NCBI GenBank assembly: GCA_944389885.1
Contig: CALXNZ010000002.1
Location: 1 to 64,000, forward strand
Direction: 5' to 3'
Source of the DNA: an uncultured Opitutales bacterium
GTDB lineage: Bacteria; Verrucomicrobiota; Verrucomicrobiia; Opitutales; Intestinicryptomonadaceae
Length of the DNA: 64,000 bases
Under the pieces are notes generated by a model that was given only the letters and a program-made list of their open reading frames with translations, was not told where the DNA came from and ran no database searches. The position numbers were made by a program, and so were the translations under genes. Position 1 is the first letter of the stretch, and each line of letters opens with the position of its first letter. Shown here in pieces: positions 1 to 64,000 of this stretch.

Positions 1-192
1 GGCATTGTAGAACATTTTTTATTCTCTTTGCCCTCTTTTTTTTCTCCCATTCCACAATCTTTGACGTAGAGCGTAAACGAATAACGGCGAATCAATCGCA
101 AGGCAATAAATTGAAAAATTCCTCCTTTTCCCGCCAGATTTAAAAACGTTTATTTCGATTTTTTTATTTTAAATATTCTCCAACCAGATAGA
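1..192. other. Intergenic leader, no gene seen
   Basis: AT-rich stretch between the window edge and the first glycosidase. No coding pattern, tRNA or strong hairpin is visible. It probably holds the promoter of the downstream gene, but I cannot point to a convincing -35/-10 pair. Confidence 0.5.
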
Positions 193-2247
193 ATGCAATA
201 TATGAAATTTGTATTTTTCGTCTTTATATTGCATATCTGCCTATTGCAATCCTTTGCCGCATTGAACAGAAAAGCAATAGTAGAACGGCACAATGTAATA
301 TTGAACGACTTTTACACGTCCTGCGCCCAAGTAGGAAACGGCGAATTTGCGTTTTCATGCGACGCCCTCGGCCTGCAAAATTTCGGCGGAGACATATTAA
401 GCAACTGGGCATGGCACTCAACCCCTCCGCGCAGATATGTTAAGCCTGAAAACTTTAAGTTTCAAGACTACGACAACGACGGCCGAAAAGTTCCCTATCC
501 CACAAATCCGGAAGGCCAAGAGCCTGAATACAGATGGCTGCAACACAATCCCCATAGGATACACTTGGCGCGGCTGCGCTTTACAATCGACGGCGGAGAG
601 CTCGCCAAAGATCGCGTAAAAATCAAGGAGCAAAAGCTGGACTTGTGGAAGGGAGAAGTAAGCAGCCTCTGGAGCATAGACGATGTTCCAGTCGAAGTTT
701 TGACTATATCCCACCCCGAACGCGACATAGTTGCGGTATCAATAAAATCGGAACTTTTGGCGTCGGGACGGCTCGCGGTGGAAATCGCATTCCCGGATTC
801 TTCGCGCGGCGGAATCGACTGGCAGTCTCCAAACTCGCATCGCACAAAGCACGATCTTGAAAGCGAAACTGTGGAATTCGAGCGCAAATTGGACAAAGAT
901 TTTTATTTTGTAAGCCTACATCTGGCGAACGCAAAAGTAGAAAATGTAAGAAAACATTTTTATATAATAAAATCAAGCGGTTCCGATTCCGTCAAAATTT
1001 CCTGCGAATTCTCTCCGCAAAAAATTTCCATTCCACTTCCGACATTCGACGAAACCGCCGCGCTCTCCCAAAAACATTGGGAAAAATTCTGGAATTCGGG
1101 GGCCGCCGTGGATATGTCCGGGAGCGCGGATAAGCGTTGGCGGGAGCTCGAACGCCGCATAGTGTTGTCGCAATATCTTTTAGCTGTAAACGCGGCGGGC
1201 TCACTGCCCCCGCAGGATACGGGGCTATATATTTCGGCGGAGGAAACCGGCAAGATAAATCTGGAAAATTATATTTGGCTCGGAGCCCATTACGCCCTTT
1301 GGGGGCGCTGGGAGCTTCTTGAAAAAAGCCTAACCTGGTATCTAACGGCCCTGCCTCAGGCTCAAAAATATGCAAACATGCAAGGATACAACGGAGCCAG
1401 ATGGCCCAACAACTGCGGCCCAGACGCCGTTGAATCGCCTTCTCCGAGAGGCCCATTTCTAATATGGCAACAGCCGCACCCAATATTCTTCGCCGAACTC
1501 GACTTCCGCCTGCACCCAACCCGACAAACTCTCGATAAATGGGCCCCCGTAATAGACGCAACGGCCGACTTCATGGCCGACTTTGCCATGCTGGAAGGCA
1601 GAAGCAATTTGTACGCTCTAATCGAGCCATTAATTTCAATGTCGCAACGGGACGCAAACCCAAACGCCCGCAATCCCATATTTGAGTTAAGCTATTGGCG
1701 CTTTGGGCTGCGCGTGGCAAATGAATGGAAGTCTCGCATGGAGTTGCCACAAAACGAATCGTGGTCAAAAATTCTGGGCAGGTTTTCCCCGCTCCCCCTC
1801 GACGCCCAATACTACGCGCTTTCGCCGGATAAAATAAACACCTATTACAGGTGGACCTCTTCAGTGCCCTCCCAAACAGGCGTATATGGGATACTGCCCG
1901 GAGACGGAGCGGATCCTCAAATAGCCCTCAATACAATACGGAGAGTCGCTAAAGACTGGCAGCTTCCGGTATGTAGCGGTTGGACATTCCCAATGCTGGC
2001 GATGTCGGCTGCCCGCACTGGGCAACAAAAATTAGCTGTGGATTTCCTATTAAACAATGCCCCCGGCAACAATTTCGACAAATTTGGACATATCCAGGCA
2101 GGAATATCGCCCTATCTGCCGGGAAATGGGGCCCTCCTCTACGCTGTTGCGGCAATGATCACAGGTTGGGACAAAGATCCTAAATGCCTCTTTCCCGAAT
2201 CGTGGAAAATAAAAGCCGAAGGATTTCCGCAGGGCATAGCCCCATAG
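193..2247 (+). CDS. Secreted six-hairpin (alpha/alpha barrel) glycosidase-like protein
   Basis: 684 residues. A hydrophobic signal peptide occupies about residues 4-23 and probably ends near SFA-AL; the ATG at 202 (residue 4) is an equally possible start. The middle and C-terminal parts resemble bacterial six-hairpin glycosidases: around residues 398-430 there is a YNGARWP segment followed by ESPSPRGPFLIWQQPHPIFF, a pattern I associate with the GH65/GH95-like clan of secreted polysaccharide enzymes. The product should act in the periplasm or outside the cell. The substrate and catalytic acid cannot be assigned by eye. It stands alone, facing the PEP-CTERM gene across a shared terminator. Fold class moderately sure; activity unknown. 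Confidence 0.7.
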   Translation: MQYMKFVFFVFILHICLLQSFAALNRKAIVERHNVILNDFYTSCAQVGNGEFAFSCDALGLQNFGGDILSNWAWHSTPPRRYVKPENFKFQDYDNDGRKVPYPTNPEGQEPEYRWLQHNPHRIHLARLRFTIDGGELAKDRVKIKEQKLDLWKGEVSSLWSIDDVPVEVLTISHPERDIVAVSIKSELLASGRLAVEIAFPDSSRGGIDWQSPNSHRTKHDLESETVEFERKLDKDFYFVSLHLANAKVENVRKHFYIIKSSGSDSVKISCEFSPQKISIPLPTFDETAALSQKHWEKFWNSGAAVDMSGSADKRWRELERRIVLSQYLLAVNAAGSLPPQDTGLYISAEETGKINLENYIWLGAHYALWGRWELLEKSLTWYLTALPQAQKYANMQGYNGARWPNNCGPDAVESPSPRGPFLIWQQPHPIFFAELDFRLHPTRQTLDKWAPVIDATADFMADFAMLEGRSNLYALIEPLISMSQRDANPNARNPIFELSYWRFGLRVANEWKSRMELPQNESWSKILGRFSPLPLDAQYYALSPDKINTYYRWTSSVPSQTGVYGILPGDGADPQIALNTIRRVAKDWQLPVCSGWTFPMLAMSAARTGQQKLAVDFLLNNAPGNNFDKFGHIQAGISPYLPGNGALLYAVAAMITGWDKDPKCLFPESWKIKAEGFPQGIAP

Positions 2248-2250
2248 ATA

Positions 2251-2286
2251 AAAAAAGCGCTTCGGAATTTTCCCGAAGCGTTTTTT
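2251..2286. terminator. Bidirectional terminator between convergent genes
   Basis: Inverted repeat CGCTTCGG/CCCGAAGCG flanked by six A on the left and six T on the right, so it can work on both strands. It sits 3 bases after the glycosidase stop and 13 bases from the end of the PEP-CTERM gene. Confidence 0.85.
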
Positions 2287-2298
2287 CTTGCGGATTGC

Positions 2299-3351
2299 CT
2301 ACTTCAAACGCCGGCGCACAAGGGCCAGCGCAAAAGCGCCAAACGCGAATATAGCCGCGTACGACGCCGGCTCTGGAATTGCCAACTGGTATACATTGTA
2401 AGAAGTCGAGTCCAAAATTTCCTCGCCAGCTATTATCTGGCCGCTCTGGACCATATCGTAAAAAGATTCGCCGTTTACAAATATTGAATCCTTTTGCGAT
2501 TCCGCCGCCAAATCATTTATAGAGTATATCTTGTCCCCTACGCCGAAATCTTCAAACAGGACATTGACGGCTGTATTGGAAACATCGTAAAGGGATCCCT
2601 TAAAAACTATGGATTCCGCTTTTCCCACATTTGCGAAACTAAAACGAAATTCACCGTCCTGCGAGCCGTTGTTTACAAATAGTTGATTGATTGTGACCGT
2701 ACTGTTGTCGACAATGAGAGTTCCGCAATCTCTAACGCCTTCTTTTATCAAACTCGAACCTCTAACGGCAAGAGTTGAGATAATCAAATCGTGGTCTTTT
2801 GCCCTAACTGTGGAACCGTTTACAAAGTGCGTATATCCCATTTGGGCGCCCTCTGCCGAGTATGTGAGATTTATATTTTCCAACCAGAATTCGCATGTAT
2901 CTAAGGTTATCCCCCCCGAATAGGTCACTTTTTGATTTATTACCGCGTTTCCAAAATTGTACATGTCGGACGATCTGAAGTCCAATCTTGTCTTAATTTT
3001 AGAGTTTAAAAGAAAAGAACCATTAAATGTAATAACGGAAGACCCATCTGCATAGAACTGGACATGCCACATATTGAAATCTGTAGATGCTCCAGAGGTA
3101 TTATTCTTTATTACAACATCGCAATCAAATACATAATCTCTGGTGAATGTTCCGACTTCTATGGTCTGGTCGGCGAATTCAAACGTGAATGTTCCGCCAT
3201 TCATGCCTTCATAAAGAGTAGTAATATCGCCGGGGAGTGTAGAAGTCCAAGTCTCGCCTTCTGCGGGAATCGTATAAAACTGCCCATATGACAGCGGCGG
3301 CAATGCCAAGCCTGCCAAAGCGCATAATAATAGACCACTATATCTTTTCAT
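2299..3351 (-). CDS. PEP-CTERM sorting-signal protein
   Basis: 350 residues from the chosen ATG at 3351, which directly starts the signal peptide MKRYSGLLLCALAGLALPP; an upstream in-frame ATG at 3396 would add 15 residues that do not look like a signal sequence. The C-terminus carries the tripartite PEP-CTERM signal: IPEPAS, a hydrophobic helix, then RRRLK. Such proteins are exported and thought to be processed by an exosortase. The body is rich in Asn, Thr, Ser and beta-strand-like repeats (for example STVTINQLFVNNGS), like the autotransporter-type PEP-CTERM proteins common in Verrucomicrobiota. No exosortase gene lies in this window. Specific role unknown. Confidence 0.85.
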   Translation of the reverse strand: MKRYSGLLLCALAGLALPPLSYGQFYTIPAEGETWTSTLPGDITTLYEGMNGGTFTFEFADQTIEVGTFTRDYVFDCDVVIKNNTSGASTDFNMWHVQFYADGSSVITFNGSFLLNSKIKTRLDFRSSDMYNFGNAVINQKVTYSGGITLDTCEFWLENINLTYSAEGAQMGYTHFVNGSTVRAKDHDLIISTLAVRGSSLIKEGVRDCGTLIVDNSTVTINQLFVNNGSQDGEFRFSFANVGKAESIVFKGSLYDVSNTAVNVLFEDFGVGDKIYSINDLAAESQKDSIFVNGESFYDMVQSGQIIAGEEILDSTSYNVYQLAIPEPASYAAIFAFGAFALALVRRRLK

Positions 3352-3504
3352 AAGTATTGAGTTAGTTGAGTTAGGTTTAAGATATGCTGAAGTCAAAAAA
3401 GATTATAGGATTTATGTCAATGATAAAATAATCTCTAACAACATTATAATAAGACTTTAACAATATATATAAATAAATCATTAAAAAGAAGCCGCAATGG
3501 CAAT

Positions 3505-3534
3505 AAAAAACCCTCCCCGCAAAGCGGGGAAGGC
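3505..3534 (-). terminator. Terminator after the dUTPase gene
   Basis: On the minus strand a CCCCGC/GCGGGG stem with a three-base loop is followed by GTTTTTTATT. It lies about 35 bases after the stop of the dUTPase-like gene. Confidence 0.8.
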
Positions 3535-3567
3535 GGCACTATAAAAGCTCTCTAAATATTTCTTATG

Positions 3568-3942
3568 TCAAATTCCGCGACAATCATTCTCGTCTTTAGT
3601 GGAATATCCGGAATCTTGGCGGTCGTGGTTTATATGGTTCTTCTTGGCATACGCCTGATAAAAATCGTCTGCCGTCATGCCGAGAACTTGGGCCATAGAC
3701 ACCAAAAAATGCAGCATATCCACGACTTCAACTTTCGCGTTTTGCGGATCGAATTTCTGGTACTTTGCCCACCATTTCCAAGGAACGGAATCCACCAACT
3801 CGGCGTTTTCCTGCTGCATGGCTCGACTATAATTGAGAACCCAATGCACCTTTTCGTCGTCCGACATATTTGCGGTATCGACCCCTATGCGCTTATTGAG
3901 CTCGTATTGCATATCGAAAATTTCCTGAAGCTTGTCTTTCAT
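3568..3942 (-). CDS. MazG-like (type 2, dimeric) dUTP diphosphatase
   Basis: 124 residues, mostly helical. The sequence has the two acidic helices expected of all-alpha NTP pyrophosphatases: ENAELVDSVPWKWW about residues 45-58 and EVVDMLHFLVSMAQVLGM about residues 72-89, giving an ExxD metal site. The VPWKWW stretch is typical of the dUTPase-2 group, which hydrolyses dUTP to dUMP and pyrophosphate to keep uracil out of DNA. It is 77 bases downstream of the DeoR-type regulator on the same strand and may share its transcript. dUTPase is the best guess; another dNTP substrate is possible. Confidence 0.7.
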   Translation of the reverse strand: MKDKLQEIFDMQYELNKRIGVDTANMSDDEKVHWVLNYSRAMQQENAELVDSVPWKWWAKYQKFDPQNAKVEVVDMLHFLVSMAQVLGMTADDFYQAYAKKNHINHDRQDSGYSTKDENDCRGI

Positions 3943-4019
3943 AATATAAAATACGTTAAAACAAATAACTGTCCGGAGTCAACAGATACCGGAATATTGT
4001 AATAAAATATTCGCCAAAG

Positions 4020-4772
4020 CTATTTTATATGCGCTCCCGTAGCTTGAAGCTTTTCCATAAATGCCGGATCTGCGTTCGAATCGGTGATTATGCAATCTAT
4101 TGAGTCGAGCGATGCGAAGAAAATCGCGCTGCGCACGCCAAATTTGGAGGAATCGCAAAGCAGTATTTTTTCCGTGCATAGCGGCAGGGCGTTTTCCTTG
4201 AATTCAGCGTGGATTTCAGCGGCCTCGCTCACGCCTTTCTCTAAATCTACGCCGTTGCATGAGAAAAAGAATTTGTCTATGGTAAAACGTCTCAGAGACG
4301 CCCACGCGGACGACCCCCCATAACTGTGGCTTATTCTATCCAACTTGCCGCCGGTGGCTATCACATTGATATTGGATTTTCCCATCAATGGAACAACACA
4401 ATCGTGTGCGTTGGTAATTACAGTAAGGCTAATATCGGGAAGCAAATCCGCAAGCGCCAAAGCTGTGGAGCTTGCGTCCAACAAAATAGTCTCCCCCTCT
4501 TTTATGCTTGAAATTGCCTTCTTGGCGATTTCCTGTTTTGCGGCGCGATTTTCTTTCAGGCGCTTTTGTATGGGAAGATCTATAGAACGCCGTTCTATGC
4601 GCAAACAGCCCCCGTGAGTGCGCAAAAGTTTGCCTTCTGCGTCGAGGTGTTCAAGGTCGCGGCGAATAGTCTCGTCTGTGACATCAAAATATTTTGCCAG
4701 CTCAATCGTTCTCAGACTCTGAGAGGACTCGAGCATATTTAGTATTATGCGGTGACGTTGTCTTGCTAACAT
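4020..4772 (-). CDS. DeoR/GlpR-family transcriptional regulator
   Basis: 250 residues. The N-terminal helix-turn-helix (about residues 1-57) has the family pattern RQRHRIILNMLE, then VTDETIRRDLEHLDAEGKL and the RTHGG turn. The C-terminal DeoR sensor domain shows LLDASSTALALADLL, VITNAH and IATGGKLD, the phosphosugar-binding (DeoRC) landmarks. Members usually repress sugar-catabolic genes and are released by a phosphorylated sugar. No sugar operon is adjacent: the nearest genes are a dUTPase and the divergent gdhA, about 200 bases away, so the target is not evident. Confidence 0.88.
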   Translation of the reverse strand: MLARQRHRIILNMLESSQSLRTIELAKYFDVTDETIRRDLEHLDAEGKLLRTHGGCLRIERRSIDLPIQKRLKENRAAKQEIAKKAISSIKEGETILLDASSTALALADLLPDISLTVITNAHDCVVPLMGKSNINVIATGGKLDRISHSYGGSSAWASLRRFTIDKFFFSCNGVDLEKGVSEAAEIHAEFKENALPLCTEKILLCDSSKFGVRSAIFFASLDSIDCIITDSNADPAFMEKLQATGAHIK

Positions 4773-4870
4773 GAGTATTTATGGTAATTCGTGGTCTAAA
4801 CCAGTCAAGTTAAAAATGTTGGATTTTGCGATTTACATGTGGGATTTTTCAGAAAAACCAAGTTTTTAAG

Positions 4871-4893
4871 TGTACATTTTTGTAGCTTTTTAA
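4871..4893 (+). promoter_or_regulatory. Shared element upstream of gdhA (TGTACATTTTTGTAG)
   Basis: TGTACATTTTTGTAG followed by CTTTTTAA, about 90 bases before the gdhA start. The same 15 bases occur at 20589-20603 upstream of nifJ, again followed by a T run and AA. The core contains the inverted repeat TACA-TTTT-TGTA. It may be a regulator-binding site or promoter element; this is inference from the repetition. Confidence 0.5.
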
Positions 4894-4942
4894 CTTTTTT
4901 GAGGCATATGCCTTGACGCAGCTGAAGGCGCGGACAACATGA

Positions 4943-6319
<1,377 letters not shown>

Positions 6320-6346
6320 TACAAGTCTCAACATGCTTTTCTTGCA

Positions 6347-6377
6347 AGCCCGGCGAATATTTGCCGGGCTTTTTTTG
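6347..6377 (+). terminator. gdhA terminator
   Basis: AGCCCGGC, eight-base loop, GCCGGGCT, then seven T; a strong rho-independent terminator 27 bases after the gdhA stop. Confidence 0.92.
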
Positions 6378-6473
6378 CCTATATGTTTTCTGCGGTTAAA
6401 AATATTTCTGCCGCATGGCCCAAGATTGTCGATAAAGCCTTCCGCCCGTAAATTTGGCGGGTGCTCCGGCAAA

Positions 6474-6510
6474 AACAAAAAAATCCTCCGGGTGTTTTCC
6501 CCGAAGGATT
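6474..6510 (-). terminator. leuA terminator
   Basis: On the minus strand AATCCTTCGGGG and CACCCGGAGGATT pair with one or two mismatches and are followed by TTTTTTTG. It lies just after the leuA stop. Confidence 0.85.
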
Positions 6511-6526
6511 AGACAAAATGCCTAAG

Positions 6527-8209
6527 CTAAGAAGCGGCATTTAGCCTATTATAGGCGCAAATCAAACCCTTCAAACCCGCGGACTCTATATTGGAATCCA
6601 CCCCGACGCCCCATATGTTCGCCTTGTCGGAAGCTCTTTCCAAACATATATATGCGGCTGAATTTGTCGCGGAGCCTTTGCCTATCGCGTGAGAGCGATA
6701 GTCGAGAAGCTTAAAGTTCTTGAGACCTGCGGCGGCCAACGCATTAACAAGGGCGTTTATCGGGCCGTTCCCTTTCTCGGACAAAACTTTTTCCTCGCCG
6801 TTTATGAGGGCTTTAGCGCTTATGCGAACTTCTTTGTTGTTTTCATTGTCAGGTTCGGCCGGCGATATTTTATACGACAACAAACGTATCGGAAATTCGC
6901 GCTTAACGAATTCGTCCTGAAATATATTATTGATTTCATTTGGGGAGAGCTCTTTGCCCAATTTGTCGGCCTTTGCATTCACAAAGTCTCCCACCTGCTG
7001 GTGCATGCCCTTTGGCAGATCGTACCCAAACTCCGAAGCCAATACATATGCAACTCCGCCTTTTCCGCTCTGGGAATTTATCCTTATTATAGCCTCGTAA
7101 GTACAGCCTATATCGGTAGGATCTATCAATAGGTACGGAACCTCCCACTTGCCGTGGGAATCTTTGAGCATGTCCATGCCTTTTTTAATAGCGTCCTGAT
7201 GCGAACCGCTAAACGCCGTAAACACGAGATCTCCAGCATAGGGGTGGCGCGGTGGAACTTTCATGCGCGTGCATTCCTCATACACGGCCCGAACCTCCGG
7301 AAGATGCGTAAAATCCAAATGCGGGTCTATGCCTTCGGAATACATATTTAAAGCCACTGTCACAATGTCGAGATTTCCGGTGCGCTCGCCATTGCCAAAA
7401 AGCGTCCCTTCCACCCGCTCGGCGCCCGCCATTAGAGCCATCTCCGTGGCGGCTACCCCCGTGCCCCTATCGTTGTGGGTATGCACGCTTATCTCTACGC
7501 AGTCGCGGTCTTTTATGTTGCGGCTCATCCACTCTATCTGGTCGGCGTAAACGTTCGGGCTTCGGTACTGCACGGTCTCGGGCAAATTCACTATCAGCTT
7601 ATTATCGGGCGTCGGCCTCCAAATATCCTTGACAGCCTCGCAAATCTCGAGGGCAAAATCGAGTTCCGTATCGCTGAAGCTCTCAGGGGAATACTCCATG
7701 CGAACCTTTGTGCCTTCGGCCTCAAGGGCGTCGGCGTATTCGCGAACCATGCGGGCCCCTTTGCGGGCAATCTCGATTATTTCAGGCCGCGTCATTTTAA
7801 AGGTCACCTTGCGCTGAAGGGCCGACGTGCTGTTATAAAGATGCACTATCGCCTCACGCGCCCCCCTTATGGCGTCAAAGGTCTTCTTTATTAGATGTTC
7901 GCGCGCCTGCGTCAAAACTTGCAGCGACACTCCTTCGGGAACCCTATTTTCGTCTATCAGCTTGCGTATGAACTCGTATTCGGTATCTGAAGCCGCGGGA
8001 AAGCCCACTTCAATCTCCTTAAAACCTATCCGCAACAATTCTTCGTAAAGCCGCAATTTCTCTCCGACGTTCATGGGAACCGCAAGAGCCTGATTACCGT
8101 CCCTCAAATCAACACTACACCATGCCGGAGCACGGCTTATGCGTTTATCGGGCCACTGCCTGTCGGGCAGCGACACCTCGAAGTGATGTCCGTATTTGTT
8201 GTTTTGCAT
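6527..8209 (-). CDS. leuA: 2-isopropylmalate synthase (long form)
   Basis: 560 residues, first committed step of leucine synthesis (acetyl-CoA plus 2-oxoisovalerate). The HMGL-like barrel begins with APAWCSVDLRDGNQAL (about residues 28-43), then GFKEIEVGFPAASDTEYEF and the metal-binding HTHNDRGTGVAA (about 245-256). The C-terminal third is the LeuA regulatory domain (KEVRISAKALINGEEKVL onward), which mediates leucine feedback in known enzymes. Length and motifs fit the LeuA type found in actinobacteria and many Verrucomicrobiota. It is 88 bases downstream of the UDP-glucose dehydrogenase gene but separated from it by a terminator. No leader peptide with Leu codons is seen in that gap. Confidence 0.95.
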   Translation of the reverse strand: MQNNKYGHHFEVSLPDRQWPDKRISRAPAWCSVDLRDGNQALAVPMNVGEKLRLYEELLRIGFKEIEVGFPAASDTEYEFIRKLIDENRVPEGVSLQVLTQAREHLIKKTFDAIRGAREAIVHLYNSTSALQRKVTFKMTRPEIIEIARKGARMVREYADALEAEGTKVRMEYSPESFSDTELDFALEICEAVKDIWRPTPDNKLIVNLPETVQYRSPNVYADQIEWMSRNIKDRDCVEISVHTHNDRGTGVAATEMALMAGAERVEGTLFGNGERTGNLDIVTVALNMYSEGIDPHLDFTHLPEVRAVYEECTRMKVPPRHPYAGDLVFTAFSGSHQDAIKKGMDMLKDSHGKWEVPYLLIDPTDIGCTYEAIIRINSQSGKGGVAYVLASEFGYDLPKGMHQQVGDFVNAKADKLGKELSPNEINNIFQDEFVKREFPIRLLSYKISPAEPDNENNKEVRISAKALINGEEKVLSEKGNGPINALVNALAAAGLKNFKLLDYRSHAIGKGSATNSAAYICLERASDKANIWGVGVDSNIESAGLKGLICAYNRLNAAS

Positions 8210-8239
8210 ATTTACTTTCTATTTTATAAATTCTTCGGA

Positions 8240-8273
8240 ATAAAAAGCGCGAAATCCTTTGGGAAATCGCGCT
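8240..8273 (-). terminator. Terminator after the UDP-glucose dehydrogenase gene
   Basis: On the minus strand AGCGCGA-TT-TCC, CAAA loop, GGA-TT-TCGCGCT, followed by TTTTATT; the stem has a 2x2 T-T internal loop. It lies between ugd and leuA. Confidence 0.8.
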
Positions 8274-8297
8274 CAAAATGTCCTTTCTGGAATTTTG

Positions 8298-9662
8298 TCA
8301 AAGCAGATTTCCCTTGCCTATACCGCGCACAAGGTATCCCAACTCGAGTAAAAGTCGGGTATCAAGACAATTTCTACCGTCAAATATCCACGATGGCCGC
8401 ACCATAGTCGCCTTTATTTTTCCGTAATCGAGTGTCTTAAATTCGTCCCAATGTGTCAACAAAACAATTGCGTGGGCTCCTTCCGCGGCCTTATAGGGGG
8501 AATCGCAGAACTCAACCCGCGAATCGCCATCGGACAACCCCAAATCCGAAAGAATTTGCCTTTTTGAGACTTTGGGATCGTAAAAGGCCAGCTTTGCGTT
8601 CTCGCTCAGGAAATCTTTGCATATATCTATGGCGGGAGACTCGCGGGTATCGTTTGTATTTTCCTTAAACGCGAATCCGAATATTGCCAGGCGCTTTCCG
8701 CATATATTCCTAAACAACGAATCTATTACGAGCCTGCTGAAGCGATGCTTCTGGTAGGAGTTCATTTCCACCACCTTGCGCCAATAATCGGCGACTTTAG
8801 GAAGATTGAAATGCTCGCACAAATATACGAGATTCAACAAGTCTTTTTGGAAGCAAGAGCCCCCGTAGCCAATCGAACTCTTCAAGAATTTTGGCCCTAT
8901 GCGGGAATCGCTTCCAACGGCTTTCGCCACTTGGTCCACATCTGCCCCGGTGGCTTCGCACAGGGCGCTAATTGCGTTTATGGAACTTATTCTCTGGGCC
9001 AAGAAAGCGTTTGCTGTAAGTTTGCTTAATTCGCTCGACCAAAGATTTGTGGTCAATATTCTTTCGCGGGGAACCCATCTGGCGTATATGTCTGACAAAA
9101 CCCCAATGGCCCGGCGTCCCGATTCAGTATCCTCGTCTCCGCCTATCAATATTCTATCGGGATTTTCGAGATTTTCTATCGCCGTCCCCTCCGCCAAAAA
9201 TTCTGGATTTGACAGCACTTGGAATTTTACGCTGCCCTCCGAGAGAATCGCCTTCAAAACGTCGGCCGTCCTCACCGGCATGGTTGATTTCTCGACAACT
9301 ATCTTATCGGACTTCGACACCTCCGCAATTTTTCTGGCGCACGATTCCACAAAGCGGAGATCCGAAGCACTCCCGGCCCCGTATCCGTAAGTTTTTGTAG
9401 GAGTATTTACCGAAATAAACACTATATCCGCAGCATCTATTGCCGAATCTATATCTGTAGAGAAAAACAAGTTCACACCGCGAACACTCTTTACCAAAGA
9501 TTCAAGCAAAGGTTCGAACACCGGAAGGTTATCCGAATTCCACGCGGCTATTCTTTCGGCGTTCAAATCTACGACGTCAATCCTTATATCGGGGCATTTC
9601 GAGGCTATGACGGTCATGGTCGGACCGCCCACATAGCCTGCTCCTATACAACAGATCCTCAT
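8298..9662 (-). CDS. ugd: UDP-glucose 6-dehydrogenase, eukaryote-like type
   Basis: 454 residues. It oxidises UDP-glucose to UDP-glucuronate with two NAD+, feeding surface polysaccharide synthesis. The NAD fold opens with [14 protein letters not shown] and the catalytic Cys is C270 in [10 protein letters not shown]. Stretches such as [42 protein letters not shown] and [15 protein letters not shown] are close to the animal and plant enzyme rather than to the shorter E. coli type. The gene lies 15 bases after argG on the same strand, probably co-transcribed by position, and ends in its own terminator. No other polysaccharide genes are adjacent. Confidence 0.95.
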
Positions 9663-9677
9663 GCCTAACCCGCAATT

Positions 9678-10937
9678 TTATTGTCTTACAAGTTTGGTTT
9701 TTTTTGCGAAAGCCTCTTTTGAGACGCCCTGCTTGATGGCTTTTTCGCGCAAGCGCAAACTTTGCAATTTGATAAATCCGGTGGCGTCGTCTTGATTATA
9801 GTCGCTCTTTACGCCTTCCATGCTCGCGATATTCTGGTCGTACAAGCTCTTGGGGCTCTTTCTGCCGGCGCATATAATATTGCCTTTATAGAGCTTGAGC
9901 CTCACGGTGCCGCAGACGTTCTCCTGACTCTTATCTATAAAAGCCTGGAGAGCCTCGCGTTCGGGCGCGAACCAGAAACCGTTGTATATGAGTTCGGCGT
10001 ATTTCGGAGTGAGAGTATCGCGCAAATGCATCAAGTCCCTATCGAGAGTCAAGGATTCCATTTGCCTATGGGCATTCATAAGAATTGTTCCGCCCGGAGT
10101 CTCATAGACGCCCCTGCTCTTCATTCCTACAAATCTATTTTCAACTAAATCGACCCTTCCGATTCCATGTTTGCCGCCGAGCTTGTTCAAGGTGCGGAGG
10201 ATATCTGACGGCTTCATCTTTTTATCGTTTATCGCCACGCAATCGCCCTTTTCAAATTTAAGCTCTATATATTCCGGCTTATTTGGAGCGTCTTCGGGGG
10301 AAACCGTAAGTTTGAACATTTTTTTATTTTCCTTTACGGTCGGATCGAACCACGGGTCTTCCAAGATTCCGGCTTCGTAGGAAATATGCAGCATGTTCCT
10401 ATCCATGGAGTATGGCTTTTTTGCGGAGGCCTCCACGTTTATGCCGTTCTTGCGGCAATATTCAATCATTTGGCTTCTTCCGGGAAAGAGCTTGCGGAAT
10501 TCGTCTATGCGCCACGGGCTTATTATTTTTATGTCAGGAGCCAGCGCCGCATAGGAGATCTCAAAGCGGCATTGGTCGTTGCCTTTGCCGGTTGCCCCGT
10601 GGGCCACATGAGTGGCTTTTTCCTTGCGAGCGATTTCTATCTGGGCTTTGGCGATAACCGGGCGGGCTATGGACGTTCCCAAATAGTACTGGCCCTCGTA
10701 AATGGCGTTTGCCCTAATCATCGGATAAATAAAGTCCGCAACAAATTCGTCCTGCAGATCTACGGTGTAGTGCGCAGACGCCCCCGTGGCTTTGGCTTTC
10801 TCGGCCAATCCCTCGAGTTCCTCCTCCTGGCCGACATTTGCGGCAAAGGTTATGATTTCGGCGTCAAAACGCTCTTTAATCCATTTTACTATGACGGACG
10901 TGTCCAATCCGCCAGAATATGCTAATACTACCTTCAT
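9678..10937 (-). CDS. argG: Argininosuccinate synthase
   Basis: 419 residues. It joins citrulline and aspartate with ATP in arginine synthesis. The N-type ATP pyrophosphatase loop is at the very start ([11 protein letters not shown], residues 4-14). Further family segments are [51 protein letters not shown] and the substrate-binding SLTLDRD. Length is normal. Divergent from trxB, with 176 bases between the two starts; this gap contains AT-rich sequence but no recognised ARG-box. The next gene downstream is ugd, only 15 bases away. Confidence 0.96.
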
Positions 10938-11113
10938 TGTTTCTGCCTTTATAAAAATTCCAAATGCCGCAATCCTATCGATTGCGACTTTTCAGACGGG
11001 AATAATTGTCCTATACTTCTCCCATTGCAACAAAATTCTGCCTGTTCAAATTTTATGAGAGGAGCTAAAAAAAACTTGTTTAATGCCGCGTGCAAATTAG
11101 TTTTCTCTCGAAT

Positions 11114-12028
11114 ATGGAAGACATCGTAATAATAGGAAGCGGCTGCGCCGGGCTTAGCGCGGCAATTTACGCGGCTCGCGCAGGATTAAATCCGCTTGTG
11201 CTTGAAGGCGGACAACCCGGAGGCTTAATCACCACTACCAATGAAGTCGAAAATTTTCCTGCATTTCCAGAGGGGGTAAACGGTTTTGACCTCGCATGGA
11301 AAATGCGCGAACAAGCATTAAAATTCGGCGCGCGCATCGAGGGCGCCATTGTGGAACGGGCGGAACTTTTATCTTCTCCTAAAAAACTTTTTTGCGAAGG
11401 CGGCAATGTCATAGAAGCCGCGAAAGTCGTGGTGGCTACGGGATCCTCCCCGCGCATGACAGGCGCCAAAAACGAATCCAACCTGTACGGCGGCGGCGGG
11501 GTGTCAACATGCGCCACATGCGACGGCGCATTTTACCGCAATATGCCGGTAGCCGTAGTGGGCGGAGGCGATACCGCCTGCGAGGAAGCCATATTTCTGA
11601 CGCGCTTTTGTTCTTCCGTTAGCATTATTCATAGGCGAAATGAATTTCGCGCGTCAAAAATTATGTCGGAGCGCGTATTTTCAAATCCAAAAATCGAGAC
11701 TGTACTCGACTCGGTACTTGACGAAGTTCTGGCTGACGACGGCGGTAAATGCCGCGGAATCATAGTAAAAAACGTAAAGACAGGACAGTTGAGGGAAATC
11801 GATGTCAAAGGATTGTTCATAGCCATAGGGCATACTCCCAATACGAAATTTTTGAAAGACAGCGGACTGTCATTTGACGACGACGGATATATTATTACAA
11901 AGGGGTCAATGGTTGAAACTGGCATCGACGGGGTTTACGCGGCCGGAGACTGCTCCGACAGGCGCTTCAGACAAGCCATTACCGCTTCCGCCACGGGGTG
12001 CATGGCGGCAATCTTGGCGAGCTCTTAA
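11114..12028 (+). CDS. trxB: Thioredoxin reductase
   Basis: 304 residues from the ATG at 11114, which begins the FAD-binding motif (EDIVIIGSGCAGLSAAIYAA); a GTG at 11090 would only add eight unneeded residues. The redox-active CATC pair is at residues 133-136, followed by DGAFY. The second nucleotide fold GGGDTACEEA and the C-terminal FAD motif GVYAAGDCSDRRFRQ are present. It reduces thioredoxin with NADPH. The stop is 3 bases before the prmA start, so the two are probably co-transcribed. No thioredoxin gene is in the window. Confidence 0.95.
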   Translation: MEDIVIIGSGCAGLSAAIYAARAGLNPLVLEGGQPGGLITTTNEVENFPAFPEGVNGFDLAWKMREQALKFGARIEGAIVERAELLSSPKKLFCEGGNVIEAAKVVVATGSSPRMTGAKNESNLYGGGGVSTCATCDGAFYRNMPVAVVGGGDTACEEAIFLTRFCSSVSIIHRRNEFRASKIMSERVFSNPKIETVLDSVLDEVLADDGGKCRGIIVKNVKTGQLREIDVKGLFIAIGHTPNTKFLKDSGLSFDDDGYIITKGSMVETGIDGVYAAGDCSDRRFRQAITASATGCMAAILASS

Positions 12029-12030
12029 TT

Positions 12031-12900
12031 ATGATTAGAATTTACCTTTCCACAAAAGATTCATTAGTCCCGTGCCTGGAAGACTATTTTTGCGAGAATT
12101 CCCTCTGCAACTGGGGCGTATCCAAAACGTCCGACGCGCTTCCTCCGGAATTGTTTGGATATTTCGATTCCGCAGAAGAGGCGCTTTGCGCGTTGTCGGA
12201 ATTGAAAAAAGCATTTCCGGAAATCGACGCCGAACCCAAAATAGAAGAAATAGAAGATTCGGACTGGCAGAATAAATACAAAGAATTTCTGACAGCCTGG
12301 AATTTTAAAAATCTCCATTGGGTTCCGGTGTGGATGCGGGAACAATACAAGGCCCCCCCTCTCGACAAGGTTCTCTATTTCGACGCCGGCTTAGCCTTCG
12401 GAACCGGAGACCACCCCACGACGCGCCTATGCGCAATGGCTATGATGAGATACGCCGATGAATGCGCAGACGTGTCGCAAAAGTCCCTTATAGACGCCGG
12501 CTGTGGATCCGGCATTTTGGCATTGAGCGCAAAACTCCTCGGATTCGGAGACGTGTTTGGATTCGACAGGGATACCGAAGCGGTAAGGGCGAGCATTGAG
12601 AACGCAAAATACAACAATATAGAGGGAGTGGTTTTTGCCCACTCCGGAATAGAAAACGCCTTGGAAGGACGCAAAGCGGATATAATTTTGGCAAACATTC
12701 AAGCTGACGTATTGTGCATCTACGCGGAAAATCTCATTAAAGCAGTGTCCGACGGAGGCAGGCTCGTGCTGAGCGGAATTCTCGCAGCGGAAAACGCGGA
12801 AGTAAAAAAGTATTTCGACGGGCTGTGCGCGGACAAATTCCACCCGTCGAAAGCGGAATTTATGGGTGACTGGTCGAGTTTGGAATTCATCGGAAAATAG
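12031..12900 (+). CDS. prmA: Ribosomal protein L11 methyltransferase
   Basis: 289 residues from the ATG at 12031, just after the trxB stop; an earlier GTG or ATG inside trxB is unlikely. The protein has a small N-terminal domain and a class I SAM-binding domain with the PrmA signature AFGTGDHPTT, then LIDAGCGSGILAL and ILANIQADVL. It methylates L11 in known cases. The position between trxB and a YhaM-like gene suggests a housekeeping operon. Confidence 0.9.
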   Translation: MIRIYLSTKDSLVPCLEDYFCENSLCNWGVSKTSDALPPELFGYFDSAEEALCALSELKKAFPEIDAEPKIEEIEDSDWQNKYKEFLTAWNFKNLHWVPVWMREQYKAPPLDKVLYFDAGLAFGTGDHPTTRLCAMAMMRYADECADVSQKSLIDAGCGSGILALSAKLLGFGDVFGFDRDTEAVRASIENAKYNNIEGVVFAHSGIENALEGRKADIILANIQADVLCIYAENLIKAVSDGGRLVLSGILAAENAEVKKYFDGLCADKFHPSKAEFMGDWSSLEFIGK

Positions 12901-12926
12901 AGCCTAAAAAGTATCAGTTCAGTGCT

Positions 12927-13904
12927 ATGAAAATTTCAGACATACGCGCATTAAGGGAAGAGGAAACCGGGAAAACGTGCCATTTTTTTGCCCTTCTCAA
13001 ATCCTTGCAATCCCGAAAGGCAAAAAACGGCAGCGACTTTTTAATGCTGGAATTTGGCGACAACACGGGAACGCTCGCCGGAATGTGCTTTGACAGTTCC
13101 CCGGCATTTAACCAGCTGAAGAACGCGTCTGCCGGAGACGTATTTGAAACAGAAGCCGAAATCGACTTCTATCAAGGGCGCCTAAGCCCCAAAATTTTCC
13201 ACGCCAGAAAGCTCGATTCTGAAGAAGCCGCCGCCTGCGCGGAATCGCTTGTGGAACGCTCTCCGCTCAATCCCGAAGAAATGCGCTCCGAACTTCAAGC
13301 GGCAATAGACAGAATATCTGATTCCGTTCTAAAATCTGTCGTGGAAACCGCCCTGGAAGAAGCAGGCGCGGAATTCTTCACCAGTGTTGCCGCCGTAAGA
13401 ATGCACCACGCCTACTTGAACGGGCTATTGGAACACACTCTGAAATGCGCGCGTACAACCATCGCGCTGCTTCCCCTGTATCCTTTTGTGGATGCGGATC
13501 TCGCCCTTGCCGGAACAATACTCCACGACATCGGAAAAGTTTTGGAATATTCCCAGGGCCTGGCTGTGGAAAAAACTCGCGTAGGAATTTTACAGGGACA
13601 TGTTGTTCTCGGATACAGAATGGTGAGACGGGCCGCAATAAAGTGCGGATTGGATCCATTGTTGCGCGAGAGGCTCGAGCATATAATATTGAGCCACCAG
13701 GGAGAGCTTGAATGGGGGGCAGCCGCAAAGGCTGCCACTCCTGAAGCCGTATTCGTATCCTCGATAGACAATCTCGACGCAAAATTAGGCGCTGTCGAAA
13801 GCGCTATAAGGAATGCCGAAGGCGCGGAATTTGTAGATGTGCCGGCCCTAAGGTTGAAAGTGCTCGCTACCCCTCCCATACACCCTCAACATACAGACAT
13901 TTAA
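12927..13904 (+). CDS. YhaM-like 3'-5' exoribonuclease (OB fold plus HD domain)
   Basis: 325 residues. An N-terminal OB-fold nucleic-acid-binding domain (about 15-95, with KAKNGSDFLMLEFGDNTG) is followed by an HD phosphohydrolase domain: HHAYLNGLLEHTLKCA supplies the first His, GTILHDIGKV the HD pair, and LEHIILSHQGELEWG the later ligands. The arrangement matches B. subtilis YhaM, a metal-dependent exonuclease. It is 26 bases after prmA and ends one base before the rdgB start, so it lies within the same transcription unit. Confidence 0.85.
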   Translation: MKISDIRALREEETGKTCHFFALLKSLQSRKAKNGSDFLMLEFGDNTGTLAGMCFDSSPAFNQLKNASAGDVFETEAEIDFYQGRLSPKIFHARKLDSEEAAACAESLVERSPLNPEEMRSELQAAIDRISDSVLKSVVETALEEAGAEFFTSVAAVRMHHAYLNGLLEHTLKCARTTIALLPLYPFVDADLALAGTILHDIGKVLEYSQGLAVEKTRVGILQGHVVLGYRMVRRAAIKCGLDPLLRERLEHIILSHQGELEWGAAAKAATPEAVFVSSIDNLDAKLGAVESAIRNAEGAEFVDVPALRLKVLATPPIHPQHTDI

Positions 13905-13905
13905 A

Positions 13906-14520
13906 ATGAGATTCTACATAGCCAGTTCAAACGCCCACAAAATTCGGGAATTTTCGCGAATGTTCGCCGGACGCGGAATGGACTGCGAAGTATTGGGAGC
14001 CGACGCCCTCACCCCATCTTTTTCCCCCGAGGAAGACGGCGATTCATTTGAAGCCAACGCCATGATAAAAGCCCGCGCCCTGCGAAGCCTTGCGCCGAAA
14101 GATTCCTATGTCATGGCCGACGACAGCGGATTGGTCGTGGACGCCCTAAACGGAGCCCCCGGCATACGTTCCGCCAGATACGCCGGGGTTTCGGGAAGCT
14201 CTGCCGACGCCGCCAACAACGCCAAGCTTCTAAAAGCCCTTTCAGAAGTTCCGGACAATCTGAGAACCGCCAGATTTGTCTGCGCAATAGCCCTAATATC
14301 TCCGGACTTATCCGAAAATATATTCAAGGGAACCGTGGAAGGGATTATAGGCCGGAAGGAAGCCGGAAAAGGCGGATTCGGATACGATCCTCTATTTATT
14401 CTTCCCGACCGTGGAATTACTACCGCGGAGCTGTCGGAGGACGAGAAGAATTCCATAAGCCACAGGGGAAAAGCTTTTATTTCGATGGCGGAATTTGTCA
14501 AAAAACAACTAAAAAAATAA
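13906..14520 (+). CDS. rdgB: XTP/dITP pyrophosphatase (RdgB/HAM1)
   Basis: 204 residues. It removes deaminated purine nucleotides (ITP, dITP, XTP). The family motifs are clear: FYIASSNAHKIREF at the N-terminus, EDGDSFEANAMIKAR, the acidic ADDSGLVVDALNGAPG, GKGGFGYDPLF and SHRGKAF near the end. It starts one base after the YhaM-like stop and is followed 4 bases later by galM, supporting one operon from trxB to galM. Confidence 0.95.
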   Translation: MRFYIASSNAHKIREFSRMFAGRGMDCEVLGADALTPSFSPEEDGDSFEANAMIKARALRSLAPKDSYVMADDSGLVVDALNGAPGIRSARYAGVSGSSADAANNAKLLKALSEVPDNLRTARFVCAIALISPDLSENIFKGTVEGIIGRKEAGKGGFGYDPLFILPDRGITTAELSEDEKNSISHRGKAFISMAEFVKKQLKK

Positions 14521-14524
14521 GAAA

Positions 14525-15640
14525 ATGAAAAAGATAGCATCAAGTATTGCGCTTTTATGCGCGGCGTTCTGCGCTACGGCTCAAAGCGTCCAAGAAGCCG
14601 ACTGGGGCTTCACAAAATTCAACGAACCCGTAAAGCTTTTTACGCTTAAGAATTCGCGCGGCATGACCGCAAAGATTTCCAATTACGGCGCAGTATTAGT
14701 TCAGCTAAATGTTCCAGACAGAAACGGGAAATTTGGGGACGTAATTCTCGGATACCCCAACGTAAAGGGATATGAGAGTCCGGACAACCCATACTTTGGC
14801 GCGGTAGTAGGCCGCTACGGAAACCGAATAGCAGGCGCAAAATTTGAAATAGACGGAGTTGAATACAAACTTCCAAAAAACGACGGCGAGAACTGCCTCC
14901 ACGGGGGAGCCGTTGGCTTCAATAAAAAGCTGTGGAACGCAAAAACAGAAGTCGGCAAAGATAGCGTCTCCCTCATTCTCACATGCAAATCTGCCGACGG
15001 AGAACAGGGATTCCCCGGAAATTTGGACGTATGCGTCACTTATACCCTAACAAATAAAAACGAGCTCATAATAAATTACAAGGCTAAGACGGACAAGCCA
15101 ACCCACTGCAACCTCACAAACCACTCTTATTTCAATCTTGCCGGAGAAGGCAGAGGCAACATACTGCGCCACGAAGTCACCATAAACGCGGACAAGTACA
15201 CCCCCGTTGATTCCTCGCTGATTCCAACAGGAATAGAGGAAGTAAAGGGGACTCCGTTCGACTTCAGGCGTCCAAAAGAAATAGGTTCGCGCATAGAGTC
15301 CGACAACAAGCAGCTCCGCTACGGCGGCGGATACGACCACAACTTTGTATTGAATAAAAAATCACCCAACGAAATGAGCTTTGCCGCCCGCGTTTACGAA
15401 CCCACAAGCGGACGCGAAATGACAGTATATACGACCGAACCCGGCCTTCAATTTTATGTTGGCAACTTCCTCGACGCCCTAAAAGGCAAAAACGGCCACG
15501 TTTATAGATACAGATACGGAATGTGCATGGAAACGCAACACTTCCCCAACTCTCCCAACGAGGAAGATTTTCCGTCCACACTTTTAAAACCGGGACAAGA
15601 ATACAATACCACAACAAAGTTCGTATTTAAGCACGATTGA
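14525..15640 (+). CDS. galM: Secreted aldose 1-epimerase
   Basis: 371 residues with a signal peptide (about 1-20, ending CATA-QS), so it should act in the periplasm. It interconverts alpha and beta anomers of sugars such as galactose and glucose. Family residues are visible: GRYGNRIAGAKF, the catalytic His in NLTNHSYFNLAG and the catalytic Glu in CMETQHFPNSPN. Periplasmic GalM is common in polysaccharide-degrading bacteria and fits the secreted glycosidases of this window. It is the last gene of the plus-strand trxB unit. Confidence 0.93.
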   Translation: MKKIASSIALLCAAFCATAQSVQEADWGFTKFNEPVKLFTLKNSRGMTAKISNYGAVLVQLNVPDRNGKFGDVILGYPNVKGYESPDNPYFGAVVGRYGNRIAGAKFEIDGVEYKLPKNDGENCLHGGAVGFNKKLWNAKTEVGKDSVSLILTCKSADGEQGFPGNLDVCVTYTLTNKNELIINYKAKTDKPTHCNLTNHSYFNLAGEGRGNILRHEVTINADKYTPVDSSLIPTGIEEVKGTPFDFRRPKEIGSRIESDNKQLRYGGGYDHNFVLNKKSPNEMSFAARVYEPTSGREMTVYTTEPGLQFYVGNFLDALKGKNGHVYRYRYGMCMETQHFPNSPNEEDFPSTLLKPGQEYNTTTKFVFKHD

Positions 15641-15693
15641 CAAATCGCATACTCCATCTGAAGAAGCATTCCGAATGGCGGAGCAGAGAGAGA

Positions 15694-15720
15694 GGCGCGG
15701 GGAAATCCCCGCGCCTTTTT
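15694..15720 (+). terminator. Terminator at the galM/porin convergence
   Basis: GGCGCGGGG, AAAT loop, CCCCGCGCC and five T. The T run favours the plus strand (galM); the porin gene on the other strand ends 4 bases away and may also use the hairpin. Confidence 0.88.
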
Positions 15721-15723
15721 ACA

Positions 15724-17142
15724 TTATAGGCTCAATCCGTATTGCAGGCCAAATACGACCGCATTAGGATACTCCCCTCCGCCGGTGTTCACTATAAACT
15801 GGACACCCGGCTGCACGAATGAAAACCGGTTTATTTGAAATTTGTAATTCAATTCCACGGCTATTTCGTAGGACCCCCTAAGGTCCGGATCGTCGAGGCT
15901 TGACGAGAATTTGCCGTAAGAGAAGCCGAGGCACAAGACGTCGTCGGCTCTCGACGTGAACGGAGCGTTAAACAAAAGGCCCCCGCTCGCAAACCACGGC
16001 ATTCTTGCCAATTCCTCGTAGGGGTCATATTGGACTATTCCCCATAAAACTATACCGCGCAAATCCCGATAGTTGTCTTCGGAACGCTTTATATATCTCG
16101 GGTCGTCGGTCTTCACTTGCCCCAAGTTAAAAATCATGTAATCGGCCTGGGCGTACATCGTGCAATTAAACGGTTTTGAACGCCCAGAATTGTCGACGTA
16201 TTGGGCGTTGTACCAATCGGCCGCAAAACCGGCAGAAATGTTGCCCGGGGATTCCCCGCTATCGTCGTGGTTTATATCCCAACCGAGTTCAAAATTGGCA
16301 TTTACCCCGTCTGCGCCAGAGAAGCTCCAATCGAGGCCGTGCATTCCCATAGAATCCTGCCTGTCGGAGTTTATCTGATAGACCCCTGCCCTAAAGTACT
16401 GCCCCTCGGAATGCTTTATTTGAGAATACGCGCCCCATGTTGAACCGGGATATGCCGACCATTTCAACTGGTTGAATATACCCACGGGATTCCCGTCTAT
16501 GGAGTTGCTCTGGTAAAGCCAATATATGGGTTTTGTTAGAAAATTATCGCCCGCTGCTATGCGCCCGAATTTTAGCGTAAAGCGCAAATCCGTATTTGGA
16601 ATTTCCCTGCTATAAACCGCGTAGAGCGACTGCAGGCGTATAGTCTGGCTCCCGTAATTTTGCTGAACGTTGAAGGCGTTGTGAATATATCTTTTGGTAA
16701 GACTTTCTCCGAATCTCCAAACCCACGTATTGCCTATGCTCCAACCTTCGAGGGAGTCAGATTTAACAAGCTTTGCCAAATCTATACCAACGCCCAGGTG
16801 CACGGAACTTGTATTTGTGGCCCCATGGCTATCACCTCCCCAAGGATTCGCCGCAAAATTGCCCAAATAACCTATGAGAGGCGTTATGCCGTAGTCGTCC
16901 AAAACCGTTCGCACACCCCACAAATTTCCGAGGGCGTGGGGCCCTCTGTACCATTGGTCCAAAGTGAGATTTAAAATCGACTCCTCATTCCGATAAAAAT
17001 CGTCGGAATAGTTTCCGAAAAGGCTCTGAGGGACTTCCGATTCCTCGTCAAACGCCTCAACATTAACATACGACCTCTGAACCACCCCAAACACTTGAGA
17101 TGAAATCAAAGCGCACAGAATGCCTGCTATACATTTCCTCAT
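15724..17142 (-). CDS. OprB-like carbohydrate-selective porin
   Basis: 472 residues from the ATG at 17142, which starts a signal peptide (MRKCIAGILCALISSQVFG); the in-frame extension to 17274 is AT-rich leader. The mature part is beta-strand-rich with alternating aromatic and polar residues and ends in a short YGLSL strand. Segments such as DQWYRGPHALGNLWGVRTVLDDYGI near residue 60, GKFSSSLDD and YEIAVELNYKFQI near the end are typical of OprB porins, which admit sugars across the outer membrane. It stands alone between galM and the pnt genes. Confidence 0.85.
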   Translation of the reverse strand: MRKCIAGILCALISSQVFGVVQRSYVNVEAFDEESEVPQSLFGNYSDDFYRNEESILNLTLDQWYRGPHALGNLWGVRTVLDDYGITPLIGYLGNFAANPWGGDSHGATNTSSVHLGVGIDLAKLVKSDSLEGWSIGNTWVWRFGESLTKRYIHNAFNVQQNYGSQTIRLQSLYAVYSREIPNTDLRFTLKFGRIAAGDNFLTKPIYWLYQSNSIDGNPVGIFNQLKWSAYPGSTWGAYSQIKHSEGQYFRAGVYQINSDRQDSMGMHGLDWSFSGADGVNANFELGWDINHDDSGESPGNISAGFAADWYNAQYVDNSGRSKPFNCTMYAQADYMIFNLGQVKTDDPRYIKRSEDNYRDLRGIVLWGIVQYDPYEELARMPWFASGGLLFNAPFTSRADDVLCLGFSYGKFSSSLDDPDLRGSYEIAVELNYKFQINRFSFVQPGVQFIVNTGGGEYPNAVVFGLQYGLSL

Positions 17143-17467
17143 AGTTGAAATTATTGAACCTTTACGGAATTTTGCAAATTTATAATCGGATATTTTAAAA
17201 TTTATACTGACTTTTATTATTGTATGAAAAATTCCGGCAATTTGAAAATGATTACATAAATTGAATATCAACAAAAATTAAATTATGCTAAAATCTAAAA
17301 TCCAAAATCCCCTATAATGCTCTCCCATATAAGATATTTTTTGTTGCAGTAGTCCACGCAGAAAAGAATTGTAAAAAGTCCTACGCTAAAAGTAGGCGTG
17401 TTTTCCAAAACAAATTAGGCGGAAAGCCAAATGGATTCCGCCTAATTTAAGAATATTGTCAGTGGCT
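17143..17467. other. AT-rich intergenic region between porin and pnt genes
   Basis: About 325 bases without a gene. The left part, just upstream of the porin, is very AT-rich and likely holds its promoter. The right end holds the pntB terminator. A small CCTAC/GTAGG hairpin lies near 17381-17396. No coding potential seen. Confidence 0.5.
17412..17448 (-). terminator. Terminator of the pnt operon
   Basis: A perfect 13-base inverted repeat (AAATTAGGCGGAA / TTCCGCCTAATTT) with an 11-base loop. On the minus strand it is followed by GTTTTGG, a short interrupted T tract, 20 bases after the pntB stop. Confidence 0.75.
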
Positions 17468-18880
17468 TTATTTGTCCTTAAACTTTGACACAAGCTCGTT
17501 CACGGTCGCTTTAGCGTCGCCATAAATCATGCGAGTGTTCGGACGGAAGAACAGGCTGTTTTCCAATCCCGAAAAACCGGTTCCCTTGCCGCGCTTAAGG
17601 GCAAATACAGTCTTTGCCTTAAACGCCTCGATTATTGGCATTCCGTAGATTGGGCTGCCCTTGTCCTCGGCGGCGGCGGGATTTACGACGTCGTTGGCGC
17701 CTATCACTATCGCCACGTCGGCGGTTTCCAAAATGCGGTTTGCCTCCTCCATCTCCTTGAGTTGTTCATAAGGGACGTCGGCCTCGGCGAGCAGAACGTT
17801 CATATGTCCCGGCATTCTCCCGGCAACCGGATGTATTGCAAAGTTCACTTCGGCGCCGTTATTCTCGAGGATTTCCGCAAGTTCTTTAACCGCGTGCTGG
17901 GCCTGCGCTACGGCCATGCCGTAGCCAGGAATGAACACAACGTTTTGGGCGGCCTCCAAGACATAATATGCGTCGTCGGTACTTATGGCTTTCATTTCTC
18001 CATCTACTTTCTGCGCTCCCTTTGACGAAGAAGAGCCGAATCCTGAGAACAAAACATTGCCAAGAGTCCTATTCATAGACTTGCACATAATCACCGTGAG
18101 AATGACACCGCTTGCTCCCACAAGGCAGCCCGCTACAATCAGAACATTGTTTTGTATTACAAATCCAGCCGCGCTTGCCGCAAGCCCCGACAGCGAGTTT
18201 AAGAGCGATATGACCACGGGCATATCGCCGCCGCCTATTGGCATAACCGCAACCACGCCCAATAGCAGGGAAAGTACAACCGACGCAATGAGGGCATAAT
18301 AGGCGATATTGCTATCCGGCCACGCGGAAAAAGATATGGCAGCCACAAGAGTGACGAGCGCCACAAAACCGTTTACGAGTTTCTGCCCGGCGTACACTTT
18401 GGCCCTGCCCGATATCTTACCGGACAATTTGCCCCACGCATAAACGCTTCCAGTGAAGGTTATGCCTCCTATTACAACAGCGGCCACAGTGGCTATTTTA
18501 GTAAAAGTATCCACTGCCGCCGAGTTTGCCACGGCTTTAAAATAATAGTCGGCCCAGCCCACCAAGAGGCTCGCCAAGCCGCCGAATCCGTTTAAAAGGG
18601 CGACCATCTCGGGCATTGAGGTCATTTTGACTTTTTTTGCGGCAAAAGCCCCTATGATTACGCCCAATGCCAAGCTTCCGCCGAGAATCGCCCAAGAGTA
18701 TGCGTCGGCGAAATCGAGTATCTGCCTGTCGAACAGCGTGACTACAACCGCTATTAGCATGCCTACTGCCGATATCGCATTTCCTTTGCGGGCGGTTTCG
18801 GCTTTGCCAAGCATCTTTATGCCAAATATGAACAATACGGACGCTACTATGTACACAAAATTTACAATAGAAGGATTCAT
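17468..18880 (-). CDS. pntB: NAD(P) transhydrogenase, beta subunit
   Basis: 470 residues. The N-terminal half is a multi-helix membrane domain (domain II) starting MNPSIVNFVYIVASVLFIFG. The C-terminal soluble NADP-binding domain contains VIFIPGYGMAV-like GYGMAVAQAQHAV, IHPVAGRMPGHMNVLLAEA and GANDVVNPAA. With PntAA and PntAB it couples proton entry to NADPH formation in the inner membrane. The start follows the pntAB stop by one base. Membrane helices and the domain III motifs make the assignment secure. Confidence 0.96.
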   Translation of the reverse strand: MNPSIVNFVYIVASVLFIFGIKMLGKAETARKGNAISAVGMLIAVVVTLFDRQILDFADAYSWAILGGSLALGVIIGAFAAKKVKMTSMPEMVALLNGFGGLASLLVGWADYYFKAVANSAAVDTFTKIATVAAVVIGGITFTGSVYAWGKLSGKISGRAKVYAGQKLVNGFVALVTLVAAISFSAWPDSNIAYYALIASVVLSLLLGVVAVMPIGGGDMPVVISLLNSLSGLAASAAGFVIQNNVLIVAGCLVGASGVILTVIMCKSMNRTLGNVLFSGFGSSSSKGAQKVDGEMKAISTDDAYYVLEAAQNVVFIPGYGMAVAQAQHAVKELAEILENNGAEVNFAIHPVAGRMPGHMNVLLAEADVPYEQLKEMEEANRILETADVAIVIGANDVVNPAAAEDKGSPIYGMPIIEAFKAKTVFALKRGKGTGFSGLENSLFFRPNTRMIYGDAKATVNELVSKFKDK

Positions 18881-18881
18881 A

Positions 18882-19163
18882 TTATTTATCTCCCTTCTTT
18901 TTGAACATCGCCAACATTCTGTCAGTGACCATATATCCGCCTATGACGTTTATGGTGGCGAGCACGAGGGCGGCCGCCCCAAGCACGGTGGCGAAGGTGC
19001 TGTTCGCCGTTCCAGCAGTGGCCACGAGAGCTCCCACTATGGTAATCCCGCTTATGGCGTTTGATCCGCTCATCAGTGGCGTATGCAGTTGGCTCGGAAC
19101 TTTCGATATGAGCTCGAAGCCCAGAAAAGCGGCCAACGTGAATATGAATAGAAGTAATATCAT
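18882..19163 (-). CDS. pntAB: NAD(P) transhydrogenase, alpha subunit part 2 (membrane)
   Basis: 93 residues, three or four hydrophobic helices. The sequence FELISKVPSQLHTPLMSGSNAISGI is the conserved membrane part that is fused to the C-terminus of PntA in E. coli. Here it is a separate gene, as in Rhodospirillum-type three-subunit enzymes. It lies between pntAA (18 bases) and pntB (1 base). Confidence 0.95.
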   Translation of the reverse strand: MILLLFIFTLAAFLGFELISKVPSQLHTPLMSGSNAISGITIVGALVATAGTANSTFATVLGAAALVLATINVIGGYMVTDRMLAMFKKKGDK

Positions 19164-19181
19164 TTTCTCTGTCGGTTAAAA

Positions 19182-20300
19182 TTACATTTTAAATCTGTCG
19201 TCCAATATTTCCCCGTTTGCGGCAACGAGGGCGGATTTCATGATAGGATCCTCCCTATCAACTACAAAATTTCCGTCCCGCATAAAATGCTCTATAAAAT
19301 TACACACATTGGAACTGAACATTTGGCTGGCAGTTGCCGGCACGGACGCTTCAAGGCAAGTATCCCCTATTATGGAGACCCCGTTGGGAGTTATTGCAAC
19401 TTGGTCGGGAATGGAGCCTTCAACGTTTCCACCGCCCTCCACTGCCATATCCACAATGACGCTTCCGGGTTTCATGCCCGCGACCATATCGGCGTTTAGC
19501 AGGCGCGGAGCCTTGCGGCCAAAGAGTTTTGCGGTGGTGATTACAACATCAGACTGCGCGCACACCTTTGCCATTCCCTTGCGCTGAAGTTCGAGTTGCT
19601 CCGGGGTCAAAGCTTTTGCGTAGCCTTGAGCCGTCTGGCCGGTGTCGCCCAAATCTATTTTTACGAATTTCGCTCCCAGGCTCTTTACCTGCTCCTCGAC
19701 AACGGGGCGAGTGTCGAATGCCTCGACCCTCGCGCCGAGGCGCTTAGCCGTGGCTATGGCTTGAAGTCCAGCCACACCCACGCCTATCACAAAGAATTTT
19801 AAGGGAGATATAGTGCCAGCCGGAGTCATCATCATAGGAGCTATCCTATTTATTATGCCGACAGCTTTTATAACCGCGCAATAACCTGCCAAATTCGACT
19901 GCGAGCTCAATACGTCCATTTTTTGGGCTATAGTTGAGCGAGGTATCATTTCAAAGCTCGCCGCGCTTACTCCGCAATCCGCAAAAGCTTTTATCAGGGC
20001 TTTCTCGTTGAAAGGATCCAAGAGGCTTAGATGAAAAGACCCCTTCTTAAAATTTGGAACTTCCGATATGTCCGGCTTGCGGACTGCAACTACAAAATCC
20101 GCTTCCTTAACGGCTTCGCGACCCACTATTTTAGCCCCCGCAGCTTGATAATCGGCGTCAGAGAATCCCGACTTTACTCCCGCTCCGGACTCAACGTTCA
20201 CTTCCCACCCCGCAGCGGAAAGTTTTTGCGCCCCCGATGGAATAAGCGCAACGCGCGTTTCCCTCGGATCTTTTTCCATTGTGACAAATAATGATTTCAT
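19182..20300 (-). CDS. pntAA: NAD(P) transhydrogenase, alpha subunit part 1 (NAD-binding)
   Basis: 372 residues, soluble NAD(H)-binding domain I related to alanine dehydrogenase. It opens with EKDPRETRVALIPSGAQKL, and the Rossmann core is FVIGVGVAGLQAIATAKRLGARVEAFD followed by RPVVEEQVKSLGAKF. IPGRPAP-like NAD loop residues appear as GRKAPRLLNADMVAGMKPGSVIVDMA. On the minus strand GAAGGGATA precedes the ATG and could be the ribosome site. First gene of the pnt operon. Confidence 0.95.
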   Translation of the reverse strand: MKSLFVTMEKDPRETRVALIPSGAQKLSAAGWEVNVESGAGVKSGFSDADYQAAGAKIVGREAVKEADFVVAVRKPDISEVPNFKKGSFHLSLLDPFNEKALIKAFADCGVSAASFEMIPRSTIAQKMDVLSSQSNLAGYCAVIKAVGIINRIAPMMMTPAGTISPLKFFVIGVGVAGLQAIATAKRLGARVEAFDTRPVVEEQVKSLGAKFVKIDLGDTGQTAQGYAKALTPEQLELQRKGMAKVCAQSDVVITTAKLFGRKAPRLLNADMVAGMKPGSVIVDMAVEGGGNVEGSIPDQVAITPNGVSIIGDTCLEASVPATASQMFSSNVCNFIEHFMRDGNFVVDREDPIMKSALVAANGEILDDRFKM

Positions 20301-20373
20301 TATCCCTTCAGTAATATTCCCGCCACCCCTAAAAACAAGCTTTTTTTAAGTTTTGCCCATTTCCAAGACAAGA

Positions 20374-20442
20374 CATTCGCCGCATTTAACCGCCTTTGCG
20401 ATTCCCGCAATCGAAGGTTGCGCGGCGGCATTTTTATTTTTT
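20374..20442 (+). other. Terminator-like structured segment, possible small RNA end
   Basis: CGCCGC (20378-20383) can pair with GCGGCG (20422-20427), enclosing a second hairpin (CCTT-tg-CGATT, CCCGC loop, AATCG-AAGG). It is followed by CATTTTTATTTTTT. The shape is that of a rho-independent terminator, but no plus-strand gene lies upstream, so a small RNA is possible. Pairing judged by eye. Confidence 0.35.
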
Positions 20443-20476
20443 GCGCAAAATCGGCTTTCAAACGCGGGCTAAAAAG

Positions 20477-20503
20477 TCAGCGGTTAGTCCGGCTGAGTTT
20501 TTT
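20477..20503 (+). terminator. Weak terminator-like hairpin
   Basis: TCAGC / GCTGA with a ten-base loop followed by GTTTTTT on the plus strand. The stem is only five pairs. It is the second such structure in the pnt-nifJ gap. Confidence 0.3.
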
Positions 20504-20588
20504 ATGCAATAAAAGAACTTAACATACATGCAGTGAGGATTTTTTGTATGCCATAAAAAAACCCTGGGCGCAATGGTTTATACAAAGT

Positions 20589-20612
20589 TGTACATTTTTG
20601 TAGTTTTTTTAA
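20589..20612 (+). promoter_or_regulatory. Shared element upstream of nifJ (TGTACATTTTTGTAG)
   Basis: Exact 15-base copy of the element upstream of gdhA, followed by TTTTTTTAA. The preceding bases TACAAAGT make a second overlapping inverted repeat, TACA-AAGT-TGTA, directly before TACA-TTTT-TGTA. It lies about 350 bases before the nifJ start. Confidence 0.5.
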
Positions 20613-20802
20613 TATCGCTCAATCGTGTGAGCGAAGCGGTTTAACGAGGAGAATATTTTTCATTATAGCATTATTATTATACACTTATAAAAAATATACA
20701 AGGAGGCGCCAAAAGAGCCTAATTTGGTTGACGAATGTAAAAACTGAATTAAAGTTGGAAAGTGATATTTTAAGTCGCAAAATCGGAATTTGCAAATTTT
20801 GA

Positions 20803-20845
20803 CAAAATACTGAAGCTGGCGCTTTGCGGCAGGATTAGTATTTTG
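20803..20845 (+). promoter_or_regulatory. Symmetric hairpin in the nifJ leader
   Basis: CAAAATACT (20803-20811) and AGTATTTTG (20837-20845) are perfectly complementary. Inside, CTG-g-CGC and GCG-g-CAG pair around a TTT loop, with a symmetric 4x4 internal loop. No T tract follows, so it is not a simple terminator. It may be an operator or an RNA structure controlling nifJ, about 94 bases before the start. Confidence 0.4.
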
Positions 20846-20938
20846 CCAAAATAAAAATGCGCAGCCGACATGCGCCTTAAGTCAAAATTATCCAAGAGCT
20901 ATTTATCAAATAAAAGAGACAAACCAATCCTAATAAAT

Positions 20939-23900
20939 ATGAAAAGCAAAAACAGTGTAATCACGGACGGCAACGAAGCAGTCGCATCGGTAGCCTTCCG
21001 TTTAAGCGAGACAATCGCCATCTATCCGATTACGCCCTCCTCCCCCATGGCGGAGTCCTGTGAGGAATGGGCAGTAAAAGGCAAAAAGAACATCTGGGGC
21101 TTTTCGCCGTCAATAAGCCAAATGCAAAGCGAAGGCGGCGTGGCGGGAGCGGTGCACGGCGCCCTTCAAACAGGAACCCTAATGACAACATTTACGGCGT
21201 CGCAGGGCCTCTTGCTGATGATTCCAAACATGTACAAAATAGCGGGGGAACTCAATAGCTTCGTTATGCACGTAAGCGCCCGCGCCCTCGCCCACCACGG
21301 ACTTTCCATATTCGGCGACCAAAGCGACGTGATGGCATGCCGCCAGACGGGATTTGCAATGCTCTGCTCGAACAGCGTCCAGGAAGCCCACGATATGGCC
21401 CTTATAGCCCACGCTTCTACTCTCGAATCGAGAGTTCCATTCCTGCATTTCTTCGACGGATTCAGGACGTCCCACGAAGTGAACACGTACGAATCCATAC
21501 CGGACGACGTCCTCCTAAAAATGGTTCCCTACGAAAGAGTGCTTGAGCACCGCGCCCGCGCGCTCTCTCCCGATCGTCCTTTCATACGCGGCACCGCGCA
21601 AAATCCGGACGTATATTTTCAATCATGGGAAGCCAGAAATTCGTTTTACGACAAATGCGCCGAAATCGTCGCGCGCAAAATGGAACAACTCGGGGAATTA
21701 ACCGGAAGATTCTATAAGCCTTACGAATACTTCGGGGCTCCCGACGCGGAAAAGGTCGTAGTGGTAATGGGAAGCGGGGCCGAAACTCTCGAAGAAGTTG
21801 CAAAATTCTTAAACGCCTCGGGAGAAAAGCTCGGAGTCCTCAAGATAAGAATGTTCAGGCCATTCAGCTCAAAAATGTTTGCCGAAGCCCTTCCGCTTTC
21901 AGCAAAATACGTCACTGTAATGGACAGGACAAAAGAGCTTGGAGCAACCGGAGAACCCCTGTTTGAAGAAATATCTTCCGCGATATCGGAATCGCGCAAC
22001 AACGGAACCCTGCCGCGCAGCTTTGACCCAATAGTTCTCGGCGGCAGATACGGACTCGGTTCAAAAGACTTCACCCCTGCCATGGCGAAGGGAATCTTCG
22101 ACAACATGCGCGAAGGGGCAAAAAACCACTTCTCCGTCGGCATAAACGACGACGTCACAAACAAGTCGATAGACTACGACCCCTCTTTCAAGCTCGACGA
22201 CAACGGAGTTCTCAGCGCCGTATTCTACGGTTTGGGTTCGGACGGGACAGTCGGGGCGAATAAAAACACAATTAAAATAATAGGAAGCGGCACCCCCAAC
22301 TACGCGCAGGCGTATTTCGTGTACGACTCAAAGAAGAGCGGCGGCATCACGGTTTCGCACCTGCGTTTTGGGCCAAATCCCATACGCGCGCCCTATCTTG
22401 TCAGCAACGCCCAGTTTGTAGGCTGCCACCAATTCTCCTTCATGCAGAAGTACCGCGTGCTCGACTGCGCCGCAGAAGGGGCGGTATTCCTGCTAAATTC
22501 AATATATGAAGCAGATTCCGTATGGAACCACCTGAACCGCGACGTTCAAAAGGCCATAATAGACAAGAAACTGAAGTTCTATGTGATAGACGCCTACGAG
22601 GTCGCAAAGAAGATGGGAATGGGTGGCAGGATAAACACCATAATGCAGACCTGCTACTTCGCCATAAGCGGAGTTCTCCCCAAAGACGAAGCGATAGCAA
22701 AAATCAAGGCTTCCATAGAAAAGACCTACGGCAAAAAAGGCCCGCAAGTCGTGGAGAAAAATTTTGCGGCCGTTGACGCTTCGGTTGAAAACCTGCACGA
22801 GGTAAAAGTCCCGGACGCGCCGACCGCAGCGGAAGGCTATCCGGAAACCGTTCCGGGCGAGGCTCCGAAATTCGTAAAAGAGGTCACCGCCGCCATGATG
22901 CGCGACGAAGGCGACAAGTTGCCGGTATCGGCGCTGCCGGTGGACGGCACCTGGCCCTCAGCCACTACTCAATGGGAAAAGCGCAATATTGCCATCGAGA
23001 TTCCATCGTGGAATCCGGATCTCTGCATACAGTGCACAAAGTGCGCCACAATATGCCCGCATGCGGCAATACGCGCAAAGTTCTACAAGACCTCCGAATT
23101 GGAGAACGCTCCCGAAGGTTTCAAGAGCACCGCATACCGTTCAAAGGACAATCCGGATTGCTCTTTCACGATTCAGATTGCGCCGGAAGACTGCACGGGC
23201 TGCGGGCTCTGCGCCACTGTATGCCCCGGCAAGAGCAGAACTGAGGAAGGCGTAAAAGCCCTCATGATGACTGCCCAAGAGCCCATACGCGAGCGCGAGG
23301 CAAAGAACTTTAAGTTCTTCCTGTCGCTCCCCAATCCGGACCGCTTGAAGCTCGGCTACACAATAAAGGACGTTCAATTCAGGCAGCCATTGTTTGAATT
23401 CTCCGGCTCGTGCGCGGGCTGCGGGGAGACTCCATATGTCAAGACGCTTACCCAGCTCTTTGGAGACAGGCTGTTCATAGCCAACGCCACCGGGTGCTCG
23501 TCTATATACGGCGGCAACCTGCCCACGACTCCATATTGCGTCAACTCTGAAGGCAGGGGCCCGGCATGGGCAAACTCGCTGTTCGAGGACAACGCCGAAT
23601 TCGGCTTCGGATTCAGAATATCCCTGGATATGAAGGAGAAAATGGGCAAAGAACTGCTCCAGAAGCTCGCCCCGAAACTCGGAGACGACTTTGTAAGCTC
23701 CATTATAGAGGCCGATCAAACTTCGGAAGCCGGAATAGCCGCCCAACGCGAGCGCATAGCGGCCCTCAAAGAAAAACTCGCCGCGGACAAATCGCTTGAG
23801 GCTGTAGCCCTTTCGGCAATCGCCGACGACCTTGTGAGCAAGTCGGTATGGATACTCGGCGGAGACGGCTGGGCGTACGATATCGGATACGGCGGTCTCG

Positions 23901-24484
23901 ACCATGTTCTCGCGAGTGGCAGGAATGTAAACATAATGGTTATGGACACCGAAGTTTACTCCAATACAGGCGGACAAATGAGCAAGGCTACATCTCTCGG
24001 TGCAGTTGCAAAGTTCGCATCGGAAGGGAAAGCAACCCCGAAGAAAGATTTGGGTATGCTGGCGGTGGATTACGGAAACGTATATGTTGCCCAAATCGCA
24101 ATAGGCGCAAACGACGCCCACGCAATCAAGGCAATATCCGAAGCAAACAGCTATCAGGGAACGTCGCTTGTGATAGCGTACTCGCACTGCATATCGCACG
24201 GCTACAATCTCATAAACGGCCCGGCCCAACAAAAAGCCGCGGTTGAATCGGGATATTGGCCGCTGTTCAGATACGATCCGCGAAGAATCGCCGCCGGTCA
24301 AAATCCGTTCCAGCTGGATTCGCGCGATCCCAAAATACCTGTATCGCAATACATGCAGGCTGAGAACCGCTTCAAGATGCTCACCAGGACAAATCCTGAA
24401 AGAGCCGCGAAACTCGACGCCGAGGAACAGGAGTTTGTCAACGCCCGCTGGGCGAAGTACAAATACCTCGCGGAAAGAAAATAG
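20939..24484 (+). CDS. nifJ: Pyruvate:ferredoxin/flavodoxin oxidoreductase
   Basis: 1181 residues, the usual single-chain length. It converts pyruvate and CoA to acetyl-CoA and CO2, reducing ferredoxin or flavodoxin. The ATG at 20939 begins KSKNSVITDGNEAVASVAF; an in-frame start at 20870 adds a basic segment not seen in the family. Pyruvate-binding YPITPSSPMAE is near residue 30. Two ferredoxin clusters are clear: CIQCTKCATICP and CTGCGLCATVCPG. The TPP domain has SCAGCGETPYV and GGDGWAYDIGYGG ... DTEVYSNTGGQ. Oxygen-sensitive enzyme, so it supports an anaerobic life style. Single gene with its own terminator. Confidence 0.97.
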   Translation: MKSKNSVITDGNEAVASVAFRLSETIAIYPITPSSPMAESCEEWAVKGKKNIWGFSPSISQMQSEGGVAGAVHGALQTGTLMTTFTASQGLLLMIPNMYKIAGELNSFVMHVSARALAHHGLSIFGDQSDVMACRQTGFAMLCSNSVQEAHDMALIAHASTLESRVPFLHFFDGFRTSHEVNTYESIPDDVLLKMVPYERVLEHRARALSPDRPFIRGTAQNPDVYFQSWEARNSFYDKCAEIVARKMEQLGELTGRFYKPYEYFGAPDAEKVVVVMGSGAETLEEVAKFLNASGEKLGVLKIRMFRPFSSKMFAEALPLSAKYVTVMDRTKELGATGEPLFEEISSAISESRNNGTLPRSFDPIVLGGRYGLGSKDFTPAMAKGIFDNMREGAKNHFSVGINDDVTNKSIDYDPSFKLDDNGVLSAVFYGLGSDGTVGANKNTIKIIGSGTPNYAQAYFVYDSKKSGGITVSHLRFGPNPIRAPYLVSNAQFVGCHQFSFMQKYRVLDCAAEGAVFLLNSIYEADSVWNHLNRDVQKAIIDKKLKFYVIDAYEVAKKMGMGGRINTIMQTCYFAISGVLPKDEAIAKIKASIEKTYGKKGPQVVEKNFAAVDASVENLHEVKVPDAPTAAEGYPETVPGEAPKFVKEVTAAMMRDEGDKLPVSALPVDGTWPSATTQWEKRNIAIEIPSWNPDLCIQCTKCATICPHAAIRAKFYKTSELENAPEGFKSTAYRSKDNPDCSFTIQIAPEDCTGCGLCATVCPGKSRTEEGVKALMMTAQEPIREREAKNFKFFLSLPNPDRLKLGYTIKDVQFRQPLFEFSGSCAGCGETPYVKTLTQLFGDRLFIANATGCSSIYGGNLPTTPYCVNSEGRGPAWANSLFEDNAEFGFGFRISLDMKEKMGKELLQKLAPKLGDDFVSSIIEADQTSEAGIAAQRERIAALKEKLAADKSLEAVALSAIADDLVSKSVWILGGDGWAYDIGYGGLDHVLASGRNVNIMVMDTEVYSNTGGQMSKATSLGAVAKFASEGKATPKKDLGMLAVDYGNVYVAQIAIGANDAHAIKAISEANSYQGTSLVIAYSHCISHGYNLINGPAQQKAAVESGYWPLFRYDPRRIAAGQNPFQLDSRDPKIPVSQYMQAENRFKMLTRTNPERAAKLDAEEQEFVNARWAKYKYLAERK

Positions 24485-24505
24485 GCTTACATCAAATTCA
24501 AAACA

Positions 24506-24537
24506 AAAGAGACTTCCCTATCGGAAGTCTCTTTTTT
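24506..24537 (+). terminator. nifJ terminator
   Basis: AAAGAGACTTCC, five-base loop, GGAAGTCTCTTT continuing into a T run; perfect 12-base stem 22 bases after the stop. Confidence 0.93.
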
Positions 24538-24615
24538 ATTTGCCGAACCTTTTAGCCCCCGCAACAAGCATTCCCGCAAGGAAAAAGATGACAGCGGATT
24601 CAAATACAATCCGGA

Positions 24616-26043
24616 TTAGCGCCTCTCCAAAGAAAATCCGTCTTTTGAATCCAACACCGCGTATCCCAAAGAGAGAATCTTTTGGCGCAAATCGTCGGCG
24701 AGGGCAAAATTTCTATCTTTCTTGGCCTGCCAACGCGCGCGGGCCAACTCCATGACTTCTTCAGGAATGTCGTCGGAAGAGCAAGAGTCGCAGCCGTCGA
24801 GCGACAGGCTTATGCCCAAAGCGTACAGCAGGGCGCCAAGAGCGGCAATATCGCCGGCAGTTCCCTTCTCGCGCAGCGGAGAGAGTTCAGAAAAAATCAT
24901 GCCGAGCGCTTTGGGAACATTGAGATCGTCGCATAGGGCGTTCCATGCGGGCTCGAATAGCGTGCCTTCAAACTTCGCTCCGGGTTTTACAAGCTTCTCA
25001 AAATCCGAATTGCCCATTCCAAATTTTTCGAGAGCCGAAACGACCCCTTTTGAGAGTTTTGTCAATGCGCTTTTGGCGTCGTCGAGGCCCTTGAATGTAA
25101 AATTGAGCTGCTGCCTGTAATGTCCGGATATTAGAGCATAGCGTATTTGGGCCGGGGAATATCCCTTCTCCAACAGCTGGTCCAAAGTGTACAGATTGCC
25201 GAGGCTTTTGGACATTTTCTTGCCCTCCACCATGAGATGGGCGCTGTGAAACCAATATTTTGCAGGTTCCTTGCCCGTAGCGCACATGCTCTGCGCAATC
25301 TCGTTTTCGTGGTGGGGAAAGCAGAGATCAATGCCGCCTCCGTGAAGATCGAAAGTGTCGCCAAGGTATTTGCGGGACATCGCGGAACATTCTATATGCC
25401 AGCCCGGACGTCCTTCGCCCCAAGGCGACTCCCAAAAATTATCGCCGTCCTCCGGTTTGCGCCCCTTCCAAAGGGCGAAATCGGCAACATTATCGCGTTC
25501 GTACTCGTCGGCGGAGTTGGCCTCCCCTGCGGAATTGAAGGCTTGGGTCGCCAGATTTTCGCGCTCAAACCCGGAGAGCCTTCCGTATTCAGGGAAAGAA
25601 GATATTTTAAAATAAACACTTCCGTCGGGGCTCGGATAAGCGTGTCCGTTTGCCACGAGATCGGACACCATTTTAATCTGCTCGGCGATGTGCTCTGTGG
25701 CGCGCGGCTCCACAGTGGGAGGCAAAAGATTTAGACTGGCGCAGTCTTTGTGGAATTTGTCCTCCCATTTTTTTGTAAATTCGCCAAGAGAAATTCCAAG
25801 CTCCCTACTGGTTCGAATAGTTTTGTCGTCAACGTCGGTGACATTGCGCACATGCTTTACTTTCAGTCCGGAGGCCTCGAGAGTGCGCCTCAATACGTCC
25901 TGAACAATAAAAGTCCTAAAATTGCCTATATGCGCGGGGCCGTAAACGGTGGGGCCGCAACAATACATTCTAAAGGTATTGCCGTCCTCGGGGACGAGTT
26001 CCTCTTTTCTGCCCGACAATGTGTTGTTTACGGATACGTTCAT
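24616..26043 (-). CDS. cysS: Cysteinyl-tRNA synthetase
   Basis: 475 residues. Class I synthetase motifs are present: the HIGH-type sequence YGPAHIGNFRTF near residue 35 and KMSKSLGN near residue 278. Zinc ligands include the N-terminal MYCCGPTVYG Cys and the downstream HIECSAMS and FPHHENEIAQ segments. The C-terminal helical domain ends with RARWQAKKDRNFALADDLRQKI, typical of CysS. It is divergent from hemB with only 42 bases between the two starts. Confidence 0.97.
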   Translation of the reverse strand: MNVSVNNTLSGRKEELVPEDGNTFRMYCCGPTVYGPAHIGNFRTFIVQDVLRRTLEASGLKVKHVRNVTDVDDKTIRTSRELGISLGEFTKKWEDKFHKDCASLNLLPPTVEPRATEHIAEQIKMVSDLVANGHAYPSPDGSVYFKISSFPEYGRLSGFERENLATQAFNSAGEANSADEYERDNVADFALWKGRKPEDGDNFWESPWGEGRPGWHIECSAMSRKYLGDTFDLHGGGIDLCFPHHENEIAQSMCATGKEPAKYWFHSAHLMVEGKKMSKSLGNLYTLDQLLEKGYSPAQIRYALISGHYRQQLNFTFKGLDDAKSALTKLSKGVVSALEKFGMGNSDFEKLVKPGAKFEGTLFEPAWNALCDDLNVPKALGMIFSELSPLREKGTAGDIAALGALLYALGISLSLDGCDSCSSDDIPEEVMELARARWQAKKDRNFALADDLRQKILSLGYAVLDSKDGFSLERR

Positions 26044-26085
26044 TTTTGTTGCGATTTTTTATATTGAAGTCCATATCAAAACATC

Positions 26086-27099
26086 ATGGAAGAAAATTTC
26101 AAGCTTGATATAAAAGCCAGACCCAGGCGCCTGCGCAAGAGCGGGGCGATACTCGACCTTTGCCAAGAGACTCATGTGCTCCCATCGGATTTAATTTTGC
26201 CCGTATTCATAAAAGAGGGAAAGAACGGAGCCGATAAAATACCGTCAATGCCCGGACAATTTAGGCACACAGTGGAATCTTTGCTGAAATTATGCGAAGC
26301 CGCTCTTAGGAAAGGAGTCAGGGCGATAGCCCCCTTCCCCCTTGTGGATCCGCAAAAGAAGAGCCTGAGGGCGGACGAAGCGGTAAGCGAGAAATCCCTG
26401 GCAAACCGCGCAATAGCCGCGGTAAAAAAACGCTTCCCGGAAATGGCGGTTGTGGCCGACATAGCGCTGGATCCATATACTACACACGGACACGACGGAA
26501 TTTTGGACAAAAGCGGGACATGGATCATAAACGACGAAACCGTGGAAATACTTACTGCGATGGCGCTCATGGCAGCGCGCGCGGGAGCGGATTTCGTTGC
26601 GCCATCGGACATGATGGACGGGAGGATAGGCGCCATAAGAGACGCCCTCGACGATTGCGATTTTACCGAGACCGCAATAATGGCGTATAGCGCCAAATAC
26701 GCCTCCGCATATTACGGCCCTTTCCGCGACGCCATTGGATCCGCGCCAAAATCGCCGGGCAAATCCGGGCAAAGAAAATATCTCGACAAGAAGGGATACC
26801 AACTTAACCCCTACAACTCGAGGGAAGCCGTGAGGGAAGCGCTGCTCGACGAGGAAGAGGGGGCTGACGTCATAATGGTCAAGCCGGCGGGTTCCTATCT
26901 GGATATAATATCAAAAGTAAAAGACAGCACCGTGCTTCCCATAGCCGCCTATCAAGTTTCCGGAGAATACTCTATGATAATGGCGGCGGCATTGAAAGGC
27001 TGGATAGATTTGGAACGTGTTAGGAACGAATCGCTCGCGTGCATAAAACGGGCGGGAGCGGATATGATATTAACTTATTTCGCCATGGACGTAAAATAG
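26086..27099 (+). CDS. hemB: Delta-aminolevulinic acid dehydratase (porphobilinogen synthase)
   Basis: 337 residues. It condenses two 5-aminolevulinate molecules in tetrapyrrole synthesis. RPRRLRKS near the N-terminus, AYSAKYASAYYGPFRDA (Schiff-base Lys) and ADVIMVKPAGSYLD (second Lys) are intact. At the metal site the sequence is DIALDPYTTHGHDG rather than the Cys-rich zinc form, so a magnesium-dependent enzyme is expected. It is divergent from cysS; the HtrA-like gene begins 57 bases downstream. Confidence 0.96.
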   Translation: MEENFKLDIKARPRRLRKSGAILDLCQETHVLPSDLILPVFIKEGKNGADKIPSMPGQFRHTVESLLKLCEAALRKGVRAIAPFPLVDPQKKSLRADEAVSEKSLANRAIAAVKKRFPEMAVVADIALDPYTTHGHDGILDKSGTWIINDETVEILTAMALMAARAGADFVAPSDMMDGRIGAIRDALDDCDFTETAIMAYSAKYASAYYGPFRDAIGSAPKSPGKSGQRKYLDKKGYQLNPYNSREAVREALLDEEEGADVIMVKPAGSYLDIISKVKDSTVLPIAAYQVSGEYSMIMAAALKGWIDLERVRNESLACIKRAGADMILTYFAMDVK

Positions 27100-27156
27100 G
27101 AATTGGAACAAAACTCTTGATTTCAATACTCGAAAGTCCATTCTTAATGACTTCAA

Positions 27157-28272
27157 ATGCTTAAGATACCGGGTACAATTCTGACTGCCATAGCGTGGGC
27201 GACTGTTTTTTTGGCCGCCCCCGTTATTTGCGCGGACACAAATTCCCGAGACGCCGGGAATGGAATGCAGTCAAAATTATATAAGGTATTCGATTCAAAT
27301 AAAAATGCCATAGTAAAGGTATACGCCCAAAAGAAAATCCCCTTTTTAAACAAGGAAGGCAAAGAGGAATTTAGGGCCACACTCGACGTCGGGACGGGAT
27401 TTCTTATAGGCAAGGACGGAATAACCGCCACAAGCGCATACATAACTTATGGAGCCGAAAAAATATGGATAGAATGGTGCGGCAAACTGTTCGACGCTAA
27501 CTTGATAGGATTCGATCCGCTCACGACGCTTTCCATAGCAAAGATAAGCGGAAATTTTAAAAGCCTGAACGCCCCAGTGATAAGTATAGACGCCTCCGCG
27601 CCATTGCCAAGGCTTGGGACTATATTATTGGGAATAAGCAACGAACTTGGATTCCCGCCGTCGCCGCGAATGGGCCTGGCTTCGGGGCACAATATAGAAT
27701 TCGGCGGAGCCTTTCTGCCAACCGTATATGTGCGCACCACAATAGCCGCGCCTAAAGGTAGCGCAGGAGGCGCAGTATTCGACCTAAACGGCAAGTTTGT
27801 GGGAATGTTAATAGCCTCGCTTCCGGAAGCGGAGGGAAGCTTTATTCTGCCGGCCGCCGCAGCGGCAAAAATAAGAGACGACATTCTATTGTGCGGAGAG
27901 CCAGTGTACAGCTGGTTCGGTCTGCAAGCAGAAGACGCCGAGGGCGAAGACGGTTCGCATGTGGCGGTAAAGCTCGTGGCCGAAAACGCCCCCGCAAAAA
28001 AAGCCGGCTTTAAAAAGGGCGATATAATATTGGAGGTAAACTCCCGCAAAGTTTCAAACAATACGGAATTGAGAAATATAACCTTCTTTGTGCGCCCGCG
28101 CGAGACCGCCATATTTAAAGTAAAGCGCGGCGCAGAAACCGTGACGCTCGAAGTTCTTGCCGAACGCATGGGCAACGACATAGTCCATGCCGCGGAAGCC
28201 AATCTGTCCCCTTCAAAAAATGGCAAAAATCCGAAGGACGAAACAAAAGACGCCGAGACAAAGAAGAACTGA
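27157..28272 (+). CDS. HtrA-like secreted protein lacking the catalytic triad, with PDZ domain
   Basis: 371 residues with an N-terminal signal or anchor segment (about 6-26). The trypsin-like fold aligns with DegP: GTGFLIGKDG (79-88), GFDPLTTLSIAKI (118-130) and KGSAGGAVFDLNGKFVGM (200-217). At the triad positions it has Tyr95 for His, Thr124 for Asp and Ala203 for Ser, so proteolysis is not expected. A PDZ domain follows (about 252-337; AENAPAKKAGFKKGDIILEVN). The tail is Lys/Asp/Glu-rich. It may act as a periplasmic scaffold or chaperone; that role is inference. It lies between hemB and metX. Confidence 0.82.
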   Translation: MLKIPGTILTAIAWATVFLAAPVICADTNSRDAGNGMQSKLYKVFDSNKNAIVKVYAQKKIPFLNKEGKEEFRATLDVGTGFLIGKDGITATSAYITYGAEKIWIEWCGKLFDANLIGFDPLTTLSIAKISGNFKSLNAPVISIDASAPLPRLGTILLGISNELGFPPSPRMGLASGHNIEFGGAFLPTVYVRTTIAAPKGSAGGAVFDLNGKFVGMLIASLPEAEGSFILPAAAAAKIRDDILLCGEPVYSWFGLQAEDAEGEDGSHVAVKLVAENAPAKKAGFKKGDIILEVNSRKVSNNTELRNITFFVRPRETAIFKVKRGAETVTLEVLAERMGNDIVHAAEANLSPSKNGKNPKDETKDAETKKN

Positions 28273-28284
28273 AGCATTCAGCAA

Positions 28285-29427
28285 ATGAACGATTCGGGCA
28301 CAGGTACATTTCAAGCCAACGGCGACGGCGATGTGGGGATAGTCTCCTACAAAGATTACTTCTGCCCTACCCCCCTCGAATTTGAACTCGGAGGAAGGCT
28401 CGATTCATTCAATGTGCGCTACGAGACCTACGGCAGACTAAATTCCGAAAAGAGCAACGCCATACTCGTATGCCACGCCCTTACCGGAGACCATCACTGC
28501 GCCGGAGTGTATTCAATAATGGACAAAAAATCCGGCTGGTGGAACAATATAATAGGCCCCAAAAAGCCCCTCGACACCGAAAAATATTTTGTAATATGCT
28601 CTAATTGCATAGGAGGCTGCCGCGGAACCACAGGACCCGCGTCAATAAATCCCGCCACGGGAGAGCGCTACAACCTGACATTCCCGGCTATAACAATGCG
28701 CGATATGGTGGCCGTGCAGCGCAGGCTTTTGGCGCATCTGGAGATAGAAAAGCTCCACATGGTAATAGGCGGCTCTATGGGCGGAATGCAAGCCCTCCAA
28801 TGGGCAATAGACTATCCAGAAATGGTGGAACGGGTATGCGCGCTGGCCACTACATCGCGCCAAAACGCCCAGGCAATAGCATTCAACGAAGTTGGACGCA
28901 GCGCAATAATGCAGGATCCTGTCTGGAACAACGGCAACTACGAACTTGCAAGAATTCCAAGCGTAGGCCTCGGAATAGCCAGAATGATGGCCCATATCAC
29001 CTACCTTTCGGACAAAGGGTTGGAGGGAAAATTCGGACGCGAACACTCCGCAATAGACGGCACAAAAATATTCAAGCCGTCTTTTGACATAGAGAGCTAC
29101 CTGCACCATCAAGGGCAGAGCTTTGTAAACAGATTCGACGCGAACACATACCTGTATTTTACGCGAGCCTTGGATTTGTTCGACTTGCGCGGGAAATACG
29201 GCTCTTTGGAAAACGCCTTTAAAGACGTATCGGCGCGCGTGCTGTGCGTAGGGTTCACTTCCGACTGGCTCTTTCCTCCGGAGCAAAACCGCGAGATTGT
29301 GCGGGCCCTCTTGCGATGCAAAAAAACCGCATCTTACGCGGAAATAAAAAGCGACCTCGGGCACGACTCCTTTTTGATACACTCGCCAAAACTTTACACC
29401 CTGATAGAAAACTTCCTCGATGTCTGA
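28285..29427 (+). CDS. metX: Homoserine O-acyltransferase
   Basis: 380 residues, alpha/beta hydrolase fold. It activates homoserine for methionine synthesis. The nucleophile elbow is IGGSMGGMQALQW (Ser164), with the Asp in GFTSDWLFPPEQ and the His in LGHDSFLI. NPATGERYNLTFP and CIGGCRGTTGPASINP are family segments. Whether the acyl donor is acetyl- or succinyl-CoA cannot be settled by eye, but the downstream metY favours acetyl. It overlaps metW by 8 bases. Confidence 0.94.
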   Translation: MNDSGTGTFQANGDGDVGIVSYKDYFCPTPLEFELGGRLDSFNVRYETYGRLNSEKSNAILVCHALTGDHHCAGVYSIMDKKSGWWNNIIGPKKPLDTEKYFVICSNCIGGCRGTTGPASINPATGERYNLTFPAITMRDMVAVQRRLLAHLEIEKLHMVIGGSMGGMQALQWAIDYPEMVERVCALATTSRQNAQAIAFNEVGRSAIMQDPVWNNGNYELARIPSVGLGIARMMAHITYLSDKGLEGKFGREHSAIDGTKIFKPSFDIESYLHHQGQSFVNRFDANTYLYFTRALDLFDLRGKYGSLENAFKDVSARVLCVGFTSDWLFPPEQNREIVRALLRCKKTASYAEIKSDLGHDSFLIHSPKLYTLIENFLDV

Positions 29428-30052
29428 AGAATCAAACAACATAGGCGCAGGCGGAAAGCGCAAAATAGAGTTGGACGCCATAACCGAATGGGTGGAAGAC
29501 GGGCAAAGCGTACTCGATCTCGGCTGCGGCCGCGGAATACTGCTATCGGAAATAATGCGCCGCCACAAGGGAATTTACGCAGTGGGAGTGGATACGGACT
29601 TCACAAAAATAACCCATTGCATACGTCGCGGGGTAAACGCCTACCACGGCGACATAATGGACGCTCTAAAGTCATTCAGCGACAAGTCCTTCGACTGGAT
29701 AGTGTGTTCGCGCACCCTGCCGGAAGTCGAGAATCCGAAGGAAGTGATAATGCAATCCCTAAGGGTCGGGAGAAAAGTCGCCGTTGGGTTCGTCAATTAC
29801 GGATTTTGGGCGAATAGGCTATCCATACTATTTTCAGGAAACAGAATAGTAAACAAGGTATTTCCGGAGAAATGGGAGGACGCCCGTCCCTCGAATCAGA
29901 TATCCGTCAACGACTTTAAAGAATTCTGTAAAAGCAACGATATAACAATAAATAGAGAACATTGCCTAAAAGGTAATTGGCGAACGCCCTGCAAATTCTG
30001 CCCGAATTTGCTGTCGGGGTATGCCATATTTGAAATATCATTAGAAAAATGA
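29420..30052 (+). CDS. metW: Methionine biosynthesis protein MetW
   Basis: 210 residues, SAM-methyltransferase-like fold. The opening AITEWVEDGQSVLDLGCGRGILL and DTDFTKITHCIRRG with YHGDIMDAL match MetW. MetW is found next to metX in many bacteria and is reported to support MetX activity. It starts inside the end of metX and its stop overlaps the clpP start (ATGA), so the three are translationally linked. Confidence 0.92.
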   Translation: MSEESNNIGAGGKRKIELDAITEWVEDGQSVLDLGCGRGILLSEIMRRHKGIYAVGVDTDFTKITHCIRRGVNAYHGDIMDALKSFSDKSFDWIVCSRTLPEVENPKEVIMQSLRVGRKVAVGFVNYGFWANRLSILFSGNRIVNKVFPEKWEDARPSNQISVNDFKEFCKSNDITINREHCLKGNWRTPCKFCPNLLSGYAIFEISLEK

Positions 30053-30642
30053 AAAACCTATCATGCGAAAAAAAGGACGAGCAAAAGGTATCGCCCGTTT
30101 CCGTCGAAATTCAAAAACGCTTTCTGCAAGAGCGCAAAATCTTCCTGTGGGACGAAATTACCGATGAAAGCGCCGCAGCCACAGTCGAGAAACTTCTGTA
30201 CCTCGATATGCTCGACAGTTCAAAGCCAATCACTATTTATATGAGCACTCCAGGCGGATCAATCAGCGCAGGAATGTCAATATACGACACTATGAAACTG
30301 ATAAAGTCTCCCGTTAAGGTCATAGTGACTGGAATAGCCATGAGCATGGGCTCAATATTGCTAAGCGCGCCCCAAAAAGGCAACAGGCTGCTGTTTCCAA
30401 GCGCGCGCGTGATGATACACCAACCGCTAATCATGGGCGAGATGACAGGAACCGCCGTGGATATACACATACAGGCGCAGGAAATGGAGAGAATGAGGAG
30501 CGAGCTAAATAAAATACTGTCGGAAGCCTCCGGACAGCCGCTCGAAAAAATAGCCGCCGACACTGACAGGGATTTCTTTATGACTGCCGAGGAGGCAATA
30601 AAATACGGGTTGGCCGACGCCATCGTAAGCTCTATAGACTAA
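30049..30642 (+). CDS. clpP: ATP-dependent Clp protease proteolytic subunit
   Basis: 197 residues. The serine protease triad is present: Ser99 in TGIAMSMGSILL, His124 in RVMIHQPL, and an Asp in the DTDRD segment (171-175). The N-terminus IQKRFLQERKIFLWDEI and TPGGSISAGMSIYDTM are typical. ClpP forms the barrel that degrades proteins fed by Clp ATPases; no clpX or clpA is nearby. MSMG replaces the more common ASMG at the active serine. Its placement after metX-metW is unusual; other paralogues may exist elsewhere in the genome. Confidence 0.93.
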   Translation: MKNLSCEKKDEQKVSPVSVEIQKRFLQERKIFLWDEITDESAAATVEKLLYLDMLDSSKPITIYMSTPGGSISAGMSIYDTMKLIKSPVKVIVTGIAMSMGSILLSAPQKGNRLLFPSARVMIHQPLIMGEMTGTAVDIHIQAQEMERMRSELNKILSEASGQPLEKIAADTDRDFFMTAEEAIKYGLADAIVSSID

Positions 30643-30723
30643 CCGTAGCCAAACGTAAAAATTAGTATTGAATTTCCCCGACAATACAACAGGATATTAT
30701 TCAAATATAAATACACCACACTT

Positions 30724-31056
30724 ATGGAAATTTATCTCGAACACTCAAAAGACGTGGCAATAGTCACTTTAAAGGGCAGATTAAACGTAAGCACCACCGC
30801 GGAACTTGAGCAGGCCTTTAACGGACTCTTCAAGGACGGCAAGACAAAAGTATTAGTGGAATGCGTAGAGCTTGAATACATCAGCAGCGCGGGGCTCCGC
30901 GTACTGCTGGCGGCGGCAAAACAGTTCAAAAAAGTATCCGGCGAAATAGCCTTGGCGGGATTGAGCCAAAATGTAAAACAGGTATTTGAAATATCCGGAT
31001 TTACGTCAATATTTCCCATATACGCCACAAGGGAAGAAGCCCTCGCGAATATGTAA
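30724..31056 (+). CDS. STAS-domain anti-sigma factor antagonist
   Basis: 110 residues, a single SpoIIAA/RsbV-like STAS domain. VAIVTLKGRLNVSTTAEL and VECVELEYISSAGLRVLL give the fold; Ser55 aligns with the phosphorylated serine of SpoIIAA. These proteins bind an anti-sigma kinase when dephosphorylated. No kinase or sigma partner is adjacent. A second STAS gene coupled to a PP2C phosphatase lies at 46.3 kb and might act on this one. Confidence 0.9.
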   Translation: MEIYLEHSKDVAIVTLKGRLNVSTTAELEQAFNGLFKDGKTKVLVECVELEYISSAGLRVLLAAAKQFKKVSGEIALAGLSQNVKQVFEISGFTSIFPIYATREEALANM

Positions 31057-31197
31057 ATATTTGTCTTTTGTGAATCGCATTTCCCTAAAGATTGGGAACT
31101 GCGTTCTAAAAGATCCGAAAAAAATGTTGAAATTGCGCGCCTTCTCTGCATTGTAGGCGCTTTATTTATTATCTGAAAAGGAATTGAGGAACAGAAA

Positions 31198-31668
31198 ATG
31201 GGTTCTATACTTATAGGAATTTTCACATTCGCACTCGTAATCGTGTGCATATTGTTGGTGCTTGTAATACTGATGCAGCGCCCCAACGCAAATTCCGGCA
31301 TGGGGGCGGCCTTGGGCGGCGGAGCCGTAGAAAGCATAATAGGAGGGGAAACAGGAAATGTCTTAACGAGAGTGACAGTAAAACTTACTGTGCTCTTTTT
31401 CGTGCTATCGGCAGGCCTATACTTCGGATATGTGTACCTGCACTCCAATGAAGACGATTCTCAACCGCAAACTCTCTCAATTTCATCTGTAGGGCAGCCA
31501 ACTCAGCAACAGAAAACCGCGGAAAAATCTGGAGCGGCAGCAAATACCTCTACAACAAAGCAGGCGGCAAAAACCGACGCGCAATCCGCAAAAACGGAAG
31601 CCGCAGCGGCTCCCGCTGCAAAAACAAGCGCCCCCGCGGCTCAAGAAAAGCCCGCCGCCGCAAAATGA
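31198..31668 (+). CDS. secG: Protein translocase subunit SecG with long Ala/Lys-rich tail
   Basis: 156 residues. The first 80 are a normal SecG: a helix (about 4-26, IFTFALVIVCILLVLVILMQ), a QRPNANSGMGAALGGGAVES loop and a second helix (about 60-80). It belongs to the SecYEG channel in the inner membrane. The remaining 75 residues are low-complexity Ala, Lys, Thr and Gln, longer than typical. The stop overlaps the next gene (ATGA). Good GGAATTGAGG-type purine-rich site just before the ATG. Confidence 0.9.
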   Translation: MGSILIGIFTFALVIVCILLVLVILMQRPNANSGMGAALGGGAVESIIGGETGNVLTRVTVKLTVLFFVLSAGLYFGYVYLHSNEDDSQPQTLSISSVGQPTQQQKTAEKSGAAANTSTTKQAAKTDAQSAKTEAAAAPAAKTSAPAAQEKPAAAK

Positions 31669-32492
31669 CCCCTTTTGCAAAACTCACCGGTTTGGCGATT
31701 ATGGGTGCCGTCTCGGCACTCATTTTTGTTGGAGGGCTGTCCGCGCAAACCCGCCGCCTCGAAAATAAAGTAGCCCCGCTATCGCGCCAAGAGGCGAACC
31801 AGCGTTGGACGGAATTTTCAAGAGAATCAAGAATGGCGGACTACTGCATGAGCTTCACTCTTGAACATATACCACGAAAGGGCGCCGAAACCAAAAGAAA
31901 AGGCTTTATATTTGGGAAGCAACTCGGGAATACCGCCTTTACGCGCATCGTATTCGACGCCGATTCCGGCGGAAAAGAATTTCTGCTGGAAAATTCTCCC
32001 GATAATCAAAGAGTCTGGAAGTTTGAAAACGGAAAGCTCGAGGAGATAAAAAAATCCGACTGGACAAAACCCTTTTTCAATGGCTGCATATACGCCCCCT
32101 TCGACCTCTTAGTGCCATACAGAAATTGGCCCGTAAGCTACGCCGGCCCGGACAGAATAGGGCAAGCCGTGCATTACTTCGACGCCCGCTCGGAATCTTT
32201 TCCCGACTTTAAAGTAAGAGTAGCCCTCACCCGCGAATTCAATTCGCCTGCCCAGACGCAAATTCTCGGCCCCAATGATGAGCCAATAAAGACGCTGTCG
32301 CTTGGGTCGATAAAGAAGATAGACAACGTATGGCTCATGCTCGAGCTTTCCATGAGAGACGAATCCAGCCGCGACAAGGACAAATTGATATTCACACGCG
32401 GAAACTTGACCATAAAAAATCCTGCCGAAATTTTCCGTCCGGAAAGTCTCGGCAAGATGTTGGATATTCCAAAGCTAAAAAATTTCCGGTAG
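31665..32492 (+). CDS. LolA/outer-membrane lipoprotein sorting-like secreted protein
   Basis: 275 residues with a signal peptide (about 5-27, ending LSA-QT). The mature chain is beta-rich with FTLEHIPRKGAETKRKGFIFG, RIVFDAD and LGSIKKIDNVWLMLELSMRD, which resembles the LolA/LppX-like group that carries lipoproteins or lipids in the periplasm. This family assignment is by general pattern, not by a unique motif. It overlaps secG by four bases, so translation is probably coupled to it. Confidence 0.6.
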   Translation: MTPFAKLTGLAIMGAVSALIFVGGLSAQTRRLENKVAPLSRQEANQRWTEFSRESRMADYCMSFTLEHIPRKGAETKRKGFIFGKQLGNTAFTRIVFDADSGGKEFLLENSPDNQRVWKFENGKLEEIKKSDWTKPFFNGCIYAPFDLLVPYRNWPVSYAGPDRIGQAVHYFDARSESFPDFKVRVALTREFNSPAQTQILGPNDEPIKTLSLGSIKKIDNVWLMLELSMRDESSRDKDKLIFTRGNLTIKNPAEIFRPESLGKMLDIPKLKNFR

Positions 32493-32581
32493 GGGAACCT
32501 TTGCAAGGGAAGAATCAATAAAATTTTAATAATTTTAAAATTTTATTGAGAGCTTTGCGCCAATATGCCGTAATACAACAT

Positions 32582-33694
32582 ATGGATCAACGCTATAAAA
32601 AGCTGGCGGAGACGCTCTGCCGGCACTCTATGAAATTAAACTCCGGCGAACATGTGCTTTTCGACCTTTCCTGCACGCCAGTGGAAATGGCGGAGGCTCT
32701 TATAGACACGGCATTGGAAATGGGGGCCTATCCGCATGTGGAAATTTCCGATCCGCGGATAAGCAGGCGCTTAAAGCTTTCCGCAAGCGAGCCCCAGTTG
32801 GAAGTGGATTCCGAATGCGCCCTTCACAAAATTCAGAAAATGCAGGCCTATGCCGCAATACGCGGAGCCGAAAACATATTTGAAAACAGCGACATTCCTC
32901 AGGAAAAAATGGCGGCGGTCTCAAAGCTCATGAAAGAACCTGTTGATTGGCGCGTCAATAAGACAAAATGGGTGGTGCTGAGATGGCCGACGCCCGCTAT
33001 GGCCCAACAGGCCCAGATGAGCACGGAGGCCTTTGAAAACTTTTATTTCGACGTTTGCACAATGGATTATGGTAAAATGGCCGAAGGCATGGAAGCGGCG
33101 AAACGGCTTATGGACAATACAGACAATGTGCGGATATTGGGGAACGGAACGGACATAAGTTTTTCCATAAGCGGAATGAAAGCCATACCTTGCGGTGGGC
33201 AATACAATATTCCTGACGGGGAGATTTTCACCGCGCCGACTCTTGAATCGGCCCAGGGACGCATAACCTACAATGCCCCGACAATATACAACGGCATATC
33301 CTTCGACCATATAACCCTCGAGCTTGAGAACGGCAAAATAGTAAGGGCTGATTCTCCATTCAACGGCGATGAATTAAGAAAAATACTGTCTTGCGACGAA
33401 GGCGCCTGCCGCATAGGGGAATTTGCAATGGGCTTTAATCCGTATATAACCCGGCCCATGCGCGACATACTCTTCGACGAGAAGATAGCCGGTTCATTCC
33501 ATTTTACCCCCGGGCAGGCATATATCGAAGCCGACAACGGCAATAAGAGCCGCATACACTGGGATATGGTGTGCATACAAACACCCGAATATGGAGGGGG
33601 AGAAATCTACTTCGACGGGAAATTGATACGCAAAGACGGACGCTTTGTGGTTGACGGTTTGGACAAGCTGAATCCAGAATACCTAAAATCCTAA
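32582..33694 (+). CDS. Aminopeptidase, M29 family (AmpS-like)
   Basis: 370 residues from the ATG at 32582; the in-frame extension to 32546 is AT-rich leader. The N-terminal domain has HSMKLNSGEHVLFDLS. The metal-binding half includes GEFAMGFNP, ILFDEKIAGSFHF and IHWDMV, which contain the Glu, His and Asp ligands of M29 metallopeptidases. It removes N-terminal residues from peptides in the cytoplasm. Its stop overlaps the start of the following pseudouridine synthase by one base (TAATG). Confidence 0.9.
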   Translation: MDQRYKKLAETLCRHSMKLNSGEHVLFDLSCTPVEMAEALIDTALEMGAYPHVEISDPRISRRLKLSASEPQLEVDSECALHKIQKMQAYAAIRGAENIFENSDIPQEKMAAVSKLMKEPVDWRVNKTKWVVLRWPTPAMAQQAQMSTEAFENFYFDVCTMDYGKMAEGMEAAKRLMDNTDNVRILGNGTDISFSISGMKAIPCGGQYNIPDGEIFTAPTLESAQGRITYNAPTIYNGISFDHITLELENGKIVRADSPFNGDELRKILSCDEGACRIGEFAMGFNPYITRPMRDILFDEKIAGSFHFTPGQAYIEADNGNKSRIHWDMVCIQTPEYGGGEIYFDGKLIRKDGRFVVDGLDKLNPEYLKS

Positions 33695-34647
33695 TGGGAG
33701 AAGCCTGCACATATACCCACCCCGATGGGGCGCCGCCCTCAAGGGCGGACAAGGCTCTGGCTGAATTTTTCGGAGCTAAGACTTCGCGGACAAAGATGGA
33801 GTCAAGCTTTGCCGAGGGCAAAGTGCGCATTGGCGGGAAGCCCATAGCCAAAAGATTCATGCTGCATGCGGGCGACCTTGTGGAAATAGAGCTTCCCGAT
33901 TCGCCCGAAACGGAAGTAAAGCCGGTAGAAATACCGGTAGAAATACTGTACGAAGACAACGACGTTGTTGCGGTAAACAAACCCGCCGGCATGACTGTAC
34001 ACCCCGGAAGCGGCACGGGGGAAGACACTTTATGCCACGCAATGATGCACCATTGCGGAGGGAATTTAAGTCTTGCGGGAGGCCCGCTGAGGCCCGGCAT
34101 AGTGCACAGGCTGGACAAGGAGACGTCCGGAGTGATGTTAATGGCCAAGACCGACGACGCCTATTACAGGTTAGTTGAGATGTTTTCAAAACACGAGCTG
34201 TATAAGGAATACGCGGCTCTGATATGCGGGGTTCCAACCGTGCGCAGCGGTATAATAACAAAAAACATAGCCCGGCACCCCCTGTTCAAGACAAAGATGT
34301 GCGCTTCGGACGATATTGAGAGCGGCCGCGACGCCCGCACGGAATGGTTCGTGGAAAAGGCGTTCGGCAGCCGCGCGGCGCTTGTAAGATGCAACATATT
34401 AACCGGGCGTACCCATCAAATAAGAGTGCACATGTCCTCAATGGGATTCCCGATAATCGGCGATTACACCTACGCCTTTCAGAAGAACAAGCTCAAGGAT
34501 ATAATGGCGCCAGAACGCGTAATGCTGCACTCCCGGAGATTGAAGCTCGAGCACCCCACTCTAAGGGGAAAGACTCTCGACCTTTCCGCGCAGCCTCCTA
34601 AAGACTTTAAAATGCTTGCCGAAGAACTTGAACGGGTTTACGGATAA
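33694..34647 (+). CDS. RluD-type 23S rRNA pseudouridine synthase
   Basis: 317 residues. An S4-like N-terminal domain (about 15-75) is followed by the RluA-family catalytic domain: DVVAVNKPAGMTVHPG, then GIVHRLDKETSGVMLMAKTD with the catalytic Asp in HRLD, and NILTGRTHQIRVHMSSMG. The S4 domain and GRTHQIRVH favour RluD over RluA or RluC, but the exact target uridines are not certain. Coupled to the M29 peptidase by a TAATG overlap. Confidence 0.88.
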   Translation: MGEACTYTHPDGAPPSRADKALAEFFGAKTSRTKMESSFAEGKVRIGGKPIAKRFMLHAGDLVEIELPDSPETEVKPVEIPVEILYEDNDVVAVNKPAGMTVHPGSGTGEDTLCHAMMHHCGGNLSLAGGPLRPGIVHRLDKETSGVMLMAKTDDAYYRLVEMFSKHELYKEYAALICGVPTVRSGIITKNIARHPLFKTKMCASDDIESGRDARTEWFVEKAFGSRAALVRCNILTGRTHQIRVHMSSMGFPIIGDYTYAFQKNKLKDIMAPERVMLHSRRLKLEHPTLRGKTLDLSAQPPKDFKMLAEELERVYG

Positions 34648-34685
34648 CTTGGAACTTTTTTTAATAAGAGGATACGAAAATAAAG

Positions 34686-35972
34686 ATGGAAAAAGATAGA
34701 AACTACAAATTTGAAACCATAGCCGTACAAGGCGGATGGGAGCCCGAGAACGGAGACCCGCGCGTGGCCCCCATATCAATGAGCACGACTTTTAAGTACG
34801 ATACGGCGGACTCGCTCGCCGACCTCTTCGACCTTAAAGCCGCGGGGCATTTCTATACGCGATTGAGCAATCCTACCACCGAAGTCCTCGAAAAGAAATT
34901 TGCGGACTTGGAAGGCGGAGTTGGAGCCGTAGCCACATCGAGCGGACAAGCCGCCACCACAATGTTGGTGCTAAACCTATGCTCCGCCGGGGACCATATC
35001 GTAAGTTCCTCGACTATATACGGGGGCTCGACAAATCTCTTGGGGCACTCTTTCAAGAAACTCGGCATAGAAGTCACCTTTGTGGACCAGGAAGCTCCCG
35101 TCGAAGAGATAGAAAAAGCCATTAGGCCAAATACGAAACTCCTGCTCGCCGAATCGCTGTCAAATCCCGGAGTAAAAGTTCTCGACTTTGATAAGTTTGC
35201 GGAAGTTGCCAGAAAAGCCGAAATACCGTTCGCCGTGGACAACACATTCCCAACGCCCTACCTTTGCAGGCCTTTTGATTGGGGCGCAAATATAGTGATA
35301 CACAGCCTGTCGAAATACGCCGACGGCCACGCATGCAGCCTCGGCGGAATAGTTGTGGATAAAGGGGACTTCGACTACGCATCGCACGCCGATAAATTCC
35401 CGGACTTATACCAGCCCGACGAAAGCTACCACGGAATGTCGTATGTAAAAACATTCGGGAATCTCGCATTTATAACAAAGGCCCGCACTCATGTAATGAG
35501 AGATTTCGGAATGATGATTTCGCCGATGAACGCGTGGCTCACAAATATGAATTTGGAAACGCTGCCCTTGAGAATGGATCGCCACAGCAGCAATGCCGAA
35601 GCATTGGCGGAATTTTTATCGGGGCACCCGAAAGTGGCGTGGACAAACTATCCATACCTAAAAGGCTCGCCGCAATTCTCAAGAGCCAAGAGATACCTGA
35701 AAGCCGGCAGCGGAGTTCTGACATTTGGGCCGCGGGGCGGGAGGCAGGCCGCGGAAAAACTGATGAATTCCCTGAAGCTTGCAAAGATAGTGACCCATGT
35801 CGCGGATTCGCGCACATGCGTCTTGCACCCGGCGAGCACGACTCACAGACAGCTGTCGGACGAAGAACAGATTGAGACCGGAATATTGCCCGAATTGATA
35901 AGAGTATCCACGGGCCTCGAAAATATAGACGACATAATCGCGGACTTCGATTCCGCTCTGTCGGCAATATAG
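34686..35972 (+). CDS. metY: O-acetylhomoserine sulfhydrylase
   Basis: 428 residues, Cys/Met-metabolism PLP enzyme. The chain shows FETIAVQGGWEPENGDPR at the N-terminus, TRLSNPTTEVLEKKFADLEGG, VDNTFPTPYLCRPFDWGA and the PLP lysine in IHSLSKYADGHACSLGG. The length (over 420) and start fit O-acetylhomoserine sulfhydrylases rather than cystathionine synthase. It makes homocysteine from O-acetylhomoserine and sulfide, the step after MetX, five kilobases upstream. No SAM or other riboswitch fits in the 38-base gap before it. Confidence 0.93.
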   Translation: MEKDRNYKFETIAVQGGWEPENGDPRVAPISMSTTFKYDTADSLADLFDLKAAGHFYTRLSNPTTEVLEKKFADLEGGVGAVATSSGQAATTMLVLNLCSAGDHIVSSSTIYGGSTNLLGHSFKKLGIEVTFVDQEAPVEEIEKAIRPNTKLLLAESLSNPGVKVLDFDKFAEVARKAEIPFAVDNTFPTPYLCRPFDWGANIVIHSLSKYADGHACSLGGIVVDKGDFDYASHADKFPDLYQPDESYHGMSYVKTFGNLAFITKARTHVMRDFGMMISPMNAWLTNMNLETLPLRMDRHSSNAEALAEFLSGHPKVAWTNYPYLKGSPQFSRAKRYLKAGSGVLTFGPRGGRQAAEKLMNSLKLAKIVTHVADSRTCVLHPASTTHRQLSDEEQIETGILPELIRVSTGLENIDDIIADFDSALSAI

Positions 35973-35998
35973 CCGAACCAATGCGCGGCGCACCATCG

Positions 35999-38098
35999 AT
36001 GAAAAGCACGGAGAAAGTCGAATACAGATATTTTAACAGGGAACTCAGCTGGTTGGCATTCAATAGGCGCGTTCTAAATCTCTGCTCAAATCCGAGGTTT
36101 CCAATTTTGGAAAGGGTGAGATTCCTGTCGATAGTAGGAAGCAATCTCGACGAGTTTTTCGAGATAAGGGTAGCCGGGCTTGAACAACAGCTCGAATCCG
36201 GAGTTTTGGAGGTGGGATTCGACGGGCTCGGACCCCGAGAACAACTGCGCAGGATAAGCGAGATTTCATCGGCGATGATGAAAGACGCATATTCATGCTG
36301 GAAATCCGAACTAATACCGGCCCTCGAAAAGGAGGGGGTCTATTTCAAGGCGCCTTCAGCGTGTTCGGCGTCCGAAAAGGAATTCCTGAAAAAATATTTT
36401 GAGGACAACATATTTCCGGCGCTGACTCCGCTCGCAATAGACCCCGCGCACCCATTTCCGCATTTGAGGAACAAGGGGCTATACGTCCTGCTGTCGATAG
36501 CGGAAGCGGGAGTGAGAAGAGCCCCCGCCCAAATAGCGATAATTCCTGTGCCGCCAATATTGTCGCGCATAATAAAGCTTGAGACGGGAGACAAGAAAAG
36601 CGGAGAGCGTTTTGTGTTCTTAAGCGATACGATAAAATATTTTTCAGAAGCCTTGTTCCCCGGATGCAAAGTCCGCAACGCCGCGATTTTCAGAATAACA
36701 AGGAATTCGGACTTATACTTCGACGAAGAGGAGACAGAAAATCTCCTGCAGACAATAGAAAACGAACTCCACAACCGCAGAAAGGGGGCTGCTGTCCGCC
36801 TTGAAATAGAATCTTGCGTTGGCGACACCATGCTAAAATCCCTTGTAAACGCCATAGACTTGGACGAGAGTTTTATTTTCAAGACAGATTCAGGCCCGAT
36901 AAATCTTTCCCGGCTGTCCCTTGCGTACGATAACATTGAAAGGCCGGACCTCAAATTTCCTCCGTTCAGGCCCTATCTGCCGCCGGAATTTCAATCGCGC
37001 GAAGATATATTTTCCGTAATTCGTGAAAAAGACAGGCTCCTACACCACCCCTACGACAGCTTTGCTCCTGTGGAAGATTTCATATCGCAGGCGGCCAAAG
37101 ACCCTTCAGTGCTTGCCATAAAGCTTACACTTTACAGGACGGATTCGGGTTCTCCCATAGTAAAATCGTTAAAAGAGGCCGCAGAGAACGGCAAGCAGGT
37201 GACGGTGCTCATAGAGTTGAAGGCGCGCTTCGACGAAGAAAACAATATACAATGGGCCCGCCAGCTCGAGGAGCGCGGCGTGCACGTATTGTACGGAATG
37301 GTCGGATACAAGACCCACTGCAAAACCTGCCTGGTTGTAAGGCGCGAGGAAAACGGCGCGCTGAGGCGCTATGTGCACCTTGGGACGGGCAACTACAATT
37401 CAAAGACGGCAAGAATATACACGGACCTCTCGCTATTTACCGCCAACGAGAGCATATCACAAGAAGTTGCAAATCTCTTTAACACGCTCACCGGAAAAGT
37501 TGTAAGGCCGCATTTCGACAAGTTGATGGTGGCTCCTTTTTGTTTCCATTCAAAATTCATAGAGCTCGTAAAGCGCGAGACGAAGAACGCCAAGGCGGGG
37601 AAGCCCGCCCGCATAATAATAAAAGTAAATTCCGTAATAGAGCAATCGTCGATTGACGCCCTCTACGAGGCTTCGCAGGCGGGAGTTAAGATAGATTTGA
37701 TAGTCCGCGGAATATGCGGGTTAGTTCCCCAAGTAAAGGGAATGAGCCAGAATATAACGGTAAAGAGCATAGTGGGGGTGTATCTGGAGCATAGCCGCAT
37801 ATACTACTTTGAGAATGGCGGAAATCCGGAAGTATATGCCGGAAGCGGCGACATAATGACGCGCAATATGTTCAAACGAATAGAATGTCTCTACCCCATA
37901 GAGGACTCCGATATCAAAAAACGCATAGTAGATGAAATCCTCGCGTCAATGCTCAAAGACAATTTATTTTCAAATATTCTACATTCAAACGGAGCCTATT
38001 ACCCGTCGCCGGACATGAAAAAACAGGAGCCATTCTCCTGCCAACAATATTTTATGGATTTGTCCAATGTCCGCTCAAGCGAGGCTGCCTCTTACTGA
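35999..38098 (+). CDS. ppk: Polyphosphate kinase 1
   Basis: 699 residues from the ATG at 35999; an ATG at 35981 would add six residues and is also possible. The N-domain opens with YFNRELSWLAFNRRVL. The active-site histidines lie in GYKTHCKTCLVV and in GVYLEHSRIYYFENGG; VHLGTGNYNSKTARIYTDL and GSGDIMTRNMFKRIECLYPI complete the family pattern. The enzyme polymerises ATP gamma-phosphates into polyphosphate for storage and stress. It ends the long plus-strand run that starts at hemB. Confidence 0.95.
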   Translation: MKSTEKVEYRYFNRELSWLAFNRRVLNLCSNPRFPILERVRFLSIVGSNLDEFFEIRVAGLEQQLESGVLEVGFDGLGPREQLRRISEISSAMMKDAYSCWKSELIPALEKEGVYFKAPSACSASEKEFLKKYFEDNIFPALTPLAIDPAHPFPHLRNKGLYVLLSIAEAGVRRAPAQIAIIPVPPILSRIIKLETGDKKSGERFVFLSDTIKYFSEALFPGCKVRNAAIFRITRNSDLYFDEEETENLLQTIENELHNRRKGAAVRLEIESCVGDTMLKSLVNAIDLDESFIFKTDSGPINLSRLSLAYDNIERPDLKFPPFRPYLPPEFQSREDIFSVIREKDRLLHHPYDSFAPVEDFISQAAKDPSVLAIKLTLYRTDSGSPIVKSLKEAAENGKQVTVLIELKARFDEENNIQWARQLEERGVHVLYGMVGYKTHCKTCLVVRREENGALRRYVHLGTGNYNSKTARIYTDLSLFTANESISQEVANLFNTLTGKVVRPHFDKLMVAPFCFHSKFIELVKRETKNAKAGKPARIIIKVNSVIEQSSIDALYEASQAGVKIDLIVRGICGLVPQVKGMSQNITVKSIVGVYLEHSRIYYFENGGNPEVYAGSGDIMTRNMFKRIECLYPIEDSDIKKRIVDEILASMLKDNLFSNILHSNGAYYPSPDMKKQEPFSCQQYFMDLSNVRSSEAASY

Positions 38099-38124
38099 GG
38101 CCGCGCCTTGAGAATATTTTGGGT

Positions 38125-38161
38125 GTTTTGCCTTTTAAACATAAAACAGTTTCAGCAAAAC
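38125..38161. terminator. Possible hairpin between convergent genes
   Basis: GTTTTGC (38125-38131) and GCAAAAC (38155-38161) enclose AAAC / GTTT, giving a nested stem. It sits between the ppk stop and the end of the minus-strand binding-protein gene. No T run follows on either strand, so termination is uncertain. Confidence 0.4.
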
Positions 38162-38174
38162 TCCCGGAAGAAAA

Positions 38175-39152
38175 TTATTTCAGCCATTTGCGCCAGTCTT
38201 TTATAAACTCCGCAACTTTATCGGGAGAAGCCTGCAAAGGCGCAATCTCATATATCCGCTCTTTTGGCTCCGTTTTTTCAAACACTTTTTCGGCCAAAGC
38301 GCGGGCGGCAAAATATCCCCAACCGTAATAATCGTCATACACGCACAAGTCGAGCTGCCCAGATGCCAGATAAGAATCGAGCTGGGGCAGGACTCCAACG
38401 CATACCGCGAACCTTCTGTCGTGATCTTCGGACAGGGGAATCACATCGGCCAACACGTCTGCGCCCAAGAATAATATCCCGTAATTATCGTACCTGGCTA
38501 TTTCTATCGCATTGGCCTTCCAATACCCGGAGTAGAAAGGAAAAGCCGCAACATTTAGAATTTTATAATCCCCAAGGAGTTTTTTGTAGGAATCCGCGGG
38601 CAATATGGGAGGCAATGATTTCCCGTGGGACGACAAATCTGCAAGCGATATCTTATCGGCAGATTCCCGAGACTTAAAATAAACGGCGAGAGGATAAAGT
38701 CCTGAACGCGTGAATTTGGATAGGGCTTCCCGCAATACTTCGAGCGTTTTTTTAGAATCTGTCCTAACGCAATAAAACGCCCCTGTTTCCGGAGATTCCT
38801 CCCCAAGGGCGGCCACGGGAAATCCCGAAGCGGCAAGCTCTTTTATCTTGGCTTTTATAGAAGTTCCGGACACAGGCAATACGACGGCCGCCCTCGCCCC
38901 ATCGGTAAACGCCGAACCGAGCTCAAGATTTTGTTTATCCGCGGAACCGTTCGCCGAAACGTATCGAACTTCCATAGTTTTTCCGAATCGGGCTTTCATG
39001 TCCTCAAACGCGTCCCGCATACCGTTGTACACGGCGGAGGTCGCCGGGCTCAAGGAATCGGCCGCCACAAAAACGACTTCGTCCTTGGCGCGGGAAAGTC
39101 CGCATAGTAGGCAGATTGCAAATACCAAAATGTAAAAACGCGTATTTCTCAT
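38175..39152 (-). CDS. Periplasmic sugar-binding-protein-like secreted protein
   Basis: 325 residues from the ATG at 39152, which starts a signal peptide (MRNTRFYILVFAICLLCGLSRA). The mature part looks like a type I periplasmic binding protein: VVFVAADSLSPATSAVYNGMRDAFEDMKA at the front, VVLPVSGTSIKAKIKELAASGFPVAALGEES in the middle, and YGILFLGADVLADV with DLCVYDDYYGWGYFAARAL near the end. No ABC permease or ATPase is nearby, and the ligand is unknown. It starts 27 bases after the stop of the beta-lactamase-like gene. Confidence 0.7.
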   Translation of the reverse strand: MRNTRFYILVFAICLLCGLSRAKDEVVFVAADSLSPATSAVYNGMRDAFEDMKARFGKTMEVRYVSANGSADKQNLELGSAFTDGARAAVVLPVSGTSIKAKIKELAASGFPVAALGEESPETGAFYCVRTDSKKTLEVLREALSKFTRSGLYPLAVYFKSRESADKISLADLSSHGKSLPPILPADSYKKLLGDYKILNVAAFPFYSGYWKANAIEIARYDNYGILFLGADVLADVIPLSEDHDRRFAVCVGVLPQLDSYLASGQLDLCVYDDYYGWGYFAARALAEKVFEKTEPKERIYEIAPLQASPDKVAEFIKDWRKWLK

Positions 39153-39178
39153 AAATAATAAAAAAGTAGTAAGATATT

Positions 39179-40216
39179 TCATTTTTTTTGCGAAGGAAAT
39201 GCGAGGCTCTCCGCGAAAGTTTTGAGCGCCTTCGCGCACAGTTGCGAAGCCTCCTTTGAATTTCCCTTAGCGAACGCTGCAAATGCCGCGTTAAAGCGCG
39301 GGAAAACCGCAATTATATGGGCGGTTTCCCATGCGTAATCGCCGCACATTTCAAGTTCCCTATCGGCTACCGACGAATTCAGCCAGATGCCTCCGCGCCT
39401 GTCTTTGCCGGAAGCCTTCCTACGCAGAGAAATTTCCGGATTCCCCGACGACGTCTCAAATTCGAGCCACTTTGCCAATCCGTTTTTATCGATAGCGAAA
39501 GCCGACGCCGCAAATAAGGGATCATCGACATTTACAAGAGATATGTTTTGGGAAATGTCAAGAGGCGCGAACACATACTTTTTCATTGCCGAGACAAAAG
39601 CTTTTTTCAAATCTTTATCTGGGGACGGCGACTCCTTAAAAAATATATAACCAATTCCATATGCGCCCAAGCATAAGGAGACTTTTGAATATTCAAAATC
39701 CCCGCCGGGATATGAAACCGCCGAAATCTGCGCGGCGACATCAAACAGCTCTTCGGCGGAAGCCTCCCGCGGCACAAGCGAATCCGCATGTGGATCCACT
39801 CCCGCGCGCATGCCAAGAAGATCTTCGAGAGAAGCCAAGGAAGATTTCCCTCCCATTTTCATTCTAAAGAGAGAGCATTGGGAGGAAAACGGGGCTCCCG
39901 CATTTAGCTTTCCGCTTTTTTCCATTTCCGCCGCGCAAATCCTAACAAGCTCCGCCGATGTTTTTCCAAGCGCGAATTTTTGGCCATTTCCTTCGGGCGA
40001 ATCGCTGATTTGAATGTGTTCGGCCATAATAGTACGCCCGTTCCAAACCGCGCACAAGGCTCCGGAACCGCACCCCGACTTAAGCATTCCGTCGGCAAAT
40101 TCCGCGAGAATAAAACGGCAGCGCTCCGCGCTTACGGCAGGAGCCGGGAACTGTGCGGATTCCGCAAAGAGGCGCATGCTCGCAAAAACCAAAATGCTTA
40201 TGAATCCGAGCCTCAT
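39179..40216 (-). CDS. Secreted serine beta-lactamase-fold protein with degenerate active site
   Basis: 345 residues from the ATG at 40216, with a signal peptide (about 1-19, ending LFA-ES). It aligns with class C beta-lactamase-like hydrolases: FALGKTSAEL...SGKLNAGAPF (81-110) has the spacing of the SxxK helix, LLGMRAGV (133-140) the following loop, and PGGDFEYSKVSLCLG (170-184) the YxN region. SxxK reads Lys85-Thr-Ser-Ala88 and YxN reads Tyr176-Ser-Lys178, so both lack key residues. Likely a binding or structural protein rather than an enzyme. It is nine bases after the RmlD-like gene. Confidence 0.65.
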   Translation of the reverse strand: MRLGFISILVFASMRLFAESAQFPAPAVSAERCRFILAEFADGMLKSGCGSGALCAVWNGRTIMAEHIQISDSPEGNGQKFALGKTSAELVRICAAEMEKSGKLNAGAPFSSQCSLFRMKMGGKSSLASLEDLLGMRAGVDPHADSLVPREASAEELFDVAAQISAVSYPGGDFEYSKVSLCLGAYGIGYIFFKESPSPDKDLKKAFVSAMKKYVFAPLDISQNISLVNVDDPLFAASAFAIDKNGLAKWLEFETSSGNPEISLRRKASGKDRRGGIWLNSSVADRELEMCGDYAWETAHIIAVFPRFNAAFAAFAKGNSKEASQLCAKALKTFAESLAFPSQKK

Positions 40217-40224
40217 AGAGTGAA

Positions 40225-41160
40225 TTACCCGATAACGTACCTCTTTATGGGAGCGCGTCCGCCTTCCGACTTGAGCCACCCTGCAAGATCTTCCGGGAGG
40301 TCCATTTCAGGAAGAAGCTCGTTAAACATACAGGAGCGCGTTTTAACCCGCGCGGCCAAACACGACATATCCAAACTCAAATCGCAAGGAGAATCGCCCT
40401 TAATCTCCTCCACATACTTATCCGGATTGAGGCCGAAATGCGCGGCTATTCTGCGGGCCATCTCAAAGCGGCTCAAGGATTCCAAGCCCGCAAAATGGTA
40501 TATGCCACTGAGCCTTTGGCGCATGCATATCTCGCACAGGAGGTCCGCCAGCCTTCCGGCCGAGAGAGGGCGCTTTATTTCGTCAGAACGCTGTTTTGAT
40601 TTTTGGCCCGATGCCCATTGGCGCAAGAGCTTCTCATGCAAAGAGCGGCGGCCGGTGAGGCTGTTGCCGCTCACATGGCTAAGGCGAAGCACTACGGTTG
40701 TTGAAGGCGAAATTTTTAGAACTTTTTTCTCCGCGAGAAGCTTTGTTTGCCCATACAGATTAAGCGGCATCGGAACATCGGTATTCTTATACGGAGGGCA
40801 AGTACCGTCGAAGACCATATCGGTGGACAAATGTATAAACCGCGCATTAACGTGATCCGCCAAAACTGCAAGATTCGCGGGAAGGGCGACGTTAAGCTTT
40901 TCGGCAAGCTCCGGATTCGCATCGACGTCGGCCGGATGGGAAATCGCCGCGCAGTTCACAATAGCCTCAGGAAATGCGTCGAGAACCATGCGCTGGACCG
41001 CTTCCGCATCGGACAAGTCGCACGACACGCTTTTAACTCCGCGAAGCGGGGGCAGTGCATTCTTTCCGCACACTGCAACCACATTATGCCCCGCGGCGGA
41101 AGCCGCCTTAACAAAATTATATCCGACCAGTCCGGTCGCGCCTGTGCAAAGTATCAACAT
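40225..41160 (-). CDS. RmlD-like NAD(P)-dependent sugar-nucleotide reductase
   Basis: 311 residues, extended short-chain dehydrogenase. The Rossmann motif is CTGATGLVGYNFVKAA at the start. INCAA-type VNCAAISHPADVD, STDMVFDGTCPPYKNTD and the catalytic Tyr-Lys in NLYGQTKLLAEKKV match the dTDP-4-dehydrorhamnose reductase group. It may reduce a 4-keto sugar nucleotide, but no rmlA, B or C genes are nearby; related proteins include methionine adenosyltransferase beta-type subunits. First gene of the minus-strand cluster, divergent from hisC. Confidence 0.75.
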   Translation of the reverse strand: MLILCTGATGLVGYNFVKAASAAGHNVVAVCGKNALPPLRGVKSVSCDLSDAEAVQRMVLDAFPEAIVNCAAISHPADVDANPELAEKLNVALPANLAVLADHVNARFIHLSTDMVFDGTCPPYKNTDVPMPLNLYGQTKLLAEKKVLKISPSTTVVLRLSHVSGNSLTGRRSLHEKLLRQWASGQKSKQRSDEIKRPLSAGRLADLLCEICMRQRLSGIYHFAGLESLSRFEMARRIAAHFGLNPDKYVEEIKGDSPCDLSLDMSCLAARVKTRSCMFNELLPEMDLPEDLAGWLKSEGGRAPIKRYVIG

Positions 41161-41244
41161 AATTCGGTTATTTTACAAAAATATCTGCGCTTGCAAATAT
41201 TAAAATTGTCTCCGATAATACGGGCGATATTTATTTTGCAAAAT

Positions 41245-42336
41245 ATGAAACTTCAAGATTCGCTAAAAAAACAAATAGCAACCCTTCCCGTCTATGAAAC
41301 CGGGAAGCCGATAGAGTATGTGGCCAGGGAATTCGGTCTGGATCCTGACGGAATACTTAAAATGGCCTCCAATGAAAATCCGCTCGGGCCGTCGCCAAAA
41401 GCTGTGGAAGCCGTACAAAAACATCTCGGCGGGCTCAACTATTACCCTGACGGCGGCTGCTACGAGTTAAAGCAAGAGCTGGCTAAAGTCCGCAATGTCA
41501 AACCGTCGCAACTCGTGGTCGGAAACGGCTCCAACGAAATTCTCGAATTTATTCCCCAATGTTTTGTCGAGGAGGGAGACAACGCTGTGTTCGGAGCGCA
41601 ATCATTTATTGTTTACAAGCTCGCAACGATATTCGCGGGCGGAGAATGCAGAAGCGTCGCCATGCCCAACCTGAGATACGACCTCGACGCAATGCTCGAC
41701 GCCGTGGACGAAAAAACTAAGATAGTGTTCATGGCAAACCCCAACAATCCGACCGGCTGCGTAGTGCCGCAAGACGAAGTTTCAAACTTTGTAAGAGCCC
41801 TGCCCGACCACGTCATATTCTGCTACGACGAGGCCTATACCGAATTTCAAGAACAAGAAGTCGATCTATTGCCGCTCATAAACGAAGGCCGCAATGTAAT
41901 ATGCCTGAGGACATTTTCAAAGATATACGGCCTCGCCGGTCTCAGGATAGGATACTCGTATTCCTCCGAGGAACTGGCCGGATATATCAATAGGGTGCGC
42001 GAGCCGTTCAATGTAAATACGCTTGCGCAAGTGGGGGCTATCGCGGCTCTCGACGACGCAGAATTCGTAAACGAAAGCAGGCGCTCCAACAGGGCGGGAA
42101 TGAAACAGCTTTCCGAAGGATTGGAAGAGCTCGGCCTTGAGCACTTTTCCGAAGGCGCAAACTTCGTAATGGCTAAAGTGCCGGATGCCGCGGGAACATT
42201 CGTATCCCTGCAAAAGAAAGGCATAATAGTGCGCCCGAACGTCGGCTATGGCCTTCCCGACTGGTTGCGCATAACCATAGGGAAACCCGAACAAAACCAA
42301 CGTTTGCTCGACGAGCTTAAAAAGTTATTTAGGTAG
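41245..42336 (+). CDS. hisC: Histidinol-phosphate aminotransferase
   Basis: 363 residues from the ATG at 41245; the open frame extends upstream across the RmlD-like gene but that is chance. It is a fold-type I PLP enzyme: LKMASNENPLGPSPKAVEA, YYPDGGCYELKQELA, ANPNNPTGCVVP, FCYDEAYTEF and the PLP lysine in RTFSKIYGLAGLRIGY. It makes histidinol phosphate with glutamate as amino donor. Related aromatic aminotransferases look similar, so the substrate is likely but not certain. Its stop overlaps the GTG of the next gene. Confidence 0.88.
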   Translation: MKLQDSLKKQIATLPVYETGKPIEYVAREFGLDPDGILKMASNENPLGPSPKAVEAVQKHLGGLNYYPDGGCYELKQELAKVRNVKPSQLVVGNGSNEILEFIPQCFVEEGDNAVFGAQSFIVYKLATIFAGGECRSVAMPNLRYDLDAMLDAVDEKTKIVFMANPNNPTGCVVPQDEVSNFVRALPDHVIFCYDEAYTEFQEQEVDLLPLINEGRNVICLRTFSKIYGLAGLRIGYSYSSEELAGYINRVREPFNVNTLAQVGAIAALDDAEFVNESRRSNRAGMKQLSEGLEELGLEHFSEGANFVMAKVPDAAGTFVSLQKKGIIVRPNVGYGLPDWLRITIGKPEQNQRLLDELKKLFR

Positions 42337-43670
42337 TGGACGTCTATCTGCATACAGTACTGTTTGCGCTGGGCATGACCCTCTGCATGGCGGCGGGAGC
42401 GCTTATGGCTATGCTAAGTTTTGCAATAGCCTCCCACAGATTCTCGGTGCTCGGAGCTTCGTCCAAACACCGCGACTCAGATAAATCGTCCAATCGCGAA
42501 CTCACGCCCATGGCGAGATTTTGCTTGGCAAACGCGTGGAAAATAGCCCCGATAATATCGCTTGGCCGCCGCTTCGCATTTGCCGCCGCCGCTGGATTTG
42601 CGTACCTCATGACGATAGAACTCTGCGGAAGCTCTTTGTCGGGCTGCTCCGCATGGGTTTATCCCGCAATCTTCTGCCTGTCCACTGGCGCGGCTCTGGC
42701 GGCAAACTACGTTTTCTTCGACCTCCCCGCGGCCCATTACGGCAAAGAGCACAGTTTAAAAGTTTTGAATGCCCTGCCGGCTTGGTTAAAGGCGGCATAC
42801 TATCCTTCAATCGCTTTGGAATGGATGCTTAGAACGGTGGGTAAAAAAATCTTTGGAGCCAAGGCTTACAGGGAATCGGCATCTTTCAACTACATGGACG
42901 TTGACGTGGGACTGCGCGCGCGAGAGACGGAATCCGATTCAATTTCGCCATACACCGGAAAAATAGTGACGAACGCCCTGAAGTTGCAGGAGCTCGACGT
43001 AAGCGACGTAATGTTGCCGCGCAGCCAAATAGTGTATTTCGACACGAACGAATCCGCGGAAGAGAACCTTGCAAAAGCCCGTCGCACAAAGCATAACCGC
43101 TACCCGCTGTGCAACGAAGATCTCGACAACTGCTACGGCATAGTCCATATAAAAGACATTTTTCTCGGGAACGAAGAATCGTCGGAGATTGATTTCATGA
43201 AGATAAGGCGCGACGCCATGCGCCTCCGCGAAACAGACAAGCTTGAGACCGCCCTCGCTAAACTGCTCAAATATAAACTGCAAATGGCCCTTGTAGAAGA
43301 CGAATTCGGCGGAGTGATAGGCGCACTTACGCTCGACGCGGCATTGAGCGAACTCGTGGGCAAAATACGCGACGAGTTCGACACGTCACCGGACCAGACG
43401 ATAAAATCTCTGGGCCGCGATTCTTACAAGGTATCCGGGCTGGCCTCCCTCAGGAAAGTCGAGGATTTTCTCGATATAGACTTCGAGACCGACGAAGTAT
43501 CGACTTTTGGAGGGCTTATAACAATGTCTCTGGGGAGATTCCCGGAAAAGGGCGAAAATATTTATTTCAAAAACCAAAATCTTCGCGTAAGCGTTGACGA
43601 GGTTGGCGAACGTATGATAAAAGAGTGCACAATAAAAATGGAGGAACCCAAACAGGCTTCCGATATATGA
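42336..43670 (+). CDS. CNNM/CorC-family membrane protein with CBS domains
   Basis: 444 residues, starting at GTG 42336 inside the hisC stop (TAGTG). The N-terminal part (about 1-140) has several membrane helices (DUF21/CNNM-like). Cytoplasmic CBS repeats follow: [35 protein letters not shown], then [20 protein letters not shown]. The C-terminal CorC/HlyC domain spans about 365-435 ([21 protein letters not shown]). Related proteins are thought to move Mg or Co ions. Stop overlaps the acnA start. Confidence 0.85.
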
Positions 43671-46318
43671 ACAACCCACTTAACACACTTAGAGAATTTT
43701 CCTCCGCGGAAAGCGGGGCAAAAGGTTATATATACAGCTTGAAGGCTCTCGCCGAAAGCGGTCTAAACGTATCGAGGCTGCCCGTCAGCATAAGAATAGT
43801 TTTGGAGAGCCTGCTCCGAAACTGCGACGGCAAACGCGTATGCGAATCCGACGTCCGCAGACTTGCATCATGGAAAGCCGATAAATCTGGGAACTACGAA
43901 GTTCCATTTGTGGTGTCCAGAATAATTTTACAAGACCTGACGGGGGTTCCATTGCTCGCCGACATAGCCGCAATGCGCGACGCCGCAAAAGAGCTCGGCG
44001 CAAATCCCTCCACCGTGGAACCCTTAGTTCCCGTGGATTTGGTGGTTGACCACTCCGTGCAAATGGACGCCACAGGGACAAAAGACGCGTACGATATAAA
44101 TCTCGAAAAAGAATTCTCCCGCAATCGGGAACGCTACGAATTCCTGAAATGGGGACAACAGGCTTTCAAGACATTCTCCGTAGTGCCTCCGTCAACCGGG
44201 ATAGTCCACCAAATAAATATGGAATACCTCGCAAAGCTCGTATTTGAGAGGAAAAGCGAAGATGGACAATCCGTATTCTACCCAGATACACTCGTGGGAA
44301 CCGACTCACACACGACAATGATAAACGGTTTGGGCGTCGTGGGCTGGGGCGTGGGCGGCATAGAAGCCGAAGCCGGAATGTTGGGACAACCCGTGTGCTT
44401 TAAAGTACCGGAAGTCGTTGGGGTGCACATATGCGGAAAAGTCTCCGAAGGCGTGACAGCAACGGACATCGCCCTAAACATCACAAAAATATTAAGGGAA
44501 CAAAAAGTTGTGGGAGCCTTCGTGGAATATTTCGGAGAGGGGGCGCGCGAACTCAATCCCGCAGACAGGGCGACTATCGCAAACATGGCTCCGGAATACG
44601 GGGCAACCATGGGATACTTCCCGGTTGACGAAAAAACCCTTGAATACATGCAGCTAAGCGGTAGGGAGCCCAAACTTGTGGCCCTCGCCCGCGATTATTT
44701 TAAAGAACAGGGAATATTCGGAATTCCGCTTAAGGGCGAATGCGATTACAGCAGAATTGTGGAATTGGATCTATCCTCCATAAAGCCATGCATCGCCGGA
44801 CCAAAGCGTCCGCAAGATAAAATCGAACTTTTCCAGTCGAAATCTGCCTTTGCAAAACTCCTGTCGGACTCGGGAAAGAACCCGCCTCAAGAGGTTCCCA
44901 CATCAAAGGGGACAATCCGCAACGGAAGCGTGCTAATAGCGGCGATAACCAGCTGCACCAACACTTCAAATCCGAACGTCATGGTGGCGGCAGGATTGCT
45001 CGCAAAAAAAGCTGCCGAGCTTGGATTGCGCCCGCCGGCATATGTAAAGACAAGCCTCGCCCCGGGATCGCGCGTCGTCAGCGATTACCTCGAATCCGCA
45101 GGCTTGCAAAAATACCTCGATATGCTCGGCTTCAACCTCGCCGGATACGGATGCGCAACGTGCATAGGAAATTCAGGCCCCATAGACGCTGAAATATCGG
45201 ACGCCGTTAAGAAAAATGATCTCGTATGCGCAAGCGTTCTGTCGGGCAATAGAAATTTTGAAGCCCGCGTGCACGCGATTCTAAAGGCGAACTATCTCAT
45301 GTCCCCGCCGTTGGTGGTTGCGTTCGCCATAGCCGGAAGAATAGATATAGATTTTGAGAGCGAACCTATAGCAACCGCGCCGGGAGGCAAAAAAGTATTC
45401 CTTTCCGATATTTGGCCGACTTCCGCTGAAATATCGGACGCCGTGTCTAAAAATCTCAACCTACAAATGTTTAAAAACCGCTATTCAGACATAGGCGGGC
45501 CGCAGCTTTGGCGCATGATAAAAAGCCCTTCGGGCGACACATTTGATTGGAATCCAGATAGCACATACATTCAAAAGCCTCCTTTCTTCGAGTCGGCAAA
45601 ATCCCCGACCCCCGATTGGCTGAAAGATTTGCGTCCTTTGGCAATACTCGGAGACTCCGTCACAACCGACCATATTTCCCCGGCGGGAGCCTTCGCCCCA
45701 GAGACTCCTGCAGGAAGATTCCTGCTCGAGCGCGGCATATCCCCCAAGGATTTTAACACCTACGGTTCAAGACGCGGCAACGACCGCATAATGACGCGCG
45801 GCACATTTGCCAACGTGCGGATAAAGAACAAGATGGCGGCAGGAGTTGAAGGCGGATTCACAAAGATAGACGGCAAGGGGAAAAATGTATATATATATGA
45901 CGCCGCAATGGAATACGAAAGGCGCGGAGAAGGCTTGATAGTATTCGGCGGGAGGGACTACGGCATGGGAAGCTCGCGCGATTGGGCCGCAAAAGGGACA
46001 AAGCTCTTAGGGGTGAGAGCTGTCGTGGTGAAGTCGTTTGAGCGCATACACAGAAGCAACCTCATAGGAATGGGAATACTTCCATTCGAGTTTGCGGACG
46101 CCGATACAGATGCGGATTCGCTCGGATTGACCGGCGCGGAGACTTTCACAATAGAGGGCCTGGAAAATGGAGTGGTTCCGTCGCAGAAGGCGGTGCTCTC
46201 CATTTCCGACGGCCGCAAAATTCCGCTATTATTGAGAGTGGATACTCCGATAGAGGTTGAATATTTTAAGGAATCTGGCATACTTCCCTACGTTCTGAAG
46301 AAAATCGCGGGCAAATAG
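43667..46318 (+). CDS. acnA: Aconitate hydratase A
   Basis: 883 residues from the ATG at 43667, which overlaps the previous stop (ATGA). It isomerises citrate to isocitrate. The three Fe-S cysteines lie in [14 protein letters not shown] and [60 protein letters not shown]-like [12 protein letters not shown] and [15 protein letters not shown] are AcnA signatures, and [17 protein letters not shown] occurs in the swivel domain. The size fits the AcnA/IRP type. No other TCA-cycle genes are adjacent. Confidence 0.96.
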
Positions 46319-46323
46319 CCAAA

Positions 46324-46821
46324 ATGCAACTTCAAACAAAATACTATGTAAAACACGAAGGCAATTCCGCGGAAATGCGGGTTGTCGGGAGGGCAAGCTA
46401 TCTAAATTGCATGGGGATAGGAGAATTCTTCGACCGCATGCTCGACGATGGCGTAAACTCAATAAATGTTGACTGCTCGGAATGCACGGGAATGGACAGC
46501 ACGTTTTTGGGCATAATAGCTGGAGCGGCTCTGAGGCTTGTAAAGACAATCCCCAAGGGCGAAATGACCCTGATAGGATTAAGTCCGCGCAACAAAGAGC
46601 TGGTGGAGAATCTTGGACTCGACAATTTTGTGTCTATAAAAGAAGTGCAGGCCCGCTCCGAAAGCTCAGAAAGCGGAGAAGCTATTTCCCAGGGAGGGGC
46701 AAAACCGGAAGACGTCTTGCGGGCCCATGAGAATCTTGTAGAGACGGACCCTTCCAATAGGGAGAAATTTGAAGACGTAATAAAATTCCTAAAAAGGGAG
46801 ATAGAAACATCAAAGAAATGA
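46324..46821 (+). CDS. STAS-domain protein with C-terminal extension
   Basis: 165 residues. The first 105 are a STAS domain with INVDCSECTGMDSTFLGIIAGAAL; Ser59 aligns with the SpoIIAA phosphoserine. An acidic, Ser- and Lys-rich extension of about 60 residues follows, ending with VIKFLKREIETSKK. The stop overlaps the PP2C phosphatase start (ATGA), so the two are translationally coupled and probably work together: phosphatase RsbU-type, antagonist RsbV-type. No anti-sigma kinase gene is near. Confidence 0.87.
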   Translation: MQLQTKYYVKHEGNSAEMRVVGRASYLNCMGIGEFFDRMLDDGVNSINVDCSECTGMDSTFLGIIAGAALRLVKTIPKGEMTLIGLSPRNKELVENLGLDNFVSIKEVQARSESSESGEAISQGGAKPEDVLRAHENLVETDPSNREKFEDVIKFLKREIETSKK

Positions 46822-48251
46822 TGGCTCTGGCAGTAATGATTATGGGGATTACCCTTGCGGCAATAGCTTTCTTGATGTTTTTCAAGGAAAAAGCTCTGGC
46901 AATGTCCATAAGGGAAGAGCTCTACCGCACCCGCCAAGAAAAAGACATAGTGATAGAATTTCTGCACAAGACGGCGGGAAATCTTGGCGAAGACGCCGAA
47001 GGAGAAAAACTGTACGCGCTGATAGTAAGGGCGACTGCGCTCGGCTGCGGCGCGATGAGCGCCTGCGTATATGAGCGCAATCCCGACGGATCGTTGACAG
47101 CAAAGGCGGTTGAAGGGCTATTCCCGCCGCAAACAAGAAAAATTGGGAAGCCTCCCGCGGGTGAGAGCCGCACGCACTTTCTCGAGAGCGTAATAAACAA
47201 CGAGACCGTAGAGCCAAACGAAGGCGTGATAGGAGCGGTAGCGCACGACGCAAAAGGGGTTCTTATAAAAGACGCCACAAGAGATCCGCGCATAATTAAA
47301 CACGACGACGACTCCCTCCACACAAAAAGTCTGATAGTAGTGCCTATGACTTTTGGCGGGCAAATGCACGGGGTGCTCGCCGTGGCAAATCCCATAAGCG
47401 GAAAAAGTTTTACGGATACGGATTTTTCTCTCGCGTGCTCGCTGGGAGAACAGGCCGGAGTCGCCCTGCACCACAAAGAGGCGGTTAGCGCCCTGCTGCA
47501 AAAAAACAAGCTCGACTTCGACCTCCGTCTGGCCAGCAGCGTTCAGCAATATCTCCTGCCGCGCACGCTTCCGGAAAATAACGACCTCGACTTCGCCGTA
47601 AAATACATTCCCCAACAGCTCATAGGCGGAGACTTCTACGATTGCTTCAAACTTCCCGATGAAAGAATAGGAATGGTAATAGGAGACGTATCCGGCAAAG
47701 GCATTTCCGCCGCGATTTTGATGGCCATATGCCAAACTAAGCTGCGCTACATAGCAATGACAAAGAATACGCCTTCGGAAACGCTGGTGGAAGTGAATCG
47801 CGAGCTGGTAAACTCCATGAGAATGGACATGTTTATAACGATAATCTACGCGATAATAGAAAAAGACGCTTCAAAGATAACGCTTGCCAGAGCCGGGCAC
47901 GAACGCCCCCTGCTCTATAGGGCCGAAGACAAGAGCACAACGGAAATAATGAGTCCCGGAATGGCCGTGGGCATGGCGGGGCCGGAGATTTTCGACAACT
48001 CCATAAAAGATATAGAAATCGCCTTTGCCCGCGGGGATATGTTCGTCACTTACACCGACGGGCTCACAGAGGCAACTAACGCCTCAATGGAGGAATTCTC
48101 AAGCGAACGGCTTTCAAATACCGTGACAAATCTCGGCACGCGTTCCGCCTCGGACATGGCGGACGAAATAATAAGCGCCGTGAATAAATTCACCCACCGC
48201 AAATCTGAATTTAAGGACGATCTTACACTATTGGCGGTAAAGAGAATTTGA
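46818..48251 (+). CDS. GAF-domain PP2C (RsbU/SpoIIE-type) phosphatase
   Basis: 477 residues. Residues about 3-21 form a membrane helix, then a short coiled segment, a GAF domain (about 57-220) and a PPM/SpoIIE phosphatase domain (about 240-477). Metal-binding and structural motifs of the phosphatase are all present: IGGDFYDCF, IGDVSGKGISAAILMA, TYTDGLTEATNA and the final FKDDLTLLAVKRI. It most likely dephosphorylates a STAS antagonist, its direct upstream neighbour being the best candidate. The GAF domain may sense a small ligand. This implies a partner-switching stress pathway whose kinase lies elsewhere. Confidence 0.92.
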   Translation: MMALAVMIMGITLAAIAFLMFFKEKALAMSIREELYRTRQEKDIVIEFLHKTAGNLGEDAEGEKLYALIVRATALGCGAMSACVYERNPDGSLTAKAVEGLFPPQTRKIGKPPAGESRTHFLESVINNETVEPNEGVIGAVAHDAKGVLIKDATRDPRIIKHDDDSLHTKSLIVVPMTFGGQMHGVLAVANPISGKSFTDTDFSLACSLGEQAGVALHHKEAVSALLQKNKLDFDLRLASSVQQYLLPRTLPENNDLDFAVKYIPQQLIGGDFYDCFKLPDERIGMVIGDVSGKGISAAILMAICQTKLRYIAMTKNTPSETLVEVNRELVNSMRMDMFITIIYAIIEKDASKITLARAGHERPLLYRAEDKSTTEIMSPGMAVGMAGPEIFDNSIKDIEIAFARGDMFVTYTDGLTEATNASMEEFSSERLSNTVTNLGTRSASDMADEIISAVNKFTHRKSEFKDDLTLLAVKRI

Positions 48252-48304
48252 TGCACCCGCATCGCAATCGAACAAAAATACAAACAACTAAAACAAGGAA
48301 AACC

Positions 48305-48613
48305 ATGCCGGGAGTCGGTAAACTTTTAAAACAGGCACAAAAAATGCAGAAGGCCATGGAGGCCGCGCAAGAACAGCTCGGAACCCTTGAAATAGAGGGA
48401 AGCGCAGCAGGCGGAGCCGTAAAGGCGACCGTGAGCGGAAAAGGAGCATTGAAATCAATAAAGCTCGATCCGGAATTTCTCAAGGAGAGCGTTGAAGATA
48501 TAGAGGCCTCAATAGTGGCGGCCGTAAACGACGCATGCGCAAAAGCCCAGGCGAAGAGCGAAGAGGAAATGTCGAAAATCACCGGAGGATTCTCCATTCC
48601 TGGCCTTATGTAG
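48305..48613 (+). CDS. ybaB: YbaB/EbfC-family nucleoid-associated protein
   Basis: 102 residues from the ATG at 48305, with AAGGAA about five bases upstream; the frame extends back to 48248 but MPGVGKLLKQAQKMQ is the normal N-terminus. The protein binds DNA as a dimer. It is followed 3 bases later by recR, the standard ybaB-recR neighbourhood; dnaX is absent here. Confidence 0.92.
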   Translation: MPGVGKLLKQAQKMQKAMEAAQEQLGTLEIEGSAAGGAVKATVSGKGALKSIKLDPEFLKESVEDIEASIVAAVNDACAKAQAKSEEEMSKITGGFSIPGLM

Positions 48614-48616
48614 CCG

Positions 48617-49216
48617 ATGAGCGAAAGTTTCGACAGGCTCAAAAACATTCTAAAGAAGCTCCCCGGACTCGGATATAAAAGCGCGGAGCGCATAGCCCTA
48701 CACCTAACGCTTGAAAATAAATCCGACGCCCGCGAGCTTTTTGAGGCATTGTCCGCGGCGGCAGAGCGCATAACCGAATGCCCCGTATGTTTTGGGCTGT
48801 CCGAAGACGGGGAAGTCTGCGACACCTGTCGCGATTCTTCGCGGGATTCCTCTAAAATATGCATTGTGGAAAGCGCCAGCGATATTTCCTCCATAGAACG
48901 TTCGGGAGCCTGGCGCGGCAAGTATCTCGTGCTTGGCGGCAAGCTTTCGCCCCTTCATAAGGTGGGCCCCGAAAAGCTCAAATTGAAAGAGCTGTCAGAG
49001 CGCATAGCCTCCGGAGAAGTATCCGAAATACTGCTGGCCCTTTCAAACGATATTGAAGGCGAGGCCACATGCCACTACATAAGAGAACGAGCTTTGCCGA
49101 GAGACAAGGAGATTAAAATCACACGCATAGGATTCGGCCTTCCAAGCGGCAGCCAACTTGGATTTGCCGACTCCGTGACAATCAAGAGCGCCCTCGACTC
49201 CCGCAAGCCATTTTAA
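48617..49216 (+). CDS. recR: Recombination protein RecR
   Basis: 199 residues. Helix-hairpin-helix LKKLPGLGYKSAERIALHL at the front, a four-Cys zinc finger (CPVCFGLSEDGEVCDTC, about 55-71), then a Toprim domain (CIVESASDI ... LVLGGKLSPLHKVGPEKL) and the closing GFGLPSGSQLGFADSVTIKSAL. It works with RecF/RecO in gap repair. It lies directly after ybaB, with uppP following 3 bases later. Confidence 0.96.
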   Translation: MSESFDRLKNILKKLPGLGYKSAERIALHLTLENKSDARELFEALSAAAERITECPVCFGLSEDGEVCDTCRDSSRDSSKICIVESASDISSIERSGAWRGKYLVLGGKLSPLHKVGPEKLKLKELSERIASGEVSEILLALSNDIEGEATCHYIRERALPRDKEIKITRIGFGLPSGSQLGFADSVTIKSALDSRKPF

Positions 49217-49219
49217 GAT

Positions 49220-50176
49220 ATGAGAATAGCCGCCATAATCACAGTCTTCCTTTTTGCATGCGCGGGGGCTTTTGCAAAATCCGGCATCAGCTATGCCGAC
49301 GCCACGGCATTGGGACTTGTTGAAGGATTCACCGAATTTCTGCCAGTATCGTCCACCGGACATCTTCTCATAGCCAACGAGTTTCTCGAATTAAATTCGG
49401 AAGAACCTCTCTTAGACTCCAAATCTAAAGAAATCATCGACGATAGCGGAGCCAGCTTTACTTTAAGAAGAGCCGCAGAAGCCTATGCAATAGTAATACA
49501 GATAGGGGCGATATTGGCTGTTGCGCTCATTTATAAAGCGGAAATACTCCAGATATTGGCGGGAATACTCGGGCGCAATCCAAGCGGGCTTAAACTGGCC
49601 ATAAACATATTGGTGGCTTTTATGCCCGCCGCAATTCTCGGACTATTATTTGACAAACATATCGAAGAACATCTATTCGGGGTAAAACCGATAATTGTAG
49701 CGCTTGCGGCAGGAGCCTTCCTAATGTTCATAATGCAGAAAATCTACGACAAGCGTATAGCCTGCGACGGAAAATTCTCCACAATAAGCGCTATGACGCC
49801 CCGCCAGGCCCTCTTAATAGGCCTCCTGCAATGCGTGGCAATGTGGCCGGGTACAAGCAGGTCTATGATGACAATACTCGGCGGATACGCCGCCGGACTA
49901 AAACCCGCCGATGCTGCAAAGTTCAGCTTTTTACTCGGTCTGGTGACGCTGTCGGCGGCGTCATTTTACAAAGCCGCGCAAGACGGGCCCGCAACGCTCG
50001 AAAGCATATCGCCTATGCCTCTTTTAGTAGGCATAGCCGTAGCGTTCGTAAGCGCCGCGATTTCAGTAAAATGGCTTGTCGGATTTCTTACCAGGCACGG
50101 GCTTGCGCCTTTTGCATGGTATAGGCTGTTTCTGGCGGCGCTTCTTGCGGCAATGCTCTACTTTAACTTCATATAA
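49220..50176 (+). CDS. uppP: Undecaprenyl-diphosphatase
   Basis: 318 residues, multi-pass inner-membrane protein. It recycles the undecaprenyl carrier of peptidoglycan and other envelope polymers. LGLVEGFTEFLPVSSTGHLLIANEF (about 32-56) and the WPGTSRSMMTILGGYAAGL segment hold the catalytic and phosphate-binding residues of the BacA/UppP family. The N-terminal extension MRIAAIITVFLFACAGAFA looks like a signal peptide or extra helix, and the loop between the first two helices is longer than usual. The amidohydrolase gene follows two bases after the stop. Confidence 0.93.
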   Translation: MRIAAIITVFLFACAGAFAKSGISYADATALGLVEGFTEFLPVSSTGHLLIANEFLELNSEEPLLDSKSKEIIDDSGASFTLRRAAEAYAIVIQIGAILAVALIYKAEILQILAGILGRNPSGLKLAINILVAFMPAAILGLLFDKHIEEHLFGVKPIIVALAAGAFLMFIMQKIYDKRIACDGKFSTISAMTPRQALLIGLLQCVAMWPGTSRSMMTILGGYAAGLKPADAAKFSFLLGLVTLSAASFYKAAQDGPATLESISPMPLLVGIAVAFVSAAISVKWLVGFLTRHGLAPFAWYRLFLAALLAAMLYFNFI

Positions 50177-50178
50177 CA

Positions 50179-51051
50179 TTGAAAATAATAGACGCCCACA
50201 CACATTTTTTTCCCATAGAGGGAGATAAAACCGCATGGGCGAAATCCGCATGCGAGACATATTGGGGATTTATAAACGGCCCGCGCCCCGACGGCAAACT
50301 ATCATTGCAGGGCTTTCCCACGATAGACAAGTTTCTGCGCGACATGGACGCGGCAGGCATAGAGAGGGCTATAATTCAGGGGTGGTATTGGGAGCACAAT
50401 TCCACATGCAGAGAACAGAATCGCAAGATAGCCGATATAATACGAAAACACCCCGATAGACTTTCCGCGTTCGCGGCAGTAAATCCGTCCGACGGCAAAG
50501 GGTCCCGCGAAATTGTGGAATCGGCCCAAGACATGGGATTTTCAGGTTTCGGAGAATTGCACGAAGCCGTACAGAAATTCGACATAATGGACGATATCTT
50601 CGCGGAATTTGCCGAAGCCGCCGCGGCAATTAAATTTCCGATTTGCCTGCATATGACAAAGCCCGAGCCCCGCCAATATTTTGGGAAGGCTGACACCCAA
50701 AACGACAAGATAATTGCCGCAATTGCAAAATTTCCGCACAATACATTCATTCTGGCCCATTGGGCGGGAGGAGAAATATTCGGAGACGGCGGAAAAATTT
50801 TCAGGGAATCCGGCAATATTTTCTTCGATTCCGCAGCCACTCCGCTTTTGTACGATACCAGCGCATGGAAAAAGGCGTGCAATTTGTTTTGCAAAAACGT
50901 CGTTTTCGGTTCTGATTATCCGTTACGGCTCTATCCGCGAAAATTTAAAACCGAAGAACTGATTACAATAACCGATGAAGCCCTGCGCGAAGTTCCGAAA
51001 TGCTGCGCAGAGGCGTTCTTTTACGACAATATAAAAAAGCTAAAAATATGA
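50179..51051 (+). CDS. Amidohydrolase-2 family (TIM-barrel) protein
   Basis: 290 residues. It starts at a TTG (50179) since KIIDAHTHFFP is the family start; no ATG is suitable. Metal ligands are in DAHTHFF, FPICLHMTKPE, NTFILAHWAGGEIF and VVFGSDYPLRL, the HxH...H...H...D pattern of amidohydrolase-2 enzymes (decarboxylases and lactonases related to ACMSD). Substrate unknown. Its stop overlaps the start of the SGNH hydrolase (ATGA), so the pair is translated together. Confidence 0.8.
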   Translation: MKIIDAHTHFFPIEGDKTAWAKSACETYWGFINGPRPDGKLSLQGFPTIDKFLRDMDAAGIERAIIQGWYWEHNSTCREQNRKIADIIRKHPDRLSAFAAVNPSDGKGSREIVESAQDMGFSGFGELHEAVQKFDIMDDIFAEFAEAAAAIKFPICLHMTKPEPRQYFGKADTQNDKIIAAIAKFPHNTFILAHWAGGEIFGDGGKIFRESGNIFFDSAATPLLYDTSAWKKACNLFCKNVVFGSDYPLRLYPRKFKTEELITITDEALREVPKCCAEAFFYDNIKKLKI

Positions 51052-52592
51052 AGAAGATTACAAGTATCATAATTGCCGCAATGCTTTCGTTTCATTTATG
51101 CGCGGCCTTTGAATTCGTAAACGCCAAAGCTGATTGGAGCGGAAATGTAAAAGAAGGAAGTATGTTTGTGCTTGGGAGCGCAAATGGACAGGACGGGAGA
51201 ATAAGCGCATCGCTTAAGATTTCAAAATTTAACGGCCAAAAGCTTCCCTACTTGGGACTCATAGCCGTATTCCACCCATTAGATGAAAAGATATCCAAGA
51301 ACTGCCCTTCAATAACAGTGACTTACAAAGGTCGCATAATAGGGGCGATTACGTCGTGGAAAAAGCGCAGCGCCGGAAGCGTGGATATAACGCGTTTTTA
51401 CAATGCCGCCATAGAAAATGAAGAAGCAGTAATGAATTTCGAACTGTCTCTTGCAGGGGCTCCCGAAAACCAGACCCCCATAGCTGTGGAACTTATAGAA
51501 TTCAGGGGAGCCACGGAAGTGGCCTACGAACTCGACAAAATAATGCGCCCGATTTGGAAACCCGGAATGCTCACCGACGAGACTTTTTTCTTTATAAGCG
51601 GCGTAAATGGGACTCCGTCCCGGGCTAAAATGCTGTTTACTCCACAAAAAATTCTCTCTGCGAAGCGCTATTGTGAAGACGGGAAAGTCGAAGAATATAA
51701 ACTCGGCAAAGATTTTATAGTAAAAGACGGCGAAATCGAGATATGCGAAGGCAGCAAAATAGAAGTTTATCCCGAAGAATACATGTACACTTCCGATCCC
51801 CAAAAGGCCAAAGAACTTAAAATGACCATGAAATTCAATCCGATAAACGGCTGGGGACTTTTCCACGAGGGACAATGGTTCGGCTCTCGAGATATAAGAA
51901 TAACTTACACGCATGACGGTTCCAACTGGAACTACGAAAAATTTGGAACAAAGTTCGATAAAAATCTGCTCCCTAAAACACTAAAGAAGTTAAAAGCCAA
52001 AAAGCCCCTTAGGATTTGTGTTTACGGCGACAGCATAGCATCAGGGGCAAATTCGACAGCCAATGATTTTAGGAATCCATTCCAACCCACGTGGGCAAAT
52101 CTTATAGGAATGGCGCTTCGCGACTATTACGACTACGACGAAATAGACGTAATAAATCGCAGTCTTGGCGGCTCGGGCTCCCAATGGGGCCTCGAACACG
52201 CTGCCGATAACGCCGCGCCCGACAAGCCCGATCTTGTGATTCTGGCCTTCGGCATGAACGACCCCCTAAACGCCTTGGAACGCACTACCTACATTAAGAA
52301 ATTGATGGAGAAGTTCCGCGCGGAGAATCCCGACGCCGAATTCATAATTGTGACCCAAATGATGGCCAATGAAAAATGGATGGATCCGCAAAGACACGAT
52401 GCTTATATAGATTCAGACAAGAATTTGGAAACCCAAGGCATAGCCGTAGCCGACGTTCGCAGCATACACAAGTATCTTCTAAAGACAAAGGGATATACCG
52501 ATATGACCGGCAACAACGTAAACCACCCCAACGACTTCCTCATAAGAGTATACGCCCAAGTCATAGCCTCCAAACTAATGAAATTAGACTAA
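51048..52592 (+). CDS. Secreted SGNH-hydrolase esterase with N-terminal beta-domain
   Basis: 514 residues from the ATG at 51048, which starts the signal peptide KKITSIIIAAMLSFHLCAA. The N-terminal 300 residues have beta-rich and unassigned character. The C-terminal SGNH domain (about 320-514) shows RICVYGDSIASGANS (Ser block I), NRSLGGSGSQWGLEH (Gly), VILAFGMNDPLNAL (Asn) and GNNVNHPNDFLIRVYAQVI (Asp/His). It probably removes acyl groups from polysaccharide, but the substrate is unknown. Its stop overlaps the tmk start. Confidence 0.82.
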   Translation: MKKITSIIIAAMLSFHLCAAFEFVNAKADWSGNVKEGSMFVLGSANGQDGRISASLKISKFNGQKLPYLGLIAVFHPLDEKISKNCPSITVTYKGRIIGAITSWKKRSAGSVDITRFYNAAIENEEAVMNFELSLAGAPENQTPIAVELIEFRGATEVAYELDKIMRPIWKPGMLTDETFFFISGVNGTPSRAKMLFTPQKILSAKRYCEDGKVEEYKLGKDFIVKDGEIEICEGSKIEVYPEEYMYTSDPQKAKELKMTMKFNPINGWGLFHEGQWFGSRDIRITYTHDGSNWNYEKFGTKFDKNLLPKTLKKLKAKKPLRICVYGDSIASGANSTANDFRNPFQPTWANLIGMALRDYYDYDEIDVINRSLGGSGSQWGLEHAADNAAPDKPDLVILAFGMNDPLNALERTTYIKKLMEKFRAENPDAEFIIVTQMMANEKWMDPQRHDAYIDSDKNLETQGIAVADVRSIHKYLLKTKGYTDMTGNNVNHPNDFLIRVYAQVIASKLMKLD

Positions 52593-53227
52593 TGCCAAGA
52601 GGAATTTTCATTACCTTTGAAGGCGGGGAAGGTTGCGGCAAGAGCTCCCACATAAAGGCTCTCGCCAAATACTTCGACGACAAAAACATTCCCTATGTCC
52701 TTACCCGCGAACCCGGAGGCACGAGGCTCGGCGAAAAAATCAGGGAGCTTTTGCTGTCGCGGGAAGACGGCGCGGAAATGTCGGCGCGATCGGAGATTCT
52801 GCTCTTTGAGGCCGCCCGCGCCGAACATGTGGAACACCTCATAAAGCCCGCCCTAAACGACGGCAAAATTGTGATTTGCGACAGGTTTGCCGACTCTACA
52901 ACTGCATACCAGGGCGCCGCGAGAATGATAGACGCCCAATCGACAAGCCTCCTCAATTCCTTCGCCACGGGAGGATTGAAACCCGACCTTACCATAGTGC
53001 TCGACATTCCGGTGATTGAGGGTCTGGCCCGGGCAAAGAGTCGCGACCGCGGGGCTTCTGACAGAATGGGCTCCCAAAAATCGGAATTTTACGAAAAAGT
53101 GCGGCGCTCATTTTTGGAACTCGCAAAATTGGAACCTGAACGCTTTGCAATTGTCGATTCTTCGGGGGAAAAATCGGAGACTTTCGCAAAGATACTCTCC
53201 ATAATAAAAAACAAGTTCAATGTCTGA
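52592..53227 (+). CDS. tmk: Thymidylate kinase
   Basis: 211 residues from the ATG at 52592, overlapping the SGNH stop (TAATG). It phosphorylates dTMP to dTDP. ITFEGGEGCGKSSHIKAL is the P-loop, VLTREPGGTRLGEKIRELLL binds dTMP, and VICDRFADSTTAYQGAARM holds the DRF/Y motif. The stop lies inside the start of holB, an arrangement seen widely in bacteria. Confidence 0.95.
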   Translation: MPRGIFITFEGGEGCGKSSHIKALAKYFDDKNIPYVLTREPGGTRLGEKIRELLLSREDGAEMSARSEILLFEAARAEHVEHLIKPALNDGKIVICDRFADSTTAYQGAARMIDAQSTSLLNSFATGGLKPDLTIVLDIPVIEGLARAKSRDRGASDRMGSQKSEFYEKVRRSFLELAKLEPERFAIVDSSGEKSETFAKILSIIKNKFNV

Positions 53228-54152
53228 TCCTTCAAAGGCGATTCAAATTCTCACGTCCGCAAAGTCCGCCGGGAGATTGCACCATGCCATACTATTATAT
53301 GGCACTTCTCTTGTCGCGCTTGAGAATGTCGCCAAGAGCGCGTCGGAAATTTTGCTCGGAAAATATCCCGGACGCCACCCGGACCTCTTTGAATTGCGAC
53401 CAGAAGGCAAGGCCCGCCATATAAGGGTTGGGGCTGAATCGGACAAGGTTGGGGGAGACTGGCCGCCCAATACGATGAGGCGCATGATACGCGACCTCCG
53501 CCAAACGTCAAATATGGGCGGCGAAAAAGTGGCGATAATATACGAAGCCGACAGAATGAATAATGTCGCCGCAAACGCCTTTCTCAAAACTCTTGAAGAA
53601 CCGCCTTCGGGAACCACAATTTTCATTCTTTCCACACGCCCCAACGATCTCCTGGACACAATACGCAGCAGATGCATAGCCATGCGCGTAGATACGCCGC
53701 CCGAACGCATCGATGACGAAGAATGGAAGCTTTGGCTCGAAGACTTTAAAAAGTGGCAACAGGCGATAATGCGCGGCGGACACACGCGCTCCTCCGCAGG
53801 AAATGCCGCAATGCGCGCATACGGATTGTTGTCGCGCTTCGACGCTATACTTTCGCGTTTAACGGAAGGCAGCGCAAATCTTGACGAAATCTCAAAGGAA
53901 GAACTGGACGACGAAGTCGTGGAAGCCATAAACTCCGGCGAACGCAGGGCCATACGCAAGCGAATGTTGGGAGATATCGAGGAGATTTGCGTAGAGTGCG
54001 CGCCATCATGCGGAGCCATTCAAGCTTCAAAACTATCGAGATCCGTGCAGGAATTGGAGAAGTCGGCATCTCTAATGGAACTCAATATGGCCGACGTGCC
54101 GGCCCTCGAACAATTCATGTTGAATTCCCTAAGAATTTGGATGAGACAGTGA
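53220..54152 (+). CDS. holB: DNA polymerase III delta-prime subunit (clamp-loader ATPase-like)
   Basis: 310 residues. LHHAILLYGTSLVALENVAKSASEIL sits at the place of the P-loop but lacks the GxxxxGK[ST] pattern, so ATP binding is unlikely. EKVAIIYEADRMNNVAANAFLKTLEEPPSGTTIFIL is the delta-prime signature, followed by DTIRSRC. No Cys-rich zinc module is seen. It belongs to the clamp loader and is coupled to tmk by an eight-base overlap. Weak resemblance outside the core makes it a divergent HolB. Confidence 0.82.
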   Translation: MSDPSKAIQILTSAKSAGRLHHAILLYGTSLVALENVAKSASEILLGKYPGRHPDLFELRPEGKARHIRVGAESDKVGGDWPPNTMRRMIRDLRQTSNMGGEKVAIIYEADRMNNVAANAFLKTLEEPPSGTTIFILSTRPNDLLDTIRSRCIAMRVDTPPERIDDEEWKLWLEDFKKWQQAIMRGGHTRSSAGNAAMRAYGLLSRFDAILSRLTEGSANLDEISKEELDDEVVEAINSGERRAIRKRMLGDIEEICVECAPSCGAIQASKLSRSVQELEKSASLMELNMADVPALEQFMLNSLRIWMRQ

Positions 54153-55105
54153 CAAAAGAACCCATAATTTCTCTTTCCACAAGCTATCTGCAAGATAAGT
54201 TCAAGCATGACGGATATGCCATGCTCTGCAAGGCTGCCGAAATGGGATTTTCCTATGTGGAGCTTGGACATTCCACCACAGTCCAATCCCTTGAGGGAAT
54301 CCAACGCGCCCTGCAAGAGAATATAGTAAAAGTTTCATCGCTGCACAATTTTTGTCCGATACCTCCGTTTGCCAGCGGCGCATGTCCAAATCTATACTCT
54401 CCCTCCACAAGGTCATCGAGCGAATCCGAACAGTGGAGGAGGCATACAAAGACATCTCTTGAATTTGCCGAACAGTGCAATGCAAAAGTCTTGGTCTGCC
54501 ATATGGGGTCGCTCTCGTATTTTTTCAGAAAGCCGGACGCCGATCTATCGGAATATTTTGCGGACGAGAAAATCCCCGACTCTGAAGAGCTTGAATCAAA
54601 TCCGCGTTTTCGCTATACGCGCGACCAATTTCTAAAAAAGTCGCTAAAAAAGTCGGAAAAATCCTACGCCCGAATTAAAGGCAACATAGCCCAGTTATAC
54701 GATTTTCTCTCTAAAAAAAATATAAAAATAGGAGTAGAGAACAGGGATAACGCCCCCGAACTGCCCCTGGACTGGAATTTTGATAGCTTTATGAGCGGGC
54801 TCTCCGAATTTCCTCTCATAAAAGCGTGGCACGATATAGGGCACTCAAAAAAGAAAGAGCTCATGCGCCTCAACTCGCAACTTGAACTAATAGAGAGCAC
54901 CATAGATAAAATTGTGGGCTGGCACCTCCACGACTGTTCGAAATCCGGCAAGGACCACATCGCAATAGGCAAAGGCGATATAGATTTTACCGCATTATCA
55001 AAATTTTTTAATCCGCAGAAACATATTTTTGTTCTCGAGCTTAATCGCGCGGTTCGCACCCAAGACGCCATAGACTCGCTAAAGAGAGTACAAGACATGC
55101 TATGA
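54149..55105 (+). CDS. Xylose-isomerase-like TIM-barrel protein
   Basis: 318 residues from the GTG at 54149, overlapping the holB stop; the longer open frame back to 53987 lies inside holB. The sequence shows ISLSTSYLQDK, EMGFSYVELGHSTTVQ, VSSLHNFCPIPPFA, AKVLVCHMGS, KIGVENRDNAPELP, AWHDIGHSKK and GWHLHDCSKSGKDHIAIGKGDIDF. This Glu-Asp-His arrangement is that of the AP endonuclease 2/xylose isomerase superfamily. The substrate is unknown; DNA repair is not implied. The stop overlaps the ybeY start. Confidence 0.72.
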   Translation: MTKEPIISLSTSYLQDKFKHDGYAMLCKAAEMGFSYVELGHSTTVQSLEGIQRALQENIVKVSSLHNFCPIPPFASGACPNLYSPSTRSSSESEQWRRHTKTSLEFAEQCNAKVLVCHMGSLSYFFRKPDADLSEYFADEKIPDSEELESNPRFRYTRDQFLKKSLKKSEKSYARIKGNIAQLYDFLSKKNIKIGVENRDNAPELPLDWNFDSFMSGLSEFPLIKAWHDIGHSKKKELMRLNSQLELIESTIDKIVGWHLHDCSKSGKDHIAIGKGDIDFTALSKFFNPQKHIFVLELNRAVRTQDAIDSLKRVQDML

Positions 55106-55563
55106 GGAAAATATCCATTTGCAACCGCAGCAGAATAGTAAAAGCCGACCGCGCGGCTCTGAAGCGTTTTATCGGAAAACTCGACGGCGAACTTCCCGAA
55201 TCTCTGCGGGCTCCGCACGGAGAATTGTCGCTGGCAATTCTCGACGACGATGAAATCTCCAAAATACACGCCGACTTCATGGATAACCCCAATCCAACAG
55301 ACGTAATAACCTTTGAGGGAGACAAGGGCGGAGAGTTCGCCGGAGAGATTTGCGCAAGCGCCGAGACGGCGCTCCGCCAAAGCGCGGATTTTAAAACATC
55401 GCCAAGTTGGGAACTGACCCTGTACTTTGCCCACGGTTATCTGCATCTGGCGGGAATAGACGACATCTCCCCGGAAGACGCCATAAAAATGCGCGCGGCG
55501 GAATCGTCCGCCATGCAGATTCTATCGCGCAATTTTTCCAAGCCGATTTTCACCTTCAAATAA
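55102..55563 (+). CDS. ybeY: Endoribonuclease YbeY with one altered metal ligand
   Basis: 153 residues. The family core is present: SLAILDDDEISKIHADFM, NPTDVITFE and FAHGYLHLAGIDD. The zinc site normally reads HxxxHxxxxxH; here His111 and His115 remain but the third position is Asp121. YbeY processes rRNA ends and supports ribosome quality control. Whether the Asp still binds metal is unknown. It begins inside the stop of the TIM-barrel gene and is followed by DUF502 after eight bases. Confidence 0.85.
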   Translation: MRKISICNRSRIVKADRAALKRFIGKLDGELPESLRAPHGELSLAILDDDEISKIHADFMDNPNPTDVITFEGDKGGEFAGEICASAETALRQSADFKTSPSWELTLYFAHGYLHLAGIDDISPEDAIKMRAAESSAMQILSRNFSKPIFTFK

Positions 55564-55571
55564 AAATAACA

Positions 55572-56267
55572 ATGCTAAAGCGCATAGGCAATTTTCTACT
55601 CACGGGAACGCTGATAGCCCTTCCCCTTACGGTGACGGTATTTGTGGTCGTGGTGCTTATAAACAATATAGGCACCCCCGTAAGCAAAATATTTTTCGTG
55701 CCGGTATTTTCCCTATTCGACGCGAATTTTCCGGCGAGCGGATTCGGCAAAATGATGCTCGACGTCTGCGCCACACTGATAGTGCTTGTGATAATTACCG
55801 TACTCGGATTCCTCTCGCAGTTTTTTCTCGGGAAAATGCTCATACGCGTATTCGAGACGCTTATAAATAAAATTCCCGTTGCCGGGCTCATTTACAGAAC
55901 TGTAAAACAAATAGTCGACACTTTCTCAAAGCAACAAAAAGCCGTATTCCAAGAGGTCGTACTCCTTGAATTTCCAAAGCCCGGCCTCTATGCGGTAGGA
56001 TTTATGACAAGCACCGCAAAGGGCGAAATACAGGCCCGCACCGGAGAGGAAGTTGTAAATGTATTCGTCCCCACTACGCCCAATCCCACCAGCGGATTTC
56101 TTGTAATGGCTCCGGTAAATAAAATCGTAAAACTCGACATGAGCGTAGGCGACGCGATGAAACTCATTATATCCGGGGGCGCCGTAATCCCCGAATGGAA
56201 TAAAGACCCCAATACAATAGAAAAGCTCGGCGGCGCACCAAAAGAGCACCACAGCCAGACATGCTAA
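55572..56267 (+). CDS. DUF502-family membrane protein
   Basis: 231 residues from the ATG at 55572. Two hydrophobic helices lie at about 7-31 and 61-85. The segments INKIPVAGLIYRTVKQIVDTF, FQEVVLLEFPKPGLYAVGFMT and VFVPTTPNPTSGFLVM are conserved in the DUF502 family, whose function is unknown. It overlaps the next gene by seven bases. Confidence 0.88.
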   Translation: MLKRIGNFLLTGTLIALPLTVTVFVVVVLINNIGTPVSKIFFVPVFSLFDANFPASGFGKMMLDVCATLIVLVIITVLGFLSQFFLGKMLIRVFETLINKIPVAGLIYRTVKQIVDTFSKQQKAVFQEVVLLEFPKPGLYAVGFMTSTAKGEIQARTGEEVVNVFVPTTPNPTSGFLVMAPVNKIVKLDMSVGDAMKLIISGGAVIPEWNKDPNTIEKLGGAPKEHHSQTC

Positions 56268-56866
56268 AATATAGTGCAACCGGCAAATGTATCGTTCTCG
56301 ACCGCCAAACGCGCGGAGAAAAACATCTGCTCCTTGCATGCCTCTCGCAAAGCCTGGGCTTAATGTATATAATGAAGCGCTTGTCGAATTCTAAAACAAG
56401 CCCGCTCCCAGATTTATTCGACGATATCGACGGTTTTACATACATAAGCTCGGAGCAGTCGCCCAAATTCCTGCACGACTTTCAAATTATAAAGCGGCGT
56501 TTAAATCTAATAAAGAGATATGATGCTTTTCAAATCGCATCTGAAATAGCCGACAAAATAATCAAGAATGCCCGCAATATAGAAGACATACCTCGGCTCT
56601 ACTTTTATGCCCATAAAGCCATAGACGCCTTGGATTCACTTTTATCCCCACAAGCCGTACGCATAAAGTTCTTATACGCTCTTACAAAACAAGAGGGCTA
56701 TCCCGTAATAGAGGATTTTTATGAGAACTTATCAAAGCCTATGCAGCAACTTTTTGCATACATTGTAAAAACCCCAACAAAAGATATGCCTGAAATTGAT
56801 TCGCGGGCAGAAGCCATTGCTGATAAGTTTGTCGATTGGATAAAATTCAACACCGATATTATTTAG
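56261..56866 (+). CDS. RecO-like protein
   Basis: 201 residues. The N-terminal 60 look like the RecO OB-fold (ATGKCIVLDRQTRGEKHLLLACLS). The rest is helical and includes DIPRLYFYAHKAIDAL and KFLYALTKQEGYPVIEDFYENL, the pattern of the RecO C-terminal domain. No zinc-finger Cys are seen. It would mediate RecA loading with RecR, but the match is weak and I leave it without a symbol. Last gene of the plus-strand run. Confidence 0.6.
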   Translation: MLKYSATGKCIVLDRQTRGEKHLLLACLSQSLGLMYIMKRLSNSKTSPLPDLFDDIDGFTYISSEQSPKFLHDFQIIKRRLNLIKRYDAFQIASEIADKIIKNARNIEDIPRLYFYAHKAIDALDSLLSPQAVRIKFLYALTKQEGYPVIEDFYENLSKPMQQLFAYIVKTPTKDMPEIDSRAEAIADKFVDWIKFNTDII

Positions 56867-56910
56867 GCACATAAAATTCGCCGAAATACTAATTTGGCGC
56901 AGATAGAAAC

Positions 56911-56938
56911 AAAAAGAGGCCGCCATATGGCGGCCTCT
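56911..56938 (-). terminator. Terminator formed by a perfect palindrome
   Basis: A 24-base perfect palindrome (half-site AGAGGCCGCCAT) runs from 56915 to 56938. On the minus strand the stem is followed by TTTTGTTTC and would end the secreted-protein gene at 57024. The plus side has no T run close by. Confidence 0.8.
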
Positions 56939-57023
56939 AAACCCTTTTAAAGAATCGGAATCTTAACGGTTCTCAGCTTTAGATTCAGCCTTTTACAACT
57001 CGTTGGAAAAGGCTAAGAGTATA

Positions 57024-57755
57024 TTATCTGCTGACAGAACCCGAAGTGACAATCGTAGGATTGGGAACGGGAGTCGAATCTGCGCCCGGACCGCCGGTGA
57101 CACTTCTCTGCGAAGTGGGAGTAGTAATATCATTAGCGGCCTCAGTTTCAGAGACGTCGCTAAGAGTTTCGTCTCCGACCATTCCACTCACGGTGCCAGA
57201 TGCATCAGTTGTAAGCATAACTGGCGCCATTGGAGCCTTTACACCGGAAGGGCTTGTGACTTCCATATTGCCGAGTGTATTTGAAGTTCCATTTTCGTTA
57301 AAAGTTGTCTTTGTCTCGGCAGAAATTTTCTGGCCATCAATAGAAGCCTCGGTGGAAGCGAGCATAACAGACGCATCAGTGGGCTTCGGGAATTTTACCT
57401 TTATGGATATGGGTCTGTCAAGAGGAGCGTTCGGATCGGATATAGCGGTCTTAAGCAGACTGGATATAGTACCAAAAACCGACTTTGTCTTCTCTGCAGA
57501 AAGAGCCTTCATGACAGTATCGACTATTCTCTTGTAAGCTTCACCGCAAGAGAGCGACTCGTTCTTATTCATAGAGATTTCCAGATGGACACTTCCGTCT
57601 GAATTCTCCAAAACAGATACGGTCACGCCGTTTTCCGTTTTTGTAATTTTATTGGCTTGAGGCGCATTTCCGGCAGAAGCTGGAGCATCCGCCGCAAATA
57701 GTGATGCTGAAACGAACAGCGCAAGCAATATAGCGATTTTTTTGAACAGTTTCAT
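57024..57755 (-). CDS. Secreted protein of unknown function
   Basis: 243 residues with a signal peptide (about 1-21, ending LFA-AD). The mature part is Ser/Thr/Asn-rich with short beta-like segments: KTENGVTVSVLENSDGSVHLEISM near 40-63, then a helical patch, then FPKPTDASVMLASTEASIDG and a tail rich in Thr, Ser, Pro and Gly that ends at PTIVTSGSVSR. No catalytic motif is visible. It may be an outer surface or periplasmic structural protein. Confidence 0.7.
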   Translation of the reverse strand: MKLFKKIAILLALFVSASLFAADAPASAGNAPQANKITKTENGVTVSVLENSDGSVHLEISMNKNESLSCGEAYKRIVDTVMKALSAEKTKSVFGTISSLLKTAISDPNAPLDRPISIKVKFPKPTDASVMLASTEASIDGQKISAETKTTFNENGTSNTLGNMEVTSPSGVKAPMAPVMLTTDASGTVSGMVGDETLSDVSETEAANDITTPTSQRSVTGGPGADSTPVPNPTIVTSGSVSR

Positions 57756-57884
57756 AGTTTTTATTCCTATCTTTCAGGGTAAGTTGTGAACTTCCTCTCA
57801 ATTTGTGCGGACAATATCGGCTATTTTATTACGAATTACAAGCTTTTTTCTTAAAAAATTTAAGATTTGAGAGTAAACTCTCCA

Positions 57885-57986
57885 ATGAATATTGACCAGT
57901 TTATTGAGAAAAAACGCTCATATGTAAAAAAACTGCTTGAAGAAAATCAGCTTAACGCAAATATTCTATACTCAAAACAGCTATAA
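57885..57986 (+). CDS. Possible 33-residue small protein
   Basis: ATG at 57885, stop TAA at 57984-57986. The peptide begins MNIDQFIEKKRSYVKKLLEE, an amphipathic helix pattern with many Lys and Glu. No strong Shine-Dalgarno lies upstream, only an imperfect GAGAGT/ACTCTC repeat. It is about 37 bases before the 544-residue gene. It may be a real small protein or chance; low confidence. Confidence 0.25.
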   Translation: MNIDQFIEKKRSYVKKLLEENQLNANILYSKQL

Positions 57987-58023
57987 AGAAACAATAGGCA
58001 AGCAATAATAAAAAAGGCGCGAT

Positions 58024-59658
58024 ATGGCCGACGACCCAAAGCAAGAGGAACAAAAACCCGATCTCAGCGAACTGACAAGCCTGCAATTTGCCACGGCGTG
58101 GACGCCGAGTTCAAACTCCGCCCAGCGCGACTTTCCGCCGCGCCGCGAACGGGGATTTGACAATCGCAAACCTAAGTTTAGCCAACAGAAGCGCGACGGC
58201 GAAAACAAGAAAGACAGGCGCAATGCGGGTGACGGGAAAAAGGGGAAGCGCATCAAACACGATAAAAAGCCGCCTTTTAATTTTTCAATGGAGGTTTTAT
58301 TTTACCCTGACGACGCCCCGATAGACAAGCTGGCTAAAGTAATGAAGGCCTCTATGCGCACATACCAGCTCTTCGATATCGCCCAGCTCGTACTCGAGAA
58401 GCCCGAGCGCTTCGTAATTCTGGCGAAGAACCTCCCCGACAAAGAAGGAAACACCGCTCCCTTATATTGCGCCCAACCTTATAATTTGCCTTTTGAAGAC
58501 GAACAGAGCGCAAAGAGCGCTGCAGTAAAATTTTTGGTGGACGAAAAATTTGAGAAAGTCCAGCAGGAGTGCGAGCCTCCCAAGGGAAATTTCCAAATTG
58601 TAAACCGCAGCAAGATAACTGGTGACCTCCTCGGAGCCCCAAATTGGCACAAGTACAACGAATATCTGCACGAATACCACCGCGAAAAATGCCCGCAGAT
58701 TCCCTTTGAAAAATTCGCTTCGGAGGTCGAGGGCGTCCGGGACGCCGACGAAATTTCCAAGTGGGTGGAGCAAATGAAAGTCCGCACGGTCTATAAATTG
58801 AAAGAACCCGGTGAAGGCGAAAATTCCATATTTGAGACGCGCGAAGCCGCAATGAACCATGTCGCCCACAAATGGGGAGCCGAACTCGTAAAAAAATACG
58901 ACCAGGTCAGATTCAAAGGCGCAAATCTCGCACGCCTTCCCTTCGGAAGAATACGCAAAAATATCGAGGAGGCATGGCACAAGCAAAAGCGCTTCCCCAT
59001 CGTCACCGCAAACAATCTCCGCGGCAGGCTGCGCCGCACGGGCTTCGCGGTATATAAGCGCGGAACCAAAGGATTCGCATTTGTATCAGCGATAAAAAGA
59101 AAATTCCTGTTTGAGGGAGATTCTCTGGCGGAAGCCCCACAGAAGATATTCGATTTTATCTCTGCGAATTCCGGCATATTGGCGGATCAGCTACCGTACA
59201 AATTCCTGGGAATGGAGGCTCCAAAATCCGAATCAAAGCCCAAGCCGCTTTCCGAAGAGGCGGGCTCAGATAATATTGAAAATACCGGAGAACCGCCATC
59301 TCACCCTGAAGAGCTTTCCGACGAAACCAAAGCCAAGCTTGCAGCTGTATGGCGCGAGCTCGCATGGTTGATTTCAGAAGGGTACGTAGTGGAATACGCG
59401 GACGCCTCTTTGCAGGCAAATCCATATCTGGCAAAGCCAAAAGACAAGACAACCGATGCCGCTAAAATCGAGCCTGAAGCGGAATCGGACGAACCCGTGC
59501 TCGACCAAAAGTCGGAAACCGCCGTGCAAGAAGCCGCCGAAAAGACCGACGGGGATTCGGAAAAGATTATCGAGGCCGCCGCCGCAACCCCGGCAGACCC
59601 CCAGGAATCCGAAACCCCAGAGGACGAAAGCTCCGACGAAAAATCCAAAGAGGAATAG
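58024..59658 (+). CDS. Large protein of unknown function, basic head and acidic tail
   Basis: 544 residues, no signal peptide. The N-terminal 80 are strongly basic and low complexity (RDFPPRRERGFDNRK, GKKGKRIKHDKK). The core (about 85-400) is a conserved-looking globular part: FSMEVLFYPDDAPIDKLAKVMKASMRTYQLFDIAQLVL, later RTGFAVYKRGTKGFAFVSAIKRKF. The last 140 residues are very acidic (Glu/Asp/Ala/Pro). Basic head and charged ends suggest an RNA- or DNA-binding protein, but I do not recognise a domain. I think I have seen similar proteins in other Opitutae, which would make it lineage-specific; unverified. Confidence 0.75.
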   Translation: MADDPKQEEQKPDLSELTSLQFATAWTPSSNSAQRDFPPRRERGFDNRKPKFSQQKRDGENKKDRRNAGDGKKGKRIKHDKKPPFNFSMEVLFYPDDAPIDKLAKVMKASMRTYQLFDIAQLVLEKPERFVILAKNLPDKEGNTAPLYCAQPYNLPFEDEQSAKSAAVKFLVDEKFEKVQQECEPPKGNFQIVNRSKITGDLLGAPNWHKYNEYLHEYHREKCPQIPFEKFASEVEGVRDADEISKWVEQMKVRTVYKLKEPGEGENSIFETREAAMNHVAHKWGAELVKKYDQVRFKGANLARLPFGRIRKNIEEAWHKQKRFPIVTANNLRGRLRRTGFAVYKRGTKGFAFVSAIKRKFLFEGDSLAEAPQKIFDFISANSGILADQLPYKFLGMEAPKSESKPKPLSEEAGSDNIENTGEPPSHPEELSDETKAKLAAVWRELAWLISEGYVVEYADASLQANPYLAKPKDKTTDAAKIEPEAESDEPVLDQKSETAVQEAAEKTDGDSEKIIEAAAATPADPQESETPEDESSDEKSKEE

Positions 59659-59662
59659 AAGC

Positions 59663-59697
59663 AAGAAGCCCCCACCCTACGACGGGGGCTTCTTATT
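59663..59697 (+). terminator. Terminator of the unknown-function gene
   Basis: AAGAAGCCCCC and GGGGGCTTCTT form a perfect 11-base stem with a ten-base loop, then ATTT. Five bases after the stop. Confidence 0.88.
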
Positions 59698-59869
59698 TGG
59701 AAAGTTTTCCGAAATCAATACAATCGCCCTTAACTATACGATATTTTAAAATGTCGGCCGAGCATATTTGCCCCAGCAAATTATAAATTATTTCGCAGAC
59801 ATAAAAAATATAATTAAATTCGGATATTTCGTTTTTGCAATGAATTGAGGACTTACAGTTTAGCTGGAA

Positions 59870-60607
59870 CTATCCGCGCAGAAAATCGCGGGAGAGTCCC
59901 GACAAATTTTTTATCGTTTTCTTAAATTTTGTCTTACTTTTTGAAACTGTTCCGGATTTTTTACGGGCAATCTTACTATTATCCCCGCCGCCTTTTTTAT
60001 CGCCGCAAAGATTTCCGGCCGCAAGCTTAGCAGGTTCTTTTTTTCCGGATTCGGAATTTTTGGATTTTCTGCGGGCAAACGGAGATTGCATAACTTTCCC
60101 CAGATCGAGAGCCAATATGTCCAAAACGTCAAACGGAGAGCTCTCACGCCAACGCCTTCGCGATGCCAAAGAATTTTTCTCGACCGCCAATTTAAGCTCT
60201 CTGCCGCTTTTACAGGCCAATTCAAAAAGTTCTTCGGGGGAAATTGTAAAGACTCCAAAACTTGACGCCGTGAGGCGTATGAGCCCGTCGCGAGTGGCAA
60301 CGGCGAGGGAATCGGGATTCTTTGACGTGGCGCAAAGCCCCTCTATCAATTCGTCGGCAGTCATTGAGGACGGAGTAAAAACTTCGGAAAGCGTAAGGGA
60401 ACGGTATGGGCGCACTATGGATATCTCCTCACCGCGGCCGTCGTAAACGATTGTAAGCCGCGCCCCTCCAAAATCGTGAATAGGCGCGAGCCTCTCTAAA
60501 AGCATTGCCCGAACAGCCTCCTGCGAGCTCCTTTCAAAAGCGCGCTTCAATTCGGAATCGGAATGGACAATATTCCAACCGTCCACAAGCAAGTGCTTAA
60601 AATTCAT
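59870..60607 (-). CDS. YacP-like NYN-domain protein (predicted ribonuclease)
   Basis: 245 residues. The NYN (PIN-like) domain covers about 1-165: HLLVDGWNIVHSD with the first catalytic Asp, TIVYDGRGEE, MTADELIEGL and LAVATRDGLIRLTA. YacP relatives cut RNA in B. subtilis. The C-terminal 80 residues are basic and low complexity (Lys, Ser, Gly). It starts 68 bases after the stop of GH97 on the same strand, with a terminator in between, so it is probably transcribed alone. Confidence 0.82.
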   Translation of the reverse strand: MNFKHLLVDGWNIVHSDSELKRAFERSSQEAVRAMLLERLAPIHDFGGARLTIVYDGRGEEISIVRPYRSLTLSEVFTPSSMTADELIEGLCATSKNPDSLAVATRDGLIRLTASSFGVFTISPEELFELACKSGRELKLAVEKNSLASRRRWRESSPFDVLDILALDLGKVMQSPFARRKSKNSESGKKEPAKLAAGNLCGDKKGGGDNSKIARKKSGTVSKSKTKFKKTIKNLSGLSRDFLRG

Positions 60608-60626
60608 TATGCGGACAAGCTCCCAT

Positions 60627-60654
60627 TAAAAAAAGAGCGCGGAATTAACCGCGC
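60627..60654 (-). terminator. GH97 terminator
   Basis: On the minus strand GCGCGG, TTAATT loop, CCGCGC, then TCTTTTTTT. It lies 21 bases after the GH97 stop and just ahead of the NYN gene. Confidence 0.9.
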
Positions 60655-60674
60655 CCCAAGCAAATTAGAATTTT

Positions 60675-62690
60675 CTAAAAAAGCCCAACCCCGAAAATAT
60701 CAATAACGCACGGGGTAAGTTTTATGGCGAATCCGCCGCCTTTTTCCATTTTCAGCTTCAGCTTGGATTCGGAATTTACGTCTATGACTTCCTGCTTGTA
60801 GTCGCGCGGAAGCTTGTCGGAATTGACGGTATCGCGCACAATTTCGGCTTTTGCAACGGTATCCTCCGGAAGTATTTTAGAGAAGTCTATCTCGACCTCG
60901 CGGGCGTCTCCGCCATTCATGCCAGCTATATAATATGTATCACCATTGCGGCGAACGAGAACTACATACTCGCCTATTTTTCCCTCTATAGCTTTGGAAT
61001 CGTCCCACGTGGTGGGAGTAGTGGCTATAAACTCAAGGAGTTCGGGATATTTGAGATACTCTGTCGGAGAATCGCACATCATCTGCAACGGCGCGTAATA
61101 GGCTATGTACATTGCCACTTGGTGGGCTCTCGTTCCCTTTGCCATAGGCTGGTTGTTGCAGACATAAAATTCGTTATCCCTGCAGTTGCGCATCACGCCG
61201 GGAGTGTAATCCATGGGCCCTTGAAGCATTCTGGTAAACACCAAATCCACATTGTGCGTAGGTGTGAGGCCGCCTTCCTTGAATTTATTGAATTCGGCGC
61301 CTTTCACACCCTCGAAATTCACGACATTGGGATACGCCCTGTACAGGCCGGCGGGCTTCATGCAGCCGTGGAAATCCACGAGCATCTTACGCTCCGCGGC
61401 GAGTTTGGCCATCTTCTCATAAAATTCAACGGCGAGCTGGTCGTCCCTGTCTATAAAGTCTATCTTTAAGCCGTCAGCCCCCCACTTCTTCAGTATATCG
61501 AAGCTTTGGACAGGATACTTGTTCATGCTCTTGCCAAGCATCCACAGTATGACTTTCACATCTTTTGAATGGGCGTATTTTATAAGCCCAGGCACATCGA
61601 TATAGGGCTTTTCTTTTAAGAGAACTTCGTCAGTTCCAAGCATATGGGCCACATCAAAACCCGACAGCCAACCGGCATCGAAAAGCAAGTAAGGTATGCC
61701 GTGTTCGGCCGCATAATCTATGTAATACCTATAAGTTTCTTCATTGATGCCAGCCTTAAAATCTACGCCTTCAAGATTCCAACAATTCCACCATTCCCAA
61801 ACGCATATGCCGGGCTCTATCCATGAAGTGTCGGAAATCTCGCTCGGGCGAGCCAAACGATATACCAAATCATTTACGGCCAAATCGGAGTCGCGCCTCG
61901 CGGGAATAAACGCCCTCCACGGGAAATCGCGCGTCCCCGATGTTTTAGCTATAAAATTCTCGCTCTCGCCGATTGTCATAATATGGCGATTCTCTTTAAA
62001 TGACTTCGGATATTTAACAAAATAAGAGTCGAGACCGCCCTTCTTTCCGTGCTTAAAGCGCAAGCCCGGATAATTCCAGAGATCAGACTCAACCACCGCA
62101 ACTTTCATGCCGTCTTTCTCGTATATCAGGGGAAGCGTAATGCTGTGGTGTTTTGCGGCTTCCGAAACCTTCATGCGGAGAAATTCGTGTTCAAACGAAT
62201 CCATGTCAGAAGTCACCGCATGGGCTATAATTTTGTCGGACGAATCAAGGGGCAACAGGAGAGTTTCATCGTTCACTAAAAGTTCCCCGCCTCCGAATGA
62301 TGTCGAAAAGCGGTAGGCGACGGCGTCATTATACGCGCGCAGCGTAAGCTTATAATTATTTTTAAAATCGAGAACGAGTTGGTTGTAAACTTCCGGCACG
62401 GTTTTGCGGATACCCCACACCGGGGTGGACTTTGTATCGACAGAAGTTGCCGAAGAGCCTATTGCAGTAGCGCCGACTCCAAGTTTACCCTTGCTGGTAT
62501 CCATTGATATCTCCGCCGAATCCAGCACGACTTTACCGTCCACGAGCACGGTCAGCTTTAGCTTATCTCCATCGCTGACTTTTGCCTCGATAGTTCCGTC
62601 TGGAGATTTTATTTGATAAGTTTCCGCAAAGGCCTGCATGGAGAGCAGGCCCATTGAGGAAATCAGGATTGCCAATAATTTCTTTTTCAT
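60675..62690 (-). CDS. Secreted GH97 alpha-glycosidase
   Basis: 671 residues with a signal peptide (about 1-22, ending AFA-ET). The three parts of GH97 are visible: N-terminal beta-sandwich (to about 280), TIM-barrel catalytic domain (WEWWNCWN near 299-304, YLLFDAGWLSGFD near 334-346, GADGLKIDFIDRDDQ near 404-418, VVNFEGVKGAE) and a C-terminal beta-domain. Asp411 in KIDF sits near the nucleophile of the retaining GH97 alpha-galactosidase type; that would favour galactosidase over the inverting SusB-type glucosidase. Periplasmic action on alpha-linked sugars is expected. Stands alone; no susC/D genes nearby. Confidence 0.9.
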   Translation of the reverse strand: MKKKLLAILISSMGLLSMQAFAETYQIKSPDGTIEAKVSDGDKLKLTVLVDGKVVLDSAEISMDTSKGKLGVGATAIGSSATSVDTKSTPVWGIRKTVPEVYNQLVLDFKNNYKLTLRAYNDAVAYRFSTSFGGGELLVNDETLLLPLDSSDKIIAHAVTSDMDSFEHEFLRMKVSEAAKHHSITLPLIYEKDGMKVAVVESDLWNYPGLRFKHGKKGGLDSYFVKYPKSFKENRHIMTIGESENFIAKTSGTRDFPWRAFIPARRDSDLAVNDLVYRLARPSEISDTSWIEPGICVWEWWNCWNLEGVDFKAGINEETYRYYIDYAAEHGIPYLLFDAGWLSGFDVAHMLGTDEVLLKEKPYIDVPGLIKYAHSKDVKVILWMLGKSMNKYPVQSFDILKKWGADGLKIDFIDRDDQLAVEFYEKMAKLAAERKMLVDFHGCMKPAGLYRAYPNVVNFEGVKGAEFNKFKEGGLTPTHNVDLVFTRMLQGPMDYTPGVMRNCRDNEFYVCNNQPMAKGTRAHQVAMYIAYYAPLQMMCDSPTEYLKYPELLEFIATTPTTWDDSKAIEGKIGEYVVLVRRNGDTYYIAGMNGGDAREVEIDFSKILPEDTVAKAEIVRDTVNSDKLPRDYKQEVIDVNSESKLKLKMEKGGGFAIKLTPCVIDIFGVGLF

Positions 62691-62986
62691 AATATGTAGG
62701 CGGCAATGTTATTGGCAGATAATCTGCGGGTCAATCCAAAATTATCGAAGCACCTGGCGGCGCAAAGGTTAAGAGTCCTAACCATATAGGCTCTGCGGAG
62801 ATAGGAGAGAAGAATTTTCGGGGTCAAAGCCGAAATATGCGAATATAATCTCAAGCATTGAATATAATTCCGACAACACAGCCGGAAGGAAAGGTAAAAG
62901 CGCCGCTAAAAAAATTCTAAAAATTAAGAACAAACAATGGGAGTTAGAGCTTGAAAAGCCCGCTCAAAGTTTTTGTATGTTTTCTT
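62691..62986. other. Intergenic region between GH97 and rpoN
   Basis: About 296 bases. It should hold promoters for both genes. A small hairpin AGAG-t-CCTA / TAGG-CTCT lies near 62771-62793. No reading frame or RNA gene could be supported. Confidence 0.45.
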
Positions 62987-64000
62987 ATGCCCCAGGAAAT
63001 AAGACAGACTGTCAAGACGGAACAGGGCTTGGCCATAACGCCGCAGCTCAAACGCAGTCTGGACATTCTCCAAGCTCCCGCTCTCGAGGTGGAAAAGATT
63101 ATAGAGAATGAGATTCGGACAAATCCGCTTTTAGAGGAGGTCCCCAATGAGCCGAACCCTGCTCCCGAAATGCTTGGAGACGGTGGGGAGCATGAAGATT
63201 TTGAAAGTTCCGAAGAAAAAGTCCCGGCAATTCCAAAACGCGAGAGGCGCGAAGGGATAAGCTATAGCGGTTCCTCACTTGACTCGGACGCCCAAGAAAA
63301 GCGCGATTTTTTCATAAGCTCCATACCTGACAAAATTTCGCTGCATGAATATTTGCTAAATGAGGCCGCCATAGACGCGCCGACTCCCGGTTCGCAAGCC
63401 GCATTCAAGGAATTGGCGGGATTTCTGGACGAGAGGGGATTCCTGCCCGGCGACGCCGCAGAACTTGTCCGAGGCAAGGGATTTTCAGAATCGGACGTGA
63501 ATGCGGCCCTCGAACTTCTCAAGAATTGCGAGCCCGCGGGAATAGGAGCCAGAGACATGCGCGAGGCTTTAATGCTGCAGCTCGAGAGAAAAGGCATGGG
63601 GAACTCCCTTGCGTACAGGATTCTTGAAAATCATTTTCCGCTTTTATTAAAGCGCAAAGTCGAGGAAATCGCAAAGTCTGAAAACTGCAAAGCCGATAAA
63701 GTCGAGAAGGCCATATCCGACATATCCAAGCTTAACACGTCGCCCGCGTACGGGTTTAAGCCTGAGGAATCTGAAGCCATACTGCCGGACCTTGTATTTT
63801 TCAAAGACGACAACGGCGAATTTGACGCGACCCTATACGAGGACTATATTCCCAAACTCCGCATAAACCCCGAATACAGGCAAATGGCCGCCAACGGCAA
63901 TCTCGACGAAGAAACCGAGGAATATATACGCCAAAAGATACGCGACGCGAAGTCTGTCATGGACGCATTAAAACAAAGGCAGGCGACTCTCCTGAAGATA
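62987..64000 (+). CDS. rpoN: RNA polymerase sigma-54 factor, N-terminal part (cut by window edge)
   Basis: 338 codons visible from the ATG at 62987 to the end with no stop. Region I has QGLAITPQLKRSLDILQAPA, followed by IIENEIRTNPLLEEV, the Gln/Leu-rich activator-interacting segment. A short acidic linker leads to the core-binding domain (SLHEYLLNEAAIDAPTPG, FLDERGFLPGDAAELV, CEPAGIGARDMREALMLQLE). The DNA-binding HTH and RpoN box lie beyond the window. It directs transcription from -24/-12 promoters with enhancer proteins. Confidence 0.93.
   Translation, partial: MPQEIRQTVKTEQGLAITPQLKRSLDILQAPALEVEKIIENEIRTNPLLEEVPNEPNPAPEMLGDGGEHEDFESSEEKVPAIPKRERREGISYSGSSLDSDAQEKRDFFISSIPDKISLHEYLLNEAAIDAPTPGSQAAFKELAGFLDERGFLPGDAAELVRGKGFSESDVNAALELLKNCEPAGIGARDMREALMLQLERKGMGNSLAYRILENHFPLLLKRKVEEIAKSENCKADKVEKAISDISKLNTSPAYGFKPEESEAILPDLVFFKDDNGEFDATLYEDYIPKLRINPEYRQMAANGNLDEETEEYIRQKIRDAKSVMDALKQRQATLLKI

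Follow-up and report, generated by a model that had tools for sequence, protein, structure and literature searches.

The window (the whole stretch of DNA that was analysed, 64,000 nucleotides from an uncultured Opitutales bacterium) carries a gene for an HtrA-type protein in which all three catalytic positions are occupied by other residues. The product, hereafter called the pseudoprotease, consists of a hydrophobic N-terminus, which by eye alone resembles a signal peptide, followed by a trypsin-like domain and a single PDZ domain. Its neighbours, which we take from inspection to be hemB and metX, flank the gene in an arrangement common to its relatives within the family. The features of the locus are as follows:

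27157..28272, plus strand: HtrA-type pseudoprotease gene, an open frame of 371 amino acids
27391..27807, plus strand: degenerate trypsin-like domain, residues 79-217 (Pfam Trypsin_2, 38.7 bits; cut-off 27.6)
27439..27441, plus strand: Tyr95 codon, in place of the catalytic His (alignment to PDB chains and orthologues)
27526..27528, plus strand: Thr124 codon, in place of the catalytic Asp (alignment to PDB chains and orthologues)
27763..27765, plus strand: Ala203 codon, in place of the catalytic Ser (alignment to PDB chains and orthologues)
27907..27924, plus strand: putative PDZ carboxylate-binding loop YSWFGL, from alignment with active HtrAs
27919..28155, plus strand: PDZ domain, residues 255-333 (Pfam PDZ_2, 50.6 bits; cut-off 27)

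The initial annotation of this gene had described an HtrA-like fold with Tyr95, Thr124 and Ala203 in place of His, Asp and Ser, and both this register and the retention of the PDZ domain, with its conserved carboxylate loop, were borne out. A phmmer search of the single protein against PDB chains, in which the DegP-like chain 7xs0 was the top match (E 5e-26), aligns the three residues with the triad, and an hmmsearch with a profile of 53 orthologues against the same chains returned the identical register; the GNSGG of active HtrAs reads GSAGG here. Measured against an active HtrA/DegP, the trypsin-like and PDZ domains are present, while the His-Asp-Ser triad with its GNSGG is missing and the NCBIfam scores lie below cut-off (94.2 versus 416.2 bits for degP_htrA_DO; 76.5 versus 422.95 bits for DegS). 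The comparison of a predicted structure with DegP, which the same annotation had suggested, succeeded in part. Foldseek placed DegS, DegQ, AlgW and DegP on top (best E 1.5e-19) for a four-sequence AlphaFold2 model, a ranking taken as weak support; the models had mean pLDDT values of 55.9 with four sequences and 52.2 with five, and the second barrel was not resolved. The TM-scores were 0.4-0.5, and the catalytic register therefore rests on the sequence profiles.

Whether relatives keep the triad was also a point raised by that annotation, and an alignment of 142 orthologues (the window gene, 89 from its order and 52 from its class) reveals a complete triad in none of them. The catalytic His position is never occupied by His, nor the Asp position by Asp (Asn in 94, Gly in 31, Thr in 10 and others in 7); at the position of the nucleophile Gly is found in 74 and Ser in 17, and in most sequences the oxyanion Asn is gone, 122 of them having Glu, Gln or Asp there. 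His-Asp-Ser is intact in all 43 paralogues checked, comprising 30 loci of ten genomes of family f14 of the order and 13 loci from the window's own family. The intact paralogue that had been proposed for search is indeed present in the window's genome, as a 451-residue HtrA (L001) with TNSHV, TDLAV and GNSGG. The same genome encodes, on contig C10, a 250-residue Trypsin_2 protein (L002:1426-2178) with a GNSGS motif and no PDZ domain, next to a gene whose product has an end resembling, by eye, that of an autotransporter or PEP-CTERM-type surface protein. In a FastTree phylogeny the 141 pseudoproteases and the 41 active sequences fall on either side of a split with a support of 0.999, which becomes 1.0 once the triad neighbourhoods are removed from the alignment; three of the 185 rows, with coverage below 60%, were left out of the trees. 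L094 (upstream region masked, reading frame of unknown residues) was dropped before the counts, L035 and L036 were excluded as duplicates of loci of G011 and G012, to which their contigs are equal in length, and L015 and L021 were excluded as parts of a single gene broken at a contig end.

Orthologues of the pseudoprotease are found in 11 of the 19 genomes of the window's family and, by profile search, in 161 of the 273 genomes of the order at E <1e-55, the active HtrAs checked scoring 1e-48 or worse. At E <=1e-50, 132 of 286 genomes of the class have matches, 114 of them outside the order; 52 of these 114 genomes make up the class sample. A search of 387 genomes of the phylum returned one genome outside the class, G509, whose protein scores like a family member (4.3e-84) and reads D/N/N at the triad; the 18 other loci comprised 13 with HDS, four with HES and one degenerate, the last from a class member. 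Since the orthologues of the order and the class, like that of G509, have no complete triad, the loss is old and clade-wide, and predates the ancestor that the sampled members of the class share. The gene is also under purifying selection: of 34 close pairs, 28 gave dN/dS values of 0.04-0.24 and six were saturated, all pairs being formed by other members of the order, with the window gene, whose nearest relatives are some 60-64% identical, standing outside them. The absence of the triad throughout the class, the low dN/dS and the relatives without a triad strongly support the earlier suggestion of selection for a non-proteolytic role. Strongly reduced genomes of 0.7-1.0 Mb (families f7 and f25-f28; L105, L109, L110, L113 and others) also retain the pseudoprotease, mostly with the gene cassette described below, and in several of their proteins the Ser alone of the three catalytic residues persists (GESG).

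Outside the window's family the pseudoprotease gene is the third of a cassette, behind a gene for an ECF sigma factor and a gene for an anti-sigma-like protein with a single transmembrane segment. Both lie directly upstream of the pseudoprotease at 58 of 62 loci of the order and 50 of 52 loci of the class, and also in one genome outside the class. The four exceptions in the order are L059 and L094, in which the upstream region is masked, L097, which has no sigma gene nearby, and L098, which has neither gene; those in the class are L211, which ends with its contig, and L225, in which the sigma gene was not found. The cassette is often preceded by a gene that we take, from its appearance, to encode a polyprenyl synthetase. 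In G026 (L098:1857-3930) the pseudoprotease follows directly upon such a gene; the approximately 2.9 kb upstream contain neither a sigma nor an anti-sigma gene, and the genome has no anti-sigma match, a case that counts against the regulatory reading set out below.

The product of the first cassette gene matches Pfam Sigma70_r2 and Sigma70_r4_2; its best specific NCBIfam model is RpoE, at 144 bits below the cut-off of 236, and the cut-off of the general ECF model is exceeded. The second gene encodes 140-230 residues with one transmembrane segment in 55 of 58 members from the order and 45 of 49 from the class. Its sequences are highly divergent (mean column identity 22%), and within the order no Pfam or NCBIfam model scored above cut-off. 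H-x3-C-x2-C is found near the N-terminus in 13 of 50 class members, and the zinc-finger model zf-HC2, characteristic of anti-sigma factors, exceeds its cut-off in two of seven proteins scanned. Position, topology and these class-level relatives, in place of a family model in the order, mark the second product as a probable anti-sigma factor, which would bind the sigma factor. An order-wide N-terminal motif, LExLLxLKRxExPxxxFWxxFDxxL, was seen in this protein as well (for example L060:2368-2907 and L101:2286-2888).

In the window's family the three genes are dispersed, yet a single set of 11 genomes out of 19 has all of them and the other eight carry none. In the window's own genome (G000) the ECF sigma gene (C1:156374-156955) and the anti-sigma gene (C1:157035-157373) lie on one contig and the window on another (C2); the distance from the pair to the pseudoprotease is approximately 430 kb on a single contig in G006 and approximately 3 kb in G012. 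The sigma profile used for the family gives the cognate factor E <1e-85, whereas no other sigma factor scores better than 1e-35. Those genomes of the genus that lack the genes and could be placed on the HtrA gene tree, three in number, are not grouped together, which suggests that the three genes were jointly lost more than once. Across the 273 genomes of the order, 149 have both pseudoprotease and anti-sigma gene, 12 the pseudoprotease alone, 32 the anti-sigma gene alone and 80 neither. When family f14 is set aside, the corresponding figures are 145, 12, 2 and 80; all 34 genomes of f14 have the anti-sigma gene, and four of them the pseudoprotease. Where the genes are adjacent, assembly gaps can mimic joint absence, an effect of which the counts within the window's family are largely free. 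That the pseudoprotease belongs to the sigma/anti-sigma system is very probable.

A search for a promoter motif common to the sigma gene and the pseudoprotease gene that has moved away from it gave a weak result, on which nothing is built here. CTTGAAA, close to an ordinary -35 box, is found approximately 30-80 bases before the assumed start of six of ten sigma genes of the window's family (L130-L140; maximum of four after shuffling); it may represent either such a box or a site of autoregulation. No clear promoter motif was seen at 57 other loci.

The most constant feature of the anti-sigma protein is its last residue, which is Phe or Tyr in 133 of 139 proteins: 52 of 58 from the order, 11 of 11 from the window's family, 50 of 50 from the class and 20 of 20 from f14. 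Among controls, the same ending is found in none of 58 sigma proteins and in nine of 171 other flanking reading frames. The entropy of the last position is 1.33 bits in the order and 0.24 bits in the class, as against 1.9-3.8 bits for the preceding eleven positions. In the window's genome the anti-sigma factor ends in ...SVSLF and an Omp85 protein in ...GTVF, from which it follows that the tails of genuine outer-membrane proteins would resemble the anti-sigma end. On the side of the pseudoprotease, the PDZ loop has the consensus [YH]-G-W-hydrophobic-G-hydrophobic, with the Trp in 113 and the Gly in 137 of the 142 orthologues, and the PDZ residues Trp253 and Phe310 are conserved and specific to the family across the same alignment. 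The PDZ domains of DegS and AlgW are described in the available text of PMC8103513 and PMC8545111 as binding aromatic-type C-termini. We lean slightly towards a contact between the PDZ domain of the pseudoprotease and the anti-sigma tail.

Family f14 qualifies this picture. All 20 anti-sigma proteins sampled there end in Phe without a pseudoprotease in the cassette, which rules out that the aromatic end exists solely for the pseudoprotease and indicates that one or more further proteins read the tail, perhaps an active HtrA or RseP. The 30 HtrA-type loci checked in ten f14 genomes lacking the pseudoprotease all have His-Asp-Ser, and the window's genome encodes an RseP-like site-2 protease (Peptidase_M50, 163.8 bits). 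Competition for the tail between the pseudoprotease and such a protease would fit both the cassette and the situation in f14. The f14 homologues (L152-L171) are encoded by frames of approximately 300 residues, longer than elsewhere, and end mostly in sequences like ...RVSLKF; where inspected, their genes adjoin the sigma gene and no HtrA-type gene is nearby.

The initial annotation had proposed a periplasmic scaffold or chaperone. Its non-proteolytic part stands; the remainder is too general, as the cassette, the co-inheritance and the aromatic tail suggest a regulator of the sigma/anti-sigma pair. We put forward, with the balance even, that the pseudoprotease is a non-proteolytic periplasmic PDZ regulator of an ECF sigma/anti-sigma switch responding to envelope stress. 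Direct support comes from the loss of the triad, purifying selection, the cassette, co-inheritance, the aromatic terminus, the PDZ loop, the RseP homologue and the active-type HtrA; the binding of the sigma factor by the second cassette product, the PDZ-tail contact, the sign of the regulation and the outer-membrane-protein signal we infer. In unstressed cells the PDZ domain, scaffolded by the inactive protease body, would grip the aromatic tail of the anti-sigma factor and so keep away the proteases that initiate degradation, akin to the action of RseB on RseA. Under stress, unfolded outer-membrane proteins ending in Phe would build up and compete for the PDZ groove. Once freed, the anti-sigma factor would be cleaved by an active HtrA together with the site-2 protease resembling RseP, which would release the sigma factor. 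That the pseudoprotease shields rather than activates is about as likely as not. More tentatively, the same arrangement might hold throughout the class, as a dead-protease sensor whose PDZ domain clamps an anti-sigma tail that mimics those of outer-membrane proteins, the switch being freed by competition from the unfolded proteins and without activation of a protease.

The opposite sign has to be weighed. The pseudoprotease might work as a dead DegS, its PDZ domain binding the tails of misfolded outer-membrane proteins and its barrel docking on the anti-sigma factor or recruiting a protease, so as to promote release. DegS and AlgW, which read aromatic C-terminal peptides, are with DegQ among its nearest solved relatives, and its carboxylate loop is retained; DegS, however, works by cutting, of which the pseudoprotease is incapable judging by its residues, and the aromatic end sits on the anti-sigma factor, where a direct hold fits better. 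We consider such activation unlikely. Somewhat less probable still is that the protein is a co-regulated periplasmic chaperone for misfolded outer-membrane proteins, produced from the sigma operon when the response is induced, which makes no direct contact with the anti-sigma factor, the tail being read by a different PDZ protein, for instance an active HtrA or RseP. DegP-type proteins are known chaperones, and the Phe end persists in f14 where the pseudoprotease is lacking. The HtrA gene mucD of Pseudomonas lies within the algT/algU operon (available text of PMC6264809). Against this reading, the gene in the window's family is outside any operon with the sigma and anti-sigma genes and is still gained and lost together with them, and W253 and F310 of the PDZ domain are conserved specifically in the family. 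A peptidase still active through other residues is highly improbable: Ser does occupy the nucleophile position in the 17 orthologues noted above, but His and Asp are missing from every one of the 142 and the oxyanion Asn has given way to Glu, Gln or Asp in 122. Decay or a sequencing error, for which the substitutions themselves and nothing further would speak, is refuted by the intact frame, the spread of orthologues over the family and order and a dN/dS well below 1.

In the textbook circuit for envelope stress an HtrA protease is needed to cut the anti-sigma factor. The regulator proposed here, a PDZ clamp on the anti-sigma tail, would derive from a cassette HtrA in which catalysis was lost earlier than the common ancestor of the class members sampled, the protein being retained ever since in its inactive form. 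If the tail is indeed held in this manner, the module would represent a clean case of a pseudoenzyme turned sensor, and would offer a testable path to the signal of an uncharacterised, group-wide sigma factor. A search of the literature returned no publication on this sigma/anti-sigma/pseudoprotease module, although a mention within ECF classification work is possible.

Pseudoproteases of the HtrA type are known from other settings. MamO and the magnetosome HtrA pseudoproteases likewise combine a degenerate triad with a non-proteolytic role, that of MamO being in magnetite formation and metal binding (available text of PMC4794232). The NCBIfam MamO model, however, gives 31 and 42 bits for two orthologues of the pseudoprotease against a cut-off of 800, and the gene context is not that of magnetosome genes. 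Plant Deg proteins predicted to be inactive, such as AtDeg16, also lack triad residues (available text of PMC3473262); unlike the window pseudoprotease, they come from plants and have no link to a sigma/anti-sigma pair.

A closer likeness is found in the RpoE-RseA and AlgU-MucA systems with DegS and AlgW (PMC8103513 and PMC8545111), which likewise combine a periplasmic HtrA body with one PDZ domain, an ECF sigma factor, a single-pass anti-sigma factor, here a putative one, and RseP, of which a homologue is present in the window's genome; aromatic C-terminal peptides are the likely PDZ ligands in both cases. Unlike DegS and AlgW, the window pseudoprotease is without the catalytic His, Asp and Ser, for which reason it is not classed as a site-1 protease; the aromatic end is here on the anti-sigma factor itself, and the pseudoprotease gene lies within, or travels with, the sigma cassette. 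The algT(algU)-mucABCD operon also has an HtrA-type gene, mucD, beside the genes of an ECF sigma and an anti-sigma factor, and mucD has been described as a negative regulator (available text of PMC6264809). Here, by comparison, the HtrA member is catalytically dead, and at the 58 loci of the order there is no space for a mucB/mucC-like gene between the anti-sigma and HtrA genes. RseB has a fold unrelated to that of HtrA, unlike the scaffold proposed here, which is an HtrA. In its proposed role the pseudoprotease would nevertheless resemble RseB as a periplasmic binder shielding the anti-sigma factor (available text of PMC8103513). The nearest system in gene order is thus algT-mucABCD with mucD, and the nearest in logic RpoE-RseA-DegS/RseB; by analogy, the module would be an envelope-stress system of the RpoE/AlgU kind in which the HtrA of the cassette is catalytically dead.
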